From the NCBI RefSeq assembly GCF_030064675.1, contig NZ_CP116413.1, positions 2,636,001-2,700,000 on the forward strand: DNA of 64,000 nt, written 5' to 3'. The notes under the pieces are model-generated. The model had not been told where the DNA came from and made no database searches. It saw only the letters and a list, made by a program, of their open reading frames with translations. How positions within the stretch are numbered: position 1 is the stretch's first letter; every line of letters starts with the position of its first letter. This DNA comes from Crossiella sp. CA-258035 (GTDB lineage: Bacteria; Actinomycetota; Actinomycetes; Mycobacteriales; Pseudonocardiaceae). This document shows positions 1 to 64,000 of this stretch, one piece after another. A program made the position numbers and the translations under genes.

Positions 1-3000
1 AGACGGCGAACCCGTCCAGTCCGGCGGACTCGGTCTCGGTGAAGTACAGGTCCAGGTCGAACTTGACCCCGCCGGTGTCCGGCAGGAATGGCTGGGTGGT
101 CAGGCCGGGCAGCTGGAGCTCCAGGTCGTCGGCGCGCTGGTGGATCAGCATCACCTGGAACAGCGGGTGCCGGGACAGCGAGCGCTCCGGCGCGACCCGT
201 TCCACCACCCAGTCGAAGGGCACGTCGGCGTGCGCGAAGGCATCCAGGTCGGCGGCGCGCACCCGGCCCAGCAGCTCGGTGAAGCTCGGGTCTCCGGCGA
301 GGTCGGTGCGCAGCACCAGTGTGTTGGCGAACAACCCGACCAGGGGTTCCAGGTCCGCGTCGCCGCGGCCGGTGATCGGCGAGCCGAGCGGGATGTCCGT
401 GCCCGCGCCGAGTTTGCTCAACAGCGCGGCCAGTGCCGCGTGCAGCACCATGAACACGCTGGCCCCCTGCCGGGCCGCCAGCGCGCGCATCGAGTCCAGC
501 AGCTCCTGGGGCAGCTGGAACTGGACCAGCCCGCCGCGGTGGCTGGCCTCCGCCGGTCGCGGCCGGTCAGTCGGCAGGGACAGCTCGGCTGGCGCACCGG
601 CCAGGGTCCGCGCCCAGTAGTCGAGCTGGCGACCGGCCACCGAGTCCGCCTCGGTGCGGACACCGAGGATCTCCCGCTGCCACACCGCGAAGTCCGCGTA
701 CTGCACCGGAAGCTCGGGCCAGCCCGGCTCCTGTCCGGCGGCCCTGGCGGTGTAGGCCTCGCCGAGGGTGGCCAGCAGCGGGCCGAAGGACCACTCGTCG
801 GCCGCGGAGTGGTGCAGCAGCAGCACGAGCGCCCACTCCTGCTCGCCGGTCCGGGCCAGGCTCACCCGCACCGGCAGCTCGGCGTCCAGCCGGAAGGTGT
901 GCTCGGCCGCCTCGTCAAGATCGTCCACAATGGACACCGAGAGCAGTTCGCGAGCCTCGGTGGGGGAGAGGATCCGTTGCACCGGAAGGCCGTCCGGCCC
1001 CTCGGTCAGCAGGGTGCGCAGCGCCTCGTGCCGCGCGACGACATCACCGAACGCCGCCCGCAGCGCGTCCAGGTCCACCGGCCCGCGCACCCGCACGCCC
1101 AGCGGCAGGCCGTAGGAGGTGGACGGGCCGCGCAGCTTCTCCTCGAACCACAGCCCGGTCTGCGGGAACGAGGCGGGCACCACCTCGGGCCGCCGCACCT
1201 CGCGCACCGCGGGCCGGGTGTCGGTGGCCGAGGGCAGCCGGGCGGCCAGCTCGGCCACGGTCGGCGCGTCGAACAGCGCCCGCAGGTCCAGCTCCACCGA
1301 CAGCAGGGCGCGCACCCGGCCGATCACCTTGGTGGCCAGCAGGGAATGCCCGCCCAGTGCGAAGAAGTCGTCGTCGATGCCGATCTCCGGCAGCCCGAGC
1401 ACCTCGGCGAACACCCCGCACAGCACGCGTTCCCGCTCATCCCGGGGGCCGCGGCCGGAGACCTGCGCGCCCAGGTCGGGCTCGGGCAGCGCGCGCCGGT
1501 CCAGCTTGCCGTTGACCGTGACCGGCAGCTCGGCCATGGCCACGAAGGCCGCGGGCACCATGTAGTCCGGCACCCGCTCGGCCACCCCGGCCCGCAGCGC
1601 GGCCAGGTCCACCTCGGCGGCCGGCACGAAGTAGGCGACCGGAAGTCCTTGGCGCACCACGACCGCGCACTGCGCGACCTCGGCCTGCGCGGCCAGCGCC
1701 GCCTCGATGTCGCCCAGCTCCACCCGGAAACCGCGGATCTTGACCTGGTCGTCCACCCGGCCGAGGCAGTCCAGGCTCCCGTCGGCCAGCCACCGCGCCA
1801 GGTCCCCGGTCCGGTACATCCGGCTGCCCGCCGGGCCGTAGGGGTTGGCGGTGAAGCGTTCCGCGGTCAGGCCCGGCCGCCCCGAGTACCCCCGCGCCAG
1901 CTGAGCCCCGGCCAGGTACAGCTCGCCGGTGACACCCGGCGGCACCGGCCGCAGCCGCTCGTCCAGCACGTAGGCCTGGGTGTTGTGGAACGGCCGCCCG
2001 ATCACCGGTGTGCCGGTCACCTCGGCCGAGGTGACCCAGATGGTGGCTTCAGTCGGCCCGTACACGTTGGTGACCCGCGCGGCGACCGCGCGCAGCTCGT
2101 CCGCGGTGGTCGGGGGCAGCGCCTCGCCGCCGACCAGCACCCGCAGGCCGCGCAGCAAACCCGGCTCCTGGGCCAGCACCGCGCCGAAGAGCGAGGGCGT
2201 GGCCTGGATGACGGTGGCCCCGGACCCGGCGGCCAGCCTGGCCAGCCGGGCCGGGTCGCGCACGGTGTCCTTGGTGGCCAGCACCACCTGGGCGCCGGAG
2301 ACCAGCGGCAGGTAGATCTCCAGGGCCGCGATGTCGAAGGCGATCGTGGTCACCGCGAGCAGCCGGTCGGAGCAGGCCAGCGGCGTCAGATCGTCCATTG
2401 TGGACAGGAAGTTGGCCAGCGCGGAGTGCGGGATGCCCACCCCCTTGGGGCGGCCGGTGGAGCCGGAGGTGTAGATGGTGTAGGCGAGCTGGCCCGCCCG
2501 CAGCCGTCCGTGCGGCTCCGCGCCCAGCACGTCCCAGCCCGGGCGGTCCAGCACCAGCTGATCCGGCTCTGGCACCAGGTCGGCCAGCTCGGCGGTGGTG
2601 AGCACGCAGGCCGCGCCCGCGTCGGTGATCATGTAGTGCAGCCGGTCCGCCGGGTGGTCGGCGTCCAGCGGCAGGTAGGCCGCGCCGGACTTGAGCACGC
2701 CGAGCAGCGCCACCACCAGCTCCGGGGTGCGCGGCAGCAGCAGCGCCACCACCGACTCCGCGCCGATTCCCTTGGCGCACAGGGCCGCCGCCAGCCGCTC
2801 GGCGCGGTGGTTCAGCTCGGTGTAGGTCAGGGTGGACCCGTCCTCGCCGCGCACCGCCACCGACTCCGGGGTGCGCCGGACCTGCGCCTCGAACCGGTCC
2901 ACCACCGTGGTATCCGGCACCGCGCGCTCGGTGTCGTTCCACTCGGCGAGCTGGTTGAGCAGGTCTTCCGCCGGTAGCAGGGGAAGTGTGCTGATCGGAG

Positions 3001-4420
3001 TGTCCGGAGTGGACAGTGCGGCGGCGAGCAGGTGCTCCAGGTGGTCCAGCAGCCGGGTGATCCGGTCCGCCTCGAACAGGTCCAGCCGGTAGGTGGCCTC
3101 CACCAGCAGCCCGTCCGGCCGCAGGAACGCCTCCAGCCACAGGTCGAACTGAGCGCCGTCGTTGCGGATGTGCTCCCAGTCCGACTCGATGCCCGGCAGG
3201 TCGAGGCCGCCGATCCGCTGGGCCAAGAACAACAGCATCACGTCGAAGAGCGGACCGCGGCCGCGGCGGCGTTCCGGGCGCAGGTCGTCGATCAGTTTGT
3301 CGAAGGGCAGGCCCTGGTGGGCGAACCCGTCGGTGGCGGTGCGCCGCACCTGGCCGAGCAGCTCGCGGAAGGTCGGATCGCCGGAGACGTCGGTGCGCAG
3401 CACGAGGGTGTTGCCGAAGTTGCCGACCAGGTGCTGGGCCTGCGCGTGCCCCCGGTCCATCACCGCCGAGCCCAGCGGGATGTCGGTCGCCCCGGTGTAG
3501 CGCCGCAGCAGCACCGAACAGGCCGCCACCATGATCATGAACGGCGTGACGTTCTCGCTGGCCGCGACCGCGCGCAGCCCCTGCGCCACCGCGGGATCGA
3601 ACCACTTCGCGACCAGCCCGCCGCGTTCGGAGCCACTGGTCGGGCGCGGGTGATCCGTCGGCAGGTCAAGGGGTTCCGGGGCAGGGGTGAGCTGCTCGCG
3701 CCAGTACGCCAGGTCGGCCTTGCTGCTCTCGGCCGGCCAGCGGGACTGCTCCCAGGCCGCGTAGTCGGCGAACTGCACCTCCACCGGCGGCAGCCCGCTG
3801 GGCTCGCCGGTGACCTCGGCCCGGTACAGCGCGGAGAGCTCGTGCGAGAGCACGCCCCAGGTGCCGCCGTCCCAGGCGATGTGGTGCACCACCAGGATCA
3901 GCGCCAGCTCCCGCTCGGCGAAGCGGAGCAGCGCCAGCCGGATCGACTCCTCGGCGGAGAGGTCGTAGGGCACCGCGGCCAGCCGCTCGGCCGCAGCCCG
4001 TCCGGCCGCGGCCCATTCGGACTCCGGCAGCGACGTGTGATCCGTCACGGGCAGCTCGACCCGGTAGTCCGCGGTGACCACCTGGTGTGCGGTCCCGTCG
4101 GCCTCGGCGAGGTAGCGGGTGCGCAAGATCTCATGCCGGTCCACCAGCACCTGCAGCGCGCGGTGCAGCGCCGGCACGTCCACCGGGCCGGACAGCCGGA
4201 CCAGCAGCGGCACGTTGTAGGTGGTGGAGTGCGGGAACGTCCGCTGGTGCACCCACATGCTCTGCTGGGCGAAGGACAGCGGCGTGCGCTTCGAGCGGTC
4301 CCTCGGGGTGACGCGGTCCGGTGACGAGTCCTCGGCGATGCCGGCCTTGGCCATCAGCTGGCGCATCAACGCGCGTCGCTTTGCTGCGGCGTCGGTCCGC
4401 GCGCCCGGTTCGTTCGTCAT
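1..4420 (-). CDS. Non-ribosomal peptide synthetase, C-A(Gly)-PCP-C-..., 3' end outside window
   Basis: Multimodular siderophore-type peptide synthetase read leftwards from an ATG at 4420 (GAGGAC about ten bases upstream); the window edge cuts it after about 1473 residues. Domains in order: condensation (about 45-480, HHIAWDG near 177), adenylation (about 525-970, core [10 protein letters not shown] near 650, A10 NGKLDRR), carrier protein (GGHSLL, phosphopantetheine Ser near 1026), then a second condensation domain (HHSAADEW). Pocket residues read between the A4 and A5 motifs are D-I-L-Q-V-G-V-I, two conservative changes from the glycine code D-I-L-Q-L-G-L-I, so glycine is predicted. C-A(Gly)-T-C is how DhbF-type siderophore synthetases begin. 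Having no loading domain, it should receive an acyl chain from the divergent ArCP-Cy-A-PCP protein. The second adenylation domain and any thioesterase lie outside the window. Confidence 0.93.
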
Positions 4421-4460
4421 CAGTCGTTGTCCTCGGAGAGCGCGGGGAGCAGGGTCTATG

Positions 4461-4485
4461 AGGCTAACCTTGCTTAGGTTAGCCT
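4461..4485. promoter_or_regulatory. Double DtxR/IdeR-type iron box between divergent NRPS genes
   Basis: A perfect 10-bp inverted repeat, AGGCTAACCT (4461-4470) and AGGTTAGCCT (4476-4485), with a 5-bp spacer. Each half contains the core of the actinobacterial iron box (TTAGGTTAGGCTAACCTAA), so two overlapping boxes are possible. It lies in the 122-bp gap between the NRPS starts at 4420 (-) and 4543 (+), so one repressor could shut both directions when iron is plentiful. Repression is inferred from family knowledge. Confidence 0.85.
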
Positions 4486-4542
4486 TCCTTTCGCAAGAGG
4501 CCAGTGTGCCATGCAGCCTGGATCACAAGGGAGTACAAGCCC

Positions 4543-7500
4543 GTGCCGAGCAGCCCGACCGCCGATGACCTGCGCCGCGAAGTGGCACAACTGGTGGACC
4601 GCACCCCTGAGGAGCTCCAGGACGCGGACAACCTCATCGAGCTGGGGCTGGACTCGATCCGGCTGATGCGGCTGGCCGGGCAGTGGCGCAAGCGCGGCAT
4701 CGAGGTGACCTTCGCCGAGCTGGCCGAGCGGCCGAGCCTGGGGGAGTGGTTCGACCTCCTCAGCGAGCGCCTCGCCCCGGCGGCGGCTCCGGCCGCGCCC
4801 TCGGCCCCGGCGGCCCGGTTCGACAGCGCCGCGCCGTTCCCGCTGGCGTTGATGCAGCACGCCTACTGGGTGGGCCGTGGCGACGGGCAGGCCCTCGGCG
4901 CGGTGGCCGCGCACCTGTACGTGGAGTTCGACGGCGGGGACGTTGATCCCGACCGGTTGATCCCGGCGGTGCGCGCGCTGGTGCAGCGGCACGGCATGCT
5001 GCGCGCCCGGCTCACCGACGACGGGCACCAGCGCATCCAGGACCAGCCCAGCGCCGACTCGCTCACCGTCGAGGACCTGCGGGAACTCGACGCGGCGGCG
5101 GTCGAGGCGCGGCTGGCGGAACTGCGCGAGGCCTGGTCGCACCAGATCCTGGACATCGAGGGCGGGCAGGTCTTCGCCCTCCAGCTCACCCGGCTGCCCG
5201 GCGGGCGGACCCGGCTGCACGTGGACGTGGACATGGTGGCCGCGGACGCGCTCAGCTTCCGGGTGCTGCTGGCCGACCTCGCCGCGCTGTACCAGGGCGC
5301 CGAGCTGGCGCCGATCGACTACAGCTACCCGCAGTACCTGGCCGAGCGCGCGCCGCTGCGCCAGGACGCCTGGGAGAAGGCGCGCAGCTGGTGGCAGAGC
5401 CGCCTGCCCGAGCTGCCCGCCGCGCCCGACCTGCCGCTGGTGCCCGAGCAGGACCGCGGCGACGCGCTGCGCACCGTGCGCAAGCACCTGTGGCTGGCAC
5501 CTGCGGACAAGCAGCGGCTGATCGAGCGCGCGCACCAGCACCGGATCACCCCGGCGATGGCGCTGGCCACGGTGTTCGCCGAGGTGCTCGCCGCGTGGAG
5601 CGGGCAGCCCAGGTTCCTGCTCAACCTGCCGCTGTTCGACCGGGAGAACACCCACGCCGACGTGGCCAAGCTGGTCGGCGACTTCACCGGCTCGGTGCTG
5701 CTGGACGTGGACCTGTCCGAGCCGCGCTCCTTCCTGGAGGACGCCCGGCGGTTGCAGGGCCGGATGCACACCGACGCCGCCTACGCCGACTACTCCGGCG
5801 TGGAGGTGCTGCGCGACCTCTCCCGCGCCAACGGCGAACAGGTGCTCGCCCCCGTGGTCTACACCAGCGCGCTCAACCTGGGCGAGCTGTTCGACGAGGC
5901 GGTCAAGAGCAGCTTCGGCGAGCCGGTGTGGATCATCTCGCAGGGCCCGCAGGTGCTGTTGGACGCGCAGGTCACCGAGGTCAACGGCGGTCTGCTGGTC
6001 AACTGGGACATCAGGGACGCGGCCTTCCCCGCCGGGCTGATGGACGCGATGTTCGAGGCCTACCGCACGCTGGTGCACTGGCTCGGCTCGGCCGACTCGG
6101 ACTGGAACCAGCCGGTGCCCGCGCTGCTGCCGGAGTCCCAGCTGGCCGTGCGGGAGGCCGCCAACGAGACCGCCGCGCCGCGCTCCGGCCGCCGGTTGCA
6201 CGAGGGGTTCTTCAACCAGGCCAAGGAAACCCCGGACGCGCCCGCGGTGCTGTGGGGCGCGGACGGCTCGCTGAGCTACCGCGAGCTGGCCGAGCAGGCC
6301 CGCCGGGTGGCCGGGGCGCTGCTGACCCGCGGCGTGGAGCCGGGCGAGGCGGTCGCGGTCACCCTGCCCAAGGGGCCGGCGCAGATCGTGGCCGTGCTGG
6401 GCGTGCTCACCGCGGGGGCGACCTACGTGCCGGTGAGCGTGGAGCAGCCGGCCGCGCGCCGGGAGCGGATCCACGCCCGCGCCGGGGTCCGGCTGGTGCT
6501 CGACGCCGACCGGCTGGCCGAGGCGCTGCGCGCGGAACCGGTGGAACCGTTGCTGGGCAACGAGGAAGTCCCCGCCTACGTGCTGTTCACCTCCGGCTCC
6601 ACCGGCGAGCCCAAGGGCGTCGAGGTGCCGCACCGGGCCGCGATGAACACCATCGACGACCTCAACGCGCGCTTCGAGGTCGGCCCGGCCGACCGCACGC
6701 TCGGGGTGTCCGCGCTGGACTTCGACCTGTCCGTGTTCGACATCTTCGGCCCGCTCTCCGTCGGCGGCGCGATCGTGCTGGTCGGCGAGAGCGAGCGCAG
6801 GGAGGCCGCGGACTGGGTCACCCTGGTGCGCGAGCGCGGGGTCACCATCGTCAACTGCGTGCCGCCGCTGCTGGACATGCTGCTCAACGCGGGAAACCTG
6901 GGCGAGGGCCTGCGCCTGGTGCTGCTCGGCGGCGACTGGGTCACCGTCGACCTGCCCGGCCGCCTGCGCGCTCAGGTGCCTGGGGCCAGGTTCGTCGGCC
7001 TCGGCGGCACCACCGAGACCGCCATCCACTCCACCGTCTGCGAGGTCACCGGCGGGGTGCCCGGCCGCTGGATCTCGGTGCCCTACGGCACCCCGCTGGC
7101 CAACGTGCGCTGCCGGGTGGTGGACGCGCGCGGCCGGGACTGCCCGGACTGGGTGGCCGGTGAGCTGTGGATCGGCGGCGACGGCGTGGCCCTGGGCTAC
7201 CGCGGCGACCCGGAGCGCACCGCCGACCGGTTTGTCGTCCACAATGGACAGAACTGGTACCGGACCGGGGACCTGGGCCGCTACTGGCCGGACGGCACCC
7301 TGGAGTTCCTCGGCCGCCGCGACCACCAGGTGAAGCTGCGCGGCTTCCGGATCGAGCTGGGCGAGGTCGAGTCCGCGCTGGGCGCGCTGGACGGTGTCGG
7401 CCGGGCCATCGCCGGGGTGACCCGCGCGCCAGGTGCCGCCCTGGTCGCCGCGGTGGCCGCCAGTGGCGTCACCGGCGAGGAGCTGCGCGAGCGGGTCAGG

Positions 7501-7971
7501 GACTCGCTGCCGCCGCACATGGTGCCCGAGCGGGTGCTGGTGCTGGCGGAGCTGCCGCTGACCGCCAACGGCAAGATCGACCGGCGCGCGGTGCAGAAGC
7601 TGTGGGCCGAGGAGGGCACCAGCAGGCCGTTCGTGCCGCCGCGCACCGCGCTGGAGAAGGTGATCGCGGGCGTCTGGCACGAGGTGCTCGGCGGCGCGGA
7701 GTTCGGCCTGGACGACGACTTCTTCCAGCGCGGCGGCGACTCGGTGCTGGCCACCACGATCGTCAGCAGGCTGCGCGAGGCGCTGGACACCACGGACGTC
7801 TCGGTGAAGCTGCTGTTCGCCACGCTGTCGGTGGGTACCATGGCCGCCCAGCTGGCCGAGCGGGAGAGCACCCCCGGCAGGCTGGCGCAGGTGGCCGAGA
7901 TCTACCTGGCCGTGCAGGAGATGTCGGCCGATGAGGTCGAGGCCGAACTGTCCCGCACCGCAGGCGAATGA
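4543..7971 (+). CDS. Siderophore NRPS, ArCP-Cy-A-PCP (aryl-azoline forming)
   Basis: A 1142-residue synthetase. The chosen GTG at 4543 has AAGGGAG nine bases upstream; a GTG at 4504 is in frame but has no ribosome site. It starts with an aryl carrier protein (LGLDSIRLM, Ser about residue 40), followed by a cyclization domain in which DMVAADALS fits the Cy signature DxxxxDxxS, an adenylation domain (TSGSTGEPKG, then NGKIDRR) and a C-terminal carrier protein (RGGDSVL). Pocket residues read D-L-F-N-L-G-L-I, nearest the cysteine codes of PchE/HMWP2-type domains, with Gly in place of Ser at one position; serine or threonine is not excluded. Expected reaction: the aryl acid is loaded on ArCP, condensed with Cys and cyclised to an aryl-thiazoline. 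No methyltransferase or reductase domain is present. The ligase follows after 7 bases, so the two are probably cotranscribed. Confidence 0.93.
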   Translation: MPSSPTADDLRREVAQLVDRTPEELQDADNLIELGLDSIRLMRLAGQWRKRGIEVTFAELAERPSLGEWFDLLSERLAPAAAPAAPSAPAARFDSAAPFPLALMQHAYWVGRGDGQALGAVAAHLYVEFDGGDVDPDRLIPAVRALVQRHGMLRARLTDDGHQRIQDQPSADSLTVEDLRELDAAAVEARLAELREAWSHQILDIEGGQVFALQLTRLPGGRTRLHVDVDMVAADALSFRVLLADLAALYQGAELAPIDYSYPQYLAERAPLRQDAWEKARSWWQSRLPELPAAPDLPLVPEQDRGDALRTVRKHLWLAPADKQRLIERAHQHRITPAMALATVFAEVLAAWSGQPRFLLNLPLFDRENTHADVAKLVGDFTGSVLLDVDLSEPRSFLEDARRLQGRMHTDAAYADYSGVEVLRDLSRANGEQVLAPVVYTSALNLGELFDEAVKSSFGEPVWIISQGPQVLLDAQVTEVNGGLLVNWDIRDAAFPAGLMDAMFEAYRTLVHWLGSADSDWNQPVPALLPESQLAVREAANETAAPRSGRRLHEGFFNQAKETPDAPAVLWGADGSLSYRELAEQARRVAGALLTRGVEPGEAVAVTLPKGPAQIVAVLGVLTAGATYVPVSVEQPAARRERIHARAGVRLVLDADRLAEALRAEPVEPLLGNEEVPAYVLFTSGSTGEPKGVEVPHRAAMNTIDDLNARFEVGPADRTLGVSALDFDLSVFDIFGPLSVGGAIVLVGESERREAADWVTLVRERGVTIVNCVPPLLDMLLNAGNLGEGLRLVLLGGDWVTVDLPGRLRAQVPGARFVGLGGTTETAIHSTVCEVTGGVPGRWISVPYGTPLANVRCRVVDARGRDCPDWVAGELWIGGDGVALGYRGDPERTADRFVVHNGQNWYRTGDLGRYWPDGTLEFLGRRDHQVKLRGFRIELGEVESALGALDGVGRAIAGVTRAPGAALVAAVAASGVTGEELRERVRDSLPPHMVPERVLVLAELPLTANGKIDRRAVQKLWAEEGTSRPFVPPRTALEKVIAGVWHEVLGGAEFGLDDDFFQRGGDSVLATTIVSRLREALDTTDVSVKLLFATLSVGTMAAQLAERESTPGRLAQVAEIYLAVQEMSADEVEAELSRTAGE

Positions 7972-7978
7972 GGACAAG

Positions 7979-9598
7979 ATGATCGAGAGTCAGTCCACAT
8001 TGGACGGATTTGTGCCGTGGCCTGCCGAGTACGGCCGGCGCTACCGCGAAGCGGGCTACTGGCAGGACGTCCCGCTCGGCGAGCTGCTCCGCGACTGGAG
8101 CGCCCGCTACGCCGACCGGACCGCGCTGGTGGACGGCGAACGGCGGATCAGCTACGCCCAGCTCGACGCCGCCGCCGACCGGATGGCCGCGGGCCTGCGC
8201 GAGATCGGTGTGCGGCAAGGCGATCGGGTGGTCGTCCAGCTGCCCAACGTCGCCGAGTTCGTCGTGCTGCTCTTCGCCCTGCTCCGCCTCGGCGCGGTCC
8301 CCGCCCTGACCCTGCCCGCGCACCGCTCGCACGAGATCGGCCACCTGGCCGAGCTCTCCGAAGCGGTCGCCTACGTCATCCCGGAGACCTTCGGCGGCTT
8401 CGACTACCGCGGCCTGGCCCGCGAGGTGGTCGCCAGGGTCCCGTCGGTCAAGCACGTCCTGGTCCTGGGCGACCCCGGCGGCACCGGCACCGCACTGTCC
8501 ACAGTGGACGCGGAGCCGACGGGCCTGCCCGAGGTCAACCCCGCCGACGTGGCCGTCCTGCTGGTCTCCGGCGGCACCACCGGCCTGCCCAAGCTGATTC
8601 CCAGGACCCACAACGACTACGCCTTCAACGCCCGCGCCAGCGCCGAGGTCTGCGAGCTCACCCAGGACGACGTCTACCTGGTCGCCCTCCCGGTGGCGCA
8701 CAACTTCCCCCTGGCCTGCCCCGGCGTGCTCGGCATCCTGGGCGTCGGCGGCACCGCGGTCTTCCTCTCCGACCCCAGCCCTGACAACGCCTTCCCGCTG
8801 ATCGAGCGGTCCGGGGCCACGGTCACCGCCCTGGTGCCCCCACTGGCCATGCTGTGGGGCCAGGCCACGGAATGGGAGGACGGCGACCTGTCCAGCCTCC
8901 GCCTGCTCCAGGTAGGCGGCGCCAAACTCGCCCCCGAACCCGCCCGAGAACTCCCCGGCCAGCTCAACTGCGCCCTGCAACAGGTCTTCGGCATGGCCGA
9001 GGGCCTGCTCAACTACACCCGCGCCAACGACACCGAGGACCTGGTCACCACCACCCAGGGCCGCCCCCTGTGCGCCGACGACGAGCTCCGCGTGGTCGAC
9101 CCCAACGGCAACGACGTCCCCCAGGGCGAAACCGGCGAACTCCTGGTCCGGGGCCCGTACACCATCCGCGGCTACTACCGAGCGGCCAAGCACAACGAAA
9201 CCGCCATCACCCCGGACGGCTACTACCGCAGCGGTGACCTGGTCCGCCAGCTCCCCACCGGCCACCTGATCGTCACCGGCCGGGTCAAGGAGGTCATCAA
9301 CCGAGGCGGCGAGAACGTCTCAGCCGAGGAACTGGAAGAACACCTGCTGGCCCACGCCAACATCCGCCAGGTCGCGGTGATCCCGGTCCCAGACGACATG
9401 CTCGGCGAACGAGTCTGCGCCGTCATCGTCCCCGAAGGCGACGCACCGGCCCTGCGCGACCTGAAGACCTTCCTCACGGCCCGCGGCCTGGCCCAGTACA
9501 AGCTGCCCGACCTGCTGGAACTGGTCGAGGACCTGCCGCGAACCGCCGTCGGCAAGATCGACAAGCGCGAGGTGGCAGCCAGGCTGACCAAGGCCTGA
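7979..9598 (+). CDS. Aryl acid-AMP ligase, predicted salicylate-specific (EntE/DhbE/MbtA family)
   Basis: A 539-residue stand-alone adenylating enzyme that activates an aryl acid and loads the ArCP domain of the upstream NRPS. The ATG at 7979 is preceded by GAGGA at the end of the NRPS gene; an in-frame ATG 48 bases earlier lies inside the NRPS and is rejected. Seen: SGGTTGLPK P-loop, YYRSGDL, a C-terminal domain with TGRVKEVINRGGENVS, and the catalytic lysine region GKIDKRE. In the pocket motif HNFPLAC the His is residue 241, Asn 242 and Cys 247. In DhbE the position of this Cys is Ser240, which contacts the 3-hydroxyl of 2,3-dihydroxybenzoate; salicylate enzymes such as MbtA, PchD and YbtE carry Cys. 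Salicylate is therefore predicted. No salicylate synthase lies in the window. Confidence 0.92.
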   Translation: MIESQSTLDGFVPWPAEYGRRYREAGYWQDVPLGELLRDWSARYADRTALVDGERRISYAQLDAAADRMAAGLREIGVRQGDRVVVQLPNVAEFVVLLFALLRLGAVPALTLPAHRSHEIGHLAELSEAVAYVIPETFGGFDYRGLAREVVARVPSVKHVLVLGDPGGTGTALSTVDAEPTGLPEVNPADVAVLLVSGGTTGLPKLIPRTHNDYAFNARASAEVCELTQDDVYLVALPVAHNFPLACPGVLGILGVGGTAVFLSDPSPDNAFPLIERSGATVTALVPPLAMLWGQATEWEDGDLSSLRLLQVGGAKLAPEPARELPGQLNCALQQVFGMAEGLLNYTRANDTEDLVTTTQGRPLCADDELRVVDPNGNDVPQGETGELLVRGPYTIRGYYRAAKHNETAITPDGYYRSGDLVRQLPTGHLIVTGRVKEVINRGGENVSAEELEEHLLAHANIRQVAVIPVPDDMLGERVCAVIVPEGDAPALRDLKTFLTARGLAQYKLPDLLELVEDLPRTAVGKIDKREVAARLTKA

Positions 9599-9611
9599 CA
9601 CAGACGAGGCT

Positions 9612-9641
9612 TCGCCCGGGGCACGGAATCCCCCCGGGCGA
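9612..9641 (+). terminator. Hairpin terminator after the aryl acid ligase gene
   Basis: TCGCCCGGGG (9612-9621) and CCCCGGGCGA (9632-9641) form a perfect 10-bp G+C-rich stem with a 10-base loop, 13 bases after the stop codon. There is no T run, which is common for actinomycete terminators. Confidence 0.6.
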
Positions 9642-9674
9642 CAACCCAGGCGACGGGTTCGCAACAGGGAGCTA

Positions 9675-10295
9675 GCGACCAAGAACCAGCGACGGGCTGG
9701 CTTTTCGAAAACTTGTCCGAAGTCTTGAGGTTCCCCATGCCCGTCAACCTGGAGACATCGCACCACATCCCAGCGAGCAGACGCTCACAGGCGCCGCCGC
9801 CAAGGCCACGCCACGCAACGGCGGCTGCTCGCTGGGATGTGGTTCGATTTCGGAAGGTTGACGGGCATGGGGAACCTCAAGACCCGCCTGCGTCTTGGCC
9901 TTTGACTTTGATTTTCCCCCCCATGCTTTGATCTCTGCCCGTCCGGCGAGGACGCTCTTGACTGTCGCTTGAAAACCCAAGACCAAGATCAAAAGAATGT
10001 CCTCGCCGGACGGGCAGACCCCCGGAGGGTGGGGGCAAGTCAAACCCCGGTTGAGCAGGTTGCGGGGCGGGGTTTGTGTTGCCGACTCAACACCCAGCGT
10101 GCTCGCGACCCTCTCGTCTTCTCCGCACGACCTTCCGACAGCAAACCACACCTCCCCACCCGGCCCCCGTCACGTTCCGAGGCTAGGGCGGCGGCAGGTT
10201 GCAGGGGCCGGGCGGGGAGGTGTGGTCAGCAGTCTCCAGGCCGTACGGAGAAGACGAGAGGCCCGCTTTGTGGGTTTTCACCCAACCCCGGGCTG
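9675..10295. repeat. Composite triple-hairpin repeat element, copy 1
   Basis: About 610 bp of non-coding DNA repeated at 18653-19250. Three nested inverted-repeat units. A: outer arms 9724-9750 / 9855-9881 (27 of 27 paired), inner arms 9762-9780 / 9825-9843 (19 of 19). B: 9934-9953 / 9999-10018 (20 of 20). C: outer 10110-10125 / 10246-10261 (16 of 16), inner 10145-10167 / 10204-10226 (22 of 23). Unit C's inner hairpin belongs to the same family as unit A's but in reverse orientation. It fills the gap between the ligase terminator and the siderophore permease operon. Open frames inside it occur on both strands and follow the palindromes, so I call no gene. No transposase or target duplication was seen. 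Function unknown. Confidence 0.9.
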
Positions 10296-10383
10296 CGCCC
10301 GAACACCGGTCGCTCCGCGTGTCCTGATCGACACCCGACCGCAACCGCTCACCCGACCCCCGTCGTTGAGCCGCCAGCCTCCT

Positions 10384-10402
10384 TTAGTTAGCCTCACCTT
10401 AG
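10384..10402 (+). promoter_or_regulatory. DtxR/IdeR-type iron box upstream of siderophore permease operon
   Basis: TTAGTTAGCCTCACCTTAG; the 19-base register one base to the left (starting 10383) matches the iron box consensus at about 15 of 19 positions. It lies about 33 bp upstream of the permease start, where a bound repressor would block transcription. This links uptake to the same iron control as the NRPS genes. Confidence 0.75.
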
Positions 10403-10434
10403 TTGAGGTGCGCGAATGACGGAGGGGGCAAGCG

Positions 10435-11442
10435 GTGGTCTCGGCTGGTCGCGTCACCCGCAGTGCGGGGCTGGTCGTGGCTGTGGGCTTGCTGGTGCTG
10501 GTGTGCCTGCTCAGCATCGCCGTCGGCGCCAGGAGCATTCCGCTGCCCGAGGTCTGGCAGGCGCTCTGGACCCGGGACGGCTCCACCGAGTCCCTGGTCA
10601 TCCACGACCTGCGCATCCCGCGCACCCTGATCGGCCTCGGCGTCGGCGCCGCGCTGGGGCTGGCCGGCGCGCTCATGCAGGCGCTGACCCGCAACCCGCT
10701 CGCCGATCCCGGCCTGCTGGGGGTCAACCTCGGGGCCTCGGCGGCCGTGGTGATCGGGATCGGCTGGTTCGGGGTGGGCAGCGCCGCCGGGTATGTCTGG
10801 TTCGCCTTCGCTGGGGCGGCGGTGGCCTCGGTGCTGGTGTTCCTGCTCGGATCGGCGGGGCGGCGGGCGGCGACGCCGGAGCGGCTGGTGCTCTCCGGGG
10901 TGGCCATCAGCGCGGTGCTCAGCGCGTTCATCTCCACGCTGATCCTGTTGGACAGCAAGACTTTCGACCAGTTCCGCTACTGGGTGGTGGGCGCGCTCGC
11001 CGGGCGCAAGATGGAGACCGTCTACGAGCTGGCTCCTTTCCTGTTGGTCGGGATCGTGCTCGCGCTGCTGCTCTCCCGCGCGCTGAACGCGGTCGCGCTG
11101 GGCGAGGAAGCGGGACGGGCGCTGGGAGCCAACGTCGGGCGGACCCGGTTCCTCGGCGCCATCGCGGTGACCCTGCTGTGCGGGGCGGCCACCGCGGCTG
11201 CCGGGCCGATCGGGTTCGTCGGGCTGGCCGTGCCGCACATGGTGCGCGGGTTCACCGGACCCGACCAGCGCTGGCTGCTGCCCTACTCCACGATCCTCGC
11301 GCCCGTGCTGCTGCTCTCCGCCGACATCCTTGGCCGGGTGCTGATCGCGCCGGGCGAACTGGAGGTCGGCGTGGTGACCGCCTTCCTCGGCGCGCCCGTG
11401 TTCATCCTGCTGGTGCGGCGCCGGAAGCTGGTGGCGGCATGA
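10435..11442 (+). CDS. Ferric-siderophore ABC transporter permease (FecCD/FepD family)
   Basis: A 335-residue polytopic membrane protein of the BtuC/FecCD family, half of the channel importing the ferric siderophore across the cytoplasmic membrane. The GTG at 10435 follows GGAGGGGG by about six bases; an ATG at 10416 is in another frame. Seen: hydrophobic N-terminal helix, LRIPRTLIGLGVGAALGLAG, the loop LTRNPLADPGLLGVN (family signature RNPLADPxxLG), GPIGFVGLAVPHMVR that contacts the ATPase, and a hydrophobic C-terminus. It overlaps the next gene by an ATGA tetramer and is probably translationally coupled to it. The iron box lies just upstream. Confidence 0.93.
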   Translation: MVSAGRVTRSAGLVVAVGLLVLVCLLSIAVGARSIPLPEVWQALWTRDGSTESLVIHDLRIPRTLIGLGVGAALGLAGALMQALTRNPLADPGLLGVNLGASAAVVIGIGWFGVGSAAGYVWFAFAGAAVASVLVFLLGSAGRRAATPERLVLSGVAISAVLSAFISTLILLDSKTFDQFRYWVVGALAGRKMETVYELAPFLLVGIVLALLLSRALNAVALGEEAGRALGANVGRTRFLGAIAVTLLCGAATAAAGPIGFVGLAVPHMVRGFTGPDQRWLLPYSTILAPVLLLSADILGRVLIAPGELEVGVVTAFLGAPVFILLVRRRKLVAA

Positions 11443-12491
11443 CCCAGCTGGCCACCCGCCCCCGCCCGCGCCGGGTGCTGCGCAGCCGCGGCGGCTCCGT
11501 CTCGCTCCGGCTGCACGCGCGCAGCACCGCGGCCACCATCGGCCTGGTGCTGGCCATCGCGGTGATCGGCGTGCTCACGCTGACCATCGGCGAGTACGAG
11601 CTGACCGTCAGCCAGGTGCTCTCCGCGCTCGCCGGGGAGGGCGGCCGGGCCGCGCAGTACGTGATCACCGAGTTCCGGCTGCCGCGCTGGCTGACCGGCC
11701 TGCTGGTCGGCGCGGCGCTCGCGGTCAGTGGCGCGATCATGCAGAACCTGGCCCGCAACCCCTTGGGCAGCCCCGACTTCATCGGCTTCACCACCGGCGC
11801 GGCCACCGGCGGCATCCTGATGGTGCTGGCCGGGGCGGGCGCGGCGCAGCTGGCCTTCGGCGCGATCGCGGGCGGGGTGCTCACCGCGCTGGCCATGTAC
11901 CTGCTGGCCTTCACCAAGGGCGTGCACGGCTCCCGGCTGGTGCTGGTCGGCGTCGGCGTCAACGCGATCCTGATCGCGGTCAACTCCTACCTGATCAGCC
12001 GCGCCAGCCTGCGCGACGCCACCGCCGCGCAAGCCTGGCTCACCGGCAGCCTCAACTCCCGGGGCTGGGAGCACGTGCTGCCGGTGACGGTCGCGCTGGC
12101 CCTGCTGCTGCCGGTCGCCTTCGCCTACGGCCGCAGGCTTTCCCTGCTGGAGATGGGCGACGAGGCGGCCAGCGCGCTCGGCGTGCCGGTGCAGCGCAGC
12201 CGGGCCATCCTCATGATCACCAGCGTCGCGCTGGCCGGGGTCGCGGTCGCCTCGGCCGGGCCGATCGGGTTCGTGGCGCTGATGGCGCCGCAGCTGACCC
12301 GGCGGCTCACCAAGGCCGCCTCCGCGGTATTGCTGCCGACCGCGCTGATGGGCGCGTTCGTGGTCTCCCTCAGCGACTTCGCGGCGCAACGGTTCTTCTC
12401 CCCGGTGGCGGTGCCGGTCGGGGTCATGACGGCGGCGGTCGGCGGGGTCTACCTCGCCTGGCTGCTGGCCACCGAATGGCGAGGAAGGTAG
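11439..12491 (+). CDS. Ferric-siderophore ABC transporter permease (FecCD/FepG family)
   Basis: Second FecCD permease subunit, 350 residues, pairing with the preceding protein. The ATG at 11439 overlaps the previous stop. Family signatures: FRLPRWLTGLLVGAALAVSG, NLARNPLGSPDFIGFTTGAA, and GPIGFVALMAPQLTRRL at the ATPase contact. About nine to ten hydrophobic segments follow a basic N-terminus. The ATPase gene starts eight bases after the stop. The frame stays open far upstream across the FepD-like gene, but that is a high-GC artefact, not a fusion. Confidence 0.93.
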   Translation: MTQLATRPRPRRVLRSRGGSVSLRLHARSTAATIGLVLAIAVIGVLTLTIGEYELTVSQVLSALAGEGGRAAQYVITEFRLPRWLTGLLVGAALAVSGAIMQNLARNPLGSPDFIGFTTGAATGGILMVLAGAGAAQLAFGAIAGGVLTALAMYLLAFTKGVHGSRLVLVGVGVNAILIAVNSYLISRASLRDATAAQAWLTGSLNSRGWEHVLPVTVALALLLPVAFAYGRRLSLLEMGDEAASALGVPVQRSRAILMITSVALAGVAVASAGPIGFVALMAPQLTRRLTKAASAVLLPTALMGAFVVSLSDFAAQRFFSPVAVPVGVMTAAVGGVYLAWLLATEWRGR

Positions 12492-12499
12492 ATCGGACC

Positions 12500-13330
12500 A
12501 TGGCTGTGGAACGCCCCGAACCCCGGCTGCACGCCGAGGACCTCACCCTGGCCTACGAGGCCCGGATCGTGGCCGAGGGACTCGGCGTGCGCATCCCGGA
12601 CGGGTCCTTCACCGTGATCGTCGGCCCGAACGCCTGCGGCAAGTCCACCTTGCTCAAGGCGCTGTCCCGGATCCTCAAGCCCAAGGCCGGATCCGTGCTG
12701 CTCGACGGCGCCGCGATCTCCTCCTACCCGGCCAAGGAGGTGGCGCGGCGGCTCGGCCTGCTGCCGCAGACCTCCATCGCGCCCAACGGGATCACCGTGG
12801 CCGACCTGGTCGCCCGCGGCCGCTACCCGCACCAGCGGCTGCTGCGCCAGTGGTCGCCGGAGGACGAGCTCGCGGTGTCCGAGGCACTGCGGCTGACCGG
12901 GGTGGACGAGCTGGCCGAGCGGTTCGTGGACGAGCTCTCCGGCGGGCAGCGGCAGCGGGTCTGGCTGGCCATGGTGCTGGCCCAGCAGACGCCGATCCTG
13001 CTGCTGGACGAGCCGACCACGTTCCTGGACATCGCGCACCAGGTCGAGGTGCTGGACCTGTGCGCGGACCTGCACGAGGACCGGGGGCACACCCTGGTCG
13101 CGGTGCTGCACGACCTCAACCACGCCTGCCGCTACGCCACCCACCTGATCGCCATGCGCGGCGGCCGGATCGTGGCCCAGGGCGACCCCAGGGAGATCGT
13201 CACCGCCGAGCTGGTGCGGGAGGTCTTCGGCCTGGCCTGCCGGGTCATCCCGTGCCCGGAGACCGGCACCCCGCTGGTGGTGCCCGCCCGCCGGGTCCGC
13301 GAGCAGACCCCGGTCACCGCCGTCGGCTGA
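12500..13330 (+). CDS. Ferric-siderophore ABC transporter ATPase (FepC family)
   Basis: A 276-residue cytoplasmic ATPase powering the FepD/FepG-like channel. The ATG at 12500 follows GAGGAAGG. Seen: Walker A GPNACGKST (about residues 41-49, the Ala-Cys variant usual in FepC), the Q-loop region LLPQTSI, ABC signature LSGGQRQR, Walker B ILLLDEPTTFLD and the switch His in VLHDLNHA. It closes the three-gene import operon. No FepB-type binding protein follows; the next gene encodes a peptide-type binding lipoprotein. Confidence 0.95.
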   Translation: MAVERPEPRLHAEDLTLAYEARIVAEGLGVRIPDGSFTVIVGPNACGKSTLLKALSRILKPKAGSVLLDGAAISSYPAKEVARRLGLLPQTSIAPNGITVADLVARGRYPHQRLLRQWSPEDELAVSEALRLTGVDELAERFVDELSGGQRQRVWLAMVLAQQTPILLLDEPTTFLDIAHQVEVLDLCADLHEDRGHTLVAVLHDLNHACRYATHLIAMRGGRIVAQGDPREIVTAELVREVFGLACRVIPCPETGTPLVVPARRVREQTPVTAVG

Positions 13331-13432
13331 TCCAGTGTGGACGGTGGGTCATTTGGGGCCCAAGGATTCGGTCCCAAAGACCACAGTGCCAAGCCTTGCC
13401 GCGCGGGCAGCGGTTTTGTCAGCATCGGCACC

Positions 13433-14773
13433 ATGACCCGCCGCCCGGCCGCCGCGCTCCTGCTCGCGGGCGCGCTGCTGGCCGGGTGCGGCGCGGACCG
13501 GCCCGGACTGGTGCAGCTGCGCTACAGCGCGGAAACCCCGGCCGCGGCGGCCGGGATCGCCGGATTCACCTGGGCCGTGCCGCGCGAACCGCGTTCGCTG
13601 GACTGGCCGCACGGCGGCGAGGTGCCTGAGGACACCGTCACCGCGAACCTGTGCGAGCCGCTGGCCGCCCTCGCCGCCGAGGTCGGCACCCCGGAGCCGC
13701 TGACCCACGTCTACCGGCTGCGCCCCGGCGTCCGCCTGCACGACGGCACCACGCTGACCGCCGCGGACGCGGTGGCCAGCCTGCGCCGTTCGGCCGACCG
13801 GGCCTCCGGCGGCAGGCTGTCCCGCGGCTTCGACAAGGTCGCCAGCATCACCGAGACCGGCCCGCTGGAGGTCACCCTCCGGCTGCGCGCCCCCGACCCG
13901 CTGCTGAGCCGCACCCTGGCCGGGCGCGCCGGCACGGTGACCAGCCGCGAACACCTCGCCGCCGGATCACCGTCCACTTCGGACGGTTGCAGTGGACCGT
14001 TCCGGCTCGCCGAGTGGGCGCCCGGCTCGCACATCCTGCTGACCCGCTTCGACGGCTACTGGAACCCGGCGGCCCGCGCGCTGGCCGGTGCCGTCCGGTT
14101 CACCTTCGCCAGCGGTCCGGCGCTGGTCAACGGCCTGCTGGACGCCTCGATCGAGGGCAGCTACCTGGACAGTCCCACCGCCGTGGTCCGGCTCAGCCGC
14201 AGCCCCGGCGGCCGGGTCCACTTCGGTCACGGCAACGCCGTCGCCGCACTGGACCCGGTGCCCGGCGGCGCGCTGGACAACCCGCGCCGCCGCCGCGCGC
14301 TGGCCCTGGCACTGGACCGCGAGGCCATCGCCCGCGAGGGGTTCGCCGGACTGGCCCAGCCCGCCGACCCACCGGTGCCCGAGGGCGGCGGCACCATCCT
14401 GGCCGCGGGGCCCAGCCCCCGGCTGCCGCTGACCGTGCTGGACGAGGCCCGCCGGCTCATCGCCGGGACCGAGCCGCTCGGCCAGGACCTGGTGATCCAG
14501 GGCGGCGGGGGAGTGGAGGCGGTCGCGATCGCGGCCGAGGTGCTCGCCGCCTGCGTGCGCATCGGCCTGCCCGCCCGCATTGGTTCGGACCAGCCGGACC
14601 TGGCGCTGGTCAGCGGCGCGCCCACGCCCGCCGATCCGGCCTGGACCAGGTGGATCCCGCTGGTCCGGCTGCCGAACACGCTGTACCTGAACCACCGCAT
14701 CACTGGGGCGCCCACCGGTGCGGGGTACCTCGACCAGGCCTGGGCGGCCCGGATCGGCCGCAGCGGGAACTGA
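13433..14773 (+). CDS. ABC substrate-binding lipoprotein, SBP_bac_5 (peptide/OppA) family
   Basis: A 446-residue extracellular binding lipoprotein. The ATG at 13433 opens a short signal with lipobox LLAGC, so the mature Cys is about residue 18. Family 5 features: PREPRSLDW near the N-terminus, the LRPGVRLHDGTTLTAADAV element (typically FHDG..ltAeDV), and RRRALALALDREAIA. Members usually bind peptides or nickel and are about 500 residues or more, so this one is short. It sits 102 bases after the ATPase of a FecCD-type importer that has no cognate binding protein here, so it may deliver the peptidic siderophore; that is inference. It could instead be independent, as no dipeptide permease is adjacent. 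Confidence 0.85.
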   Translation: MTRRPAAALLLAGALLAGCGADRPGLVQLRYSAETPAAAAGIAGFTWAVPREPRSLDWPHGGEVPEDTVTANLCEPLAALAAEVGTPEPLTHVYRLRPGVRLHDGTTLTAADAVASLRRSADRASGGRLSRGFDKVASITETGPLEVTLRLRAPDPLLSRTLAGRAGTVTSREHLAAGSPSTSDGCSGPFRLAEWAPGSHILLTRFDGYWNPAARALAGAVRFTFASGPALVNGLLDASIEGSYLDSPTAVVRLSRSPGGRVHFGHGNAVAALDPVPGGALDNPRRRRALALALDREAIAREGFAGLAQPADPPVPEGGGTILAAGPSPRLPLTVLDEARRLIAGTEPLGQDLVIQGGGGVEAVAIAAEVLAACVRIGLPARIGSDQPDLALVSGAPTPADPAWTRWIPLVRLPNTLYLNHRITGAPTGAGYLDQAWAARIGRSGN

Positions 14774-14780
14774 GTGCGGG

Positions 14781-15158
14781 TCAGTGCAACGCGGCCCGCA
14801 CGTCGTCGAACAGTTCGAAGGTGCGGAGCAGCCCGGTGGCGGCCAGCGGCCGGGTGACCGAGCGGGCGGTGGAGACCAGACGTAGCTTCACCGAGCCGGC
14901 CGTGGCGGCGCGTTCGAACTCCACCAGCGCGGCGAGTCCGCACGAGGCGAGGAAGGACACTCCGCTAAGGTCGAGGACCAGTAGCTTCGGCGCGGTGGCT
15001 AGTTGTTCGTCCAGCGCGGCACGCAGACTGTCCACAGTCAGCAGGTCGACCTCGCCCACCGCGGTGAGCACCACCGCAGCACCCGTGGTGCGCGAGGACA
15101 GCCGCAACATCTGCTGGCTGTCCTGCGGCTCGCCGGGTTCGTGCGTAGCTGGAATCAC
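14781..15158 (-). CDS. STAS-domain anti-sigma factor antagonist
   Basis: A 125-residue single STAS domain (SpoIIAA/RsbV type). Seen: the beta-strand VLTAVGEVDLLTVDSL near the N-terminus and LVLDLSGVSFLASCGLAAL, where the Ser of FLASCGL is the expected phosphorylation site. Such proteins bind an anti-sigma kinase when unphosphorylated, freeing a sigma factor, and are reset by PP2C phosphatases; a PP2C-like gene lies at 17307. A GTG at 15158 was chosen; a TTG at 15194 is also in frame and neither has a strong ribosome site. It converges with the binding-protein gene, with eight bases between stops. Confidence 0.85.
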   Translation of the reverse strand: MIPATHEPGEPQDSQQMLRLSSRTTGAAVVLTAVGEVDLLTVDSLRAALDEQLATAPKLLVLDLSGVSFLASCGLAALVEFERAATAGSVKLRLVSTARSVTRPLAATGLLRTFELFDDVRAALH

Positions 15159-15174
15159 CCGCTCACCGTAACCC

Positions 15175-15765
15175 CTATGTTTGCTGAGCGACAACTAATG
15201 CGCGTCCGTTGAGCGACGTGTCCTCGATCGCCCGGACATAACAGTCAGCCACCTCAGCGGCGGGCACCCCCCGATCCGCCACTCCCAGCGTCTCCCGGAC
15301 CCATCCCGGCGCGACCAGGTTGACCCGCAACCCACGCGGCAGTTCCGCCGCGGCCGCCGCCACGAACCCGGCCAGCCCCGCGTTGATCAACGCGCCGAAA
15401 CTGGCCCCTGGCAACGGTTCGGTGAACGTGCCGCCGGTCAACGTGACCGACCCGCCGTCCCGCAACCGGGGGATCGCGGCGCGCAGCAACCGCACCTGCC
15501 CGAGCAGTTTCCCCTCCAGCCCAGTGGTGAACTCCGCCTCGTCACCTTCGTGCACCAGGGTCAGCCCGCCGCTGGCCGCACAGCACACCACCGCGTCCAG
15601 CTCCGCCACTCCATCGAGCAACGCCACCACCGACTCCGCCCGCGTCAGATCCACCACAGGTTCACTCGACCGGGAAGCCCCCACCACTGAATGCCCCCGC
15701 GCCCGCAAGGCCCGCACCACCGCCGTCCCGATGGTCCCGGACGCCCCCACCACCAACACCTTCAC
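15175..15765 (-). CDS. Short-chain dehydrogenase-like protein lacking the Tyr-Lys pair
   Basis: A 196-residue Rossmann protein with the dinucleotide motif VVGASGTIG at the extreme N-terminus, an Asp/Thr-containing second strand (VDLTRAE), CCAASGG in place of NNAG, and the C-terminal LRVNLVAPGWVRETL. At the catalytic YxxxK position the sequence is GALINAGLAG, so Tyr and Lys are replaced by Gly and Asn; classical SDR oxidoreduction is not expected. It is short for the family (about 250). The GTG at 15765 overlaps a TGA ending a short upstream open tail. A MmyB-type regulator diverges 97 bases away and may control it. Confidence 0.8.
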   Translation of the reverse strand: MKVLVVGASGTIGTAVVRALRARGHSVVGASRSSEPVVDLTRAESVVALLDGVAELDAVVCCAASGGLTLVHEGDEAEFTTGLEGKLLGQVRLLRAAIPRLRDGGSVTLTGGTFTEPLPGASFGALINAGLAGFVAAAAAELPRGLRVNLVAPGWVRETLGVADRGVPAAEVADCYVRAIEDTSLNGRALVVAQQT

Positions 15766-15862
15766 CAGACCTCCAGCACCGACTCGCCGAACAACACGTC
15801 CTCGATCGTGGCCGCCGACGGGTGGGCGTGCCTGCCCCTGTCAGGTGCAGGATGCTGAAGGC

Positions 15863-16723
15863 ATGGACACGGTGCTGGGCGAGTTCCTGCGGTCACGCCG
15901 GGCGCGGCTGACGCCGGCCGCCGCCGGGCTCACCGACTACGGTGACCGGCGGCGCGTGCCGGGCTTGCGCCGCGAGGAACTGGCCCAGCTGGCCGGGGTG
16001 AGCGTCGGCTACTACACCCGCCTGGAACAGGGCCTGAACCACAACGCCTCCGAGTCGGTGCTGGACGCGCTGGCCGCCGCGCTGCGCCTGGACGCCGACG
16101 AACGCGCCCACCTGCACACCCTGGCCCGCCCCAGGCCCAAGGCCGGCCGCAGGCGCGGCCCGGAACACCTCCAGCCCCACCTGCGCAGCCTGGTGAGCAC
16201 AGTCAACCTGCCCGCGCTGATCCTGGGCCGGCACACCCACGTGCTGGCCTGGAACCCGCTGGCGCACACCCTGCTGGCCGACCACCTGGACTTCCACGCC
16301 CCCGAGGACCCGGCCACCCGCCCCAACTGGGCCAGGCTGTTCTTCCTGGACCCGCGCGTGCGCGAGGTGTTCGGCGACTGGGCGGACAAGGCTGAGGACA
16401 CGGTGGCCGACCTACGGCAGATCGCCGGGCGGGACCGCGGCGACCCCGGACTGGCCAGGCTGGTCGGCGAGCTGACCCGGTGCAGTCCCGAGTTCGCCGC
16501 GCTGTGGTCCGGCCATCCGGTGCGCGGCTGCGCCAGCCACACCAGGGAGTACCGGCACCCGCGGGTCGGCTCGCTAGTCCTGGCCGACGACCTGCTGACC
16601 CTGCCGGACACCGACGGTCAGCGGCTGGTGCTCTTCCACGCCGAGCCCGGGTCTGCCTCGGCGGCCGCGCTGGCGCTGCTCAGCGGCACTGCCCGGCACG
16701 CCGGGGAGGTGCTTGCGATATGA
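15863..16723 (+). CDS. Helix-turn-helix transcriptional regulator, MmyB-type
   Basis: A 286-residue regulator. N-terminal Xre-like HTH (about residues 1-85) with the characteristic RRVPGLRREELAQLAGVSVG and YYTRLEQG; C-terminal ligand-binding domain of the MmyB type (about 105-280) with LGRHTHVLAWNPLA, the NWARLFFLDP element and a closing LLLF-like segment. MmyB-type domains are thought to bind small ligands such as fatty acids. The ATG at 15863 is just after GCTGAAGGC. These regulators usually control a divergent oxidoreductase, which fits the SDR-like gene on the other strand. Confidence 0.9.
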   Translation: MDTVLGEFLRSRRARLTPAAAGLTDYGDRRRVPGLRREELAQLAGVSVGYYTRLEQGLNHNASESVLDALAAALRLDADERAHLHTLARPRPKAGRRRGPEHLQPHLRSLVSTVNLPALILGRHTHVLAWNPLAHTLLADHLDFHAPEDPATRPNWARLFFLDPRVREVFGDWADKAEDTVADLRQIAGRDRGDPGLARLVGELTRCSPEFAALWSGHPVRGCASHTREYRHPRVGSLVLADDLLTLPDTDGQRLVLFHAEPGSASAAALALLSGTARHAGEVLAI

Positions 16724-16804
16724 CAAATGCTTAAGGTTAGAATCCTTGCCTCATGGCAAAGACCTGGCTGGGTTGGCTCGCGGAGGGTGGGAATGCGATG
16801 GCTG

Positions 16805-17308
16805 CTAGGCCGTGTCCTCCTGCCGCGCTTCCAGCCCGCCGGATGCCGCGTGGAAGCTGGCGAGCCCGTTCAGCAGCGCGGTCTGCTCAGCCGAGCTCAT
16901 GCTGCCCAGCACCCGTCCCAGCTCGGCCTGTCGCGCGCCCCGCAGCTGCTCCAGCAGCCGGGAACCGTCCTTGGTGAGTTCCAGCGACACCTCTCGCCGA
17001 TCCGCCAGGTTCGATCGCCGCGCCAGCAGCCCCGCGGCCTGGAGCCGGTCGCACAACCGGCTCGCCGAGGACGGGATCGCGCCGAGCTCCTCGGCCAGCT
17101 TGCCCAGCGTGATCGACTGGTGCCGCTCGACGACGACCAGCGCGCCCAGCTGCGAGGCCGATACCTTCGGGTGGACGCTCTCCGCGGCACGCCCCCACAC
17201 GATGACCAGTGTTTCCGCCGCAGCCTCCACCGCGGCCGCAAGCTCGGCCGGATGGTGACTGTGGTTCCGAACCAGGGCAGTACTCCACTCAGGCAGGTGT
17301 CGTGACAT
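16805..17308 (-). CDS. MarR-family transcriptional regulator
   Basis: A 167-residue winged-helix regulator. Seen: HTH segment LGKLAEELGAIPSSASRLCD, the wing with ADRREVSLELTKDG (DxR motif of MarR wings), and amphipathic N- and C-terminal helices for dimerisation. The ATG at 17308 overlaps the ATG of the phosphatase gene on the other strand (palindrome CATG at 17306-17309); longer in-frame starts exist but would run into the phosphatase gene. The overlap suggests a shared promoter zone, or that one start lies further inside. Its 3' end faces the MmyB-type gene. Confidence 0.88.
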   Translation of the reverse strand: MSRHLPEWSTALVRNHSHHPAELAAAVEAAAETLVIVWGRAAESVHPKVSASQLGALVVVERHQSITLGKLAEELGAIPSSASRLCDRLQAAGLLARRSNLADRREVSLELTKDGSRLLEQLRGARQAELGRVLGSMSSAEQTALLNGLASFHAASGGLEARQEDTA

Positions 17309-18458
17309 GCGAACCAACCGTCTCGCCTTCGCTGAGCGTGCCATGCTCTGCGCCCCGGCGCACGATCTGGGTGATGTCCTGGCAGACATTCTCCACACTG
17401 AGTATGGAGCCAGCAGCACTGAGGTGTTCCTCGCCGACTACCGGATGCTCGCCCTACAGCCGCTGCGCGCGGAGAACCCGGCCCCGATGGCCATCGCGGG
17501 CACCCCGGCCGGCCTGGCCTTCGGCGGCCAGGAGCCGGTGCGCCGCACCGAGGGCGCCGAGGAGGCCTGGTACCTGCCGATGACGGTGCGTGGCGACCGC
17601 TTCGGCGTGCTGCGGGTCACCTTCGCCGACCCGTCCGACGACAACACCGCCGAGGAGCTGACCGACCTGGCGCACGCCGCGGCCCAGGCCTTCCAGGTCG
17701 CCGAGGCCGCCACCGACCGCTTCCGCCTGGCCCGCCGAGCCGAACGCCTGACCCTGGCCGCCGAGATCCAGTGGCAGCTCCTCCCCGGCCGGGGCCTGGA
17801 CCGCGAGGAGTTCAGCCTGGCAGGCCAGCTCGAACCGGCCTACGCCGTCCGCGGCGACAACTTCGACTGGACCGCCGACGCCGACGCCCTGACCATCGCC
17901 GTCACCAACGGCATGGGCGAAAGCGTCGACGCAGCGCTGCTGACCAGCCTGGCCATCAACGCCCTGCGCAACGCCAGAAGAGCAGGCGTCAGCCTCCCCG
18001 ACCAGGCGGCCCTGGCCGACCAGGCCATCTGGTCCCAGTACGGCGGCCGCCAGCACGTCTCCACCCTGCTGCTCCGCCTGGACATCGCCGACGGCCGGGT
18101 CACCGCCATCGACGCGGGCTCCCCGAGGATCTGGCGCCTCCGCGAAGGCGAGGTCGAACCGGTCCACCTGGAGCCGCAACTCCCGCTGGGCATGTTCGAC
18201 AGCACCGTCTACATCGAACAGGAGTTCAACGTCCGCCCCGGCGACCGCCTGTTCCTGCTCAGCGACGGCATCTTCGAGTCCATCTACGAAGGCCGCCGCT
18301 ACGCCGACAACCTGGAACGCATGCTCCGCGCCACCGCCAGCCTCCCCCCAGGCGAGGCGATCCGGGCGCTGCTGCACGACCTGCGCGCCTTTTGCCAGGA
18401 CCAGTACCTGGACGACGACGCGGTGGGTGTGTGCCTGGACTGGACGGGGAAGGGCTAG
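17307..18458 (+). CDS. PP2C/SpoIIE-like protein phosphatase with altered metal site
   Basis: A 383-residue protein: N-terminal GAF-like region (about 1-140), then a SpoIIE-type PP2C domain (about 160-380). Metal-site motifs: RGDNFDW (first Asp kept), TNGMGES where GDVxGHG is usual (Asp replaced by Asn), SDGIFES (Asp kept) and DDDAVGVCLDW at the end. Asn at the second site may weaken catalysis, though I recall actinobacterial paralogs with the same TNGMGE motif. Family members dephosphorylate anti-anti-sigma proteins; the STAS protein at 14781 is a candidate partner. The start ATG overlaps the MarR start and only a weak AGGCAGG lies upstream. Copy 2 of the composite repeat follows. Confidence 0.82.
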   Translation: MRTNRLAFAERAMLCAPAHDLGDVLADILHTEYGASSTEVFLADYRMLALQPLRAENPAPMAIAGTPAGLAFGGQEPVRRTEGAEEAWYLPMTVRGDRFGVLRVTFADPSDDNTAEELTDLAHAAAQAFQVAEAATDRFRLARRAERLTLAAEIQWQLLPGRGLDREEFSLAGQLEPAYAVRGDNFDWTADADALTIAVTNGMGESVDAALLTSLAINALRNARRAGVSLPDQAALADQAIWSQYGGRQHVSTLLLRLDIADGRVTAIDAGSPRIWRLREGEVEPVHLEPQLPLGMFDSTVYIEQEFNVRPGDRLFLLSDGIFESIYEGRRYADNLERMLRATASLPPGEAIRALLHDLRAFCQDQYLDDDAVGVCLDWTGKG

Positions 18459-18547
18459 CGACCCGGGGCGAAGCGAAGCCCGCGCACCGACGGTCGGGGC
18501 GGCGGTCGAGCACCGGCGGTCGGGTTGGTGACTGAGGATGAGTGAAC

Positions 18548-18673
18548 GGGGTTGCGACCAGGGACGAGCGGTCGGGGTTGCGACCAGGGACGAGTGGCCG
18601 GGGTTCGCGACCAAGGACCAGCGGTCGAGGTTCGCGACCAAGGACCGGGGCTCGCGACAAGGAACCAGCGACG
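18548..18673. repeat. Tandem ~26-bp repeat array at left flank of composite repeat copy 2
   Basis: About 4.7 degenerate units of 25-27 bp with the core GCGACCAGGGACGAGCGGTC, starting near 18548, 18575, 18601, 18628 and 18649. The same unit occurs about 1.7 times at the left flank of copy 1 (about 9655-9695), so copy number differs between the elements. No coding function is likely. Confidence 0.75.
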
Positions 18674-19250
18674 GGGTGGCTTTTCAAACGTCCACCGAGT
18701 CTTGAGGTTCCCCATGCCCGTCAACCTGGAGAGATCACACCACATCCCAGCGAGCAGACGCTCACAGCAACCGCCGCCAACACAAAGCAGCGTGACGGCG
18801 GCTGCTCGCTGGGATGTGGTTTGATTTCGGAAGGTTGACGGGCATGGGGAACCTCAAGACTTTGCCTGCGTCTCTGCCTTTGATTTTCCCCCCCCATGCT
18901 TTGATCTCTGCCCGTCCGGCGAGGACGCTCTTGATCTTCGCTTGTAAACCCCAAGATCAAAAGAATGTCCTCGCCGGACGGGCAGACCACCGGAGGGGTG
19001 TGACAAGTCAAAAGCCGGTTGAGCAGGTTGCGGGGCGGGGCAGGCTGCCGACTCAAGACCCAGCGTGCTCGCGACCCTCTCGTCTTCTCCGCACGACCTT
19101 CCGACAGCGAACCACATCCCACCGAGCAGCCGCCGTCACGTTCCGAGGCTTTGGCGGCGGCGCCTGTGAGCGTCTGCTCGGCGGGATGCGGTGCGCGGTC
19201 TCCAGGCCGTACGGAGAAGACGAGAGGCCCGCTTTGTGGGTTTCACCCCG
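18653..19250. repeat. Composite triple-hairpin repeat element, copy 2
   Basis: Second copy of the element at 9675-10295, same orientation. Unit A: outer arms 18701-18727 / 18832-18858 (27 of 27), inner 18739-18757 / 18802-18820 (19 of 19). Unit B: 18907-18926 / 18967-18986 (20 of 20). Unit C: outer 19076-19091 / 19212-19227 (16 of 16), inner 19111-19129 / 19174-19192 (17 of 19). Arms of A and B match copy 1 exactly while loops differ. In the inner C stem, sequence has changed at six positions on both arms, keeping pairing. It fills the space between the phosphatase 3' end and the response-regulator 3' end. Open frames across it are not believable genes. Confidence 0.9.
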
Positions 19251-19256
19251 GATTCG

Positions 19257-19904
19257 CTACACCAGTCCGTTCAAATGCGCGTACACCACCGCATGCACCC
19301 GGTCCCGCAATCCCAGCTTCGCCAATATTCGTGACACGTGCGTCTTCACCGTCTCATCCCCCACGTGCAATGCCGCCGCGATCTCCGCATTGCTGTGCGC
19401 CCTGGCCACCAACAGCAAGACCTCCCGCTCCCGAGCCGTCAGCGAGTCCAGCCCGGGTGCTGACGCGGGCGGCGCGATGCTGCCCGCGAACCGCGATATC
19501 AACCGCTGCGTCACCGACGGATCGATCAGCGCGTCCCCGCGCGCGGCCACCCGGATCGCGGTCAGCAACTCCTCTGGCGGCAAGCTCTTCAACAGGAAGC
19601 CGCTCGCCCCCGCCCGCAGCGCCCGGTACACGTACTCGTCGTTGTCATAAGTCGTCAGCACCACGACCTTGGTCCGGTTGTCGGGTGCGGCCAGGATCGC
19701 CTCGGTGGCACTCAGCCCATCCACCTTCGGCATCCGGATGTCCAGCATCGCCACATCCGGGCGCAACCTGGCCACCTCGGCCACCGCCGCGCGGCCGTCC
19801 GCCGCCTCGCCAACGCATTCCAGGTCCGGTTGCGTGGTCAACAGCGCTCGCAGCCCGGATCGCAGCATCGCGTGGTCGTCGGCCAGCAGCACGCGCACCG
19901 TCAC
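19257..19904 (-). CDS. Two-component response regulator, NarL/LuxR family (DesR-like)
   Basis: A 215-residue response regulator. Receiver domain (1-120): acidic LLADDHAM, phospho-acceptor Asp in VAMLDIRMPKVDG, Thr in VLTTYDND and Lys in FLLKSLPPEE. C-terminal LuxR HTH (about 150-212): LTAREREVLLLVARAHSNAE and VKTHVSRILAKLGLRDR. The GTG at 19904 overlaps the kinase stop (GTGA), so the two are coupled. The divergent secreted-protein operon at 21212 is the likeliest target, inferred from position. Confidence 0.94.
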   Translation of the reverse strand: MTVRVLLADDHAMLRSGLRALLTTQPDLECVGEAADGRAAVAEVARLRPDVAMLDIRMPKVDGLSATEAILAAPDNRTKVVVLTTYDNDEYVYRALRAGASGFLLKSLPPEELLTAIRVAARGDALIDPSVTQRLISRFAGSIAPPASAPGLDSLTAREREVLLLVARAHSNAEIAAALHVGDETVKTHVSRILAKLGLRDRVHAVVYAHLNGLV

Positions 19905-21064
19905 GCCCGGACCTCCAGTGGCTCCAACGGAAAGGTCACCGAGGTCTGCCAGGTTCGGCCGTCCTCGGTGACGCCGTAGGTGGTGACTCCGTCGAACATG
20001 CCTGCCCTGCTGCGGATTCCGGCCAGGCCGCGTCGGCCGCTGGACGCCGGGTCGCGGGTCGCCTTGGTGGCGACCGTGTTCCGGGTGGTCAGCTCCAGGG
20101 CGCCCTCGCGGAACTCCAGGGCCACGTCTACTCCGCGGGAGTCCCCGTGCCGCAAGGCGTTGGTGAGCATCTCCTGGATGATCCGGTACAGCGTGATGCC
20201 CAGGGAGTCCGGAACCGCGCGGGGTTCGCCGCTGGTGCGCAGGCGGGCCGGGATGCCTGCCGCGCGTACGCCGTCGAAGAGCTCGTCCAGGTTGTCCAGG
20301 CCCGGTTGGCGGGTGCCGTCCAGGTTGTCGCCGTGCAACAGGTCCAGCAGGTGGCGCAGGTCGATCATGGCGGACTGGCTGGCGGTTTCCACCGCGCGCA
20401 GGGAGCTGGCCACGGCCTCGGCGCCGGGGGACAGGTTCAGGCGGGCGGCGCCCGCGTGCAGGTTGATCGCGCTGACGTGGTGGGCGATCACGTCGTGCAG
20501 GTCCCTGGCGATGGCGCTGCGCTCCTTGGCGATCGCCTGGGCCATGGCCTCTTCGGCGTCGCGGCGTTCGCGTTCGGCGCGCTGTTCCAGCTCGGCCAGG
20601 TGGGCGCGGCGGGCGGTGGTGTAGCGGCCGACCAGCCAGGGCAGCACCGCGCCGGAGAGCACCGCCACCGGCCACAGGTGCCAGACCTCGGGGCGGCGCA
20701 TCAGCTGCACGGCCACCCTGCTGATCACCAGCACGCCCAGCGCGGTCCACGCGTGCCAGCCGGAAAGCCAGGCCCCGGCCCGATATCCGGCGATCATCAG
20801 GCCCGCGTCGTTGCCGTGCACGGGCAGCATCGCCGCGGTCATGTGCACGATTCCGTGCACGGCGGCCATGATGCCGGATCTCCGGGCCGGACCGGCCAGG
20901 CCGGCGTCGGCCAGCACGATCGCGCCCAGCACCACCCAGGTGTCCCAGGTGGTGCCGCAGCCGGTGAGCAGGAACAGCACCGAGTCGGTCAGCAGGGCCA
21001 CCGCCGCGACCAGCACCGACTGCCGGGACAGCGACCGGCTCGGCTCGTCGGTGGTCAAGCGCAT
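19901..21064 (-). CDS. Sensor histidine kinase, DesK/HisKA_3 family
   Basis: A 387-residue membrane kinase. Four to five hydrophobic segments (about residues 15-148), a short coiled coil rich in Glu/Arg (about 152-182), the HisKA_3 dimerisation box RDLHDVIAHHVSAINLHAG with phospho-acceptor His190, and an HATPase_c domain (DNLDELFDG ... GRRGLAGIRSRAGMFDG). The DLHD start of the box is typical of NarX/DesK kinases. The ATG at 21064 follows GGGGAAGGAGC. It lies divergent to a secreted/membrane operon across a 147-bp gap, so it may sense an envelope condition such as metal or membrane stress; that is inference. Confidence 0.93.
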   Translation of the reverse strand: MRLTTDEPSRSLSRQSVLVAAVALLTDSVLFLLTGCGTTWDTWVVLGAIVLADAGLAGPARRSGIMAAVHGIVHMTAAMLPVHGNDAGLMIAGYRAGAWLSGWHAWTALGVLVISRVAVQLMRRPEVWHLWPVAVLSGAVLPWLVGRYTTARRAHLAELEQRAERERRDAEEAMAQAIAKERSAIARDLHDVIAHHVSAINLHAGAARLNLSPGAEAVASSLRAVETASQSAMIDLRHLLDLLHGDNLDGTRQPGLDNLDELFDGVRAAGIPARLRTSGEPRAVPDSLGITLYRIIQEMLTNALRHGDSRGVDVALEFREGALELTTRNTVATKATRDPASSGRRGLAGIRSRAGMFDGVTTYGVTEDGRTWQTSVTFPLEPLEVRA

Positions 21065-21211
21065 CGCACCGCTCCTTCCCCTCGGCCACCGCGGCGGACC
21101 CTGAGATGATCCGGCACCGTCCCCCGGCGCCGAGTCCCCCGTGCGGGGGAGGCCGGATCACCCGCCGTCGTGACGCCCCCGACCCCCGGCCGACCCTAAC
21201 CTCCGGCGGCG

Positions 21212-22573
21212 ATGGACATCTCCGCGAACCGGCGGCGCGGCGCGCTGCTCACCCTGCTCTGCGCGCTCGGGCTGCTGCTCGGCGCCGGCCCCGCGCACGC
21301 CGACGGCGCGGACCGCGGCGCGGACATCCAGGTCGCGCAGACCCTCGGCGAGCGCGAGCTGACCGTGGTGATCCGCGCGGTCGAACCGGTGCCGGGGCCG
21401 GTGCACGTCGACGTGGTCACGCACGCGGGCAGCCCGCCCGGCGAGCTCGCGCTGTGGCTGTCCACCTCGGGCGTGCAGTTCAGCGCGACCCGCGTCGGCC
21501 TGGGCGCGGTCCCGGGTTTCCACCGCGCCACGCTGAGCGTGGACCGTGCCGGGCCGTGGGAGCTCGCCATCGACGACGGCAGCCGCACCGCCACCATCCC
21601 GTTCGTGGTGCCCGCGAAGGTCAAGTCCCCGGCGGAGAACACGGTCTACGGCGGGTTCGTCGCGGCCGGGATCCTGTTGCTGGCGGCCCTGTTCCTCGCC
21701 CTGCGCGGCCACGCCCTGATCGCGCTGGCCCCGGCCGCGGGCATGGTCGCCGCGCTCGCGGTCGCGGTCACCGCGGCGCTGCTCTCGGCCACCGTGCCGC
21801 CGCCGCCCGCGCCCGGCTCGGTGTGGGACCCGACCTACGACAGTGTCGCCGACCCCTACGCCCGCACCCAGCAACCTGCCGTGGACCCGGCCCGGCCACC
21901 GGTCACCGTGCTCGCCGACCAGGTCGGCGAGGACCTGCGGCTCACCCTGGCCGACAGCGCCACCGGCCAGCCCGTCGACGACCTGCTGGTGCACGACAAC
22001 GCCCTGGTGCACCTCGCGGTGGTCTCGCCGTCGGGCCGCCTGTGGCACCTGCACCCGGTCCGGGTCGGCCCCGGCGACTACCGCGCCCGGCTGATCGCCC
22101 CGGAAACCGGCCGCTACGCCGTGGCCGCCGAGCTGGCCCGGCGCGGCGGCGGCCGCCAGCTGGCCCGGACCTCGTTGCGCCTCAACGAGATCGCGCCCAG
22201 CACCGCCCAGCTGGCACCGGTCGAGCTGCACCGCCGGATCGAACCGGCGGGCACGCCGAGCACGCTCACCGCCCGCTTCGGCACCGCGGATCTCCAGCCC
22301 TGGCTGGGCATGCTGGGCCACCTCATCGTGGTGGGGCCATTGCGCGGAGAGGTCGCGGACGCCCCGGTGTGGGCGCACGTGCACTCGATGATCCCGCCCA
22401 CCGCCGGGCAGCCGGGCAAGCCGGATGAAAGCGTGGCCGCCTACGGCCCGGACGTGCCGTTCACCTACACCTTCCCGCTGCCCGGCCGCTACCTGGTGTG
22501 GGCGCAGGCCGAACGCGGCTACGCGGTGCGCACGGTCGCGGCCGAGGTCATCGTGCCGGAGGCGGCCCGGTGA
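21212..22573 (+). CDS. Secreted/membrane-anchored protein with FixH/YtkA-like and metal-ligand-rich domains
   Basis: A 453-residue protein with a signal peptide (about 1-30, ending AHA), an extracytoplasmic beta-rich domain (about 35-140), two membrane segments (about 148-200) and a second extracytoplasmic part (about 225-450). The latter holds two immunoglobulin-like units of the FixH/YtkA kind: SGRLWHLHPVRVGPGDYRA, then QPWLGMLGHLIVVG followed by WAHVHSMIPP and FPLPGRYLVWAQ. The spacing of His and Met (HLH, GMLGH, HVHSM) resembles copper or other metal sites in such domains. First gene of a four-gene operon; the next overlaps it by GTGA. Metal handling is inference. Start ATG chosen because it directly precedes the signal. 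Confidence 0.7.
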   Translation: MDISANRRRGALLTLLCALGLLLGAGPAHADGADRGADIQVAQTLGERELTVVIRAVEPVPGPVHVDVVTHAGSPPGELALWLSTSGVQFSATRVGLGAVPGFHRATLSVDRAGPWELAIDDGSRTATIPFVVPAKVKSPAENTVYGGFVAAGILLLAALFLALRGHALIALAPAAGMVAALAVAVTAALLSATVPPPPAPGSVWDPTYDSVADPYARTQQPAVDPARPPVTVLADQVGEDLRLTLADSATGQPVDDLLVHDNALVHLAVVSPSGRLWHLHPVRVGPGDYRARLIAPETGRYAVAAELARRGGGRQLARTSLRLNEIAPSTAQLAPVELHRRIEPAGTPSTLTARFGTADLQPWLGMLGHLIVVGPLRGEVADAPVWAHVHSMIPPTAGQPGKPDESVAAYGPDVPFTYTFPLPGRYLVWAQAERGYAVRTVAAEVIVPEAAR

Positions 22574-22974
22574 GGAAGGCGGTTCTCCTTGCCACGGCGG
22601 GACTTCTGCTGCTCGGCGGCGCGCTGTTCGTGTTCTGGCCGCGGGCCGGGGCCGGTGCCACCACCGCCCAGCAGAGCACGCCCAGGCACACCGTCGCGCT
22701 GTCCATCGCCGACCCGAAACCCGGCGACAACACCGTCACCCTGGCCGTCACCGACCGCGAGGGCAGACCGGCCGCGGTGGACCGGGTCAGCCTGGAACCG
22801 GTGATGCCGCAGATGGGCCACGCGCTCGCCCCGGTCGGCGCGCGGGCCGAGGCGCCCGGCCGGTTCCGGGTGCACGGGTTCCTGTTCCACATGTCCGGTC
22901 CCTGGCAGCTGACCGTGGTGCTGCACGGCGCTTCCGGCGTCGACCGGGTTGTTTTTCCCTTGCTGGTCAAGTGA
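22570..22974 (+). CDS. Small FixH/YtkA-like membrane-anchored protein
   Basis: A 134-residue protein: N-terminal signal or anchor (about 5-25, ending FVFWPRAG) and one immunoglobulin-like FixH/YtkA domain (about 45-134) with the motif VMPQMGHALAPV and, near the end, GFLFHMSGPWQLTVVL. The MPxMGH...HMSGxW pattern is the core of the YtkA/FixH family. FixH assists insertion of copper or maturation of cbb3 oxidases; the function of YtkA-like proteins is not well known. The GTG at 22570 overlaps the upstream stop. The next gene begins 11 bases after its stop. Confidence 0.8.
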   Translation: MRKAVLLATAGLLLLGGALFVFWPRAGAGATTAQQSTPRHTVALSIADPKPGDNTVTLAVTDREGRPAAVDRVSLEPVMPQMGHALAPVGARAEAPGRFRVHGFLFHMSGPWQLTVVLHGASGVDRVVFPLLVK

Positions 22975-22985
22975 AAGGGACACCA

Positions 22986-24074
22986 ATGGAGACCACCGCG
23001 CCGAAAGGGTTGGTAGCGGCCGGTTTTGTGCTCGGCGGCAGCCTGCTGTCGCTGACCGGGCTGACCTGGGACATCCAGTGGCACAGCGATGTCGGCCCGG
23101 ACACCTTCTTCACCCTGCCGCACCTGTTCCTGTACTCCGGCAGCGCGATCGCCGGTATCGCCAGCCTGGTGGTGGTGCTGCTGACCACCGCGGCCCAGCG
23201 CGGCGGCCGAGCGGTGGACCCGCTGGTCGGCGGTCGCGCGGTGGGCGTGTTCGGCCGCACCTTCGCCGCCCCGGTCGGCTACCTGGTCTGCGGGCTGGGC
23301 GCGGCCTCGTTCCTGCTGTACGGCCTGTGGGACCAGTGGTGGCACTCGCTGTACGGCTTCGACGCGGTGATCGCCTCACCACCGCACATCGGCCTGCTGC
23401 TGTCCATCTCCATCACCATGATCGGCGCGGTGATGGTCTTCGCGGTCGCCCGGTCCTACCGCTGGGGCGCGATCGGCACGCTGGTCGGCCTCGCCGTGCT
23501 GCTCGCCTTCAGCACGGTGATCACCATCGGCCTCGGCGAGCTGCCCGCCGCCCCGGTCAACCCGATCGCCGCGGGCACCGCGTTCCTGTGCGTGCTGGTG
23601 GTGATCATCGGTGCGAGGGTGCTGGACCGGCCTGGCGGCGCGATCGGCGTGGCCGCGGTGCTGGCCTTGTTGCAGGCGGTGTTCTGGTGGTTCTCGCCGT
23701 GGGCGGCCAGGACCTACGCGGACGCGATCGGCCTGCCGGTGCGCGACTTCGTCAGCGAGGTGCCGGGCATGCCCTCGCTGTGGCCGATCTGCCTGCTGCT
23801 GGTCGGCGGCGGCCTGGAGCTGTGGCTGGCCGCGGCGCGGCGCGGCCGCGCCCGGCTGACCAGGGTGGGCGCGCTGGCCGGGGGAGTGGCCGGACTGCTG
23901 GTCGGCGGTCTCGCGCCGGTGCAGGCATCGCTGCTGCGCGGGCTCGCGCTGCCGGCTGCGGAAGTGTTGGTCAGCACCGCGATCGCCAGCCTGGTGCTCG
24001 GCGTGCTCGCGGGGTTCCTGGGTGTGCGGTTCGGCGGGATGCTGCGGCAGCTCGCCCCGGTGCGGGAAGGGTGA
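22986..24074 (+). CDS. Polytopic membrane protein of unknown function
   Basis: A 362-residue protein with about nine to ten hydrophobic segments spread over the whole length and no soluble domain. The ATG at 22986 is preceded by AAAGGGA at seven bases. Loops carry conserved-looking aromatic and His residues (LTWDIQWHSDVGPDTFF, TLPHLFLYSG, WDQWWHSLYGFDAV, SPPHIG), which could be metal or haem ligands near the outer face. I do not recognise a named family. It shares an operon with YtkA-like proteins and a small secreted protein, so a role in envelope metal or electron-transfer biogenesis is plausible but unproven. Confidence 0.75.
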   Translation: METTAPKGLVAAGFVLGGSLLSLTGLTWDIQWHSDVGPDTFFTLPHLFLYSGSAIAGIASLVVVLLTTAAQRGGRAVDPLVGGRAVGVFGRTFAAPVGYLVCGLGAASFLLYGLWDQWWHSLYGFDAVIASPPHIGLLLSISITMIGAVMVFAVARSYRWGAIGTLVGLAVLLAFSTVITIGLGELPAAPVNPIAAGTAFLCVLVVIIGARVLDRPGGAIGVAAVLALLQAVFWWFSPWAARTYADAIGLPVRDFVSEVPGMPSLWPICLLLVGGGLELWLAAARRGRARLTRVGALAGGVAGLLVGGLAPVQASLLRGLALPAAEVLVSTAIASLVLGVLAGFLGVRFGGMLRQLAPVREG

Positions 24075-24079
24075 ACGGG

Positions 24080-24610
24080 ATGCGCAGGACACTGGCCGCG
24101 CTGCTGGGCGCGATCGGACTGCTGGTGGGCTCGGCCGCACCGGCGCTGGCCTACGAGCCGGTGAACGTGGTGCACGCCGAGACGGTCCAGGCCGGGCCGT
24201 ACAAGCTGACCGTCGGGTTCAGCACCTGGCCGGTGAAAGCCTTGCAGTCACTGGACTTCAGCTTCATGCCGACGGGCGGCATCCAGGGCCGCACCGGCAC
24301 GCTGAGCATCTTGGGCCCGGGCGTGACCCGGGAACGTCCCCGCCCGCTGGTGCGCCACCCGCGCAAGCGGGAGGTGTGGGGACTGGACGTGCAGAGCCTG
24401 CCCAGCGAGGGCGACTGGACGTTCAAGTTCACCGTCAACGGCGCCGAGGGCTCCGGCACCGGGCAGCTGACCCTGCCCGTGCTGGAGCAACCCGGCCCGC
24501 CGATGGCGCTGAGCTGGTCGATCAGCACCCTGCCGCTGTTCGGTCTGGTGGCATTGTTGGTGATCGCCTGGCGCCGCAGCACACCCGAGGCGGCGCCGGC
24601 TCCCGGCTAG
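24080..24610 (+). CDS. Secreted protein with C-terminal membrane anchor, last gene of YtkA-like operon
   Basis: A 176-residue protein with a signal peptide (MRRTLAALLG to ALA), a beta-rich extracytoplasmic domain (about 28-145) and a C-terminal membrane helix (LPLFGLVALLVIAW) followed by a basic tail, the layout of CopC/YcnI-like surface proteins. There is no clear Cu(II) amino-terminal His as in CopC (mature start YEPVN). The ATG at 24080 is chosen for its signal peptide; a GTG at 24071 overlapping the previous stop is an alternative. Its stop overlaps the converging DUF3618-like gene by four bases. Confidence 0.75.
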   Translation: MRRTLAALLGAIGLLVGSAAPALAYEPVNVVHAETVQAGPYKLTVGFSTWPVKALQSLDFSFMPTGGIQGRTGTLSILGPGVTRERPRPLVRHPRKREVWGLDVQSLPSEGDWTFKFTVNGAEGSGTGQLTLPVLEQPGPPMALSWSISTLPLFGLVALLVIAWRRSTPEAAPAPG

Positions 24611-24801
24611 CGCCGGATCTTGCGCAGCAGCAACACGACCACGATCAACGCGAGGCCGCCGAGGGCGAACGGGACGAGCTCGGCGGCCTTGTGCATCTTC
24701 TCCTCGGCCCGCCGGTTCAGCTCGTCCACGGTCTGCCCGAGCTGCGCCCGGGTGTGCTCGACCTGGTGCTGCAGTTCCTCGACCTGGTCGGTGCCGCTCA
24801 T
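24607..24801 (-). CDS. DUF3618-like small membrane protein
   Basis: A 64-residue protein: an N-terminal amphipathic helix (VEELQHQVEHTRAQLGQTVD), with the RxxLGxTVDxL motif of DUF3618, then one membrane helix (about 43-60) and a basic end. Usually encoded next to YqjE-type proteins, as here; it overlaps the upstream gene by ATGA. Role unknown, presumed envelope or membrane stress. Confidence 0.82.
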   Translation of the reverse strand: MSGTDQVEELQHQVEHTRAQLGQTVDELNRRAEEKMHKAAELVPFALGGLALIVVVLLLRKIRR

Positions 24802-25205
24802 CGCAGCGTCCCTTCCTGGATCAGCTCCATGTCCTTGCGCACATTGGCCCGTGCCTGTTCCGGGATCGGCGGCACGGCCCGCTTGAGCTGCGCCCGCCCG
24901 GCCAGCGCCAGAATCCCGGCGATCACCAGGATCCCCGCCCCGACCACGAGTGCGGACGCCCACGGCACCAGCACGGTGGCCAGCAACAACACCAGCCCCG
25001 CGATCACCGCGGCCAGTCCGTACAACGCCAGCAACCCGGCCGCGCCGGCCAGCCCCGCACCGACCCCGGCCTTCTTGCCCTTCTCCTGCAGTTCGGCCCT
25101 GGCCAGCGCCATCTCTTCCCGGACAAGGGTGCTGACCTGCTCCGTCAAGCTCTTGACCAGCTCTCCAGTGGACCGCTGGTCAGCGTGTTCCACAACGGGT
25201 CTCAT
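24798..25205 (-). CDS. YqjE/DUF1469-like membrane protein (holin superfamily III type)
   Basis: A 135-residue protein with an N-terminal amphipathic helix (STGELVKSLTEQVSTLVREE), the conserved EMALARAEL segment, two membrane helices (about 48-75 and 80-102) and a C-terminal cytoplasmic helix. This is the YqjE arrangement; in actinobacteria such genes pair with DUF3618 as seen here. The ATG at 25205 has AAGGAGC eight bases upstream. Function is not established; the holin label reflects superfamily membership only. Confidence 0.85.
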   Translation of the reverse strand: MRPVVEHADQRSTGELVKSLTEQVSTLVREEMALARAELQEKGKKAGVGAGLAGAAGLLALYGLAAVIAGLVLLLATVLVPWASALVVGAGILVIAGILALAGRAQLKRAVPPIPEQARANVRKDMELIQEGTLR

Positions 25206-25302
25206 CCTCCGCGCTCCTTCCAGCGACTGCAATCGGAGTAACCCCGCACCGCGAACCGAAACCCTCCGTTTCCGCAGGCAGCATCCGGGGCACAGCCAGC
25301 AC

Positions 25303-25668
25303 ATGGAGACCATCGAACCGACCCCGTTACGCCGCGGCTCGGCCACCACCACCGACGGGGGCCGGGCCGCGCCCGAACAGCTGCACGCCGAGGCCCTGGC
25401 GGCCTGCCTGTGGCACGCGATCGCCGAGGCGGCCGGACGCCTGGACCTCAACCCCGGCAAGTACGAGGTGCGGGTCGAGTCGCAGATCGCCAACAGCCTC
25501 AACGGCGAGTACAGCGTGGAAGTGGTGGCCAAGGTCGACGTGCCGGGCCTCGATGAGCGGGACCGCCACCGGCTCATCAGGGAGGCGGACCGCCTGTGGC
25601 CCTACACCAGCGGTAACTGGGGACGAATCGCGATCCGGGTCGGCATGGTGGAACAACCCGCCCAATAG
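25303..25668 (+). CDS. Ohr/OsmC-family protein with the second active-site Cys replaced by Trp
   Basis: A 121-residue protein matching the C-terminal two thirds of organic hydroperoxide reductases: APEQLHAEALAACLWHAI (Cys35 at the peroxidatic position), VDVPGLDERD and the helix ending READRLWPYTSGNWG. In Ohr this last element reads CPYS, with the second catalytic Cys; here it is WPYT (Trp99). The N-terminal strands carrying the catalytic Arg are also shortened (Ohr is about 140 residues). Thiol peroxidase cycling as in Ohr is therefore doubtful. ATG at 25303; 97 bases divergent from the YqjE-like gene and 51 bases before the glucosidase. Confidence 0.75.
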   Translation: METIEPTPLRRGSATTTDGGRAAPEQLHAEALAACLWHAIAEAAGRLDLNPGKYEVRVESQIANSLNGEYSVEVVAKVDVPGLDERDRHRLIREADRLWPYTSGNWGRIAIRVGMVEQPAQ

Positions 25669-25719
25669 TGCGCCAAGAACGCGGGTACCCCGATCGGAGA
25701 CCGAGAGGGAGGATCCAGC

Positions 25720-27372
25720 ATGCCCGCGAACCGCCCCTGGTGGCGAGACGCCGTCATCTACCAGGTGTACATCCGCAGCTTCGCCGACCACAACGGCGAC
25801 GGCATCGGCGACATCAACGGCATCCGCTCCCGCCTGCCCCACCTGCGCACCCTCGGCGTTGACGCCCTCTGGATCACCCCCTGGTACCCCTCGCCCCAGG
25901 TCGACGGTGGCTACGACATCAGCGACCACCGCGGCACAGACCCCTTGCTCGGCACCCTGGAGGACGCCGAGGCCCTGCTCCGTGAGGCCCACGAACTGGA
26001 CCTCCGGGTGATCGTCGACCTGGTCCCCAACCACACCTCCTCGGCCCACCCCTGGTTCCAGGCCGCCCTGGCCGCCGGACCGGGCTCCCCGCAGCGGCAG
26101 CGGTACCACTTCCGGCCGGGCCGCGACGGCGGCCCGCCGAACGACTGGCGCAGCGTCTTCGGCGGCCCGGCCTGGACCGAGGTGGACCAGGACGAGTGGT
26201 ACCTGCACCTGTTCGCCCCGGAACAACCCGACCTCAACTGGGCCAACCCGGAGGTCCGCGCCGAGTACCTCGACATCCTCCGGTTCTGGCTGGACCGCGG
26301 CGTGGACGGGTTCCGCATCGACGTGGCGCACGCCCTGGTCAAACACCCGGACCTGCCCGACCTCGGCGCCGATCACGAGGACCTGGTCGAACCACCGGAC
26401 CGGCCCGACCACCCGCACTGGGACCGCCCCGAGGTGCACGAGGTGTACCGGGACTGGCGCAAGCTCATCAACTCCTACCCGGGTGAGCGGGTGTTCGTGG
26501 CCGAAGCCTGGGTCGCCAAACCGGACCGCCTGGCCTGCTACGTGCGACCGGACGAGCTGCACACCGCGTTCAACTTCGACTTCCTCCGCTGCTCCTGGGA
26601 CGCCAAGGCGCTGCGCTCGGTGATCGAGCACACCACCGAGGCACTGCGCGCGGTCGGCGCGCCCGCCACCTGGGTGCTGTCCAACCACGACGTTCCCCGT
26701 CACCTCACCCGCTTCGGCCGGGCCGGCAAGACCAGGCTGGACGGCCCGAAGCACGATCCGCACGAGCCGGTGGACCTGGAGCTCGGCGAGCGACGGGCCC
26801 GCGCCGCGGCGCTGCTGATGTTCGCCCTGCCCGGCAACGCCTACGTCTACCAGGGCGAGGAGCTCGGCCTGTGGGAGGTCGAGGACCTGCCGGAGGAGCT
26901 GCTGCAGGATCCCACCTGGCACCGCTCCGGCCACACCGCCCGTGGCCGCGACGGCTGCCGGGTGCCGCTGCCCTGGTCCGGGACCGCCGAGCCGTTCGGC
27001 TTCGGCCCGTCCGGCGCCAAGCCCTGGCTGCCCCAGCCCGCGCGGTGGCGGGACCGGACGGTGGCGGCGCAGACCGGCGATGAGCGGTCCATGCTGGAGC
27101 TGTACCGCCACGCCCTGGCCCTGCGCGCCGAGCTGCCCGCGCTCGGCGACGGCGAACTGTCCTGGGTGGACAGTCCAGAAGGGACACTCGTGTTCGACCG
27201 CGAGCCCGGGTTCCGGTGCGCGGTGAACCTGGGCGCCGATCCGCTGCCGCTGCCGGCGGACCAGGAGGTGGCCGCGGCGAGCGCGCCGCTGGTCAACGGC
27301 GAGCTGCCCCCGGAGGCCGCGGCCTGGCTGGTCAGGCCGGGAGTCGCAGCCAGCGGTACCCGTAACCGTTGA
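25720..27372 (+). CDS. Alpha-glucosidase / oligo-1,6-glucosidase type GH13 enzyme
   Basis: A 550-residue intracellular GH13 glycosidase (no signal peptide). Seen: the N-terminal VIYQVYIRSFADHNGDGIGD, VPNHTSSAHPWF (conserved region I), GFRIDVAHA with the nucleophile Asp (II), VAEAW with the acid/base Glu (III) and LSNHDV with the transition-state Asp (IV). The N-terminal signature and length suit exo-acting alpha-glucosidases releasing glucose from maltose or isomaltose; exact linkage is not readable. The ATG at 25720 is preceded by GAGGGAGGA. The last 41 bases overlap the converging TreS-like gene. Confidence 0.9.
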   Translation: MPANRPWWRDAVIYQVYIRSFADHNGDGIGDINGIRSRLPHLRTLGVDALWITPWYPSPQVDGGYDISDHRGTDPLLGTLEDAEALLREAHELDLRVIVDLVPNHTSSAHPWFQAALAAGPGSPQRQRYHFRPGRDGGPPNDWRSVFGGPAWTEVDQDEWYLHLFAPEQPDLNWANPEVRAEYLDILRFWLDRGVDGFRIDVAHALVKHPDLPDLGADHEDLVEPPDRPDHPHWDRPEVHEVYRDWRKLINSYPGERVFVAEAWVAKPDRLACYVRPDELHTAFNFDFLRCSWDAKALRSVIEHTTEALRAVGAPATWVLSNHDVPRHLTRFGRAGKTRLDGPKHDPHEPVDLELGERRARAAALLMFALPGNAYVYQGEELGLWEVEDLPEELLQDPTWHRSGHTARGRDGCRVPLPWSGTAEPFGFGPSGAKPWLPQPARWRDRTVAAQTGDERSMLELYRHALALRAELPALGDGELSWVDSPEGTLVFDREPGFRCAVNLGADPLPLPADQEVAAASAPLVNGELPPEAAAWLVRPGVAASGTRNR

Positions 27373-28963
27373 GCGCCAAGGAGTCCAGGTCCACGTCCTT
27401 GTCGTAGTCGCCGTCCGCGGCCAGGTTGAGCGGCGGGCGCTCGCCCGCGGGCACGCCGGCCGGCGCGACCCGGCAGGGGTGCGGGGACAGGTTGTGCAGG
27501 AACAGGATCGCGCCGCGCTCCCCGGCCGCCAGGTGCGCGAGCACCGCCGGGTTGCCGCTGTCCAGCACGGTGTGGTCGCCGCAGCCGATCTCGCCGCATT
27601 CCCGGCGGGTGTGCAACATGCGCTCGAACCAGGTGAGCAGGCTGTGCGGATCCAGGCGTTCGTCGGTGACGTTGACCGTGGCGTAGCCGTGCGCGCCACC
27701 GGTGATCACCGGGGCCACCAGGTCGGTGTGCTCGGCGGTGGAGAAACCGGCGTGCGGCAGGTCGGCCCACTGCATCGGGGTGCGGATGGACTCCCGCTCC
27801 GGCAGCGCCAGGTTCTCGCCCATGCCGATCTCGTCGCCGTAGCGCAGCACCGGGGTGCCGGGCAGGGACAGCAGCAGGCTGTAGGCCAGTTCCAGCCTGC
27901 GCCGGTCGTTGCCCAGCATCGGGGCCAGCCTGCGCCGCAGCCCGCGGTGGTAGATCTGCATGTCCGGATCGGGTCCGAAGGCGGCGAAGACCTCCTCCCG
28001 CTCGGCCGGGGTCAGCCTGCCGAGGTCCACCTCGTCGTGGTTGCGCAGGAACGTGGCCCACTGCGCCTGCCTGGGCAGCTCCGGCAGCTCGATCAGCGTG
28101 TCCCGGATCGGACCCGCGTCCTGCCGGGCCAGCGCCAGCATCACCGCCTGGTTGAGCCGGAAGGCGAACACCATGGTGGCCCGGCTGGCCTCCGTCGAGC
28201 CGAAGTACTCCAGCAGTTCGTGGTCGGCCACGTTGGCCTCGGCCAGCAGCACCGCGTCGGCCCGCCGCCAGGACGCGGTCTCCCTCAGCTCGCACAGGAA
28301 CTGGTAGTCGTAGAGGTCGCCGGAGCCGTTGCCCGTGCGGCGCTCCAGCAGGAACGGCGCCCCGTCGATGCGGAAGCCGGCCACGCCCAGCCGCAGCCAG
28401 AACGCCATGATCTTGCGGATCTCCGCGCGCACCAACGGGTGCTCGGTGTTGAGGTCGGGCTGGAAGCGGTAGAAGCGGTGCCGGTACCAGAGCCCGGCCT
28501 GCTCGCTGAAGGTCCAGGTCTCGTGCTCGACGCCGGGGAACACGCCGCCGGTCCAGCGGTCCGCCGGCTCCTCCCGGGACCACACGTACCAGTCGTGGTG
28601 CGGCGATCCCGGCCCGCGCAGCGCGGACTGGAACCACGGGTGCTGGTCACTGGTGTGGTTGACCACCAGGTCCAGGATGATCCGCATGCCCAGCTCGTCG
28701 GCCTGGTCCAGCAGTTCGGCGAAGTCGCCGAGGCTACCCAACCGGGGATCGACGTCGTAGTAGCCGGTGACGTCGTAACCGCCGTCCTGGCGCGGTGAGG
28801 GGTAGATCGGGTTGAGCCAGATGGTGCTCACCCCGAGCCGGGACAGGTAGTCGAGCCGGCTGCCCAGCCCGGCCAGGTCGCCGATGCCGTCGCCGTCGGA
28901 GTCCTGGAACAGCGACACGTCCACCGAGTAGATGACCGTGTTCCGATACCACCGTTGGGTCAC
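27332..28963 (-). CDS. Trehalose synthase-like GH13 protein (TreS family)
   Basis: A 543-residue GH13 enzyme. TreS-like hallmarks: FRIDGAPFLLERRTG (TreS: DAVPYLxERxG), LLAEANVADHELLEYFG, FLRNHDEVDLGRLT, RRRLAPMLGNDRRR and LRYGDEIGMGENLALPERES. TreS interconverts maltose and trehalose and, with Pep2/Mak, feeds the GlgE alpha-glucan route. It is slightly short (TreS is usually about 560-600) and lacks a fused maltokinase. The GTG at 28963 follows GGGGAACC. Its first 230 bases lie inside the open frame of the upstream MFS gene and its last 41 bases overlap the alpha-glucosidase gene, both unusual. Confidence 0.85.
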   Translation of the reverse strand: MTQRWYRNTVIYSVDVSLFQDSDGDGIGDLAGLGSRLDYLSRLGVSTIWLNPIYPSPRQDGGYDVTGYYDVDPRLGSLGDFAELLDQADELGMRIILDLVVNHTSDQHPWFQSALRGPGSPHHDWYVWSREEPADRWTGGVFPGVEHETWTFSEQAGLWYRHRFYRFQPDLNTEHPLVRAEIRKIMAFWLRLGVAGFRIDGAPFLLERRTGNGSGDLYDYQFLCELRETASWRRADAVLLAEANVADHELLEYFGSTEASRATMVFAFRLNQAVMLALARQDAGPIRDTLIELPELPRQAQWATFLRNHDEVDLGRLTPAEREEVFAAFGPDPDMQIYHRGLRRRLAPMLGNDRRRLELAYSLLLSLPGTPVLRYGDEIGMGENLALPERESIRTPMQWADLPHAGFSTAEHTDLVAPVITGGAHGYATVNVTDERLDPHSLLTWFERMLHTRRECGEIGCGDHTVLDSGNPAVLAHLAAGERGAILFLHNLSPHPCRVAPAGVPAGERPPLNLAADGDYDKDVDLDSLALNGYGYRWLRLPA

Positions 28964-30206
28964 CAGGTAGTGGTTCCCCCGGGTTGGCCAGGTATGTCCG
29001 CCCGATCAGGGCGCTTCGCAGGCGCACCGCGGCCAGCGCGGTGCCGAGCAGGGTGACCAGCCCGGCCAGCAGCAGCGCCCGGCCAGGGGCGAGGTGTTCG
29101 CACAGCCAGCCCAGCAGCGGCGCGCCGGTGGCGCCCGCGGCCGCGGCGACCGCGCCCTGCACCGCGAGCACCCGGCCGCGCAGGTCCTCGGCGGTGTCCA
29201 GCTGGACCCGGGTGCTCAGCACGGTGTCGATCAGCACCGCGCCCGCGGCGATGGGCAGGATCACCGCGGCGAACCCGGCCAGCCCCGGCAGGAAGCCGCT
29301 GACCGCCTGCAACGCGCTGGTGACCGCGGCCGCGCCGAGCAGCACGGGCAGGGTCAGCTCGGTGACGCGGGCGGCGACCAGGCCGCCGATCACGGTGCCG
29401 ACGGCGAACACCGCGGACAGCACGCCGTAGCCCGCCGCGCCCGCGCCGAGCGGGCCCTCGCTCATGGCGGCCATGGTGACCTGGTAGTTGCGGCCGAGGC
29501 CGGAGAGCAGGAAGCCGAGGGCGAACAGGGTGAGCAGCCGGTGGTCGCGGCGGACGTGCCGGAGTCCGGCGCGGACCCCCGCGCGTTCCCGCGGGCTGAC
29601 CGCCAGCGGGTGCAGTTCGGCGGGGCGGACGGCGCGGATGGCGATGATGACAGCGAGGAAGCTGGCCGCGTTGATCAGGAACAGGGCGGGTTCACCGATG
29701 GTGGCGGCCAGGATGCCCGCGCCGCTCATGCCCAGCACGCGGCCGGTGGAGTTGAGCACCGAGCCGAGGGCCAGCGCGTTGCCGAGGTCCTTGGGCGGCA
29801 CCACCTGCGCGCCGAAGCGGCCGAGCGCGGGGGACTCGAAGACGGTGACCAGGCCGGAGAGCGCGGTCAGCGCGTAGAGCGTGCCCAGCGGCGCGGCGGT
29901 CCAGACCAGGAAGGCCAGCGCCAGCGCGAGCACGGCGTGCGCGGTCTGGCCCGCGAGGATGATGCGCCGGGGGTCGAAGCGGTCGGCCAGCGCGCCCGCG
30001 TACGGGGCGAGCACCAGCGCGGGCAGGGTGCTGACCATGACGGAGAGGCCGACCGCGGTGGGTGAGCCGGTTCTGGCCAGCACAACCCAGTTGAGAGCCA
30101 GGACCTGCATCCACGATCCGGTCACCGAGATGAGGTCGGCACCGGCCCAAAGCCGATAGTTGCGGTTCGCGAGCGCGCGGAACATCGGCGGCATGGTTCG
30201 CCGCAA
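28734..30206 (-). CDS. MFS transporter (DHA/enterobactin-exporter-like), with long overlapping C-terminal tail
   Basis: A 490-residue open frame. The first about 410 residues form a 12-helix MFS protein with NRNYRLWAGADLIS at the start, the motif-A loop GALADRFDPRR and a second-half repeat; this half-length and start resemble EntS-like and drug exporters. The last about 76 residues are Arg/Gly/Pro-rich (RRRRHRRPGRAG), not membrane-like, and are read out of frame through the 5' end of the TreS-like gene; the original stop has probably been lost by a frameshift or the family simply ends earlier. A TTG at 30206 has GAAGGGA at about eight bases; ATG at 30194 is the alternative. Confidence 0.8.
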   Translation of the reverse strand: MRRTMPPMFRALANRNYRLWAGADLISVTGSWMQVLALNWVVLARTGSPTAVGLSVMVSTLPALVLAPYAGALADRFDPRRIILAGQTAHAVLALALAFLVWTAAPLGTLYALTALSGLVTVFESPALGRFGAQVVPPKDLGNALALGSVLNSTGRVLGMSGAGILAATIGEPALFLINAASFLAVIIAIRAVRPAELHPLAVSPRERAGVRAGLRHVRRDHRLLTLFALGFLLSGLGRNYQVTMAAMSEGPLGAGAAGYGVLSAVFAVGTVIGGLVAARVTELTLPVLLGAAAVTSALQAVSGFLPGLAGFAAVILPIAAGAVLIDTVLSTRVQLDTAEDLRGRVLAVQGAVAAAAGATGAPLLGWLCEHLAPGRALLLAGLVTLLGTALAAVRLRSALIGRTYLANPGEPLPGDPTVVSEHGHLLGGRVAVPGLRRRRHRRPGRAGQPARLPVPARGEHHLAQPDLPLTAPGRRLRRHRLLRRRSPVG

Positions 30207-30405
30207 CGGGGATTCCCTTCGAGGTGGTGAGCGATAAGCACGCTAGCCACTTCTCCGGGGGTGCTCCAAACTTCGGAGCTGTGTCTTGAGTAACAGGGAG
30301 GCGTGTAACGCTTTGCGGCGTTTTCTCTTGTTCGCTGGATTTGGTGAATTGGTTCGGTCCTAATGGCGGGCCGTGGTTCTGTTCCTTTCCGGGATGTGGT
30401 TCGCG

Positions 30406-31008
30406 TCAGGTTCGCCCGGTGCGGCGGGCGTAGGCGCGGGCGGCGCGGGCGCGGTCGCCGCAGCGGGTGGAGCACCAGTGGCGGCGGCCGTGGCGGAGCA
30501 GGTAGCGGTTGCAGGGGGTGGAGGCGCAGGCGGTGAGGCGCTCGGCTTCGGGGCCGGTGAGCAGGTCGGCGGCGTCGGCGGCGAGGGCCGCCAACGCGTG
30601 GTCGACGAGCTCCGAGGTGGGGTGGGGCATGGCGCGGTAGGGGCCGGTCTTGTCGTCCCAGGCCAGCAGCGGGGCGGTGGGCACGCGGGTCAGGGTGTCG
30701 TTGATCGCGGCGACGGCGGCCGGCAGGGCGGGCAGCCCCGCGACCCGGGAGGCGAAAAGTGCCCGGACCTGCTCGCGCAGGGAGCGCAGCTGCGCAACGC
30801 ACATGTCGAGCATGCCCGCGTCAACCGGGGTGAGGCCGTGCCGCGTCAGCCACTGGTCGGCCCCGGCAGGCGTGCCGAGCTGGTCGACGTAGTGCCCGCC
30901 CGGCAGCGCGATGACGCTGTTGACCAGCGCGAGCGAGGGGTGCTGCTCGGCCCCCGGCGCCGGTGGCAGCCCGGACTCCGTGGTGGCGCTCTCTTCCATG
31001 CCTCTCAT
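30406..31008 (-). CDS. CGNR zinc-finger transcriptional regulator (ABATE domain)
   Basis: A 200-residue protein: N-terminal ABATE-type alpha-helical domain (about 20-140, starting with LALVNSVIALPGGHYVDQLG) and a C-terminal zinc finger with four metal ligands, CASTPCNRYLL then RRHWCSTRCGDRAR, ending in Arg-rich sequence. The CGNR motif reads CGDR here. Such proteins are presumed DNA-binding regulators of an adjacent gene. The ATG at 31008 was chosen; ATG at 30999 is possible. It diverges from an MBL-fold hydrolase across a gap rich in CCGTGA sites. Confidence 0.88.
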   Translation of the reverse strand: MRGMEESATTESGLPPAPGAEQHPSLALVNSVIALPGGHYVDQLGTPAGADQWLTRHGLTPVDAGMLDMCVAQLRSLREQVRALFASRVAGLPALPAAVAAINDTLTRVPTAPLLAWDDKTGPYRAMPHPTSELVDHALAALAADAADLLTGPEAERLTACASTPCNRYLLRHGRRHWCSTRCGDRARAARAYARRTGRT

Positions 31009-31026
31009 GGTACGACCTGCCCGCAG

Positions 31027-31106
31027 CCGTGACTCACGGTTGGGCTTGCCCTCATCCGTGATGCCTGTTTATAGTCGTGTCACGGTTCAAGCAAATCTAT
31101 CCGTGA
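31027..31106. promoter_or_regulatory. Cluster of CCGTGA half-sites between CGNR regulator and MBL hydrolase
   Basis: A 13-bp palindrome CCGTGACTCACGG (31027-31039) plus CCGTGA at 31056-31061, TCACGG at 31080-31085 and CCGTGA at 31101-31106, all in the 105-bp divergent gap, spaced roughly 21-24 bases apart. A TTTATAG at 31068-31074 could be a -10. Likely binding sites of the adjacent regulator, by position only. Confidence 0.55.
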
Positions 31107-31113
31107 GGTTCTG

Positions 31114-31896
31114 GTGTCTGCTTCCTCTGCGACCACGCAGTTCCCCGTCCGCGTCCTCGGTGGCCCCACGGCCCTGTTCGAGTACGGTGGCCTGCGCTTT
31201 CTGACCGACCCGACCTTCGACGCGCCCCGCACCTACCCGGCGCCCCCCGGCGCCCCCGCGCTGACCAAGACCGCCCCCGCCACCGGCACCCCCGCCGACC
31301 TCGGCCCCGTCGACGTCGTCCTGCTCTCCCACGACGAGCACGAGGACAACCTCGACCACGCCGGCCGCGCTCTGCTCGCCGGCATCCCGCTCACCCTCAC
31401 CACCACCGGCGGCGGCGAACGCCTCGGCCAGCGAGCCAAGGGGCTGGCCGACTGGGAGTCCGTCGAGCTGGACCGCCCCGGCGGCGGCACGCTCACCGTG
31501 ACCGCCGTGCCCGCCATCCACGGGCCCGGCGCCCGCGCAGAGGTCGAACCGATCACCGGACAGGTCATCGGGTTCGTCCTGACCGGCGAGGGCCTGCCCA
31601 CCGTCTACGTCAGCGGCGACAACGCCTCCCTCGACGCCGTCAGGGAGATCGCCGAACGCTTCGCCCCCATCGACACCGCGATCCTCTTCGCCGGCGCGCC
31701 CCGCTTCGCCGGACTCTTCGACGGCGGAGTGCTCGTCCTGGACAGCGCCCAGGCCGCCGAGGCCGCCCAGATCCTCGGCGCCGGCCGCGTGGTGCCCGTC
31801 CACTTCGACAGCTGGTCCCACTTCACCGAGGGCCGCGAGGAACTGGCGGCCGCCTTCACCGCGGCCGGTCTGGCCGACCGCCTACAGCTGAGCTGA
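31114..31896 (+). CDS. MBL-fold metallo-hydrolase (UlaG-like)
   Basis: A 260-residue metallo-beta-lactamase-fold protein. Metal-site motifs in order: LLSHDEHEDNLD (His/Asp cluster, variant of SHDHxDH), PAIHGPGA (third His), SGDNAS (bridging Asp) and VPVHFDSW (last His). An N-terminal strand pair PTALFEYGGLRFLTDP is typical of UlaG/L-ascorbate-lactonase-like proteins. Substrate unknown. The GTG at 31114 lies immediately after the CCGTGA cluster and has GAGG at seven bases. Probably regulated by the divergent CGNR protein. Confidence 0.88.
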   Translation: MSASSATTQFPVRVLGGPTALFEYGGLRFLTDPTFDAPRTYPAPPGAPALTKTAPATGTPADLGPVDVVLLSHDEHEDNLDHAGRALLAGIPLTLTTTGGGERLGQRAKGLADWESVELDRPGGGTLTVTAVPAIHGPGARAEVEPITGQVIGFVLTGEGLPTVYVSGDNASLDAVREIAERFAPIDTAILFAGAPRFAGLFDGGVLVLDSAQAAEAAQILGAGRVVPVHFDSWSHFTEGREELAAAFTAAGLADRLQLS

Positions 31897-31903
31897 GCGC
31901 GCG

Positions 31904-32548
31904 TCAGGCGAGGTTTCGCGCCAGTCTGAACCCGACGTCGTCGATGGCGTAGGTGGGGTGGCTTTTCCTGCTCACGCCGGCCCGGACGCTCCAGTGCTCG
32001 TCCAGCCAGCCGCCGCCCTTCAGCACCCGGTAGGTGCCGTAGACCTCCGGGTCGTACAGGTCCCAGCACCACTCCCAGACATTGCCGAGCATGTCGTGCA
32101 GGCCCCAGGCATTGGGTTCTTTTTCGCCCACGTTGTGGATTTGTTCCTGGGAGTTCTCGCGGTACCAGGCGATGTCGTCCAGGTCGCCGTAACGGGGAGT
32201 TGTGGTGCCCGCTCGGCAGGCGTGTTCCCATTCGGCTTCGGTGGGGAGGCGGTAGCCGTCGGCGGTCCGGTCCCACTGGGTGGTTTCGCCGGTGGGGTGG
32301 TAGGCCGGGGTCAGGTTCTCCTGGCGGGACAGGGTGTTGCAGAAGGTGATCGCGTCGTGCCAGGAGACGGATTCCACCGGGTGGTCGCCTTGGGCGGCAC
32401 CAAGGCAACGGCCGGTGGTGGCCGCGTACTGGGCCTGGGTGACCGGGAACGCGGCGAGCCGGTAGGGGAGCAGGTCCACCGGCCGACTGCGCTGGGTTCG
32501 CCGGTCGGTCAGGACCACCCGGCCCGGCGGAACGGCGATCATCCTCAT
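31904..32548 (-). CDS. Formylglycine-generating-enzyme-like (SUMF1/FGE fold) protein without catalytic Cys pair
   Basis: A 214-residue protein with FGE/SUMF1-fold motifs: FPVTQAQYA, HPVESVSWHDAITFCNTLS, YRLPTEAEWEHACRAG, LHDMLGNVWEWCWDLY and VLKGGGWLDEHWSVRAG, ending GFRLARNLA. In true sulfatase-modifying FGE the GGS(F/W) element is followed by two active-site cysteines; here that stretch (DEHWSVRAGVSRKSHP) has none. It may be a binding-only member, as in other SUMF1-fold subgroups. ATG at 32548 (or 32542). Its 3' end faces the MBL hydrolase with seven bases between; no sulfatase lies nearby. Confidence 0.82.
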   Translation of the reverse strand: MRMIAVPPGRVVLTDRRTQRSRPVDLLPYRLAAFPVTQAQYAATTGRCLGAAQGDHPVESVSWHDAITFCNTLSRQENLTPAYHPTGETTQWDRTADGYRLPTEAEWEHACRAGTTTPRYGDLDDIAWYRENSQEQIHNVGEKEPNAWGLHDMLGNVWEWCWDLYDPEVYGTYRVLKGGGWLDEHWSVRAGVSRKSHPTYAIDDVGFRLARNLA

Positions 32549-32584
32549 GATCGGCAGGTTAGCCGCGCCGAGCGCGAGGTGAGG

Positions 32585-34294
32585 TCAGCGGAACACGGCG
32601 AAGGACTCCGGGGGGAGGGTGAGGGATTCGGCGGGGTGGACCGGGGCGGAGGAGAGCAGGACGGTGCTGACCGGGTAGGGCAGCTGGGCTTGCGTGGCGG
32701 CCAGGTTCACCGCCACGCGGAGCTCGCCCCGGTGCATGACCAGCCAGCGGGCCTGTTCGTCGTAGTCGACCCGCAGGCGGTCCAGGCGCGGGTCGGACAG
32801 CTCGGGGTGCTCGCGGCGCAGGCGGATCAGGTCGCGGTACAAGGTGAGCAGCTCTGCGTGTGCCGGGCGGTCCGGCTCCGACCAGTCCACTGTGGACTGT
32901 TCCATGGTCTGCGGTGACATGGGGTCCGGCACGTCCTCGGCGGACCAGCCGTGGTCGGCGAACTCGCGGCGGCGGCCGGTGCGGACCGCTTCGGCCAGGG
33001 CCGGGTCGGGGAAGGTGGCGAAGAACTGCCAAGGGGTGCGCGCGCCCCATTCCTCGCCCATGAACAGCATGGGGGTGTACGGGCCGCAGAGGACCAGGGC
33101 CGCGCCGCAGGCCAGCAGGCCGGGGGACAGGGTGGCGGAGAGGCGGTCGCCGGTGGCCCGGTTGCCGATCTGGTCGTGGTTCTGCAGGTAGGCCAGGAAG
33201 CGGTGGCCGGACTGGCGGTGCGGGTCGATCGGGCGGCCGTGCGTGCGGCCGCGGAAAGAGGACCAGGTGCCGTTGTGGAAGAAGGCTTCCCGCAGCGTGC
33301 GGGCCAGGGACTCCAGGGAACCGAAGTCGGCGTAGTAGCCCTGGCGTTCGCCGGTGAGGGTGGTGTGCAGGCAGTGGTGGATGTCGTCGGCCCACTGCGC
33401 GTGCAGGCCCAGACCGCCTGCCTCGCGCGGGGTGACCAGACGGGCGTCGTTGAGGTCGGACTCGGCGATCAGGGTCAGCGGGCGGCGCAGGTGCGCGGAC
33501 AGCGACTCCACCTCGACCGCCAGCTCCTCCAGCAGGTGGGTGGCGCGGCGGTCGGCCAGGGCGTGCACCGCGTCCAGGCGCAGGCCGTCCACGTGGAAGT
33601 CGCGCAGCCAGGACACCGCGTTGTCGATGACGTAGCGGCGGACCTCGCCGGAGTCCGGGCCGTCCAGGTTGAGCGTCGGGCCCCAGATCGTCTCACCGGC
33701 GAAGTACGGGCCGAACCGGTCCAGGTACGCGCCCGAAGGGCCGAGGTGGTTGTAGACCACGTCCAGGATGACGCCCAGACCCTTGCCGTGGCAGGCGTTC
33801 ACGAACCGCTTGAAGCCGTCCGGACCGCCGTAGGACTCCTGCGCGGCGTACCAGAGCACCCCGTCGTAGCCCCAGCCGTGCGGGCCGTCGAAGGAGTTGA
33901 CCGGCATCACCTCCACGAAGTCCACGCCCAGCTCCACCAGGTGGTCCAGGCGCTCGATCGCGGCGTCGAAGGTGCGGCCGGGAGTGAACGTGCCGATGTG
34001 CAGCTCGTAGATCACCGAACCCGGCAGCGCCCGGCCGGTCCAGCCCTGGTCGGTCCAGGCGAAGTCGTGCCGGTAGGCCCTGGACAGCCCGTGCACGCCG
34101 TCGGGCTGGCGCAGCGAGCGCGGATCGGGCAGCACAGCCGGGTCGTCGTCGAGCAGGAAGCCGTAGTCGTTGCCGGACAACGGTTCCGCCGGTCGCCACC
34201 AGCCGTCCTGGTGGCGGCGCAGGTCGTGCTCGGCACCGTCCAGCTCCAGCCGGACCCGCTCGGACTTGGGCGCCCAGACGCTGAACTCGTTCAT
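32585..34294 (-). CDS. treZ: Malto-oligosyltrehalose trehalohydrolase
   Basis: A 569-residue GH13 enzyme releasing trehalose from maltooligosyl-trehalose made by TreY. N-terminal beta domain (FSVWAPKSERVRLEL), then VIYELHIGTFTPGRTFDAAI, the family-specific NSFDGPHGWGYDGV, catalytic Asp in GLRLDAVHAL, Glu in TLIAESDLND and Asp in LQNHDQIGNRA. The ATG at 34294 overlaps the treY stop (ATGA), so it is coupled to it. Last gene of a glgX-treY-treZ operon that makes trehalose from glycogen. Confidence 0.95.
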   Translation of the reverse strand: MNEFSVWAPKSERVRLELDGAEHDLRRHQDGWWRPAEPLSGNDYGFLLDDDPAVLPDPRSLRQPDGVHGLSRAYRHDFAWTDQGWTGRALPGSVIYELHIGTFTPGRTFDAAIERLDHLVELGVDFVEVMPVNSFDGPHGWGYDGVLWYAAQESYGGPDGFKRFVNACHGKGLGVILDVVYNHLGPSGAYLDRFGPYFAGETIWGPTLNLDGPDSGEVRRYVIDNAVSWLRDFHVDGLRLDAVHALADRRATHLLEELAVEVESLSAHLRRPLTLIAESDLNDARLVTPREAGGLGLHAQWADDIHHCLHTTLTGERQGYYADFGSLESLARTLREAFFHNGTWSSFRGRTHGRPIDPHRQSGHRFLAYLQNHDQIGNRATGDRLSATLSPGLLACGAALVLCGPYTPMLFMGEEWGARTPWQFFATFPDPALAEAVRTGRRREFADHGWSAEDVPDPMSPQTMEQSTVDWSEPDRPAHAELLTLYRDLIRLRREHPELSDPRLDRLRVDYDEQARWLVMHRGELRVAVNLAATQAQLPYPVSTVLLSSAPVHPAESLTLPPESFAVFR

Positions 34295-36582
34295 GACCGC
34301 ACCAGCAGCGCCACCGGGTACGGGGACAGCAGCTCGGCCAGCCGCGGACAGCCGGAGACCTCGCGGCCGGTCAGCGCGTCCGTCCACGAGCCCTCGCCGA
34401 TCGGCAGTGGCAGCACCGTGGACCGCCAGCCCCCGGCCGCGCCCAGCCCCACCGGCAGCCGGGTCGCCACCGCCACCAGGTTCAGCTCCGGCCCGCGCGC
34501 GAACACCAGCGCGTGCTCAGCGGAGGGGCCTTCGGCGTCCAGCGGGCGGTAACCGGTGAACAGCTCCGGCCGGTCCCGCCGCAGCCGCAGCACCCGCGAG
34601 GTCAGCAGCAGCTTGGCCGCACCCAGCTCGTCCACCTCCGGCAGCCAGCCGGAGTCGATGCGCGCCAACAGGTTCCGCCGCGCGGCGAAGTCCACCGGCC
34701 GCCGGTTGTCCGGGTCCACCAGGGAGAAGTCCCACAGCTCGGTGCCCTGGTACACATCCGGCACCCCCGGCCCGGCCAGCTGGACCAGCTTCTGCCCCAA
34801 CGAGTTCGACCAGCCGTGCGCCCGGACCGCCTGGGCGAAGGCGGCCACGTCCGCGGCCAGCTCGGCGTCGGCCAGCACCCGCTCCGGCCAGGCCGCCACC
34901 ACCGCGTCGAACTCGGCGTCCGGGTCGGTCCAGGAGGTGGCCACCTTGGCTTCCTTGGCCGCCTTCGCCAGGTACTCCCGCATCCGCTCCGGACTGATCG
35001 GCCAGGCTCCCACCAGGGTCTGCCAGGCCAGCAGGTTCAGCGAGGGCTCGGGCAGCCCGGCCCGGTCGGTCCACCGGCGCACCGCACCGGCGAACTCGTC
35101 CCGCACCTCGGCCAGCACCGCCAGCCGGGCCCGCACGTCCTCCGAACGCTTGGTGTCGTGGGTGGACAGCGTGGTCATGGTGGCCGGCCAGCCCGCCTCG
35201 CGCGCGGCGTTGCGGAAGTGCAGCTCGGCCACGGACACCCCGAACCGGTCCAGCGCCCCGCCCACCTCGTTCAGCGCGGCGAACCGGGTGCACCGGTAGA
35301 ACGCGGTGTCCTCAACGCCCTTGGCCATCACCATGCCCGAGGTCTGCTGCACCCGCTGGGTCAGCTCGCACTCCGGATCGGTGAGCATCCGCTGGCCCAC
35401 CAGGCTGATCACGTCGGAGAGGTCCGGCCGGGCCATGCTCGCCGCGGCCAGCGCCGCGCACAGCGGCCCGCGCCCCTCCGGCAGGTAGCTGCGGTACACC
35501 CGGAACGAGGACAGCAGCTCGGCGATCCCGGCCTCCGCGCGGGCGGCCTCGAACTCCGGCAGCAGCCGGGCGATCCGCCGCACCTCCGCGGCCAGGATGG
35601 TGCCCGCCGCCCGGCGACGGCAGCCGCGCTCCACCTCGTGCACCTGCACCGGCACCCCGAGTTCGGCCGCCAGCCTGGTGAACACCGGCTCGCCCTTGGG
35701 ATCCACGAACACCCCGCAGATCTCCCGCAGCGCGTCATAACCCGTCGTGCCAGCCACCGGCCAGGAGGTCGGCAGCGCCTCGTCCACGCCGAGGATCTTC
35801 TCCACCACCAGCCACACCTCCGGCGCGGCCGCGCGCAGCCGCCGCAGGTAGCGGCCGGGATCGGTGAGGCCGTCCGGGTGGTCGATCCGCAACCCGGTCA
35901 CCTGCCCCGCGGACACCCAGCGCAGCAGCTCGCCGTGGGTGGCCTGGAAGACCTCCTCGTCCTCCACCCGCACCGCGGCCAGCTCGTTGATGTCGAAGAA
36001 CCGCCGGTAGTTCAGCTCGGTGGAGGCCCGCCGCCAGTCCACCAGCCGGTAGTGCTGCCGCTCGTGCACCACCCTCGGCGAGCCCTCCTCGGTGCCCGGC
36101 GCCAGCGGGAACCGCAGGTCGCCGTAGACCAGGCAGTCCTCCTTGATCTGCAGCTCGTCCAGCGCCGACTCGTCATCGGCCAGCACCGGGATCAGCAGCG
36201 GCCCGTGCGACCACTCCACGTCGAAGTAGTGCGCGCACGGCGAGGACTGCCCGAGCTTGAGCACGTCCCACCACCACGGGTTGGCCGCGGCGTCGGCCAC
36301 CCCCATGTGGTTGGGCACGATGTCCAGCACCAGCCCCAGCCCGCGCTGGCCGAGCCTGGTGCTCAGCGCGGCCCGCCCGTCCGGCCCGCCCAGCGCCGCC
36401 GAGGGCTGGGTCGGGTCGACCACGTCGTAGCCGTGCGTGGAACCGGGGGCGGCCTGCAGCACGGGGGAGGCGTACAGCGCGCCCGCGCCCAGCTCGGCCA
36501 GGTAGTCGGCCAGTTCGGCCGCCGCGGCGAAGGTGGTCTCCGCGTTGAGCTGCAACCGGTAGGTCGAGCTGGGCGTGGTCAT
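34291..36582 (-). CDS. treY: Malto-oligosyltrehalose synthase
   Basis: A 763-residue GH13 enzyme turning the reducing-end alpha-1,4 link of maltodextrins into the alpha,alpha-1,1 link of trehalose. Seen: TYRLQLNAETTFAAAAELAD at the start, LYASPVLQAAPGSTHGYDVV and DIVPNHMGVADAAANPWWWD (TreY signatures), catalytic Asp in GLRIDHPDGL, a Glu in VVEKILG and the late STHDTKRSEDVRARL. Full length for the family (about 700-780). The ATG at 36582 starts 33 bases after the glgX stop and the gene overlaps treZ. Confidence 0.96.
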   Translation of the reverse strand: MTTPSSTYRLQLNAETTFAAAAELADYLAELGAGALYASPVLQAAPGSTHGYDVVDPTQPSAALGGPDGRAALSTRLGQRGLGLVLDIVPNHMGVADAAANPWWWDVLKLGQSSPCAHYFDVEWSHGPLLIPVLADDESALDELQIKEDCLVYGDLRFPLAPGTEEGSPRVVHERQHYRLVDWRRASTELNYRRFFDINELAAVRVEDEEVFQATHGELLRWVSAGQVTGLRIDHPDGLTDPGRYLRRLRAAAPEVWLVVEKILGVDEALPTSWPVAGTTGYDALREICGVFVDPKGEPVFTRLAAELGVPVQVHEVERGCRRRAAGTILAAEVRRIARLLPEFEAARAEAGIAELLSSFRVYRSYLPEGRGPLCAALAAASMARPDLSDVISLVGQRMLTDPECELTQRVQQTSGMVMAKGVEDTAFYRCTRFAALNEVGGALDRFGVSVAELHFRNAAREAGWPATMTTLSTHDTKRSEDVRARLAVLAEVRDEFAGAVRRWTDRAGLPEPSLNLLAWQTLVGAWPISPERMREYLAKAAKEAKVATSWTDPDAEFDAVVAAWPERVLADAELAADVAAFAQAVRAHGWSNSLGQKLVQLAGPGVPDVYQGTELWDFSLVDPDNRRPVDFAARRNLLARIDSGWLPEVDELGAAKLLLTSRVLRLRRDRPELFTGYRPLDAEGPSAEHALVFARGPELNLVAVATRLPVGLGAAGGWRSTVLPLPIGEGSWTDALTGREVSGCPRLAELLSPYPVALLVRS

Positions 36583-36615
36583 CGGTGGTAGCCCCCGTGT
36601 GGTGGAGTGAGCTGG

Positions 36616-38778
<2,163 letters not shown>

Positions 38779-38893
38779 GGCTGCTCCAGGGTGAGTTGTC
38801 GCGGGACGACGCTGTCCTGTGGGTAATGCCCATAATCTGGCGCGACAACGCTAGCGAAGCGAACGTTCACCATCGCGGCGGGTAGGTGAACAG

Positions 38894-39595
38894 CTACCTC
38901 GGGCGCTCGAACTCCGCGACCCAGCAGCTGCCCCGGCTCGGCCTGCCGGTGTCCCCGGCCCGCTCCACCCGGCGTTCCCGCAGGTCATCGGCGGTGAAGA
39001 GGTCCAGGTCGGCGCGCACCAACGGCCACGGCGGCCCGTCGCCCTCGGCGGGCGGCTGCTCGGCGGAGCGGGCGATCACCAGCAGCGTGCCGCCGGGCGC
39101 GACCAGCTCGCGCACCCCGGTCACCGCGCCCGCGCGCAGCTCACCGGGCAGGGCCTGCACGGTGAAGATCTCCACCACCAGGTCGAAGGCCCGGTGCCAC
39201 TCCGGCGGCAGCGCGAACAGGTCCGCGGTGGTGTAGTGCACCGGCGAGTCCGGGCGGCGCGCCCGGTTGGTCCGGATCGCGGTCTCGGAGATGTCGAAGC
39301 CGGTGGTGGCGAAGCCCAACCCGGCCAGGAACTCCGCGTCCGCGCCCAGCCCGCACCCGACCACGACCGCCCGCCGCCCGGCCCCAGCCTGCCCGGCCTC
39401 CGGCGAGCCAGCCCCGGACAGCCCGTTTCCGGCGGCCCAGGCGGCCAGCAGCGGCTGCGGAGCCTGGCGGTCCCAGGGCATGTCCACCCCGCCGTCCGCC
39501 CCGGCCTGGTACAGCCGGTCGAACCAGGCGGTCGGGTCGCCCTCGGCCAGCGCCTCGTGCGCGAGCCTGCCCGCCAGGGGCTCCCAGTCGGTCAT
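38894..39595 (-). CDS. SAM-dependent methyltransferase, TPMT-like
   Basis: A 233-residue class I methyltransferase. The N-terminal FDRLYQAGADGGVDMPWDRQ resembles the W-x-G-xPWD entry of thiopurine methyltransferase-like proteins; motif I is VVVGCGLGADAEFLAGLG, followed by TTGFDISETAI, TTADLFALPPEW and the post-strand LVVEIFTVQALP. Substrate unknown. The ATG at 39595 overlaps the mycoredoxin stop (ATGA), so the two are coupled, which suggests a thiol or redox link; that is inference. Confidence 0.88.
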   Translation of the reverse strand: MTDWEPLAGRLAHEALAEGDPTAWFDRLYQAGADGGVDMPWDRQAPQPLLAAWAAGNGLSGAGSPEAGQAGAGRRAVVVGCGLGADAEFLAGLGFATTGFDISETAIRTNRARRPDSPVHYTTADLFALPPEWHRAFDLVVEIFTVQALPGELRAGAVTGVRELVAPGGTLLVIARSAEQPPAEGDGPPWPLVRADLDLFTADDLRERRVERAGDTGRPSRGSCWVAEFERPR

Positions 39596-39861
39596 GCCTG
39601 CGGCAGCAGCTCTGGCGCGTGCTCGCGGACCGCGGCGGTGACCTGGCCGATGCTCGGGTTGACCATCGCGGCCGGTCCGACGAACACCGTGGGCACCACC
39701 TCGTTGCCGTTGGCCACCGAGCGCACCCGCGCCGCCGCCTCCGGGTCCTCCCAGATGTTGACCTTGCGATACGGCAGCCCGGCCTGGTTCAGCGCCCGCT
39801 CCAGGCTCATGCAGAAACCGCAGCCCGGCCGCCAGTAGAACTCCACCGCGTTCTCGCTCAT
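39592..39861 (-). CDS. Mycoredoxin / glutaredoxin-like protein
   Basis: An 89-residue thioredoxin-fold protein with the active site WRPGCGFCMSLERAL (CGFC), cis-Pro in EVVPTVFVG and an NPS-type C-terminal helix. Mycoredoxins reduce mycothiol mixed disulfides in actinobacteria; the classical motif is CxYC-like, here CGFC. ATG at 39861. First gene of a two-gene unit with the methyltransferase. Confidence 0.92.
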   Translation of the reverse strand: MSENAVEFYWRPGCGFCMSLERALNQAGLPYRKVNIWEDPEAAARVRSVANGNEVVPTVFVGPAAMVNPSIGQVTAAVREHAPELLPQA

Positions 39862-40023
39862 ACCTCACGTTTACCCGCAGCGACCGTGCCTAGCCAAATC
39901 CGACCGATGGGCCAGCGCACAGTGGCCGTTTCCTGCACCCACCGTCACCGGCAAGCACCCTGTGTTGCTCTTTTCCGGTAGGACCTGCCTGGAGACAAGC
40001 GTGCGCTTTCGTGCGCTTCTAGG

Positions 40024-41247
40024 GTGTTCGATGTGTCGCGGCAGGGCGGGTTCATCGCGGCGTTCGGAATCGCCGAGTTCCGTGCGCTGTGGCTCGCGGA
40101 GCTCCAGTCGGTGGTGGGAGACCAACTGGCCAAGGTCGCGCTCTCACTGCTGGTCTTCGAGCGCACCGGCTCGGCCCTGCTCACCGCGGGCGCCTACGCG
40201 CTGACCATGCTGCCCCAGCTGGTCGCCGGTCCACTGCTGTCCTGGCTGGCCGACCGCTACCCCCGGCGCCCGGTGATGGTGCACACCTCCCTTGCCCAAG
40301 CGCTGCTGGTCGGTCTGATGGCCGTGCCCGGCATGCCGCTGTGGCTGGTCGCCAGCCTGCTGGTGCTGGTCCAGCTGGCCCAGGCCCCGTTCGCCGCGGC
40401 CCAGGCGGCCACCGTGCCGGTGGTGCTCACCGGCGAGGTCTACCAGGCCGGACAGGCGCTGCGGCAGATCACCGCGAACGCGGCCATGCTGCTCGGCCTG
40501 GCCGGCGGCGGCCTCGCGGTCGGCCTGCTCGGACCACACCTGGCGCTGGCCATCGACGCGGTCACCTTCGCCATGGTCGCGCTGCTCGTCCAGCTCGGCG
40601 TCAAGCACCGGCCCGCAGCCCGCGAGACGGTCGCCGCCGAGGCCAGGAGCACTTCCGGGGTGCGGGTGGTGTGGCGGAGCAGGCGGCTGCGCGCGCTGCT
40701 CGGGCTGTCCTGGCTGGCCGGGATCGCGGTGGTGCCGGAGGGACTGGCCGCGCCGCTGGCCCTGGAGTACGGCGCGGGACCGGCCGCGGTGGGCTGGCTG
40801 CTCGCGGTGGACCCGGCCGCGTACGCGCTGAGCACCTTCCTGCTCACCCGCTGGACCAGCACCGAGACCCGGCTCCGGCTGCTCGGGGTGTTCGCGGTCG
40901 GCTCGGTCGCGGCCCTGCTCGGCTTCGCCGGGGTGGGCCTGGCGGGCGCGCTGGTCCTGCTCGCGATCTCGGGCGCGCTGGCCGCCTACCAGGTCACGGC
41001 GGCGGCCGAGTTCATGGCCGCGGTGCCGGACGCGGACCGGGGCGCGGCCTATGGCGTGGCTCGCACCGGGCTCCGCGTGGTGCAGGGTCTGGGCGTGGTG
41101 GCGGGCGGTGTGACCACAGAGCTGGTCGGCAGCCCGAGCACGACGGTTACCCTGGCAGGGGCCGTTGGCCTGGTCCTGGCGGTTCCGGCCGCGTGGGCAT
41201 GGCGACGGTCGCGTCAGGAGGGTCCGGTGAGTCCGTCATGGGTGTGA
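40024..41247 (+). CDS. MFS transporter
   Basis: A 407-residue 12-helix major facilitator protein. Seen: FRALWLAELQSVVGDQLAKV at helix 1, the motif-A loop SWLADRYPRRPV after helix 2, and a central basic loop (about 195-215) before the second half. This start resembles EntS-like and macrolide/drug exporters. The GTG at 40024 opens the frame; its ribosome site is weak (AGGG only). Substrate unknown. It is followed by a regulatory-looking leader of a GGDEF gene rather than an operon partner. Confidence 0.88.
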   Translation: MFDVSRQGGFIAAFGIAEFRALWLAELQSVVGDQLAKVALSLLVFERTGSALLTAGAYALTMLPQLVAGPLLSWLADRYPRRPVMVHTSLAQALLVGLMAVPGMPLWLVASLLVLVQLAQAPFAAAQAATVPVVLTGEVYQAGQALRQITANAAMLLGLAGGGLAVGLLGPHLALAIDAVTFAMVALLVQLGVKHRPAARETVAAEARSTSGVRVVWRSRRLRALLGLSWLAGIAVVPEGLAAPLALEYGAGPAAVGWLLAVDPAAYALSTFLLTRWTSTETRLRLLGVFAVGSVAALLGFAGVGLAGALVLLAISGALAAYQVTAAAEFMAAVPDADRGAAYGVARTGLRVVQGLGVVAGGVTTELVGSPSTTVTLAGAVGLVLAVPAAWAWRRSRQEGPVSPSWV

Positions 41248-41286
41248 GACTCAGCGGTTGCCGGTCACACGGAGTGCAAAACGGGG

Positions 41287-41298
41287 TACACCGGTGTA
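41287..41298. promoter_or_regulatory. 12-bp palindrome TACACCGGTGTA upstream of GGDEF gene
   Basis: A perfect 12-bp palindrome TACACCGGTGTA in the 271-bp gap before the GGDEF gene, 40 bases past the MFS stop. It could be an operator; no cognate regulator was identified. Confidence 0.4.
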
Positions 41299-41337
41299 AC
41301 GACGCCGGGCTGCGGCGCCGACAAACCAAGCGAGAGT

Positions 41338-41448
41338 CACCAGTCGCGGTCAGTCACGGGAATCACCTCCGGTCGGCTGCGGTGGGTGCGGGCGAAAGGG
41401 GACGGCCATGACCTTCACCAGTCGCGGTCGGACACGGAGACCACCTCC
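41338..41448. repeat. 33-bp direct repeat pair in GGDEF gene leader
   Basis: Two 33-base direct repeats, 41338-41370 and 41416-41448, identical at 28 of 33 positions and 78 bases apart, both starting CACCAGTCGCGGTC and ending CACCTCC. A weaker partial relative lies near 41258-41275. The repeats flank a well-spaced ribosome site and ATG (41408) in frame with the GGDEF gene, but the following 37 codons have poor third-position GC, so I treat the region as leader. It may be a regulator-binding or RNA element. Confidence 0.55.
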
Positions 41449-41518
41449 CCGGGAGGTCAGCGCCACGCTCAGGCCGCAGCTACACGACACCCGTGTGCCG
41501 GGCACACGGGATAGAGGT

Positions 41519-42850
41519 ATGAACAGTGTGGGGGGTCAGTCGCACACCGGCCAAACGAAGAAGCGGGAATCGTTCGCACGAATTCGCCCGAGTAAATGGG
41601 CGCTGTGGTCGCTGCCTCGGCGGGTAATCGTTTATCTGCTGGTAGTCGAGGCGGTGGTGCTGACCGCTCTAGTCACATCCGTGCTGGCCATGGACGCGCC
41701 GGCCGGCCGGGAATGGCTGACTTGTCTAGTTCTCATCGCCTGTGGCGGGGCGCACGTGCACCTGTCCCGGCGCACCGAGGAACAACGCAGGGGCAGCACA
41801 CCAGGGCCGCATATTGATCTTACGAGTATCTGGACCCTGCCCGCGGTTCTGCTGTTGCCGGTGCCGTTGATGGCATTGGTCGTCATCGCCATTCGCACGC
41901 AGCGTTACCTCATCGCGCGCCGCCCGCTGTTCCGGTTCGCCTTCAGCACCAGCAGCATCCTGCTCGCCGCGCTGTCCGCGCACGAGGTGCTCGACCTGCT
42001 CGGCACCCCGGCCTGGACCAGCGCCCACCCGCTGACCATGCTCGCCGAGGCCGGCACCACCGCGGCCGCCGGGTTCAGCTACGGCCTGACCCAGCTGCTG
42101 GTGGTCGCGGGCGTGATCGCGCTGAGCACCCCCAAGCCCGACCTGACCGAGCTGTTCGGCACCGCCCCGGACAACGCCCTGGAGGCCATGACCGTGGCCC
42201 TGGGCGCGGTCGCCGCCGTGGTGCTGATCCACAACCCGTTCCTGGCCTTCGCCCTGGTCCCGGTCGCCGCCGTGCTGAACCGGATCGCGCTGCTGCGCCA
42301 GCTGGAGCGGGACGCCTCCACCGACGCGCTGACCGGACTGCTCAACCGCCGTGGCTGGCTGGACCGCGCCAACCGCACCCTGGTCCGCGCCGACCACCAG
42401 GCCGCGCTGCTCATGCTGGACCTGGACCACTTCAAGTCGATCAACGACACCTACGGCCACGTGGCAGGCGACGACGTGCTGCGCGCGGTGGCCGAGGTCC
42501 TGCGCGAGAGCACCCGTGCGGGCGACCTGGTCGGCCGGTGGGGCGGCGAGGAGTTCATCGTGCTGCTGCCCGAGGTCAGCCGCCTGGAGGCGCACACCGT
42601 GGCCGAGCGCATCCGCGCCAAGGTCCGCGACATGCAGGTGCCGACCACGCACCGCCGAGGCGGCCACGTGGTCATCATCGACGACCGCACCACCTCCGTC
42701 GGCCTGGGCATCTCCCCGGACCACGGCCCGGACCTGGACAGCCTGGTCGCCGCCACCGACGCCGCGCTGTACCGGGCGAAGGAGAGCGGCCGCGACCGGG
42801 TCGAGGCGGCCGAGGCCGCGGTCCGCCTGCCGGAACAACGCGAGGCCTGA
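41519..42850 (+). CDS. Membrane-anchored diguanylate cyclase (GGDEF domain)
   Basis: A 443-residue protein: a basic N-terminus, about seven to eight membrane helices (about residues 35-255, MASE-like sensor region), and a C-terminal GGDEF domain (about 265-430). The active-site loop is GRWGGEEF, preceded by DALTGLLNRRGW and DLDHFKSINDTYGH, so cyclase activity is likely. An allosteric RxxD I-site is not obvious. No EAL domain. Start uncertain: ATG at 41519 fits coding statistics, but ATG at 41408 has a better ribosome site (AAAGGGG). Its 3' end faces the caspase-like gene. Confidence 0.9.
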   Translation: MNSVGGQSHTGQTKKRESFARIRPSKWALWSLPRRVIVYLLVVEAVVLTALVTSVLAMDAPAGREWLTCLVLIACGGAHVHLSRRTEEQRRGSTPGPHIDLTSIWTLPAVLLLPVPLMALVVIAIRTQRYLIARRPLFRFAFSTSSILLAALSAHEVLDLLGTPAWTSAHPLTMLAEAGTTAAAGFSYGLTQLLVVAGVIALSTPKPDLTELFGTAPDNALEAMTVALGAVAAVVLIHNPFLAFALVPVAAVLNRIALLRQLERDASTDALTGLLNRRGWLDRANRTLVRADHQAALLMLDLDHFKSINDTYGHVAGDDVLRAVAEVLRESTRAGDLVGRWGGEEFIVLLPEVSRLEAHTVAERIRAKVRDMQVPTTHRRGGHVVIIDDRTTSVGLGISPDHGPDLDSLVAATDAALYRAKESGRDRVEAAEAAVRLPEQREA

Positions 42851-42854
42851 CCCG

Positions 42855-44312
42855 TCACCAGCTGAGCTCGTTGAGCCTGCGCATCAGGTAGAGGTCACCC
42901 ACGATCGCCTCCACCGCCAGGAAGTGGAAGCCGTAGTTGAGCTCGCCGGTGTTCACCACGACGGCGTAGGCCGCCACCGCCAGCGCGGGCAACGCGGCCC
43001 AGACGAGCACGTTCGCCGCACGGTAGAGCCCCAGCGCCAGCCGAGGCCGCACCTGGGGCAGCGGAGGCCACCGCGGCCCGCGCAACAACCGCACCCGGTA
43101 CCGGAACCGCAGCACCAGCCCGAACATCAACCCCACGACCAGCATCGCCAGCCCGAGCGGCGACAGCGATCCCGCCAGTCCCGCCTGCAACAGCACGCCC
43201 GCACCCTGGCCGCTCAGGTAGGCGAACAGCAGCCAGAGCAGCGCGGTGGTCAGCGCGGAGCCGAAGACGCGGCGGTAGTAGGAGGCCGGCATGGGGCGGC
43301 CGCGCAGGTACTCGACGGAGGGCGGCCCCGGCGGCACATACGGCACCGGCTGGACCGGCTTGGTCCCGGCCACCGGTTCCCGCTCCGCGGCCACCACCGG
43401 CAGCCCCGGCCAAATCAGCTCCGGCGCGACCCGCACCGGTGGCTCCACCACTTCCGCACCGGACCGCATCGGCTCCGCGGCGACCCGCACCTCGGGTTTC
43501 ACCACTTCCGCATCCGGCCGCACCGGCTCAGCCGCGACCCGCCCCGCGGGCTCCGCCACCTCCGCGCCCGGCCGCCCGGATTCCCGCCGCAGCAACAGAT
43601 CCCCGCTGGTATCCCCCAAACTCCCCTTCGGCCGAGGCAGCTCCCGCCGAGCCAGCGCCGCCGACACCGACCGGAACAACTGCTGCACCGTCAACGGCGC
43701 ATCCCGCAACGGCGACCCGTCCTGCAGCAGCCGGATCACCTCCCCGGTGAACGCGGTGTGCGCCTCACCCACCGGCGAGTGCGACCGCTCGTTGCGCGGC
43801 GAGGACGCGATCACCGCCGTCCCCCGCACGTCCACCTCCTGGATGTCCACCCCCGCCGGGGACATCGTGCTCACCGCGAGCCCCGAGTAACAGCAGTCCA
43901 GCAACAGCAACCGGGTCCGCGCCGGCGAGCCCTCGATGATCTCCCGGACCGAGTCGAACGGCACCCCGGTACCCCACAGGCTGCGCTGACTCGTCTGCCG
44001 CACCCCCAGGAACAACCGCTCCTTGACCGGATGTCGGATCCCGTGCCCCGCGTAGTAGACCAGCAGCAGGTCCTCGGCCTGCCCCGCCACCGCGGCCAGC
44101 CGGTCCAGCAGACTGGCGGGGGAGTCCGGGGTGTCGATCACCGTGCACTGGCCGCGGTCCAGGATGCCGGTGTCCGGATCGGTCAGCGCCCGGCGCAGGT
44201 CGGCGAGGTTGTTGCCGACGGCGGGCAGCGGCGGCAGCTCCTCGGCGTGCAGGTAGTCGCTGGTGCCGATCAGCACCGCCCTGGACAACCGGCGCTCCGG
44301 CGGCCGGTGCAC
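42855..44312 (-). CDS. Caspase-like (peptidase C14) membrane protein, effector of EACC1 pair
   Basis: A 485-residue protein. N-terminal caspase-fold protease (about 8-230): strand SRAVLIGTSDY, His90 in LLVYYAGHG and Cys141 in LLLDCCYSG form the expected dyad; VPFDSVREII follows the His strand. Then three tandem 18-residue repeats (about 245-300, GAEVxEPxxRVAAEPxRx) form a Pro/Glu/Val linker, and a C-terminal module of about four membrane helices (about 345-470). A GTG at 44312 directly follows the TAG of the EACC1-like gene. Such protease-membrane fusions paired with EACC1 are predicted bacterial conflict/cell-death effectors; activity here is inferred. Confidence 0.85.
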   Translation of the reverse strand: MHRPPERRLSRAVLIGTSDYLHAEELPPLPAVGNNLADLRRALTDPDTGILDRGQCTVIDTPDSPASLLDRLAAVAGQAEDLLLVYYAGHGIRHPVKERLFLGVRQTSQRSLWGTGVPFDSVREIIEGSPARTRLLLLDCCYSGLAVSTMSPAGVDIQEVDVRGTAVIASSPRNERSHSPVGEAHTAFTGEVIRLLQDGSPLRDAPLTVQQLFRSVSAALARRELPRPKGSLGDTSGDLLLRRESGRPGAEVAEPAGRVAAEPVRPDAEVVKPEVRVAAEPMRSGAEVVEPPVRVAPELIWPGLPVVAAEREPVAGTKPVQPVPYVPPGPPSVEYLRGRPMPASYYRRVFGSALTTALLWLLFAYLSGQGAGVLLQAGLAGSLSPLGLAMLVVGLMFGLVLRFRYRVRLLRGPRWPPLPQVRPRLALGLYRAANVLVWAALPALAVAAYAVVVNTGELNYGFHFLAVEAIVGDLYLMRRLNELSW

Positions 44313-44666
44313 CTAGGCCTCGCCGTCCAGCACCTTGCGCACCTCCACCAGCACGGCCCGCGCCTCATCCGCCGACCCCGCCTGCAAGGTCACCTCACGC
44401 CCCTCGGCCCGCACCTTCAGCGTCACCCGCCGCGCCTCGGTCCGCCTGCCCAGCCACCCGAACAACGACCGCACCAGCACCGTCGCCGTCCCACTGGTCA
44501 CCAGCACCACCACGGCATCCAGCTCCGCGCCCAGCTCACCGGGCCGCACCGGGGCGTCGAGCAGCTCGACCCGGCCGCGTAGCTCGTCCTCACCGTGCAA
44601 CCAGGCAGCCAGATCTCGCAACTGCTCGGACCCGGTGCCGCTGATCGCGATGCTCGCGCCGGTCAT
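44313..44666 (-). CDS. EACC1-like protein (effector-associated constant component 1)
   Basis: A 117-residue small alpha/beta protein: N-terminal strand IAISGTGSEQLRDLAAWLHG, LGAELDAVVVLVTSGTATVL, a hydrophobic segment LVRSLFGWL and a basic strand RRVTLKVRAEGREVTL. This order matches the EACC1 family, found upstream of protease or nuclease effectors in actinobacteria. It is joined to the caspase-like gene with no spacer (TAG then GTG). ATG at 44666 with AGGGGG close upstream. The family assignment comes from pattern and context, without a profile search. Confidence 0.75.
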   Translation of the reverse strand: MTGASIAISGTGSEQLRDLAAWLHGEDELRGRVELLDAPVRPGELGAELDAVVVLVTSGTATVLVRSLFGWLGRRTEARRVTLKVRAEGREVTLQAGSADEARAVLVEVRKVLDGEA

Positions 44667-44896
44667 CACGCCCCCTACTTGCTCGACTACCCAGAGCGAT
44701 GACGCTATCCCAGGGAGTGCGGGCGGAGTGTGCGGACAAGTCACGTTGCCGCAAAGCTTCGGTCACCACTCGCGGTAGCGGTGCTGCTACGATGCGTGCG
44801 CCGCAAGCTGCCAGACAGCTCCAGCTCGCGGCCCGGTCGTCTTGTGCCAGTCAACCCGAATGGCTGGCTCCTGAGCAGACACGACCGGAGTTTCGA

Positions 44897-45163
44897 ATGC
44901 TCCCAGTCAGGCGCGGCGAAACTAAAGCGACGACCGGAAGCTCAGGCTGGTCGTGGCTGGAGCATGCCGTGGACCTGTGGGCAGTCGTCGCCCTCGTTCT
45001 CATCCTCGCCGGTGCCGTTCTCGGCTTCCTCTACGTGGTCGGCAGATTTCTGCCCGAGCACCGCGTCCGCATCGTCGCCCGAATGGGCCGCGCCATCGGC
45101 TTCACCGTCGAGCTGCGCCGGGACGCGCGCGAGATCGAGACCCCGCGCGCGCCCGACGCCTGA
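44897..45163 (+). CDS. Small single-span membrane protein
   Basis: An 88-residue protein with a short basic N-terminus, one membrane helix (about residues 31-51, WAVVALVLILAGAVLGFLYV) and a basic cytoplasmic tail (RVRIVARMGRAIGFTVELRR). The ATG at 44897 follows GGAG at six bases. No family recognised. It diverges from the EACC1 gene across 230 bases and might be an accessory of the caspase module, but this rests on position only. Its 3' end is three bases from the converging GH105 gene. Confidence 0.6.
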   Translation: MLPVRRGETKATTGSSGWSWLEHAVDLWAVVALVLILAGAVLGFLYVVGRFLPEHRVRIVARMGRAIGFTVELRRDAREIETPRAPDA

Positions 45164-45166
45164 GTC

Positions 45167-46321
45167 TCACGCCCCGGTCTTGCGGAGTTGCTCGTTCATG
45201 ATCAGGAACGCGCCCAGCCCGTGGAAGTCGTTCGTGTTCCGCGGTCGCTTCAAGTAGTACGACAGGTCCCCGACGTTCGTCCCCTCGCTGATGTCCCGCA
45301 CGTTGGTCAGCCCGTCCGAGCCCACGCTCGCCTTCGCCAGCACGCCCTGATACCCCTTGCGGCTCACCGCGCTGAAGCTCGCGTCCAGGTACCCCCGCTC
45401 CACCCCGCGCGAGATCATGAAGGTGTACATGGCCGAGGCGGAGGTCTCCGTCCAGTTGCCGCTCGCAGTCGGCTTGTCCACCACCTGGAACCAGCGTCCG
45501 GTGGCCGCGTCCTGGTAGCGCTGGTAGCCGCGGGCCAGGTGTTGCACCATGGCGATCACCTCGGCGCGGCGGGGATGGTTGGCGGGCAACACTTCCAGGA
45601 TGTCGATGGCGGTCATGCCGAACCAGCCGATGGCCCGGGCCCAGTGCTCGGCGGAGTGCCTGCCGGGGTTCTTCGCCCACGGCTCGGAGCCGTCCTCGTC
45701 ATAGGCGTGCCAGAGCAGGCCGTTGTCGCGCTTGAGGTTCTTGAAGTAGGCGGCCAGGTTGCGAACGGCCTCGTCGTAACCGTAGGTCTCGTTGTACTGC
45801 TTGGCATAGCCGGCGATGAACGGCTGGGCCATGTACACCCCGTCCGCCCACAGCTGTCCTACCTTGCCGGCCGCGTGGAACATGCCGCCGTCCTTGGTCC
45901 TCGGGTAGGCCGGGAACCGGTTGCGCAGCTTGTCGGCCGCCTTCTTGTACTTCGCCTGCCCGGTCTCGGCGTGCAGGATGGTCAGCAGGGTGGCCGAGCG
46001 CATCGCGTCCAGGTTGGTGAAGTTGTTGCTGATCTCGCCGTCGGCGTTGACGAAGCGGTCCACCCACGCCTTGAGGTAGTCGAAGTACTTCTTCTCCCCG
46101 GTGCGCTTGTAGACCAGGTACTGGCCGTACAGGTACAGCCCCCGGGTGTAACTCCAGCCGCCCAGTGTGGCGGGGGTGTAGCGCTTCATGGTCGAGTCCA
46201 CCACCGCCTTCGACCAGTCCTCCGGCGCGGGCGCGGCGACGGCCGCCGGGGTGCCCAGCGCGCTGGTCATGGCCAGCAGCAGGCCGAGCACCAGCCTGCG
46301 GGCGCGGGTTGTCGTGATCAC
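45167..46321 (-). CDS. Secreted GH105 unsaturated glycosyl hydrolase (YteR/YesR-like)
   Basis: A 384-residue secreted (alpha/alpha)6-barrel enzyme. Signal peptide about residues 1-30 (ending VAA). GH105 features: WSYTRGLYLYGQYLV, QLWADGVYMAQPFIA with the conserved Asp, LLWHAYDE, HWARAIGWFGMTAID (the RGNGW-like catalytic helix, here RAIGW) and YQDAATGRWFQVVD, SGNWTETSASAMYTFMI near the end. Family enzymes cleave the unsaturated uronic acid left by pectate or rhamnogalacturonan lyases. The GTG at 46321 has GAGAGG at eight bases; GTG 46330 is an alternative. Divergent from GH95; together they suggest pectic side-chain use. Confidence 0.9.
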   Translation of the reverse strand: MITTTRARRLVLGLLLAMTSALGTPAAVAAPAPEDWSKAVVDSTMKRYTPATLGGWSYTRGLYLYGQYLVYKRTGEKKYFDYLKAWVDRFVNADGEISNNFTNLDAMRSATLLTILHAETGQAKYKKAADKLRNRFPAYPRTKDGGMFHAAGKVGQLWADGVYMAQPFIAGYAKQYNETYGYDEAVRNLAAYFKNLKRDNGLLWHAYDEDGSEPWAKNPGRHSAEHWARAIGWFGMTAIDILEVLPANHPRRAEVIAMVQHLARGYQRYQDAATGRWFQVVDKPTASGNWTETSASAMYTFMISRGVERGYLDASFSAVSRKGYQGVLAKASVGSDGLTNVRDISEGTNVGDLSYYLKRPRNTNDFHGLGAFLIMNEQLRKTGA

Positions 46322-46528
46322 GTCGTCCACCTCTCGATGTAAAGGTAATCATCCGATCTCATGGCGAACGGTGGCGGCGAGGCGGTGGCGGTTCGTCCAG
46401 CACACCGGGGGTCGGGGGAGCCTGTCAAGGGCCATAGGGCGCTGTCCTGCCCACGGAGTAGCCGGAATGACAGGTTGACGGCGGTTTTGGCCAGTCCTAC
46501 GCTCGGGGCGGCCACACATCCGATCTTT

Positions 46529-46542
46529 GAGCAACGTTTGTA
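46529..46542. promoter_or_regulatory. LacI-type operator-like sequence upstream of GH95 gene
   Basis: GAGCAACGTTTGTA, centred on AACGTT, resembles the near-palindromic operators of LacI-family sugar regulators. It lies 29 bases upstream of the GH95 ATG within the 249-bp divergent gap shared with GH105. No LacI gene is in the window; weak on its own. Confidence 0.3.
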
Positions 46543-46570
46543 TGAGTTGCCACGTACGGACGAGGTGCTG

Positions 46571-49462
46571 ATGGACGAGGGGACCGCGGGCATCTCCCGC
46601 AGGGGCTTCCTGGGTGCGGCGGTGGCCGGCTCACTCGCCGGATCACTGGCCGGGCCGCTGAGCGGACAGGCCCTGGCCGAGCCGGTCGAGGCCACCGAGG
46701 CCGGGCTGCGTGACCGGATGCGCACCGAGGCGGCCTGGGCGGAGTTCCTCGGCGCGCAGGACCTGCGCTGGGCCCGGCTGCCACGCACCTGGTACGAGGG
46801 CCCGTTCCTGGGCAACGGGTTCCTGGCCACCAGCGTCTACCGCGAACCCGGCGCCAACGCGCTGCGTTTCACCGTCGACCACAGCCAAGTGCAGGACCAC
46901 AGGCCCAGCTTCGGCAACGAGTGGGGCGTGGCCAGGCTGCCGGTCGGCAGGCTGCTGCTCACCCCGGTCGGCGCCATCACCGGCCTGGACCTACGGCTGG
47001 ACCTGTGGCAGGCCGAGTTGCGTGGCACCATCACCACCGACCGCGGCAGCCTGGAGATCCGCGCGATCGTGCACAGCATCCGCTCGCTGCTGCGGATCTC
47101 GGTGCGCCCCAGCGCGGGCGAACGGGACTTCACCCTCGCCTTCCACCCTGCCGAGGCGATCAGCCCGCGCACCATCCGCGAGGACCCGCCCAAGGACTTC
47201 ACCCGCAACCCGGCCCCGGAACTCCGCACCGCGGGCGAGGAGCACCTGGTCGTGCAGCCCATGGTGGCCGGCGGCCAGACCGCCACCGCCTACCGCAAAA
47301 CCAAGGGGCGCAACGAGACCACCCTGCTGCTCTCGGTCGCGCACACCTACCCGGACACCACCGCCGAGCAGTTCGCCCGCACCACCGTGCGCCGCGCCGC
47401 GCTCACCGGCGAGGGCGAGCTGCTGCGCGAGCACCGGAACTGGTGGCACGACTGCTACCGCCGCAGCTTCCTGTCCATTCCGGACGGTCTGCTGCAGAGC
47501 TTCTACTGGATCCAGCTGTACAAGCTCGCCAGCGCCTCCCGTGCCAGCGGCCCGGTGATGGCCACCACCGGCCCCTGGCTGGAGCCGACGCCCTGGCCCT
47601 CGGTGTGGTGGAACCTCAACGCCCAGCTGCAGTACTGGCCGGTGCACGGCTCCGGCCACCCCGAGCTGGACCCGATCCCGCGCACCCTGGCCACCCACCG
47701 GCAGACCCTCGTCGACGGCCTGCGCCCGGAGTACCGGCACGACTCGGCCGGGCTGCGCCGCAGCACCGACGCCCAGTTCGACGACGCCGGATTCGTCGGC
47801 GTACCAGGCAAGACCTCACCCGACCCCGAGGTCGGCGACCTGCCCTGGCTGCTGCACAACGTGTGGCTGACCTACCGGCACAGCATGGACGAACGGGTGC
47901 TGCGCGAGGTGCTGTACCCGTTGCTGCGCAAGGCGATGAACTACTACCTGCACTTCCTCGCCCCCGGCCCGGACGGCAAGCTGCACCTGCCGCCCACCTT
48001 CTCCCCGGAGTACGGCAGCGCGCCGGACTGCAACTACGACCTGGCGCTGATCCGCTGGAGCTGCGCCACCCTGCTGGAGTCCGTGCGGCTGCTGCGCATC
48101 CACGACCCGCTGGCCCCGCGCTGGCGGGAGGTGCTGGACACCCTGGTCGACTACCCGGTGGACGGCAACGGCTTCATGATCGGCGCGGGCGTGCCGTTCG
48201 CCAAGTCGCACCGGCACTACTCGCACCTGCTCATGGTCTACCCGCTCTACCTGGTCACCGCCGAACAGCCCGAGCACCGCGAGCTGATCGACCGCTCGCT
48301 GAAGCACTGGATCAGCTTCGAGGGCGCGCTGCGCGGCTACAGCTTCACCGGCGCCGCCTCGATCTCCAGCCAGTTCGGCCGCGGCGACGACGCGCTGAAG
48401 TACCTGCGCGAGCTGGTCGCCCGCTTCCTCCAGCCCAACACCATGTACTACGAGGCGGGGCCGGTCATCGAGACCCCGCTCTCGGGCATGCAGTCCCTGC
48501 ACGACATGCTCTGCCAGAGCTGGGGCGGCATCATCCGGATCTTCCCCGCGGTGCCGGGCGAGTGGGCCGAGGTCACCCTGCACGACTTCCGCACCGAGGG
48601 CGCGTTCCTGGTCAGCGCGGTGCGGCGCAACGGAAAGACCGAGTTCGTCCGCATCCGCAGCCTGGCCGGCGAGCCCTGCCGGGTGCGCACCGGCATCCCC
48701 GGCCGCCTCACCGTGCGGGATGTGCACGGCCGCCCGCACCGGTACAAGCAGGGTGCCGCCGACACCATCGAGATCGAGCTGCGCCGCGGCCAGGAGGTCA
48801 TCGTGCACGCCGCCGGCACCCGGCCCGACCTCACCATCGCACCGGTCACGGTCACCACACCCGCTCCGCCCTGGGGCCTGCCGCCACTGCCGCCCGGCGG
48901 CGACATGGTCACCGTGGACCTGGAACCCTTCTACACCAACGACGGCATCACCAACGAGTTCTACCTCGGCGACGGCGACTTCGACGGCACCGGCCGCACC
49001 TACCCCTCCGGCGCGTTGCCGCAGAACGGATCCCTCACCAACGACGGCGTGCCGTTCCGCTTCACCAACGACCACGAAGGCACCAAGAACAACGTCATCG
49101 CCGCCGGACAGACCCTCGAGCTGCCCGAGGGCAACTACCGGAAGCTGCACCTGCTGGGCGCCAGCGACAACGGCAACACCGATGCCACGGCCACCCTGCA
49201 CTACACCGACGGCAGCACCGCCCCGGTCCGCCTCGCCCTCACCGACTGGCTCGCCCCGGCCGCCTTCGGGGAGAGCGAACCGTTGCGCACCAACCAGATC
49301 CACACCCGAACCGGACCCGTGGACCGCAGGGCCACGGTGTTCCACCAGGTTCTCGCCGCCGACCCGACGCGGCGACTGCGCGCGATCACCTTGCCCGCCA
49401 GCGCGAAACCCCGTTCGCACGTGTTCGCCGTGACATTGGAGAAGGTCACCAACCCCGCCTGA
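46571..49462 (+). CDS. Secreted GH95 alpha-L-fucosidase/galactosidase
   Basis: A 963-residue exported glycoside hydrolase with a Tat signal (ISRRGFLGAAVAG). GH95 features: N-terminal beta-sandwich beginning around LGNGFLATSVY, an (alpha/alpha)6 barrel with WWNLNAQLQYWPVHGSGH, TFSPEYGSAPDCNYDLALIR (the SPE Glu aligns with the general acid of Bifidobacterium AfcA) and QSWGGIIRIFPAVPGEW, then a beta-rich C-terminal domain (about 775-963) with DGSTAPVRLALTDW. Substrate is terminal L-fucose or L-galactose of xyloglucan, pectin RG-II or host glycans. ATG at 46571 with GAGG at five bases. Heads a glycan operon whose next gene starts 13 bases later. Confidence 0.92.
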   Translation: MDEGTAGISRRGFLGAAVAGSLAGSLAGPLSGQALAEPVEATEAGLRDRMRTEAAWAEFLGAQDLRWARLPRTWYEGPFLGNGFLATSVYREPGANALRFTVDHSQVQDHRPSFGNEWGVARLPVGRLLLTPVGAITGLDLRLDLWQAELRGTITTDRGSLEIRAIVHSIRSLLRISVRPSAGERDFTLAFHPAEAISPRTIREDPPKDFTRNPAPELRTAGEEHLVVQPMVAGGQTATAYRKTKGRNETTLLLSVAHTYPDTTAEQFARTTVRRAALTGEGELLREHRNWWHDCYRRSFLSIPDGLLQSFYWIQLYKLASASRASGPVMATTGPWLEPTPWPSVWWNLNAQLQYWPVHGSGHPELDPIPRTLATHRQTLVDGLRPEYRHDSAGLRRSTDAQFDDAGFVGVPGKTSPDPEVGDLPWLLHNVWLTYRHSMDERVLREVLYPLLRKAMNYYLHFLAPGPDGKLHLPPTFSPEYGSAPDCNYDLALIRWSCATLLESVRLLRIHDPLAPRWREVLDTLVDYPVDGNGFMIGAGVPFAKSHRHYSHLLMVYPLYLVTAEQPEHRELIDRSLKHWISFEGALRGYSFTGAASISSQFGRGDDALKYLRELVARFLQPNTMYYEAGPVIETPLSGMQSLHDMLCQSWGGIIRIFPAVPGEWAEVTLHDFRTEGAFLVSAVRRNGKTEFVRIRSLAGEPCRVRTGIPGRLTVRDVHGRPHRYKQGAADTIEIELRRGQEVIVHAAGTRPDLTIAPVTVTTPAPPWGLPPLPPGGDMVTVDLEPFYTNDGITNEFYLGDGDFDGTGRTYPSGALPQNGSLTNDGVPFRFTNDHEGTKNNVIAAGQTLELPEGNYRKLHLLGASDNGNTDATATLHYTDGSTAPVRLALTDWLAPAAFGESEPLRTNQIHTRTGPVDRRATVFHQVLAADPTRRLRAITLPASAKPRSHVFAVTLEKVTNPA

Positions 49463-49475
49463 GGAGGGGACTTCC

Positions 49476-50294
49476 GTGTCCGAGGAACCGCACCGGATAG
49501 ACCGCAGGAACGCACTGAGACTCGGTGCTCTGAGCGCCTTGACCGTCGGGGGCCTTGCCGCCCCGCAGACCGTCGCCCCGGCCCGCACCAGCGCGGTGGA
49601 GCCCAGACCGGCCGACTGGGTGCTGCGCTGGAACCCGAACCCCGCCACCGACAAGCTCCGCGCCTTCGAAGGCCTGGAGGACGACCGTTCCGGCTCGCAC
49701 CCGGGCGTCAAGCACATCCACGCGCTGGCCGACCACTGGCGCTTCGACATGCACACCAGGGACCGCGACGGCTCCGACCGGCAGCGCAACGAGTCCAAGG
49801 GCATGCGCACCGGCGACACCCTGCACAAGATCCAGGAAGGCCAGACCTGGCGGATCACCTACCAGGCCTACATCCCCAGCTCGCTCACCGCCACCACCCG
49901 GTTCAGCCACATCTTCTAGATGAAGGTGCAGGACGTGGGCGGCCCGCTGATCACCATGACCCTGCGCGAGCGCAACGGACCCAAGATCGAGATGCTCACG
50001 CTGCGGGACGACGACGCCAACACCGTGCACGCCCCGGTGCCGCTGACCCCGTTGCAGAACAAGTGGATCGACATCGAGTTCGAGGTCAAGGCGGTCAACA
50101 GCGGCGGCTACGTGCGCTGGGTGATCAAGGACGGCGGCCGGGTGGTGCAGGACTACCGGACCACCGCGGTGGACATGTGGCGCAACAAGAACTACCTGCG
50201 CCCCAAGTGGGGCATCTACCGCAGCATCGAGAGCGCCGGACTGAAGGACTGCTACCAGCTCATCCGGGGCTACCAGGGATACATCCTCCAGTAA
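49476..50294 (+). pseudogene. Polysaccharide lyase-like secreted protein interrupted by an in-frame TAG
   Basis: A 273-codon frame broken by a single amber codon at 49917-49919 (codon 148). Before it: a Tat-like leader (RRNALRLGALSALTVGG), WVLRWNPNP, HWRFDMHTRDRDGSDRQRNE and WRITYQAYIPS ... RFSHIF. After it, without frame change: MKVQDVGGPLITMTLR, NKWIDIEFEVK and WGIYRS. This is the beta-jelly-roll layout of heparin-lyase-I-like polysaccharide lyases, where the broken spot normally reads HIFQxK, so CAG to TAG is the simplest explanation. GTG at 49476 with GAGGAGGGGA. The ATG after the stop has no ribosome site. Probably inactive, or a sequencing error or readthrough. Confidence 0.8.
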
Positions 50295-50304
50295 GGGAGT
50301 AGCG

Positions 50305-52320
50305 GTGAACAGGTTGGCGCGCAAGCTGATCGCCTCGATCGGCGCGGCGGGCACCGTGCTCGGGCTCCTGGTGGCGCTGCCGCAGCAGGCGGCGGCACTA
50401 CCGGACGGGCTGGCGCTCACCCCGCCGATGGGCTTCAACAACTGGAACGCCACCGGATGCGCGGTGGACGAGAAGCTGATCAGGGACACCGCCGACCTGT
50501 TCATCAGCAAGGGGCTCAAGGACTCCGGCTACTCCTACGTCAACATCGACGACTGCTGGGCCGCACCGGACCGCGACCCGGTCACCAAGCGGCTCACCCA
50601 CCACCCAGAGCGCTTCCCCAGTGGCATCAAGGCTTTGGCCGACTACGTGCACGCCAAGGGCCTGAAACTGGGCATCTACACCAGCGCCGGCACCCTCACC
50701 TGCGCCAAGACCATGCCCGGCGCGCTGGACCACGAGGAGATCGACGCGCAGACCTTCGCCGACTGGGGCGTGGACTACCTCAAGTACGACAACTGCAACA
50801 ACCAGGGCCGTCCCGCGCTGGAGCGCTACACCAAGATGCGCGACGCGCTGATCAAGACCGGCCGCAAGATCGTCTACTCGCTGTGCGAGTGGGGCGAGAA
50901 CAAGCCGTGGGAATGGGGAGCCGAGGTCGGCCACCTGTGGCGCACCACCGGCGACATCACCGACACCTGGGCCAAGACCATGGACATCATGAAGCGCAAC
51001 GCGGTGCTGGCCGAGCACGCCGGGCCCGGCCGGTGGAACGACCCGGACATGCTGGAGGTCGGCAACGGCGGCATGACCGACACCGAGTACCGCTCGCACT
51101 TCAGCCTCTGGTCCATCATGGCCGCCCCGCTGCTGATCGGCTCGGACCTGCGCAAGGTCACCCCCGCCACCTTCGACATCCTGAACAACCGCGAGGTCAT
51201 CGCGGTCGACCAGGACAAGCTGGGCAAGCAGGGCAGGGTGCTGTCCAACAAGGACGGTCGCTGGATCTTCGCCAAGCCGCTGGCCAACGGGGACACCGCG
51301 GTCGCGCTGTTCAACGAGACCGAGGTGGCCGCCCGGATCAGCACCAGCGCCACCGAGCTCGGCCTGCCGGAGCGGGCCGGGTACAAGGTGCGGGACCTGT
51401 GGCAGCACAAGGACTTCCAGACCGCGGGTGAGGTCTCCGCGGTGGTCCCGCCGCATGCCACCGTGATGTACCGGATCTCCACCGGCGCGGACTGGATCTG
51501 GCAGCAGCCCGCGGTCACCACCGGCCTCGACCTGGCCACCACCATCCCCGGCATCCCGGCCAACCTCACCCCGGCCGGACGCACCTTCGAGGTCGGCGTC
51601 TCCGCCACCAACCTGGCCCGCACACCCGTCTTCGACCCCAAGCTCACCTTGACCGTGCCGCCGAAGTGGCACGCCCGGCTGGTGCGCGCGGACCGCCGCT
51701 GGCTGCTGCGCACCGGCGAGACCGTCCGCGCGGTCTACCAGGTCACCGTGCCCGCCACCACGCCCGACGGGCCAGCGAAGCTCCACAATGGACTGGAGTT
51801 CGGCTGGGCCGGCGCGCACAAGGTCATCCTGGGCGGCGAGCAGCAGCTCATCGTGCCGCCCATGGTGCCCGGCACGGTGAGCAGCCTCGGTGACCTCCGC
51901 TCGGCCGTGGAGCACGGCGGTTACGGTCCGGTCGAACGCGACATGTCCAACGGCAGCTACCGGCCTGGCGACGGCAAACCCCTGACCATCAACGGGAAGC
52001 GCTTCGCCAAGGGCCTCGGCGGGCACGCGCCCAGCACCCTCACCTACTACCTGAACAACCGCTGCACCAACCTCACCACCACCGTCGGCATCGACGACGA
52101 GCGCGATGAGCGGCAGCTCGGCTCGGCCACCTTCGAGATCTGGGCCGACGGCCGCAAAGTCGCCGACAGCGGCCTGCACAGCTGGCGCGACGACGCCGTG
52201 ACCCTCTCCGCCGACCTCACCGGCGCCCGCTACCTGAAGCTGGTGATCACCGACGGCGGCGACGGCGTGCAGTTCGACCGAGGCGACTTCGCCGACCCCG
52301 TGCTCACCTGCCACCTGTGA
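50305..52320 (+). CDS. Secreted GH27 alpha-galactosidase with C-terminal NPCBM domain
   Basis: A 671-residue exported enzyme. Signal peptide about residues 1-32 (ending AAA). GH27 catalytic domain (about 35-310): TPPMGFNNWN, YVNIDDCWA, nucleophile in DYLKYDNCNN and acid/base in RWNDPDMLEVGNG. Then a beta-sandwich (310-390), an immunoglobulin-like domain (about 405-520, NEW3-like) and an NPCBM domain (about 530-671, LTINGKRFAKGLGGHAPS) that probably binds glycans. Removes terminal alpha-galactose. The GTG at 50305 has AAGGGAG about five bases upstream. Lies between the broken lyase and a Gfo/Idh oxidoreductase in one operon. Confidence 0.95.
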   Translation: MNRLARKLIASIGAAGTVLGLLVALPQQAAALPDGLALTPPMGFNNWNATGCAVDEKLIRDTADLFISKGLKDSGYSYVNIDDCWAAPDRDPVTKRLTHHPERFPSGIKALADYVHAKGLKLGIYTSAGTLTCAKTMPGALDHEEIDAQTFADWGVDYLKYDNCNNQGRPALERYTKMRDALIKTGRKIVYSLCEWGENKPWEWGAEVGHLWRTTGDITDTWAKTMDIMKRNAVLAEHAGPGRWNDPDMLEVGNGGMTDTEYRSHFSLWSIMAAPLLIGSDLRKVTPATFDILNNREVIAVDQDKLGKQGRVLSNKDGRWIFAKPLANGDTAVALFNETEVAARISTSATELGLPERAGYKVRDLWQHKDFQTAGEVSAVVPPHATVMYRISTGADWIWQQPAVTTGLDLATTIPGIPANLTPAGRTFEVGVSATNLARTPVFDPKLTLTVPPKWHARLVRADRRWLLRTGETVRAVYQVTVPATTPDGPAKLHNGLEFGWAGAHKVILGGEQQLIVPPMVPGTVSSLGDLRSAVEHGGYGPVERDMSNGSYRPGDGKPLTINGKRFAKGLGGHAPSTLTYYLNNRCTNLTTTVGIDDERDERQLGSATFEIWADGRKVADSGLHSWRDDAVTLSADLTGARYLKLVITDGGDGVQFDRGDFADPVLTCHL

Positions 52321-52329
52321 GGAAACTCC

Positions 52330-53544
52330 TTGACCCGCAAGCGTTACGCGCTCATCGGCACCGGGCACCGGGCCACGGTGTTCCTGCGCGCCCTGGCCGT
52401 CGAGCACACCGGCACGGCCGAGCTGGTCGCGCTGGCCGATGTCAACCGGACCCGGATGGCCGCGCACAACCGGCGGCTCTCCGGGCCCGGCGCGGCCCCC
52501 GTGCCCGAGTATCCGGCCGAGGACTTCCTGGCCATGCTGGACCGGGAAGCCGTGGACACCGTGCTGGTCACCACGGTGGACAGCACCCACGAGGAGTACA
52601 TCACCGCCGCCCTGCGCGCGGGCCGCGATGTCATCACCGAGAAGCCGATGACCACCGATCCCGAACGCTGCCAACGCATCCTGGACGCGGTGGCCGACAC
52701 CGGGCGCACGGTCACGGTCGCCTTCAACTACCGCTACCAGCCGGTCTTCGAGCGGCTCAAGCAGATCATCGCGGCCGGGCAGGTCGGCGAGGTCGGCTCG
52801 GTGCACTTCGAATGGCTGCTGGACACCCGGCACGGCGCGGACTACTTCCGCCGCTGGCACCGGGACAAGGCCAACTCCGGCGGCCTGCTGGTGCACAAGG
52901 CCACCCACCACTTCGACCTGGTCAACTGGTGGCTGGACACCGAACCGGCCGAGGTCTACGCGCAGGGCCGGTTGTTCTTCTACGGCCCGGACAACCTCCG
53001 GCGACACGGCCACGACCCGGCGGCCTTCCGGCTCGACCTCACCGAGGACCCCTGGCTGCGCGAGCTCTACCACGAGGCCGCGCACGAGGACGGCTACCGG
53101 CGGGACCAGGATGTCTTCGCCCCCGGAGTGTCCATTGAGGACGATCTCGCGGTGCTCGCCCGCTACCACTCCGGCGCCACCCTGACCTACCACCTGACCG
53201 CCTACGCCCCGTGGGAGGGCGTGCGGGTGATGGTCAACGGCAGCAAGGGCCGGGCCGAGCTGGAGGTGGTGGAGGCCGATCCCGGCGGCCAGCCGCACGC
53301 CAGCCTGTGGGTGCGCGAGTTCTGGCAGCCGCCACGGCAGGTCTCGGTGTCCGCGGAGGAAGGGCACGCCACCGCCGACCGCAGGCTGTGCGCCGCACTC
53401 TTCGGCGCGGAAACCGAGGACAGCACCGGCAAACGCGCCGACCACCTGGCCGGGGCGCGCTCGCTGCTCACCGGGTTCGCGGCCAACCGCAGCCTGGTCA
53501 CCGGCGGGCCGGTGCGCACCAGCGAACTGGGGGTCCGGTTGTGA
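52330..53544 (+). CDS. Gfo/Idh/MocA family oxidoreductase
   Basis: A 404-residue cytoplasmic sugar oxidoreductase. N-terminal Rossmann fold: RYALIGTGHRATVFLRALA, DVNRTRMAAHNR, TTVDSTHEEYITAALRAG and the hallmark VITEKPMTT with the catalytic-type Lys; C-terminal domain with FNYRYQPVFERLK and GGLLVHKATHHFDLVNWW. Likely acts on a monosaccharide released by the secreted hydrolases. TTG at 52330 with GAGGAAA five bases upstream is the best start. It overlaps the next gene by GTGA. Confidence 0.92.
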   Translation: MTRKRYALIGTGHRATVFLRALAVEHTGTAELVALADVNRTRMAAHNRRLSGPGAAPVPEYPAEDFLAMLDREAVDTVLVTTVDSTHEEYITAALRAGRDVITEKPMTTDPERCQRILDAVADTGRTVTVAFNYRYQPVFERLKQIIAAGQVGEVGSVHFEWLLDTRHGADYFRRWHRDKANSGGLLVHKATHHFDLVNWWLDTEPAEVYAQGRLFFYGPDNLRRHGHDPAAFRLDLTEDPWLRELYHEAAHEDGYRRDQDVFAPGVSIEDDLAVLARYHSGATLTYHLTAYAPWEGVRVMVNGSKGRAELEVVEADPGGQPHASLWVREFWQPPRQVSVSAEEGHATADRRLCAALFGAETEDSTGKRADHLAGARSLLTGFAANRSLVTGGPVRTSELGVRL

Positions 53545-54794
53545 GAAGACTGGCGCTGCTGACCGCGCTGGGCCTGGTGTTCGGGCTGGCCGCCTGCGGT
53601 GGCGGCGCGGCCGAGGGCGAGATCCGGCTGCGTTTCGTCTGGTGGGGCAACCAGGACCGGGCCACCCTGACCCAGCGCGCGGTCGCGCTGTTCGAGCAGC
53701 GCAACCCCGGCGTGCGGGTGGACACCACGTTCACCTCCTTCGCCGCCTACTGGGAGAAGCTGGCCACCGAGACCGCGGGCGGCAACCCGCCCGATGTGAT
53801 GCAGCTGGACTACCGCTACCTCAACGAGTACGCCGGCCGCGGCGTGCTGCTGGACCTGGCAGGCAGCCTGGGCAAGCAGATCCGCACCGCGGACTGGCAC
53901 CAGGGCCTGCTCGCTGCGGGCAAGGTCGGCGCCAAACAGGTCGGGGTGCCGTTGGCGCAGAACACCACCACCATCGTCTACGACCCGAAACCCTTCGCCG
54001 CCAAGGGCATTCCCGAGCCGAAGCTGGGCTGGACCTGGCAGGACTACCTGGCCACCGCCACCAGGCTGACCCAGGGCCAGCTGGCCGGCGCCACCGACTT
54101 CGCGGGCACCGAGGACGTCTTCGAGATGTGGCTGCGGCAATGCGGAAAACAGCTCTACACCGCCGAGGGCCAGTTCGCCTTCACCGAGTCCGACCTGCGC
54201 GAGTTCTGGCAGCTGGCCGCCCGCTTCCGGGCCGCGGGCGCGCTCAACCACACCGAGCTGACCGCCGGCCTCAACCAGGGCCCGGAACAGACCCCGCTGG
54301 GTCGCCGCCGCACCGCCACCGAACACAGCTACGACAGCATCTTCGGCGGCTACCACGCCATCCGCCCCAACGAGCTCAAGCTCGCCCCGTACCCCAGCGA
54401 CAACCCGGCACAGCTCGGCCAGTACCGCAAACCCTCCCAGCTGCTGTCCGTCTTCGCCCGCACCAAGCAGCGCGAGGCCGCGGTCAAGCTGGTCGACTTC
54501 CTGCTCAACGACGAGGAAGCGGGCAAGATCCTCGGCGCCACCAGGGGACTGCCGCCCAACCTGAAGATCCGCGCCCAGGTCGCCGACAGCCTGCAGGGTC
54601 CCGACCGGCAGGTCTACGACTACGAGACCGCGCTGGAGCCCCATCTCGGCGACCCGCCGCCACCCCCGCCCAAGGGCGACGGCGCGGTCTACAAGCTCAT
54701 GCAGCGCCTCAACGAGGAGGTCGTCTTCGGCCGCAAGACCATCGACGAGGCGGTCCGCCAGTTCTTCACCGATGCCGCCAACCACCTGAAGTGA
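53541..54794 (+). CDS. Sugar ABC transporter substrate-binding lipoprotein (SBP family 1)
   Basis: A 417-residue lipoprotein with lipobox GLAAC (Cys about residue 19) followed by the family-1 start IRLRFVWWGNQDRATLTQ, NPPDVMQLDYRYLNEYA and GVPLAQNTTTIVYDPKPFA. Such proteins capture oligosaccharides for CUT1 importers. A C-terminal acidic and Pro-rich stretch (PPPPPPKGDG) is unusual. The GTG at 53541 overlaps the Gfo/Idh stop. No permease or ATPase genes follow, so its partner must lie elsewhere. Confidence 0.92.
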   Translation: MRRLALLTALGLVFGLAACGGGAAEGEIRLRFVWWGNQDRATLTQRAVALFEQRNPGVRVDTTFTSFAAYWEKLATETAGGNPPDVMQLDYRYLNEYAGRGVLLDLAGSLGKQIRTADWHQGLLAAGKVGAKQVGVPLAQNTTTIVYDPKPFAAKGIPEPKLGWTWQDYLATATRLTQGQLAGATDFAGTEDVFEMWLRQCGKQLYTAEGQFAFTESDLREFWQLAARFRAAGALNHTELTAGLNQGPEQTPLGRRRTATEHSYDSIFGGYHAIRPNELKLAPYPSDNPAQLGQYRKPSQLLSVFARTKQREAAVKLVDFLLNDEEAGKILGATRGLPPNLKIRAQVADSLQGPDRQVYDYETALEPHLGDPPPPPPKGDGAVYKLMQRLNEEVVFGRKTIDEAVRQFFTDAANHLK

Positions 54795-54851
54795 GTCCCA
54801 GTGTGACGCGCCTCCCGCACAGGTCGGCGCGCACCGGCCATAGTGGGTGCC

Positions 54852-55547
54852 ATGGCCGTCCTCGGTGCGCTGCTGTGGATCTGCTCGGCGCTGCTGTGCG
54901 TCGGCGGCCAGCTGATCACCGCGGCGGCCTGGGAACCGCCCTACTCCTGGTACCAGGACCTGGTGGGCCACCTCGGCAACACCGGCTGCGGCCTGTTCAT
55001 CGAACCGCACGGCGGCCCGCAGTTCGTCTGCTCGCCGCTGCACCTGCTGATGAACACCACGCTGGTGCTCGCCGGGCTGTGCCTGATCGGCGGCACGCTG
55101 CTGCTGCGCGGGCTGTGGCCGCACGGCTGGACCGGGTCGGCCTCCTTCGCGCTGATGCTGGCCACCGGCGCGCTGGAGGCGCTGACCGGCCTGGTGCCGG
55201 AGAACATCAACCGCACCGGGCACGCGCTGGCCGCGCTCAACCTGCCGGTCGGCGGGATCGCGATCTTCCTGGTCAGCCTGGCCGTGGTGGACCGGTCGCG
55301 GTGGATCGGCGTGTTCGGCTGCCTGGTCGGCGGACTCGCGGTGACCGCCTCGATGCTGTTCACCGCGGGGCAGTACTCCGCCCAGGTGCTGCACTTCGGG
55401 CTCGGCCCCGGCGGCATGGAACGGCTGGCCGGCTACCCGTTCCAGCTGTGGCTGCTGGTGATCGGGCTCATCCTGTGTACCGGGCCAGGCCGTGCAGGAT
55501 GTCGTGCCTGCTCACGATCAGACGCTGCTGACCGGCGCGCTGCATGA
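54852..55547 (+). CDS. DUF998 family membrane protein
   Basis: A 231-residue protein with six hydrophobic segments and the DUF998 layout: CVGGQLITAAAW, SWYQDLVGHLGNTGCG, MLATGALEALTGLVPEN and a final helix WLLVIGLILC. Function unknown. The ATG at 54852 is chosen over GTG 54843; neither has a clear ribosome site. The last about 27 residues (GPGRAGCRACSRSDAADRRA) are read opposite the 3' end of the Ppx-like gene, giving an 80-base convergent overlap, and do not look membrane-like. Confidence 0.8.
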   Translation: MAVLGALLWICSALLCVGGQLITAAAWEPPYSWYQDLVGHLGNTGCGLFIEPHGGPQFVCSPLHLLMNTTLVLAGLCLIGGTLLLRGLWPHGWTGSASFALMLATGALEALTGLVPENINRTGHALAALNLPVGGIAIFLVSLAVVDRSRWIGVFGCLVGGLAVTASMLFTAGQYSAQVLHFGLGPGGMERLAGYPFQLWLLVIGLILCTGPGRAGCRACSRSDAADRRAA

Positions 55548-56349
55548 GCAGCTGCACCGCCAGCGCGCAGGCCGGCAGCACATCGGCCAGGTGCGGATAG
55601 GGCGTGACCAGCGCGCGCCGGGTGTCCGCCGGCATGGTGAGCAGCTCGGCGGTGGCCACGGTGACCTCCTCCTCGGTGATCACCGCGTGGTGCAGCGGCT
55701 GCTCGGGACCTGGCCGGTCGCCGAGCACGAAGGCGGCGATGCCGGCCACCGACTCCGACACCCCGACCAGCCGGGCGGTCCGCCAGCCCGGCACCGCGGC
55801 CAGCGCGTGGTCGACCACGAAGGTCATGTCCTGCCTGGCCTGCTCGATCTCGTCCTCGGCCGGCGGATCGTGCTGGAAGTAGCGGTCCGCCAGCGCCGCG
55901 CAGCCCAGGTCGACCGAGGCGATCCGGTCCACAGTGGACACTCCGAGGGCCAGCTGGGTGCTGTGGTTGCCGATGTCGGCGACCAGGTGCGTCACCTGGC
56001 CCGCGCCCGGCAGGTCGCCGACCGCGCCGGCGAAGGCCAGCTCGGCGCACTCGGCCGCGGTCAGGGTGTCCGGTTTGACGCCGAGGGTGTCCAGCGCGAT
56101 CGCGGTCAACGACTCGTCCGCGCCGGTGCCGCACAGCCGCACCTTGTGCACCTGGAGCTCGGCGATCACCTCGGCGTAGTCGGCCAGCACCGCGCGCGCC
56201 CTGGGCAGCGCCTCGTCGCCGGGTTTGAGCGGCTCGAACCGCCTGGTGACCTCGGTCAGGCCGGTGCCGTCGGTGGTAGCCAGGTCGGCCACCAGCAGCT
56301 GGATCGAGTCAGCGCCGCACTCAATGGCCGCGACCCTGCCGTGTGGCAC
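55468..56349 (-). CDS. Ppx/GppA-like protein with degenerate phosphate loop
   Basis: A 293-residue actin-fold protein of the exopolyphosphatase/GppA family: N-terminal VAAIECGADSIQLLVAD (usual: IDxGSNSxRLxV), a RAVLADYAEVI segment, GTGADESLTA and the second phosphate loop DIGNHSTQLALG (usual: DIGGGSTEL). Gly-Gly replaced by Asn-His in the loop may reduce nucleotide or polyphosphate binding. The GTG at 56349 has GGGGAG at about seven bases. About 100 bases separate it from the ABC ATPase gene; its end overlaps DUF998. Confidence 0.82.
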   Translation of the reverse strand: MPHGRVAAIECGADSIQLLVADLATTDGTGLTEVTRRFEPLKPGDEALPRARAVLADYAEVIAELQVHKVRLCGTGADESLTAIALDTLGVKPDTLTAAECAELAFAGAVGDLPGAGQVTHLVADIGNHSTQLALGVSTVDRIASVDLGCAALADRYFQHDPPAEDEIEQARQDMTFVVDHALAAVPGWRTARLVGVSESVAGIAAFVLGDRPGPEQPLHHAVITEEEVTVATAELLTMPADTRRALVTPYPHLADVLPACALAVQLLMQRAGQQRLIVSRHDILHGLARYTG

Positions 56350-56450
56350 CACAACTCTCCCCAGCACTCGACTGCTGCCGAGCCTAGGGATCTTGGCGAA
56401 GGGCCGGACAGGGCAGAACGGGTGACGACACTCACGCGAAACCGCCCCAC

Positions 56451-57173
56451 TCAGCTGAGCAGGGACTCCGGGTCCAGCGTGTATCCCGTTTCGTCCACCA
56501 GCCGCCCGTCCTGAAGGAAGATCACCTGATCGGCCCACGCCGCATGGCGGGCCTCGTGGGTGACCAGCACCCCGGCCGCGCCCGCGTCGCAGCGCGCCCG
56601 CAGCAGCCGCAGCACCGCCTCACCGCTGTCGGAGTCCAGCGCCCCGGTCGGCTCGTCGGCCAGGATCAGCCTGCGTGGGCCGACCACCGCCCTGGCGATC
56701 GCGATGCGCTGCTGCTGCCCGCCGGAGAGCTGGTCGGGGAACAGGTCGCCGATGTCGGCGATGCCCAGCTGGGTCAGCGTCTCCCGCGCCTCGGCCCGCG
56801 CGGTCCGGGCAGGCACCCCGTCCAGTTCCCTGGGCAGCGCCACGTTCTCCGCCGCGGTGAGCGCGGGCACCAGGTTGTACTCCTGGAAGACGTAGCCGAT
56901 CGTGTTGCGCCGCAACGCCGCCAGCTCAGCGGCGCGCAGCGTGGCCAGGTCGCGCCCGTCCACCGTCACGGTGCCCGAGGTCGGCACGTCCAGCCCGCCG
57001 GCCAGGTTCAGCAGGGTGGACTTGCCCGACCCGCTCGGCCCCATCACCGCGACCAGCCGGCCAGGCTCGACCGTCAGGGTGACACCGCGCAGCGCGTGCA
57101 CACTGCGAGGCCCGCTGCCGTGCCTGCGGTGCAGGTCGGAAAGTGCCAGCGTGGGCGGCCTACGGTCTGCCAT
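56451..57173 (-). CDS. ABC transporter ATPase, LolD/MacB type, no permease partner
   Basis: A 240-residue ATPase. Walker A GPSGSGKSTLL, Q-loop FQEYNLVPALTAAENVALP (typical of MacB/LolD), signature LSGGQQQRIAIARA, Walker B RRLILADEPTGALD and H-loop VTHEARHAA. These ATPases pair with FtsX/MacB permeases, but the next gene downstream is the Ppx-like gene, so it is an orphan. ATG at 57173. A 15-bp inverted repeat sits in its 5' leader. Confidence 0.93.
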   Translation of the reverse strand: MADRRPPTLALSDLHRRHGSGPRSVHALRGVTLTVEPGRLVAVMGPSGSGKSTLLNLAGGLDVPTSGTVTVDGRDLATLRAAELAALRRNTIGYVFQEYNLVPALTAAENVALPRELDGVPARTARAEARETLTQLGIADIGDLFPDQLSGGQQQRIAIARAVVGPRRLILADEPTGALDSDSGEAVLRLLRARCDAGAAGVLVTHEARHAAWADQVIFLQDGRLVDETGYTLDPESLLS

Positions 57174-57203
57174 GGTCGCCAGTCTGTCAGCTCAGGGTGG
57201 CTG

Positions 57204-57236
57204 GTCCATAGGCACAGCCCGGCTGTGCCTATGGAC
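57204..57236. promoter_or_regulatory. Perfect 15-bp inverted repeat in leader of ABC ATPase gene
   Basis: GTCCATAGGCACAGC (57204-57218) and GCTGTGCCTATGGAC (57222-57236) with a 3-base loop, 31-63 bases upstream of the ABC ATPase start at 57173. No T run on either side, so an operator or leader hairpin is likelier than a terminator. A second palindrome, GGTCTAGACC, lies at 57244-57253. Confidence 0.6.
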
Positions 57237-57313
57237 TGAATTTGGTCTAGACCTATTGACGACGCCCCGTGTTGCGGGCAAGTTAGGTGCCGGTCACCGA
57301 GGACCCCCGCCGC

Positions 57314-57339
57314 CAAAAACCCTCGCGGAGACGCGAGGG
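57314..57339 (-). terminator. Intrinsic terminator of carotenoid oxygenase gene
   Basis: Read on the minus strand: stem CCCTCGCG, loop TCTC, stem CGCGAGGG (57339-57320) followed at once by GTTTTTGG (57319-57312). Stem plus T run in the right orientation, 62 bases past the oxygenase stop. Confidence 0.85.
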
Positions 57340-57400
57340 AGTGGCAGCTCCCCGGGACCGGTCCCGCCGCGGCCCTGGGGAGCCGCCGCTCTCGGAGTTC

Positions 57401-58774
57401 TCAACCCGCCAGTTCCGCGTCGGTGATCCACGATCCGTGGAAGCCGGCCGGCACCCGGTGGGGCAGGTGCACGGTCGCCACCGGCCCGGCCGCCAGGTCG
57501 GTGGCGTCCAGCACCAGCAGGTCGGCGGCCGCGCCCGTCTCGCTGCTGGTCACCGACAACAGCCACCCGGCATCCTCGGATTCGCCGTGCCCACTTGGCA
57601 CGAACACCGCCTCACCCGGCTGCCAGGTCTCCGCGAGCTCGTGCTGATCGGTTGACCCGTCCCGCAGGTCGTACTTGACGATGCCGCGTCCACCCCCGGT
57701 CAGCTGCGCCCCCACGGTGTAGACGAACCGGTGCGCGAGCCCGGTCAGCCCCTCGTTGATGGTCGGGAACTCCACTGACTCATCGCCGAGCGCCTGCTCC
57801 CGCGCCGTGCCCCGCACCGGATCCAGCACCCACCGGTGCAACGAGGTCGGCGCGGAGGTCTGGGCCTCGGTCAGGTCGGCATGCCCGCCGATCCGGCGCC
57901 AGGCCCGCTGGATGGTGGCGGGGGTGTAGCGCACCGCGTCGAAGGTGATGGTGCCGTCCGGGTTCTCCGCCGCGTTGGCCACGTGGAAGACGTAACAGGG
58001 ATCGATCTCGATCCACCGCACATCCGCACTGTTCCCATTCCGCGGCATGACCCCGATCCGCGCCGGGTAGTCGTCATTCCACCGGAACGGCAGACCCCCG
58101 GCCGCTTCCAGATCGAGGGTCATCGGCAGATCCAGCCACAACACGTGGTTCGCGGTGATCGCGAAGTCGTGCATCATGCTCGGCCCCAGCACGTCGACCG
58201 GCACACTGCGCACCAGCTCACCGGCCGCCGACAACACGTGATAGGTCAAGAACGGCGGCCGCATCGCCACCCCGAAGAAGTGCAACTCCCCGGTGGCAGG
58301 GTCTTCTTTGGGATGCGCGGTCATCGCCGTGGTCAACCGCCCCCCGAAGTCGCAGGGCCCCACGGTCTCCAACTCCGGCGTCAGCTCATACGGAAACCCC
58401 GACTCCACCAACGCCAGAATCCGCCCCGCATGCGGGATGACATGCGTATTGGCATTCACCGCCGCGAGATCAACACTCCCATCCGCCCGAACATAAGGCC
58501 GATCCTCCCCAGCAAACCGCGGCGTCCGAACCCACCGATTCCGATACCACTCCGCCCGCCCATTGCTCAGCCGAACCCCGTGCACCATCCCCTGCCCGGT
58601 GAACCAGTGACCGGGATCGGTGCCGGGAAGCGGGTTGGGCCCGTTGCGGAAGTAGCGACCGTCGAGCTCCGGCGGCAGGTTGCCGGTGACGCGGAGGTCG
58701 AGGGCGGTGTGCTCGGTGGCGACGGGGGCCAGGGCGCCGGAGAGGTAGGTGGGGGGTGTCGCGGTGTTGGTCAT
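57401..58774 (-). CDS. Carotenoid oxygenase (retinal pigment epithelium/CCD family)
   Basis: A 457-residue iron-dependent carotenoid or apocarotenoid cleavage dioxygenase. Start region LPPELDGRYFRNGPNPLP with the family signature G-xxxRNGPNP, then the four iron-binding His motifs: MTAHPKED, MMHDFAITANH, CYVFHVANA and PAGFHGSWI at the C-terminus. Full length. The ATG at 58774 has no clear Shine-Dalgarno; transcripts may be nearly leaderless. Two TGACRTGTCA palindromes lie immediately upstream. A terminator follows. No carotenoid synthesis genes are in the window. Confidence 0.94.
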   Translation of the reverse strand: MTNTATPPTYLSGALAPVATEHTALDLRVTGNLPPELDGRYFRNGPNPLPGTDPGHWFTGQGMVHGVRLSNGRAEWYRNRWVRTPRFAGEDRPYVRADGSVDLAAVNANTHVIPHAGRILALVESGFPYELTPELETVGPCDFGGRLTTAMTAHPKEDPATGELHFFGVAMRPPFLTYHVLSAAGELVRSVPVDVLGPSMMHDFAITANHVLWLDLPMTLDLEAAGGLPFRWNDDYPARIGVMPRNGNSADVRWIEIDPCYVFHVANAAENPDGTITFDAVRYTPATIQRAWRRIGGHADLTEAQTSAPTSLHRWVLDPVRGTAREQALGDESVEFPTINEGLTGLAHRFVYTVGAQLTGGGRGIVKYDLRDGSTDQHELAETWQPGEAVFVPSGHGESEDAGWLLSVTSSETGAAADLLVLDATDLAAGPVATVHLPHRVPAGFHGSWITDAELAG

Positions 58775-58784
58775 GGTTCATTTA

Positions 58785-58809
58785 TGACGTGTCATTTTTG
58801 ACATGTCAA
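58785..58809. promoter_or_regulatory. Paired TGACRTGTCA palindromes at carotenoid oxygenase start
   Basis: TGACGTGTCA (58785-58794) and TTGACATGTCAA (58798-58809), centres 14 bases apart, 11 bases upstream of the oxygenase ATG. The spacing and near identity suggest a dimeric repressor. The nearest regulator is the PadR gene at 59543, but the link is a guess. Confidence 0.55.
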
Positions 58810-59542
58810 GATGGAGGTGTGGCGAGTGGTGGGTGTGCGCGGGCGTTGCCGGGACGGCTGCGCGTGGGACGGGGCGCGGTGAGTGGCGGATGCGGGGCGC
58901 GGATGGGGGCGGTGGATTTCCGGGTCGCGGTTCGTGGGTGGAGGTTCGTGGGTGGCGGGTTGGGGTGCGGGGTCGTTCGGGTTGCATGCGGGGGCTTGGT
59001 TCGGTGCGTTGGGTTTGGGGTTGGCGGAGGAGGCGGTTGGGGGTGGGATAGGCTTTGAGCTGCGGATATGTGGGATGCTGGTGGAGAGTGCCGAGTTGCT
59101 CGGAGGCCCGGGGCAACCAAATGGCCGCGAAAAGCGTTCCGCAGAAGAAGCGGAGGGCGCGGGCGGGCAGCCGGTAGGCACGGGGCCCGCGAGGCACGCT
59201 CAGCACTCGGCAGATCGGGCAACGTGGCCAGTGCCGCCAGACGCCGCAGCCGGAGGGGCAGGCGCGGTGGCCGCCGAGTCAGGCGCGGTGGGAGCCGCCG
59301 GGATAACGGTCGCCGCCGGGGCGTGCGAGACCGGGTGGGGCGGCTCGGCGCGGTGCGGGGTCGGGCGATGAGGGACTGGGCGCGGCGCGAGACTCGTCCG
59401 GGATGCCGGGATGCCGGGATGCCGGGATGCCGGGATGCCGGGATGCCGGGATGCCCGGGGGCTTGGGTGGCGGTGGCGCTGGCGGTCTTGGTCGTGGTGG
59501 AGCGTCTAGGCTCTGGGCGATCTTGTGAGGTGAGGAAGGGTT
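58810..59542. other. Gene-free region between carotenoid oxygenase and PadR regulator
   Basis: No convincing gene. The + strand is strongly G-rich; open frames on both strands are low-complexity and lack ribosome sites. It contains a 7-copy octamer array (59400-59455). The PadR ribosome site GAGGAAGGG lies at its right end. Confidence 0.55.
59400..59455. repeat. Octamer microsatellite (GGGATGCC)x7
   Basis: Seven perfect tandem copies of GGGATGCC, followed by CGGGG, about 88 bases upstream of the PadR start. An 8-bp unit is prone to slippage and, if near the promoter, could vary expression by changing spacing. Confidence 0.95.
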
Positions 59543-60103
59543 ATGTCCCTGCGTCATGCGCTGCTCGGCATGCTGGCGTTGCGTCCCGAGGCCAGTGGGT
59601 ACGACCTGGCCAAGCACTTCGAGGGCAGCATTGGCCGGTACGCGTGGAGCGCGCGGCACAACCAGATCTACACCGAGCTGAACAAGCTGGCTGACGACGG
59701 CCTGGTCGAGGCGGTGGCGGAGGGTGCCCGGGGGCGGCGGGACTACGTGGTCACCGAGGCGGGGCGGGCGGAACTCCAGGCGTGGCTGGGAGAGGGGCCG
59801 CTGGAGACGGTCAACACCGTGCGGAACAAGGCGTTGTTGCGGATCTTCTTGATCACCGCGTTGGAGCCGGGGGCGGCGCAGGCGTTGTTGCGGGCTGAGA
59901 TCGCGCACAGCGAGCGGGAGATCGCCGAGATCGGGGCGGACATCGAGAAGATGGAGGAGGTGTCGGGGCCCGGGAGCGCGGCGTTTGGGCGGATCGCGGC
60001 GGAGCTGGGGCGGCGGCATTTCGCGGCGATTCGGGACTGGGCGGAGTGGGCGGTTGAGCAGCTTGACGCTCAGGGGGATGGGGACGAGGGGGCCGCGGGC
60101 TGA
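59543..60103 (+). CDS. PadR-family transcriptional regulator
   Basis: A 186-residue PadR regulator. N-terminal winged helix: SLRHALLGMLALRPEASGYD, FEGSIGRYAWSARHNQIYTE (recognition helix region with the conserved W...IY) and the wing GRRDYVVTEAGRAEL; C-terminal coiled-coil dimerisation helices (about 100-180, rich in Glu/Ala). The ATG at 59543 has GAGGAAGGG at four bases. Typically controls a neighbouring gene. Codons here favour G at third positions more than in most of the window. Confidence 0.93.
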   Translation: MSLRHALLGMLALRPEASGYDLAKHFEGSIGRYAWSARHNQIYTELNKLADDGLVEAVAEGARGRRDYVVTEAGRAELQAWLGEGPLETVNTVRNKALLRIFLITALEPGAAQALLRAEIAHSEREIAEIGADIEKMEEVSGPGSAAFGRIAAELGRRHFAAIRDWAEWAVEQLDAQGDGDEGAAG

Positions 60104-60863
60104 GCTGGGTGGAGGCCGTGGGGCAACGGGCAGTGGCTGGGGCCGGTAGACGGCGGGGAGTGGCTGGCGGGGGCAGTGGGGCGTTGGGCGTGGGGGGAGT
60201 GGGCTGGGGTTGGGGACGGCGGGGACGTGGCTGGCCGTGGGGAGTGGGCTAGGGGCTGCGCTGCTCTGGATCAACGTGGGGCGGGAGTCGTGGGCGGTGG
60301 GTGAGGCTTAAGCCTCGGCGGGACTGATGCTCGGCGGCGGCCGCGCGGCTGGATGGGGGCTGGGGTGGATTGAGGCGGGCGGACGACTGGCTGCGGCAAG
60401 ATGACCGGTCATATTCGAGGGGCGTTCGACGCTGAGGACGGGACGGTGGGTGAGCTGGGTTTCCGGTGCTCGGGTCACGGCGCTCGGTTCGGTGGTGCCC
60501 AGTCCGGCGGTGCTCGGGCTGGTGGCGCCCGCCCCGGTGGTGCCGGTTCGGTGGTGCTCGGGCTGGTGGACCGGGCGGGGCGTGGCTGCCGGCTGGGTGG
60601 GCGGGCTGGTCAGGGGTGAGGTGGGCTGGGGCGTGGTGGTGGGGCTCTGGGTGACAGGCGGCGGGGCCACGGTGCGACTGGTTGGGGTGGCGGGGTGAGG
60701 GTTGGGTGGCTGGGGATGGTTGCTCGGGGTTACGTAGGGTCAACTTTGGGTGAGGTGTGGGCCATTCGACGTAAGAAATTCGCTCAAATCGTCAAATCGA
60801 TGACGGGTTGGGGGTGGTTTGCTGGGAAAGTGGAATAACGGACAGGTGAACAGAAGGAGGCCC
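60104..60863. other. Gene-free G-rich region upstream of malQ
   Basis: No supported gene. The + strand has long runs of G. It includes a G-quadruplex-type motif (60192-60215), an internally repetitive GGTGGTGCC stretch (about 60490-60570) and, nearer malQ, an AT-richer patch with the tandem direct repeat TCAAATCG (60784-60799) that may belong to the malQ promoter. Open frames here are low-complexity and without ribosome sites. Confidence 0.55.
60192..60215 (+). other. G-quadruplex-forming motif
   Basis: Four G runs (60192-60197, 60201-60203, 60206-60209, 60212-60215) separated by 2-3 bases, then GGGG at 60221. Fits the G3+N1-7 rule on the + strand, about 90 bases after the PadR stop. Folding is inferred. 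Confidence 0.6.
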
Positions 60864-62831
60864 GTGAACGCCGAGTTGGCCGCACTTGCCGAGGCGCACG
60901 GGGTGTCCACCTGGTATGAGGGCAGTGGGCGACGGCGGGTTGACATCGAGGCGGATGTCGTCGTTGCCGTGCTGGCACAGCTTGGGGTGGATGCCTCTTC
61001 GCCTGAGGCGGTTCGGGCGGGGCTGGCTGCGGCGCGGGCTGAGCGCGCGGCTGGTGCGTTGCCCGGCACGATTGTGTTGCGGGAGGGGCAGGAGCGGGCG
61101 TTGGAGCGCACCGCCGAACTTGTTCTTGAGGATGGGACTCGGCGGGTTCTGCCGGATGGGCTGCCCGGGGACTTGCCGTTGGGGTGGCACACGTTGCGCG
61201 TCGACGGGGCCGAGGTCACCGTCGTGGTGGCGCCGCAGGCGTTGCCCCGGCCGCCGCGGAGCTGGGGCTGGATGGTGCAGCTGTACGCGTTGCGGTCCAA
61301 CGGGTCTTGGGGGATCGGGGATCTTTCCGACCTTGGCGAGTTCGCGGGGTTGGCTGGGGCGGGTGGGGCGGATGTGGTTCTGCTCAATCCGTTGCACGCC
61401 ATGACGCCGGTGCGGCCGGTGGAGGCTTCTCCTTACTCGCCCTCGAGCCGGCGGTTCGCCAATCCGCTGTACCTGCGGGTGGAGGACACCGAGGAGTACC
61501 TCGCGGCTGAACCCGATGTGCGGCTTGAGGTTGACGCGGTGCGGCCGGCCTCGGACGTTGAGCTGATCAACTACGACGCGGTGTGGGAGAGCAAGCTCGC
61601 GGCGTTAGAGTTGTTGTGGCCGTTGGCCCAGGGGCGTGATGAGCCGGTGGAGCCGGGGTTGCTGGACTTCGCGACCTTCTGCGCGCTGGCCGAGCGGCAT
61701 GGGGGGCGGTGGCGGAGCTGGCCCGTTGAGCTCCAGCATCCGTCCTCGCCGGCGGTGGCGGCGGCGCGGGTCGAGTTGGCCGAGCGGGTGTCGTTCCACG
61801 TGTGGCTGCAACGGTTGTGCGCTCGGCAGTTGGCCGGGGCGCAGGCGGCCGCGCGGGAGGCCGGGATGTCCGTGGGGCTGGTGCACGACCTCGCCGTGGG
61901 GGTGGCGGCTGAGGGGGCTGACTCGTGGGCGTTGCAGGACGTGCTGGCCGCGGGGGTCACCGTGGGGGCGCCGCCGGACGCGTTCAACCAGCAGGGGCAG
62001 GACTGGGCCCTGCCGCCGTGGCGGCCGGATCGGTTGGTGGCCACCGGGTACGCCGCCTACCGGGACATGTTGCGGGCGGTGTTGCGGCATTCCGACGGGA
62101 TCCGGATCGACCACATCCTGGGGCTGTGGCGGCTGTGGTGGGTGCCGCCGGGTGAGTCACCCAAGCGTGGCGCGTACGTGCACTACGATGCGGAGGCCAT
62201 GCTCGGCATCCTCGCGCTGGAGGCGGTGCGGGCGGGCGCGGTGGTGATCGGCGAGGACCTCGGCACCGTGCTGCCGCAGGTCACCGAATCCTTGCGGGAG
62301 CACAACATCCTGGGTTCGGCGGTGCTGTGGTTCCAGCGGGACGCCGAAACCGAGGGTGAGCCGATGTTGCCGAGCGCGCGCTGGCCCGCCGAGGCCGCGG
62401 CGAGCGTGTCCACCCATGACCTGCCGACGGCGGCGGGGTTCCTGCGTGCGGAACAGGTCCGGGTGCGGGCGGAGCTGGGTGTGCTGGCCGGGTCCGTGGA
62501 GGACGAGCGGGCGCGGGCCGAGGCGGACCGGGACGAGCTGATCGGGCTGTTGCGGAGTGAGGGATTCCTTGGCAGGCAAGGAGATCCGGACGAGGAGGAG
62601 GTGGTGGTGGCGATGCACGCGTTCCTCGCCGCGACTCCCTCCCGGTTCGTGTTGATCTCGCCCTACGACGTGTTGCGTGAGCCACGTCAGCCCAACCTGC
62701 CGGGCACCGTGGACGTCTACCCCAACTGGCGGATACCGCTGCCGGTGACGGTGGCGGAGCTGTTCCGCGATCCGGTGGTACGCCGGATCGTCGATGTGGT
62801 GAAGGAGGGTGTGGGTGCGCAAGACGACTGA
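60864..62831 (+). CDS. malQ: 4-alpha-glucanotransferase (amylomaltase)
   Basis: A 655-residue GH77 enzyme that transfers alpha-1,4-glucan segments between maltodextrins. Actinobacterial MalQ has an extra N-terminal domain, seen here (about residues 1-140). Catalytic motifs: SPYSPSSRRFANPLYL, IRIDHILGLWRLWWVPPG (nucleophile Asp), VIGEDLGTVLP (acid/base Glu) and STHDLPTAAGF (third Asp). The GTG at 60864 has GGAGG three bases upstream. Works with the GlgX/TreYZ enzymes of the window on maltodextrins. Its stop overlaps the ppx start region. The first part shows strong G at third codon positions. Confidence 0.94.
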   Translation: MNAELAALAEAHGVSTWYEGSGRRRVDIEADVVVAVLAQLGVDASSPEAVRAGLAAARAERAAGALPGTIVLREGQERALERTAELVLEDGTRRVLPDGLPGDLPLGWHTLRVDGAEVTVVVAPQALPRPPRSWGWMVQLYALRSNGSWGIGDLSDLGEFAGLAGAGGADVVLLNPLHAMTPVRPVEASPYSPSSRRFANPLYLRVEDTEEYLAAEPDVRLEVDAVRPASDVELINYDAVWESKLAALELLWPLAQGRDEPVEPGLLDFATFCALAERHGGRWRSWPVELQHPSSPAVAAARVELAERVSFHVWLQRLCARQLAGAQAAAREAGMSVGLVHDLAVGVAAEGADSWALQDVLAAGVTVGAPPDAFNQQGQDWALPPWRPDRLVATGYAAYRDMLRAVLRHSDGIRIDHILGLWRLWWVPPGESPKRGAYVHYDAEAMLGILALEAVRAGAVVIGEDLGTVLPQVTESLREHNILGSAVLWFQRDAETEGEPMLPSARWPAEAAASVSTHDLPTAAGFLRAEQVRVRAELGVLAGSVEDERARAEADRDELIGLLRSEGFLGRQGDPDEEEVVVAMHAFLAATPSRFVLISPYDVLREPRQPNLPGTVDVYPNWRIPLPVTVAELFRDPVVRRIVDVVKEGVGAQDD

Positions 62832-63804
62832 CCAATCGATGCCCGCGCTGTCCCAGGCCGTGCGCCTAGGGGTGCTGGACGTCGGGTCCAACACCGCGCA
62901 TCTCCAGGTCGTCGACGTCTACCCCGGCGGCTCGCCGGACCCGCTGCACTCGGTGAAGGCGCAGATCGGGCTGGCCGAGGACATCGACCGGCACGGGGTG
63001 ATCAGTCCCGAGGGCATGGAGCGGCTGGTGCGCGCGGTGCGCCAGTGCGTGGCCGAGGCCGAGGCCTACGGGGTCGCCGAACTGGTGCCCTTCGGCACCT
63101 CCTCGGTGCGGGACGCGCCGAACCGGACCGAGGCGTGCAAGCAGATCCGCCGGGCCACCGGCATCGACATGTCCTTCTTCAGCGGCGAGGCCGAGGCGGG
63201 GCTGACCTTCCTGGCCGCGCGCCGCTGGTACGGCTGGCAGGTCGGCCGGATGCTGATGCTCGACATCGGCGGCGGCACCGTGGAACTGGCCGCCGGGCGC
63301 GGCGAGGAGCCGGAGCTGGCGGTCTCGCTGCCGCTGGGCGCGTGGCGGCTGACCCGCCGGTACCTCAGCCAGGACCCGCCGACCGCGCAGGAGGTCAAGA
63401 AGCTGCGGCGGCGGCTGCGCGAGGTGCTCGCGCCGACCATCGCCGCCTTCCGCGAGCAGCCCGATCCGCAGCGGGTGGTCGCGGTGTCCAAGATCTTCAC
63501 CCAGCTGGCCAAGCTGACCAGCGGGCCGGACGCCGAAGAACCGCTGGCCCTGGAGTACCGGGAGCTGCGGCGCTGGATCCCGAAGCTGGCCAGGATGCCC
63601 GCGGCCGAACGCGCGCAGCTGCCGGGGATCTCGGCGGCCCGCGCCCGCAACATCGTCGCGGGCGCGGTGCTCGCGCGGACCCTGATGGAGCTACTGGACG
63701 TTCCCCGCGTGGAGATCTGCCCGTGGGGCATCCGGGAGGGGATCCTGTTGCGGCACCTCGACGACAGCGGCGGGACGGCCGCCAACGGCGAGAGCGGCGA
63801 GTAG
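62815..63804 (+). CDS. Ppx/GppA family exopolyphosphatase/guanosine pentaphosphatase
   Basis: A 329-residue actin-fold phosphatase. Intact motifs: LGVLDVGSNTAHLQVVD, FGTSSVRDAPN, SFFSGEAEAGL and MLDIGGGTVELAAG, and a C-terminal AGAVLARTLMELLDV...CPWGIREGILL typical of actinobacterial Ppx1/2. Expected to hydrolyse polyphosphate or pppGpp. The GTG at 62815 has AGGAGG six bases upstream and lies 17 bases inside the malQ end. It overlaps the opposing YibE/F-like gene by 114 bases at the 3' end. Confidence 0.93.
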   Translation: MRKTTDQSMPALSQAVRLGVLDVGSNTAHLQVVDVYPGGSPDPLHSVKAQIGLAEDIDRHGVISPEGMERLVRAVRQCVAEAEAYGVAELVPFGTSSVRDAPNRTEACKQIRRATGIDMSFFSGEAEAGLTFLAARRWYGWQVGRMLMLDIGGGTVELAAGRGEEPELAVSLPLGAWRLTRRYLSQDPPTAQEVKKLRRRLREVLAPTIAAFREQPDPQRVVAVSKIFTQLAKLTSGPDAEEPLALEYRELRRWIPKLARMPAAERAQLPGISAARARNIVAGAVLARTLMELLDVPRVEICPWGIREGILLRHLDDSGGTAANGESGE

Positions 63805-64000
63805 CGTCGTCAGCGGCACCGCGGCGATGATGCCCAGGCTGCCGACCAGCGCGCGCACCACCTCCTCGGCGATCGGGGCGCTGGAGAGCACGTGCTGGAT
63901 CGGCAGGCCGCGGATGGCGAAGAGCATCAGCAGCGGCAGCGCGACACCCGCGTAGGCCAGCACCAGGGTGTTCACCGTGGAGGCCACGTGCGCGCGGCCG
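63691..64000 (-). CDS. YibE/F-like membrane protein, C-terminal part (5' end outside window)
   Basis: Partial. The visible about 102 residues begin inside the gene: HVASTVNTLVLAYAGVALPL and APIAEEVVRALVGSLGIIAA, the conserved end of YibE/F family polytopic proteins, then VPLTTLLAALAVGG. The final about 35 residues (PAAVVEVPQQDPLPDAPR...) are read opposite the ppx gene, giving a 114-base convergent overlap. Function unknown. Confidence 0.82.
   Translation of the reverse strand, partial: GRAHVASTVNTLVLAYAGVALPLLMLFAIRGLPIQHVLSSAPIAEEVVRALVGSLGIIAAVPLTTLLAALAVGGRPAAVVEVPQQDPLPDAPRADLHAGNVQ

Follow-up and report, generated by a model that had tools for sequence, protein, structure and literature searches.

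Many bacteria carry repeats at the ends of their genes, and it is a long-standing question whether these are maintained as RNA, as single-stranded DNA (ssDNA) or for no function. ERIC, RUP and NEMIS/Correia are MITE-like repeats with RNA hairpins that are non-autonomous, intergenic and palindromic and have short insertion targets, and HEARO is a stand-alone, multi-copy structured RNA of mobile elements. According to the sections of PMC3733652 on REPs, these are 20–40 bp long and carry a GTAG or CGTC tag and stems of 5–13 bp, the CGTC families having a stem of 8–9 bp and no known transposase; as REP/BIME, they form inverted dimers near 3′ ends, between convergent or same-direction genes (PMC3733652).

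In the present work, we analysed a structured element of the soil bacterium Crossiella sp. CA-258035, starting from a 64,000-nt stretch of its genome (the window) in which a preliminary description had reported a duplication. The duplicated element is real, as exact searches located all of its arm sets at both window sites:

9672..10287 (borders approximate), no strand assigned: element copy 1, from the sequence and its repeats in the own genome.
9722..9883, folding strand +: module A hairpin of copy 1, 162 nt; outer arms 9722–9749/9856–9883, inner arms 9762–9780/9825–9843.
9934..9953, strand +: core of module A in copy 1 (left B arm), exact search.
9999..10018, read on strand −: core of module C in copy 1 (right B arm), exact search.
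10111..10260, folding strand −: module C hairpin of copy 1, 150 nt; outer arms 10111–10125/10246–10260, inner stem 10145–10167/10204–10226.
18459..19256, no strand assigned: copy 2 with flanking spacer, 798 bp in all, bounded on either side by the stop codon of a gene, the two genes being convergent.
18699..18860, strand +: module A hairpin of copy 2; outer arms 18699–18726/18833–18860, inner arms 18739–18757/18802–18820.
18907..18926, strand +: core of module A in copy 2, exact search.
18967..18986, read on strand −: core of module C in copy 2, exact search.
19077..19226, folding strand −: module C hairpin of copy 2; outer arms 19077–19091/19212–19226, inner stem 19111–19133/19170–19192.

Copy 1 lies between two plus-strand genes; one is AMP-ligase-like and ends at 9598, and the other encodes a FecCD-type permease. 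It contains one promoter-like match at 9969–9998 (0.0 in shuffles), and copy 2 contains none. Each Crossiella copy consists of two modules placed face to face, and each module of a nested hairpin of 150–162 nt and, after it, a core that hardly varies, CTGCCCGTCCGGCGAGGAC; this core forms a small 4-bp stem with a GGCGA loop. Among the own copies matched, hairpin length was 162 nt for module A (15 of 15) and 150 nt for module C (18 of 19). Three nested hairpins, A, B and C, had been proposed at first; A and C are nested and appear better read as related hairpins in opposite orientation, whereas the "B hairpin" is probably two facing cores, since genera other than Crossiella carry single cores. 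In Saccharothrix the modules are turned round, with the cores outermost. The 20-bp B arms, the 19-bp inner arms of A and the outer arms of A and C are identical between the window copies, as previously claimed, but the outer arms measure 28 rather than 27 bp in A and 15 (exact) rather than 16 bp in C. Module A with its core folds at z −12.05 and module C with its core at z −10.44, and none of 200 shuffles equalled either value. When the sequence leading up to the core was compared with outer arms, the module's own arm fitted better than 90% of the foreign ones in 14 of 40 modules; such an echo is suggested for the Crossiella A modules and was absent from the C modules.

The family extends well beyond the two window copies. 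A genome search found the non-coding element of about 600 bases at about 26 places in the Crossiella genome, both window copies included (40 of 77 candidates scored), and 22 of the 26 loci are filled in a second strain too. With up to two mismatches allowed, the core was present in 34 of 120 sampled Pseudonocardiaceae genomes (own genome included) and in 0 of 147 genomes of other Actinomycetes, a count in which single matches may be due to chance and diverged cores are missed. It occurs in at least nine named genera (titles for 80 of 85 stretches), and the element so far appears family-specific, having been detected to date in Pseudonocardiaceae alone. No match was obtained in Rfam at the gathering score (64-kb window), in plasmid and phage records, or, for the exact core, in viral contigs; a relaxed Rfam search of six loci returned sub-threshold chance matches only, and no description of the element was found in the open-licence literature searched. 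The initial suggestions of a REP/BIME-like family, a structured RNA and a mobile passenger each gained some support.

The Crossiella element resembles HEARO in being multi-copy, structured RNA-like and devoid of a gene of its own, but differs in having no Rfam match and in lacking, as judged from clustered neighbour proteins, any nuclease or transposase gene that recurs beside its copies. Like ERIC, RUP and NEMIS/Correia it is non-autonomous, intergenic and palindromic; however, it is much larger, bipartite and found in another bacterial family, and neither terminal inverted repeats nor a partner transposase was found. Many copies, inverted dimers and a position at the 3′ ends of convergent or same-direction genes are shared with REP/BIME/REPIN as characterized in PMC3733652, and the lack of a known transposase with the CGTC families of that source. 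Unlike the REPs described there, the element is about 600 bp long, with internal loops in hairpins of 150–162 nt, a core stem of 4 bp and strand-specific pairing, and it is not a 20–40 bp palindrome with a GTAG or CGTC tag. A RAYT (Y1) transposase flanked by repeats, which marks GTAG REPs, was found neither in the own genome (G000) nor in G060, G003 or the sister species G001 and G002.

Dozens of copies with many inner-stem alleles (32 in C and 12 in A) make it testable here whether a gene-end repeat is kept as RNA, as ssDNA or for no function. We aligned 61 C and 54 A distinct copies that matched patterns with conserved arm pieces, a sample in which degenerate copies are under-represented. 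Pairing was retained in 99.3% of cells in C and 99.9% in A, compared with 34–49% for slid partners, and the covariation score was reached by 0 of 500 shuffles for C and A alike; further pair types were not in excess in A modules (500 of 500 shuffles reached the observed value). Non-canonical cells indicate which strand selection acts on: G.T outnumbered A.C by 269:2 in C and 71:1 in A, with 27 columns holding G.T only and one holding A.C only, the paired structure behind these counts being derived from the same sense-strand alignments. A mismatch-neutral scan of 214 modules from all genera, left after 32 low-scoring ones of 246 had been dropped, gave 310:42. Covariation and wobble on one strand, both expected of a structured RNA, are thus present together. 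As pairing is kept on one strand, the functional form should be single-stranded, and it is most likely RNA.

In the inner C stem, positions 7, 9, 15, 16, 18 and 22 have indeed changed in both arms between the window copies with pairing kept, copy 1 having one mismatch (position 14) and copy 2 three (4, 11 and 20). These double changes had been taken as a sign of selection on structure. That conclusion gains support from other evidence, but the paired changes are probably not six independent compensations, because between strains both-side changes come in blocks. Two strains with flanks about 94% identical were compared at the same sites in 22 modules (13 C and 9 A), those for which the alignments contained both copies of a pair among 22 locus pairs listed by hand. 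Both-side and one-side changes numbered 43 and 32 in C and 28 and 16 in A; the both-side changes mostly fell 4–7 at once (13 of the 15 sites having any) and were zero at the other 7 of 22. Such comparisons expose what looks like whole inner hairpins being traded between copies. The stronger evidence for structural selection is the strand-specific wobble, together with the pairing that is lost once an arm of one copy is set against an arm of another: at variable pairs, foreign-copy arms paired in 77.6% and 73.9% of cases, versus 98.6% and 99.8% for own arms.

With genes called by a simple codon-usage script, 13 of 25 own sites were convergent, 10 tandem and 2 divergent, and in 19 of 51 cores outside Crossiella and Saccharothrix a same-direction gene ended 199–239 bp before the core. 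The copies nearly fill the intergenic gap. The copy 1 site is empty in G001 and G002, and G060 has an internally deleted copy there; at the copy 2 site the two stop codons abut in G001 and G002, about 5 bases separate them in G003, and G060 has a shortened copy. As two sister species lack the element at either window site, the element moves.

Taking these observations together, we favour, with confidence evenly balanced, a mobile element that is non-autonomous and occupies intergenic sites of Pseudonocardiaceae in multiple copies, a giant REP/BIME-like repeat that would serve transcript 3′ ends as a structured RNA module. Its unit would be a module folding as one strand, with a large nested hairpin, a spacer and the conserved core with its GGCGA-loop stem. 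With facing modules, as in Crossiella, a run-off transcript from either neighbour would enter one module in folding orientation; the folded form would be RNA at transcript 3′ ends, where it may affect 3′-end formation or decay. The element may spread in the manner of a REP/BIME passenger by means of a putative enzyme, and copies would swap inner hairpins en bloc, with gene conversion as the probable route. The sequence comparisons suggest that the element works at least partly as RNA, and the nearly invariant core in nine named genera implies a putative trans-acting partner. The genes near cores in other genera (471 proteins, from the same script calls) yielded 10 clusters present in at least three species, none of them transposase-like. 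Several results also stand against the favoured reading. Single-sequence folding energies differ between strands in C (mean −124.5 vs −108.1 kcal/mol) but not in A (−100.6 vs −100.4 kcal/mol), and the bias is missing in G137 and G090, whose upstream hairpins together gave 2 G.T and 5 A.C after 28 low-scoring stretches were dropped. Moreover, because the Saccharothrix cores are outermost, the near gene's transcript would first meet one module on the wrong strand there, and the window copies lack U-run terminators beyond chance. One may go further and suppose that a conserved host factor binds the large structured RNA in trans, at the invariant core and fixed internal loops, and that this RNA is needed for the element to be copied or retained. 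The element would then belong neither to REPs nor to MITEs but to a new class of RNA-based repeats in bacteria, a reading that is doubtful at present.

An ssDNA mobile element akin to REPs or IS200/IS605, with hairpins recognised by an HUH-type enzyme and structure kept for mobility rather than for an RNA role, is unlikely. Strand-specific pairing would fit ssDNA as well, the empty sites show movement, and REPs have the same 3′-end, convergent-gene pattern in the account of PMC3733652. Yet no Y1 transposase was found in G000, G060 or G003, and no core lies close to the Y1 matches of G001 and G002, where the sole core match with up to three mismatches falls inside a coding frame. Moreover, since the folding strands of the two modules are opposite, a single ssDNA strand would hold one good and one wobble-poor hairpin.

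The excess of convergent over divergent sites (13 vs 2) and the nearly filled gaps would also suit a bidirectional transcription terminator or 3′-end stabiliser that became repetitive, with mobility incidental, and at locus L006 a short terminator-like hairpin in G002 (by eye) takes the place of the element in G000. This explanation is rather improbable. Intrinsic terminators have a G+C-rich hairpin with a U run immediately after it, a feature that does not characterize the window copies, where U-run terminators numbered one in copy 1 (0.9 in shuffles) and none in copy 2 (0.8), not beyond chance. The copy at locus L014 is already preceded by an ordinary-looking terminator (by eye), core conservation with fixed internal loops exceeds what termination needs, and the reversed module order in Saccharothrix also speaks against this explanation.

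Very improbable is a classical MITE belonging to a DDE transposon, with TA or CTAG as its short target and with functionless palindromes. This reading draws on the clean empty site at copy 2, on CTAG at the abutting stops there in G001 and G002, and on the hexamer TAGCGA, which lies close to the left border of 5 of 15 A-type copies but occurs at 0 of 44,000 background positions. However, there is no clear terminal inverted repeat, and a target duplication, of TA type, is compatible with the copy 2 site only, element ends being approximate; nor would a MITE explain the excess of G.T over A.C. An autonomous partner sharing the ends was not found among IS630-like genes, to which the search for a DDE transposase was confined: the single such gene in the own genome lacks a core, and its ends are unrelated to the element.

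Least of all do we expect that neutral arm-to-arm palindrome correction by template switching matched the arms without selection, for although both-side changes come in blocks, such correction would treat the strands alike and erase asymmetric internal loops, yet the remaining mismatches are G.T rather than A.C and the hairpins keep their lengths of 162 nt (15/15, A) and 150 nt (18/19, C).

Two non-coding structures with nested hairpins had been reported in the preliminary description. Both are present where it placed them, with slightly different arm lengths, and they are copies of one and the same element. The features of this part of the window are as follows.

9672-10287: copy 1 of the element
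10384-10402: TTAGTTAGCCTCACCTTAG, before a FecCD-type permease gene; it resembles an iron-regulator box (putative IdeR/DmdR type)
18459-19256: copy 2 of the element, with spacer
18554-18645: short unit centred on GCGACCA(A/G)GGAC, present four times (18554, 18580, 18607, 18634) and adjoining copy 2 on its left

A whole-genome search with copy 1 as the query against the single 9.17-Mb contig returned 83 match rows, which fall at 26 distinct places, so the element is not confined to the two window copies. Nearly the whole query was matched at 12 of these places. Among the loci fetched, a second genome of the same species (Crossiella sp. SN42, G060) carries an element at the same site for 22 of the 26, and the flanks of shared sites are ~92-97% identical; of the four remaining loci, L006 and L013 were checked, and G060 lacks it at both. 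The chromosome has two large arcs, of 2.77 and 2.44 Mb, free of the 26 places; none of 20,000 random placements left two gaps as large.

A full Crossiella copy consists of two facing modules, each comprising, 5' to 3', a hairpin, a spacer and the core CTGCCCGTCCGGCGAGGAC, followed by a T-rich stretch. The hairpin in turn starts with an outer stem, then has an internal loop whose sequence is nearly fixed, a sequence-variable inner stem, and a bulge and end loop. The A hairpin folds on the + strand and is 162 nt long in 15/15 matched own copies; the C hairpin folds on the - strand and is 150 nt in 18/19. Their inner parts are inverted relatives, as cross-matches in the copy 1 search revealed, and in some copies (e.g., L015) the left module is of a different type. 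The small core stem is GTCC-GGCGA-GGAC; one of the two cores has GGCC-GGCGA-GGCC in many copies of the sister species (G001 and G002), and one core of a further genome (G003, L034) has GCCC-GGCGA-GGGC, the GGCGA loop being kept in all these variants.

An exact scan for the core, with each species represented by one genome, found 85 stretches; the titles of 80 of them name Amycolatopsis, Saccharothrix, Crossiella, Saccharopolyspora, Kutzneria, Prauserella, Saccharomonospora, Solihabitans and a Pseudonocardia MAG. With up to two mismatches, the core was matched in 34 of 120 Pseudonocardiaceae genomes (19 of 46 genera, own included) and in 1 of 148 genomes of a class-wide sample, namely our own; reversed-pattern controls of both searches gave zero in the genomes listed. 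The full DNA query gave only short matches beyond Crossiella, mostly to the core. The layout also varies: in Amycolatopsis, and also in G137 and G090, a single core is flanked by two different large hairpins, and in Saccharothrix both modules are turned round, with the cores outermost. Differently built Saccharothrix and Amycolatopsis elements (L072, L119 and L105) lie beside the same gene run, so this is a hot spot for insertion or else a site of great age.

Pairing in the hairpins is almost perfectly kept. Across 61 C modules, 99.3% of cells are paired (40-49% with partners slid by 1-3 columns), and 17 of 52 pairs have changed on both sides; in 54 A modules 99.9% pair, against 34-46% with partners slid, with both-side changes in 13 of 43. 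The covariation score was 0.305 for C (0.130 in shuffles) and 0.312 for A (0.118 in shuffles), reached in each case by 0 of 500 shuffles. Some measures are less striking: the count of both-side-change pairs was reached by 76/500 shuffles for C and 15/500 for A, and that of further pair types by 20/500 and 500/500. Variable pairs form in 98.6% (C) and 99.8% (A) of cases between a copy's own arms, in 77.6% and 73.9% when arms are combined across copies, and in 81.0% and 92.6% when the same pairs are read on the opposite strand.

A more discriminating test is the type of mismatch. If the hairpins were kept for double-stranded reasons, G.T and A.C mismatches should be equal, since each becomes the other on the opposite strand. 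G.T outnumbered A.C by 269 to 2 (C) and 71 to 1 (A), in structures derived from sense-strand alignments; for this reason we ran a scan scoring every mismatch alike, which still gave 310 G.T and 42 A.C in 214 modules. Saccharothrix modules gave 64 and 25. At the remaining single-core loci, the upstream hairpin had 43 G.T and 15 A.C and the downstream hairpin 17 and 42, indicating that, as in Crossiella, the latter folds on the opposite strand. G137 and G090, counted apart, offered few mismatches and had no bias. The G.T excess argues that selection acts on a single-stranded form. This is more likely RNA, given that in most layouts the folding strand is the one present in a transcript coming off the adjacent gene.

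The paired changes need not have arisen one by one. Between G000 (our genome) and G060, same-site hairpins differ by 43 both-side and 32 one-side changes in C (13 comparisons) and by 28 and 16 in A (9 comparisons). Both-side changes occur in 8/13 and 7/9 comparisons, and in 13 of these 15 they are clustered, 4-7 together, which fits inner hairpins being exchanged whole from copy to copy. Copies at sites that G000 shares with G002 (L007/L171 and L011/L170) are 76-79% identical, whereas identity to copy 1 is 83-93% for the 11 other full-length own copies. Copies thus follow their own genome, a pattern of concerted evolution.

Comparison of sites shows that the element is gained and that hairpins are lost again, as relatives have empty sites and G060 has deleted copies. 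At the copy 2 site (798 bp in G000), two stop codons abut in G001 and G002 and ~5 bases separate them in G003; the G060 copy lacks the A hairpin. The copy 1 site is empty in G001 and G002, holds other sequence without the element in the stretch read from G003, and carries a copy with an inner deletion in G060. At L006, G002 has a short hairpin that looks terminator-like by eye, and G000 the element. Certain sites must be of long standing: at L003, G002 and G003 carry the element as well, and L065, L091 and L100 represent a site common to three Amycolatopsis species. Copies at L090, L022, L033, L038 and L042 are without the hairpin, apparently through deletion between short direct repeats, one in the outer arm and one before the core. 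Several modules in other genera (L036, L086, L223 and L098/L117/L123), and one lone G000 module (core at 1684101), lie near genes that resemble tyrosine integrases or components of actinomycete integrative elements, which may serve as a vehicle.

A circular chromosome has as many convergent as divergent gaps. The 25 own sites comprise 13 convergent, 10 tandem and 2 divergent ones (13:2, p 0.007); convergent to divergent cores number 12:0 in G002, 6:2 in G001 and 17:3 in other genera (32 cores with both neighbours called). Our favoured reading is that the element is kept as a REP/BIME-like passenger at gene 3' ends, with modules that would act within transcripts as putative 3'-end structures affecting 3'-end formation or decay. 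Termination alone does not account for the element: the L014 copy comes after an ordinary-looking terminator, no U-run terminator stands out in window copies 1 and 2, and Saccharothrix has the opposite module order.

The earlier suggestion of a large REP/BIME-like family holds for placement and spread. REP dimers share the 3'-end, convergent-gene pattern (PMC3733652); however, they are 20-40 bp long with GTAG or CGTC tags, and the element differs from them in its strand-specific pairing as well as in its size, core and internal loops. No accompanying RAYT was found in G000, G060, G003, G001 or G002. The element is not classed as a REP, being REP-like in placement and spread. A second short intergenic repeat, of the ACGGCCAAC...GTAC type, adjoins the element in the right flank of L004 (2121-2252); it also flanks many G002 copies, with matches across the elements.
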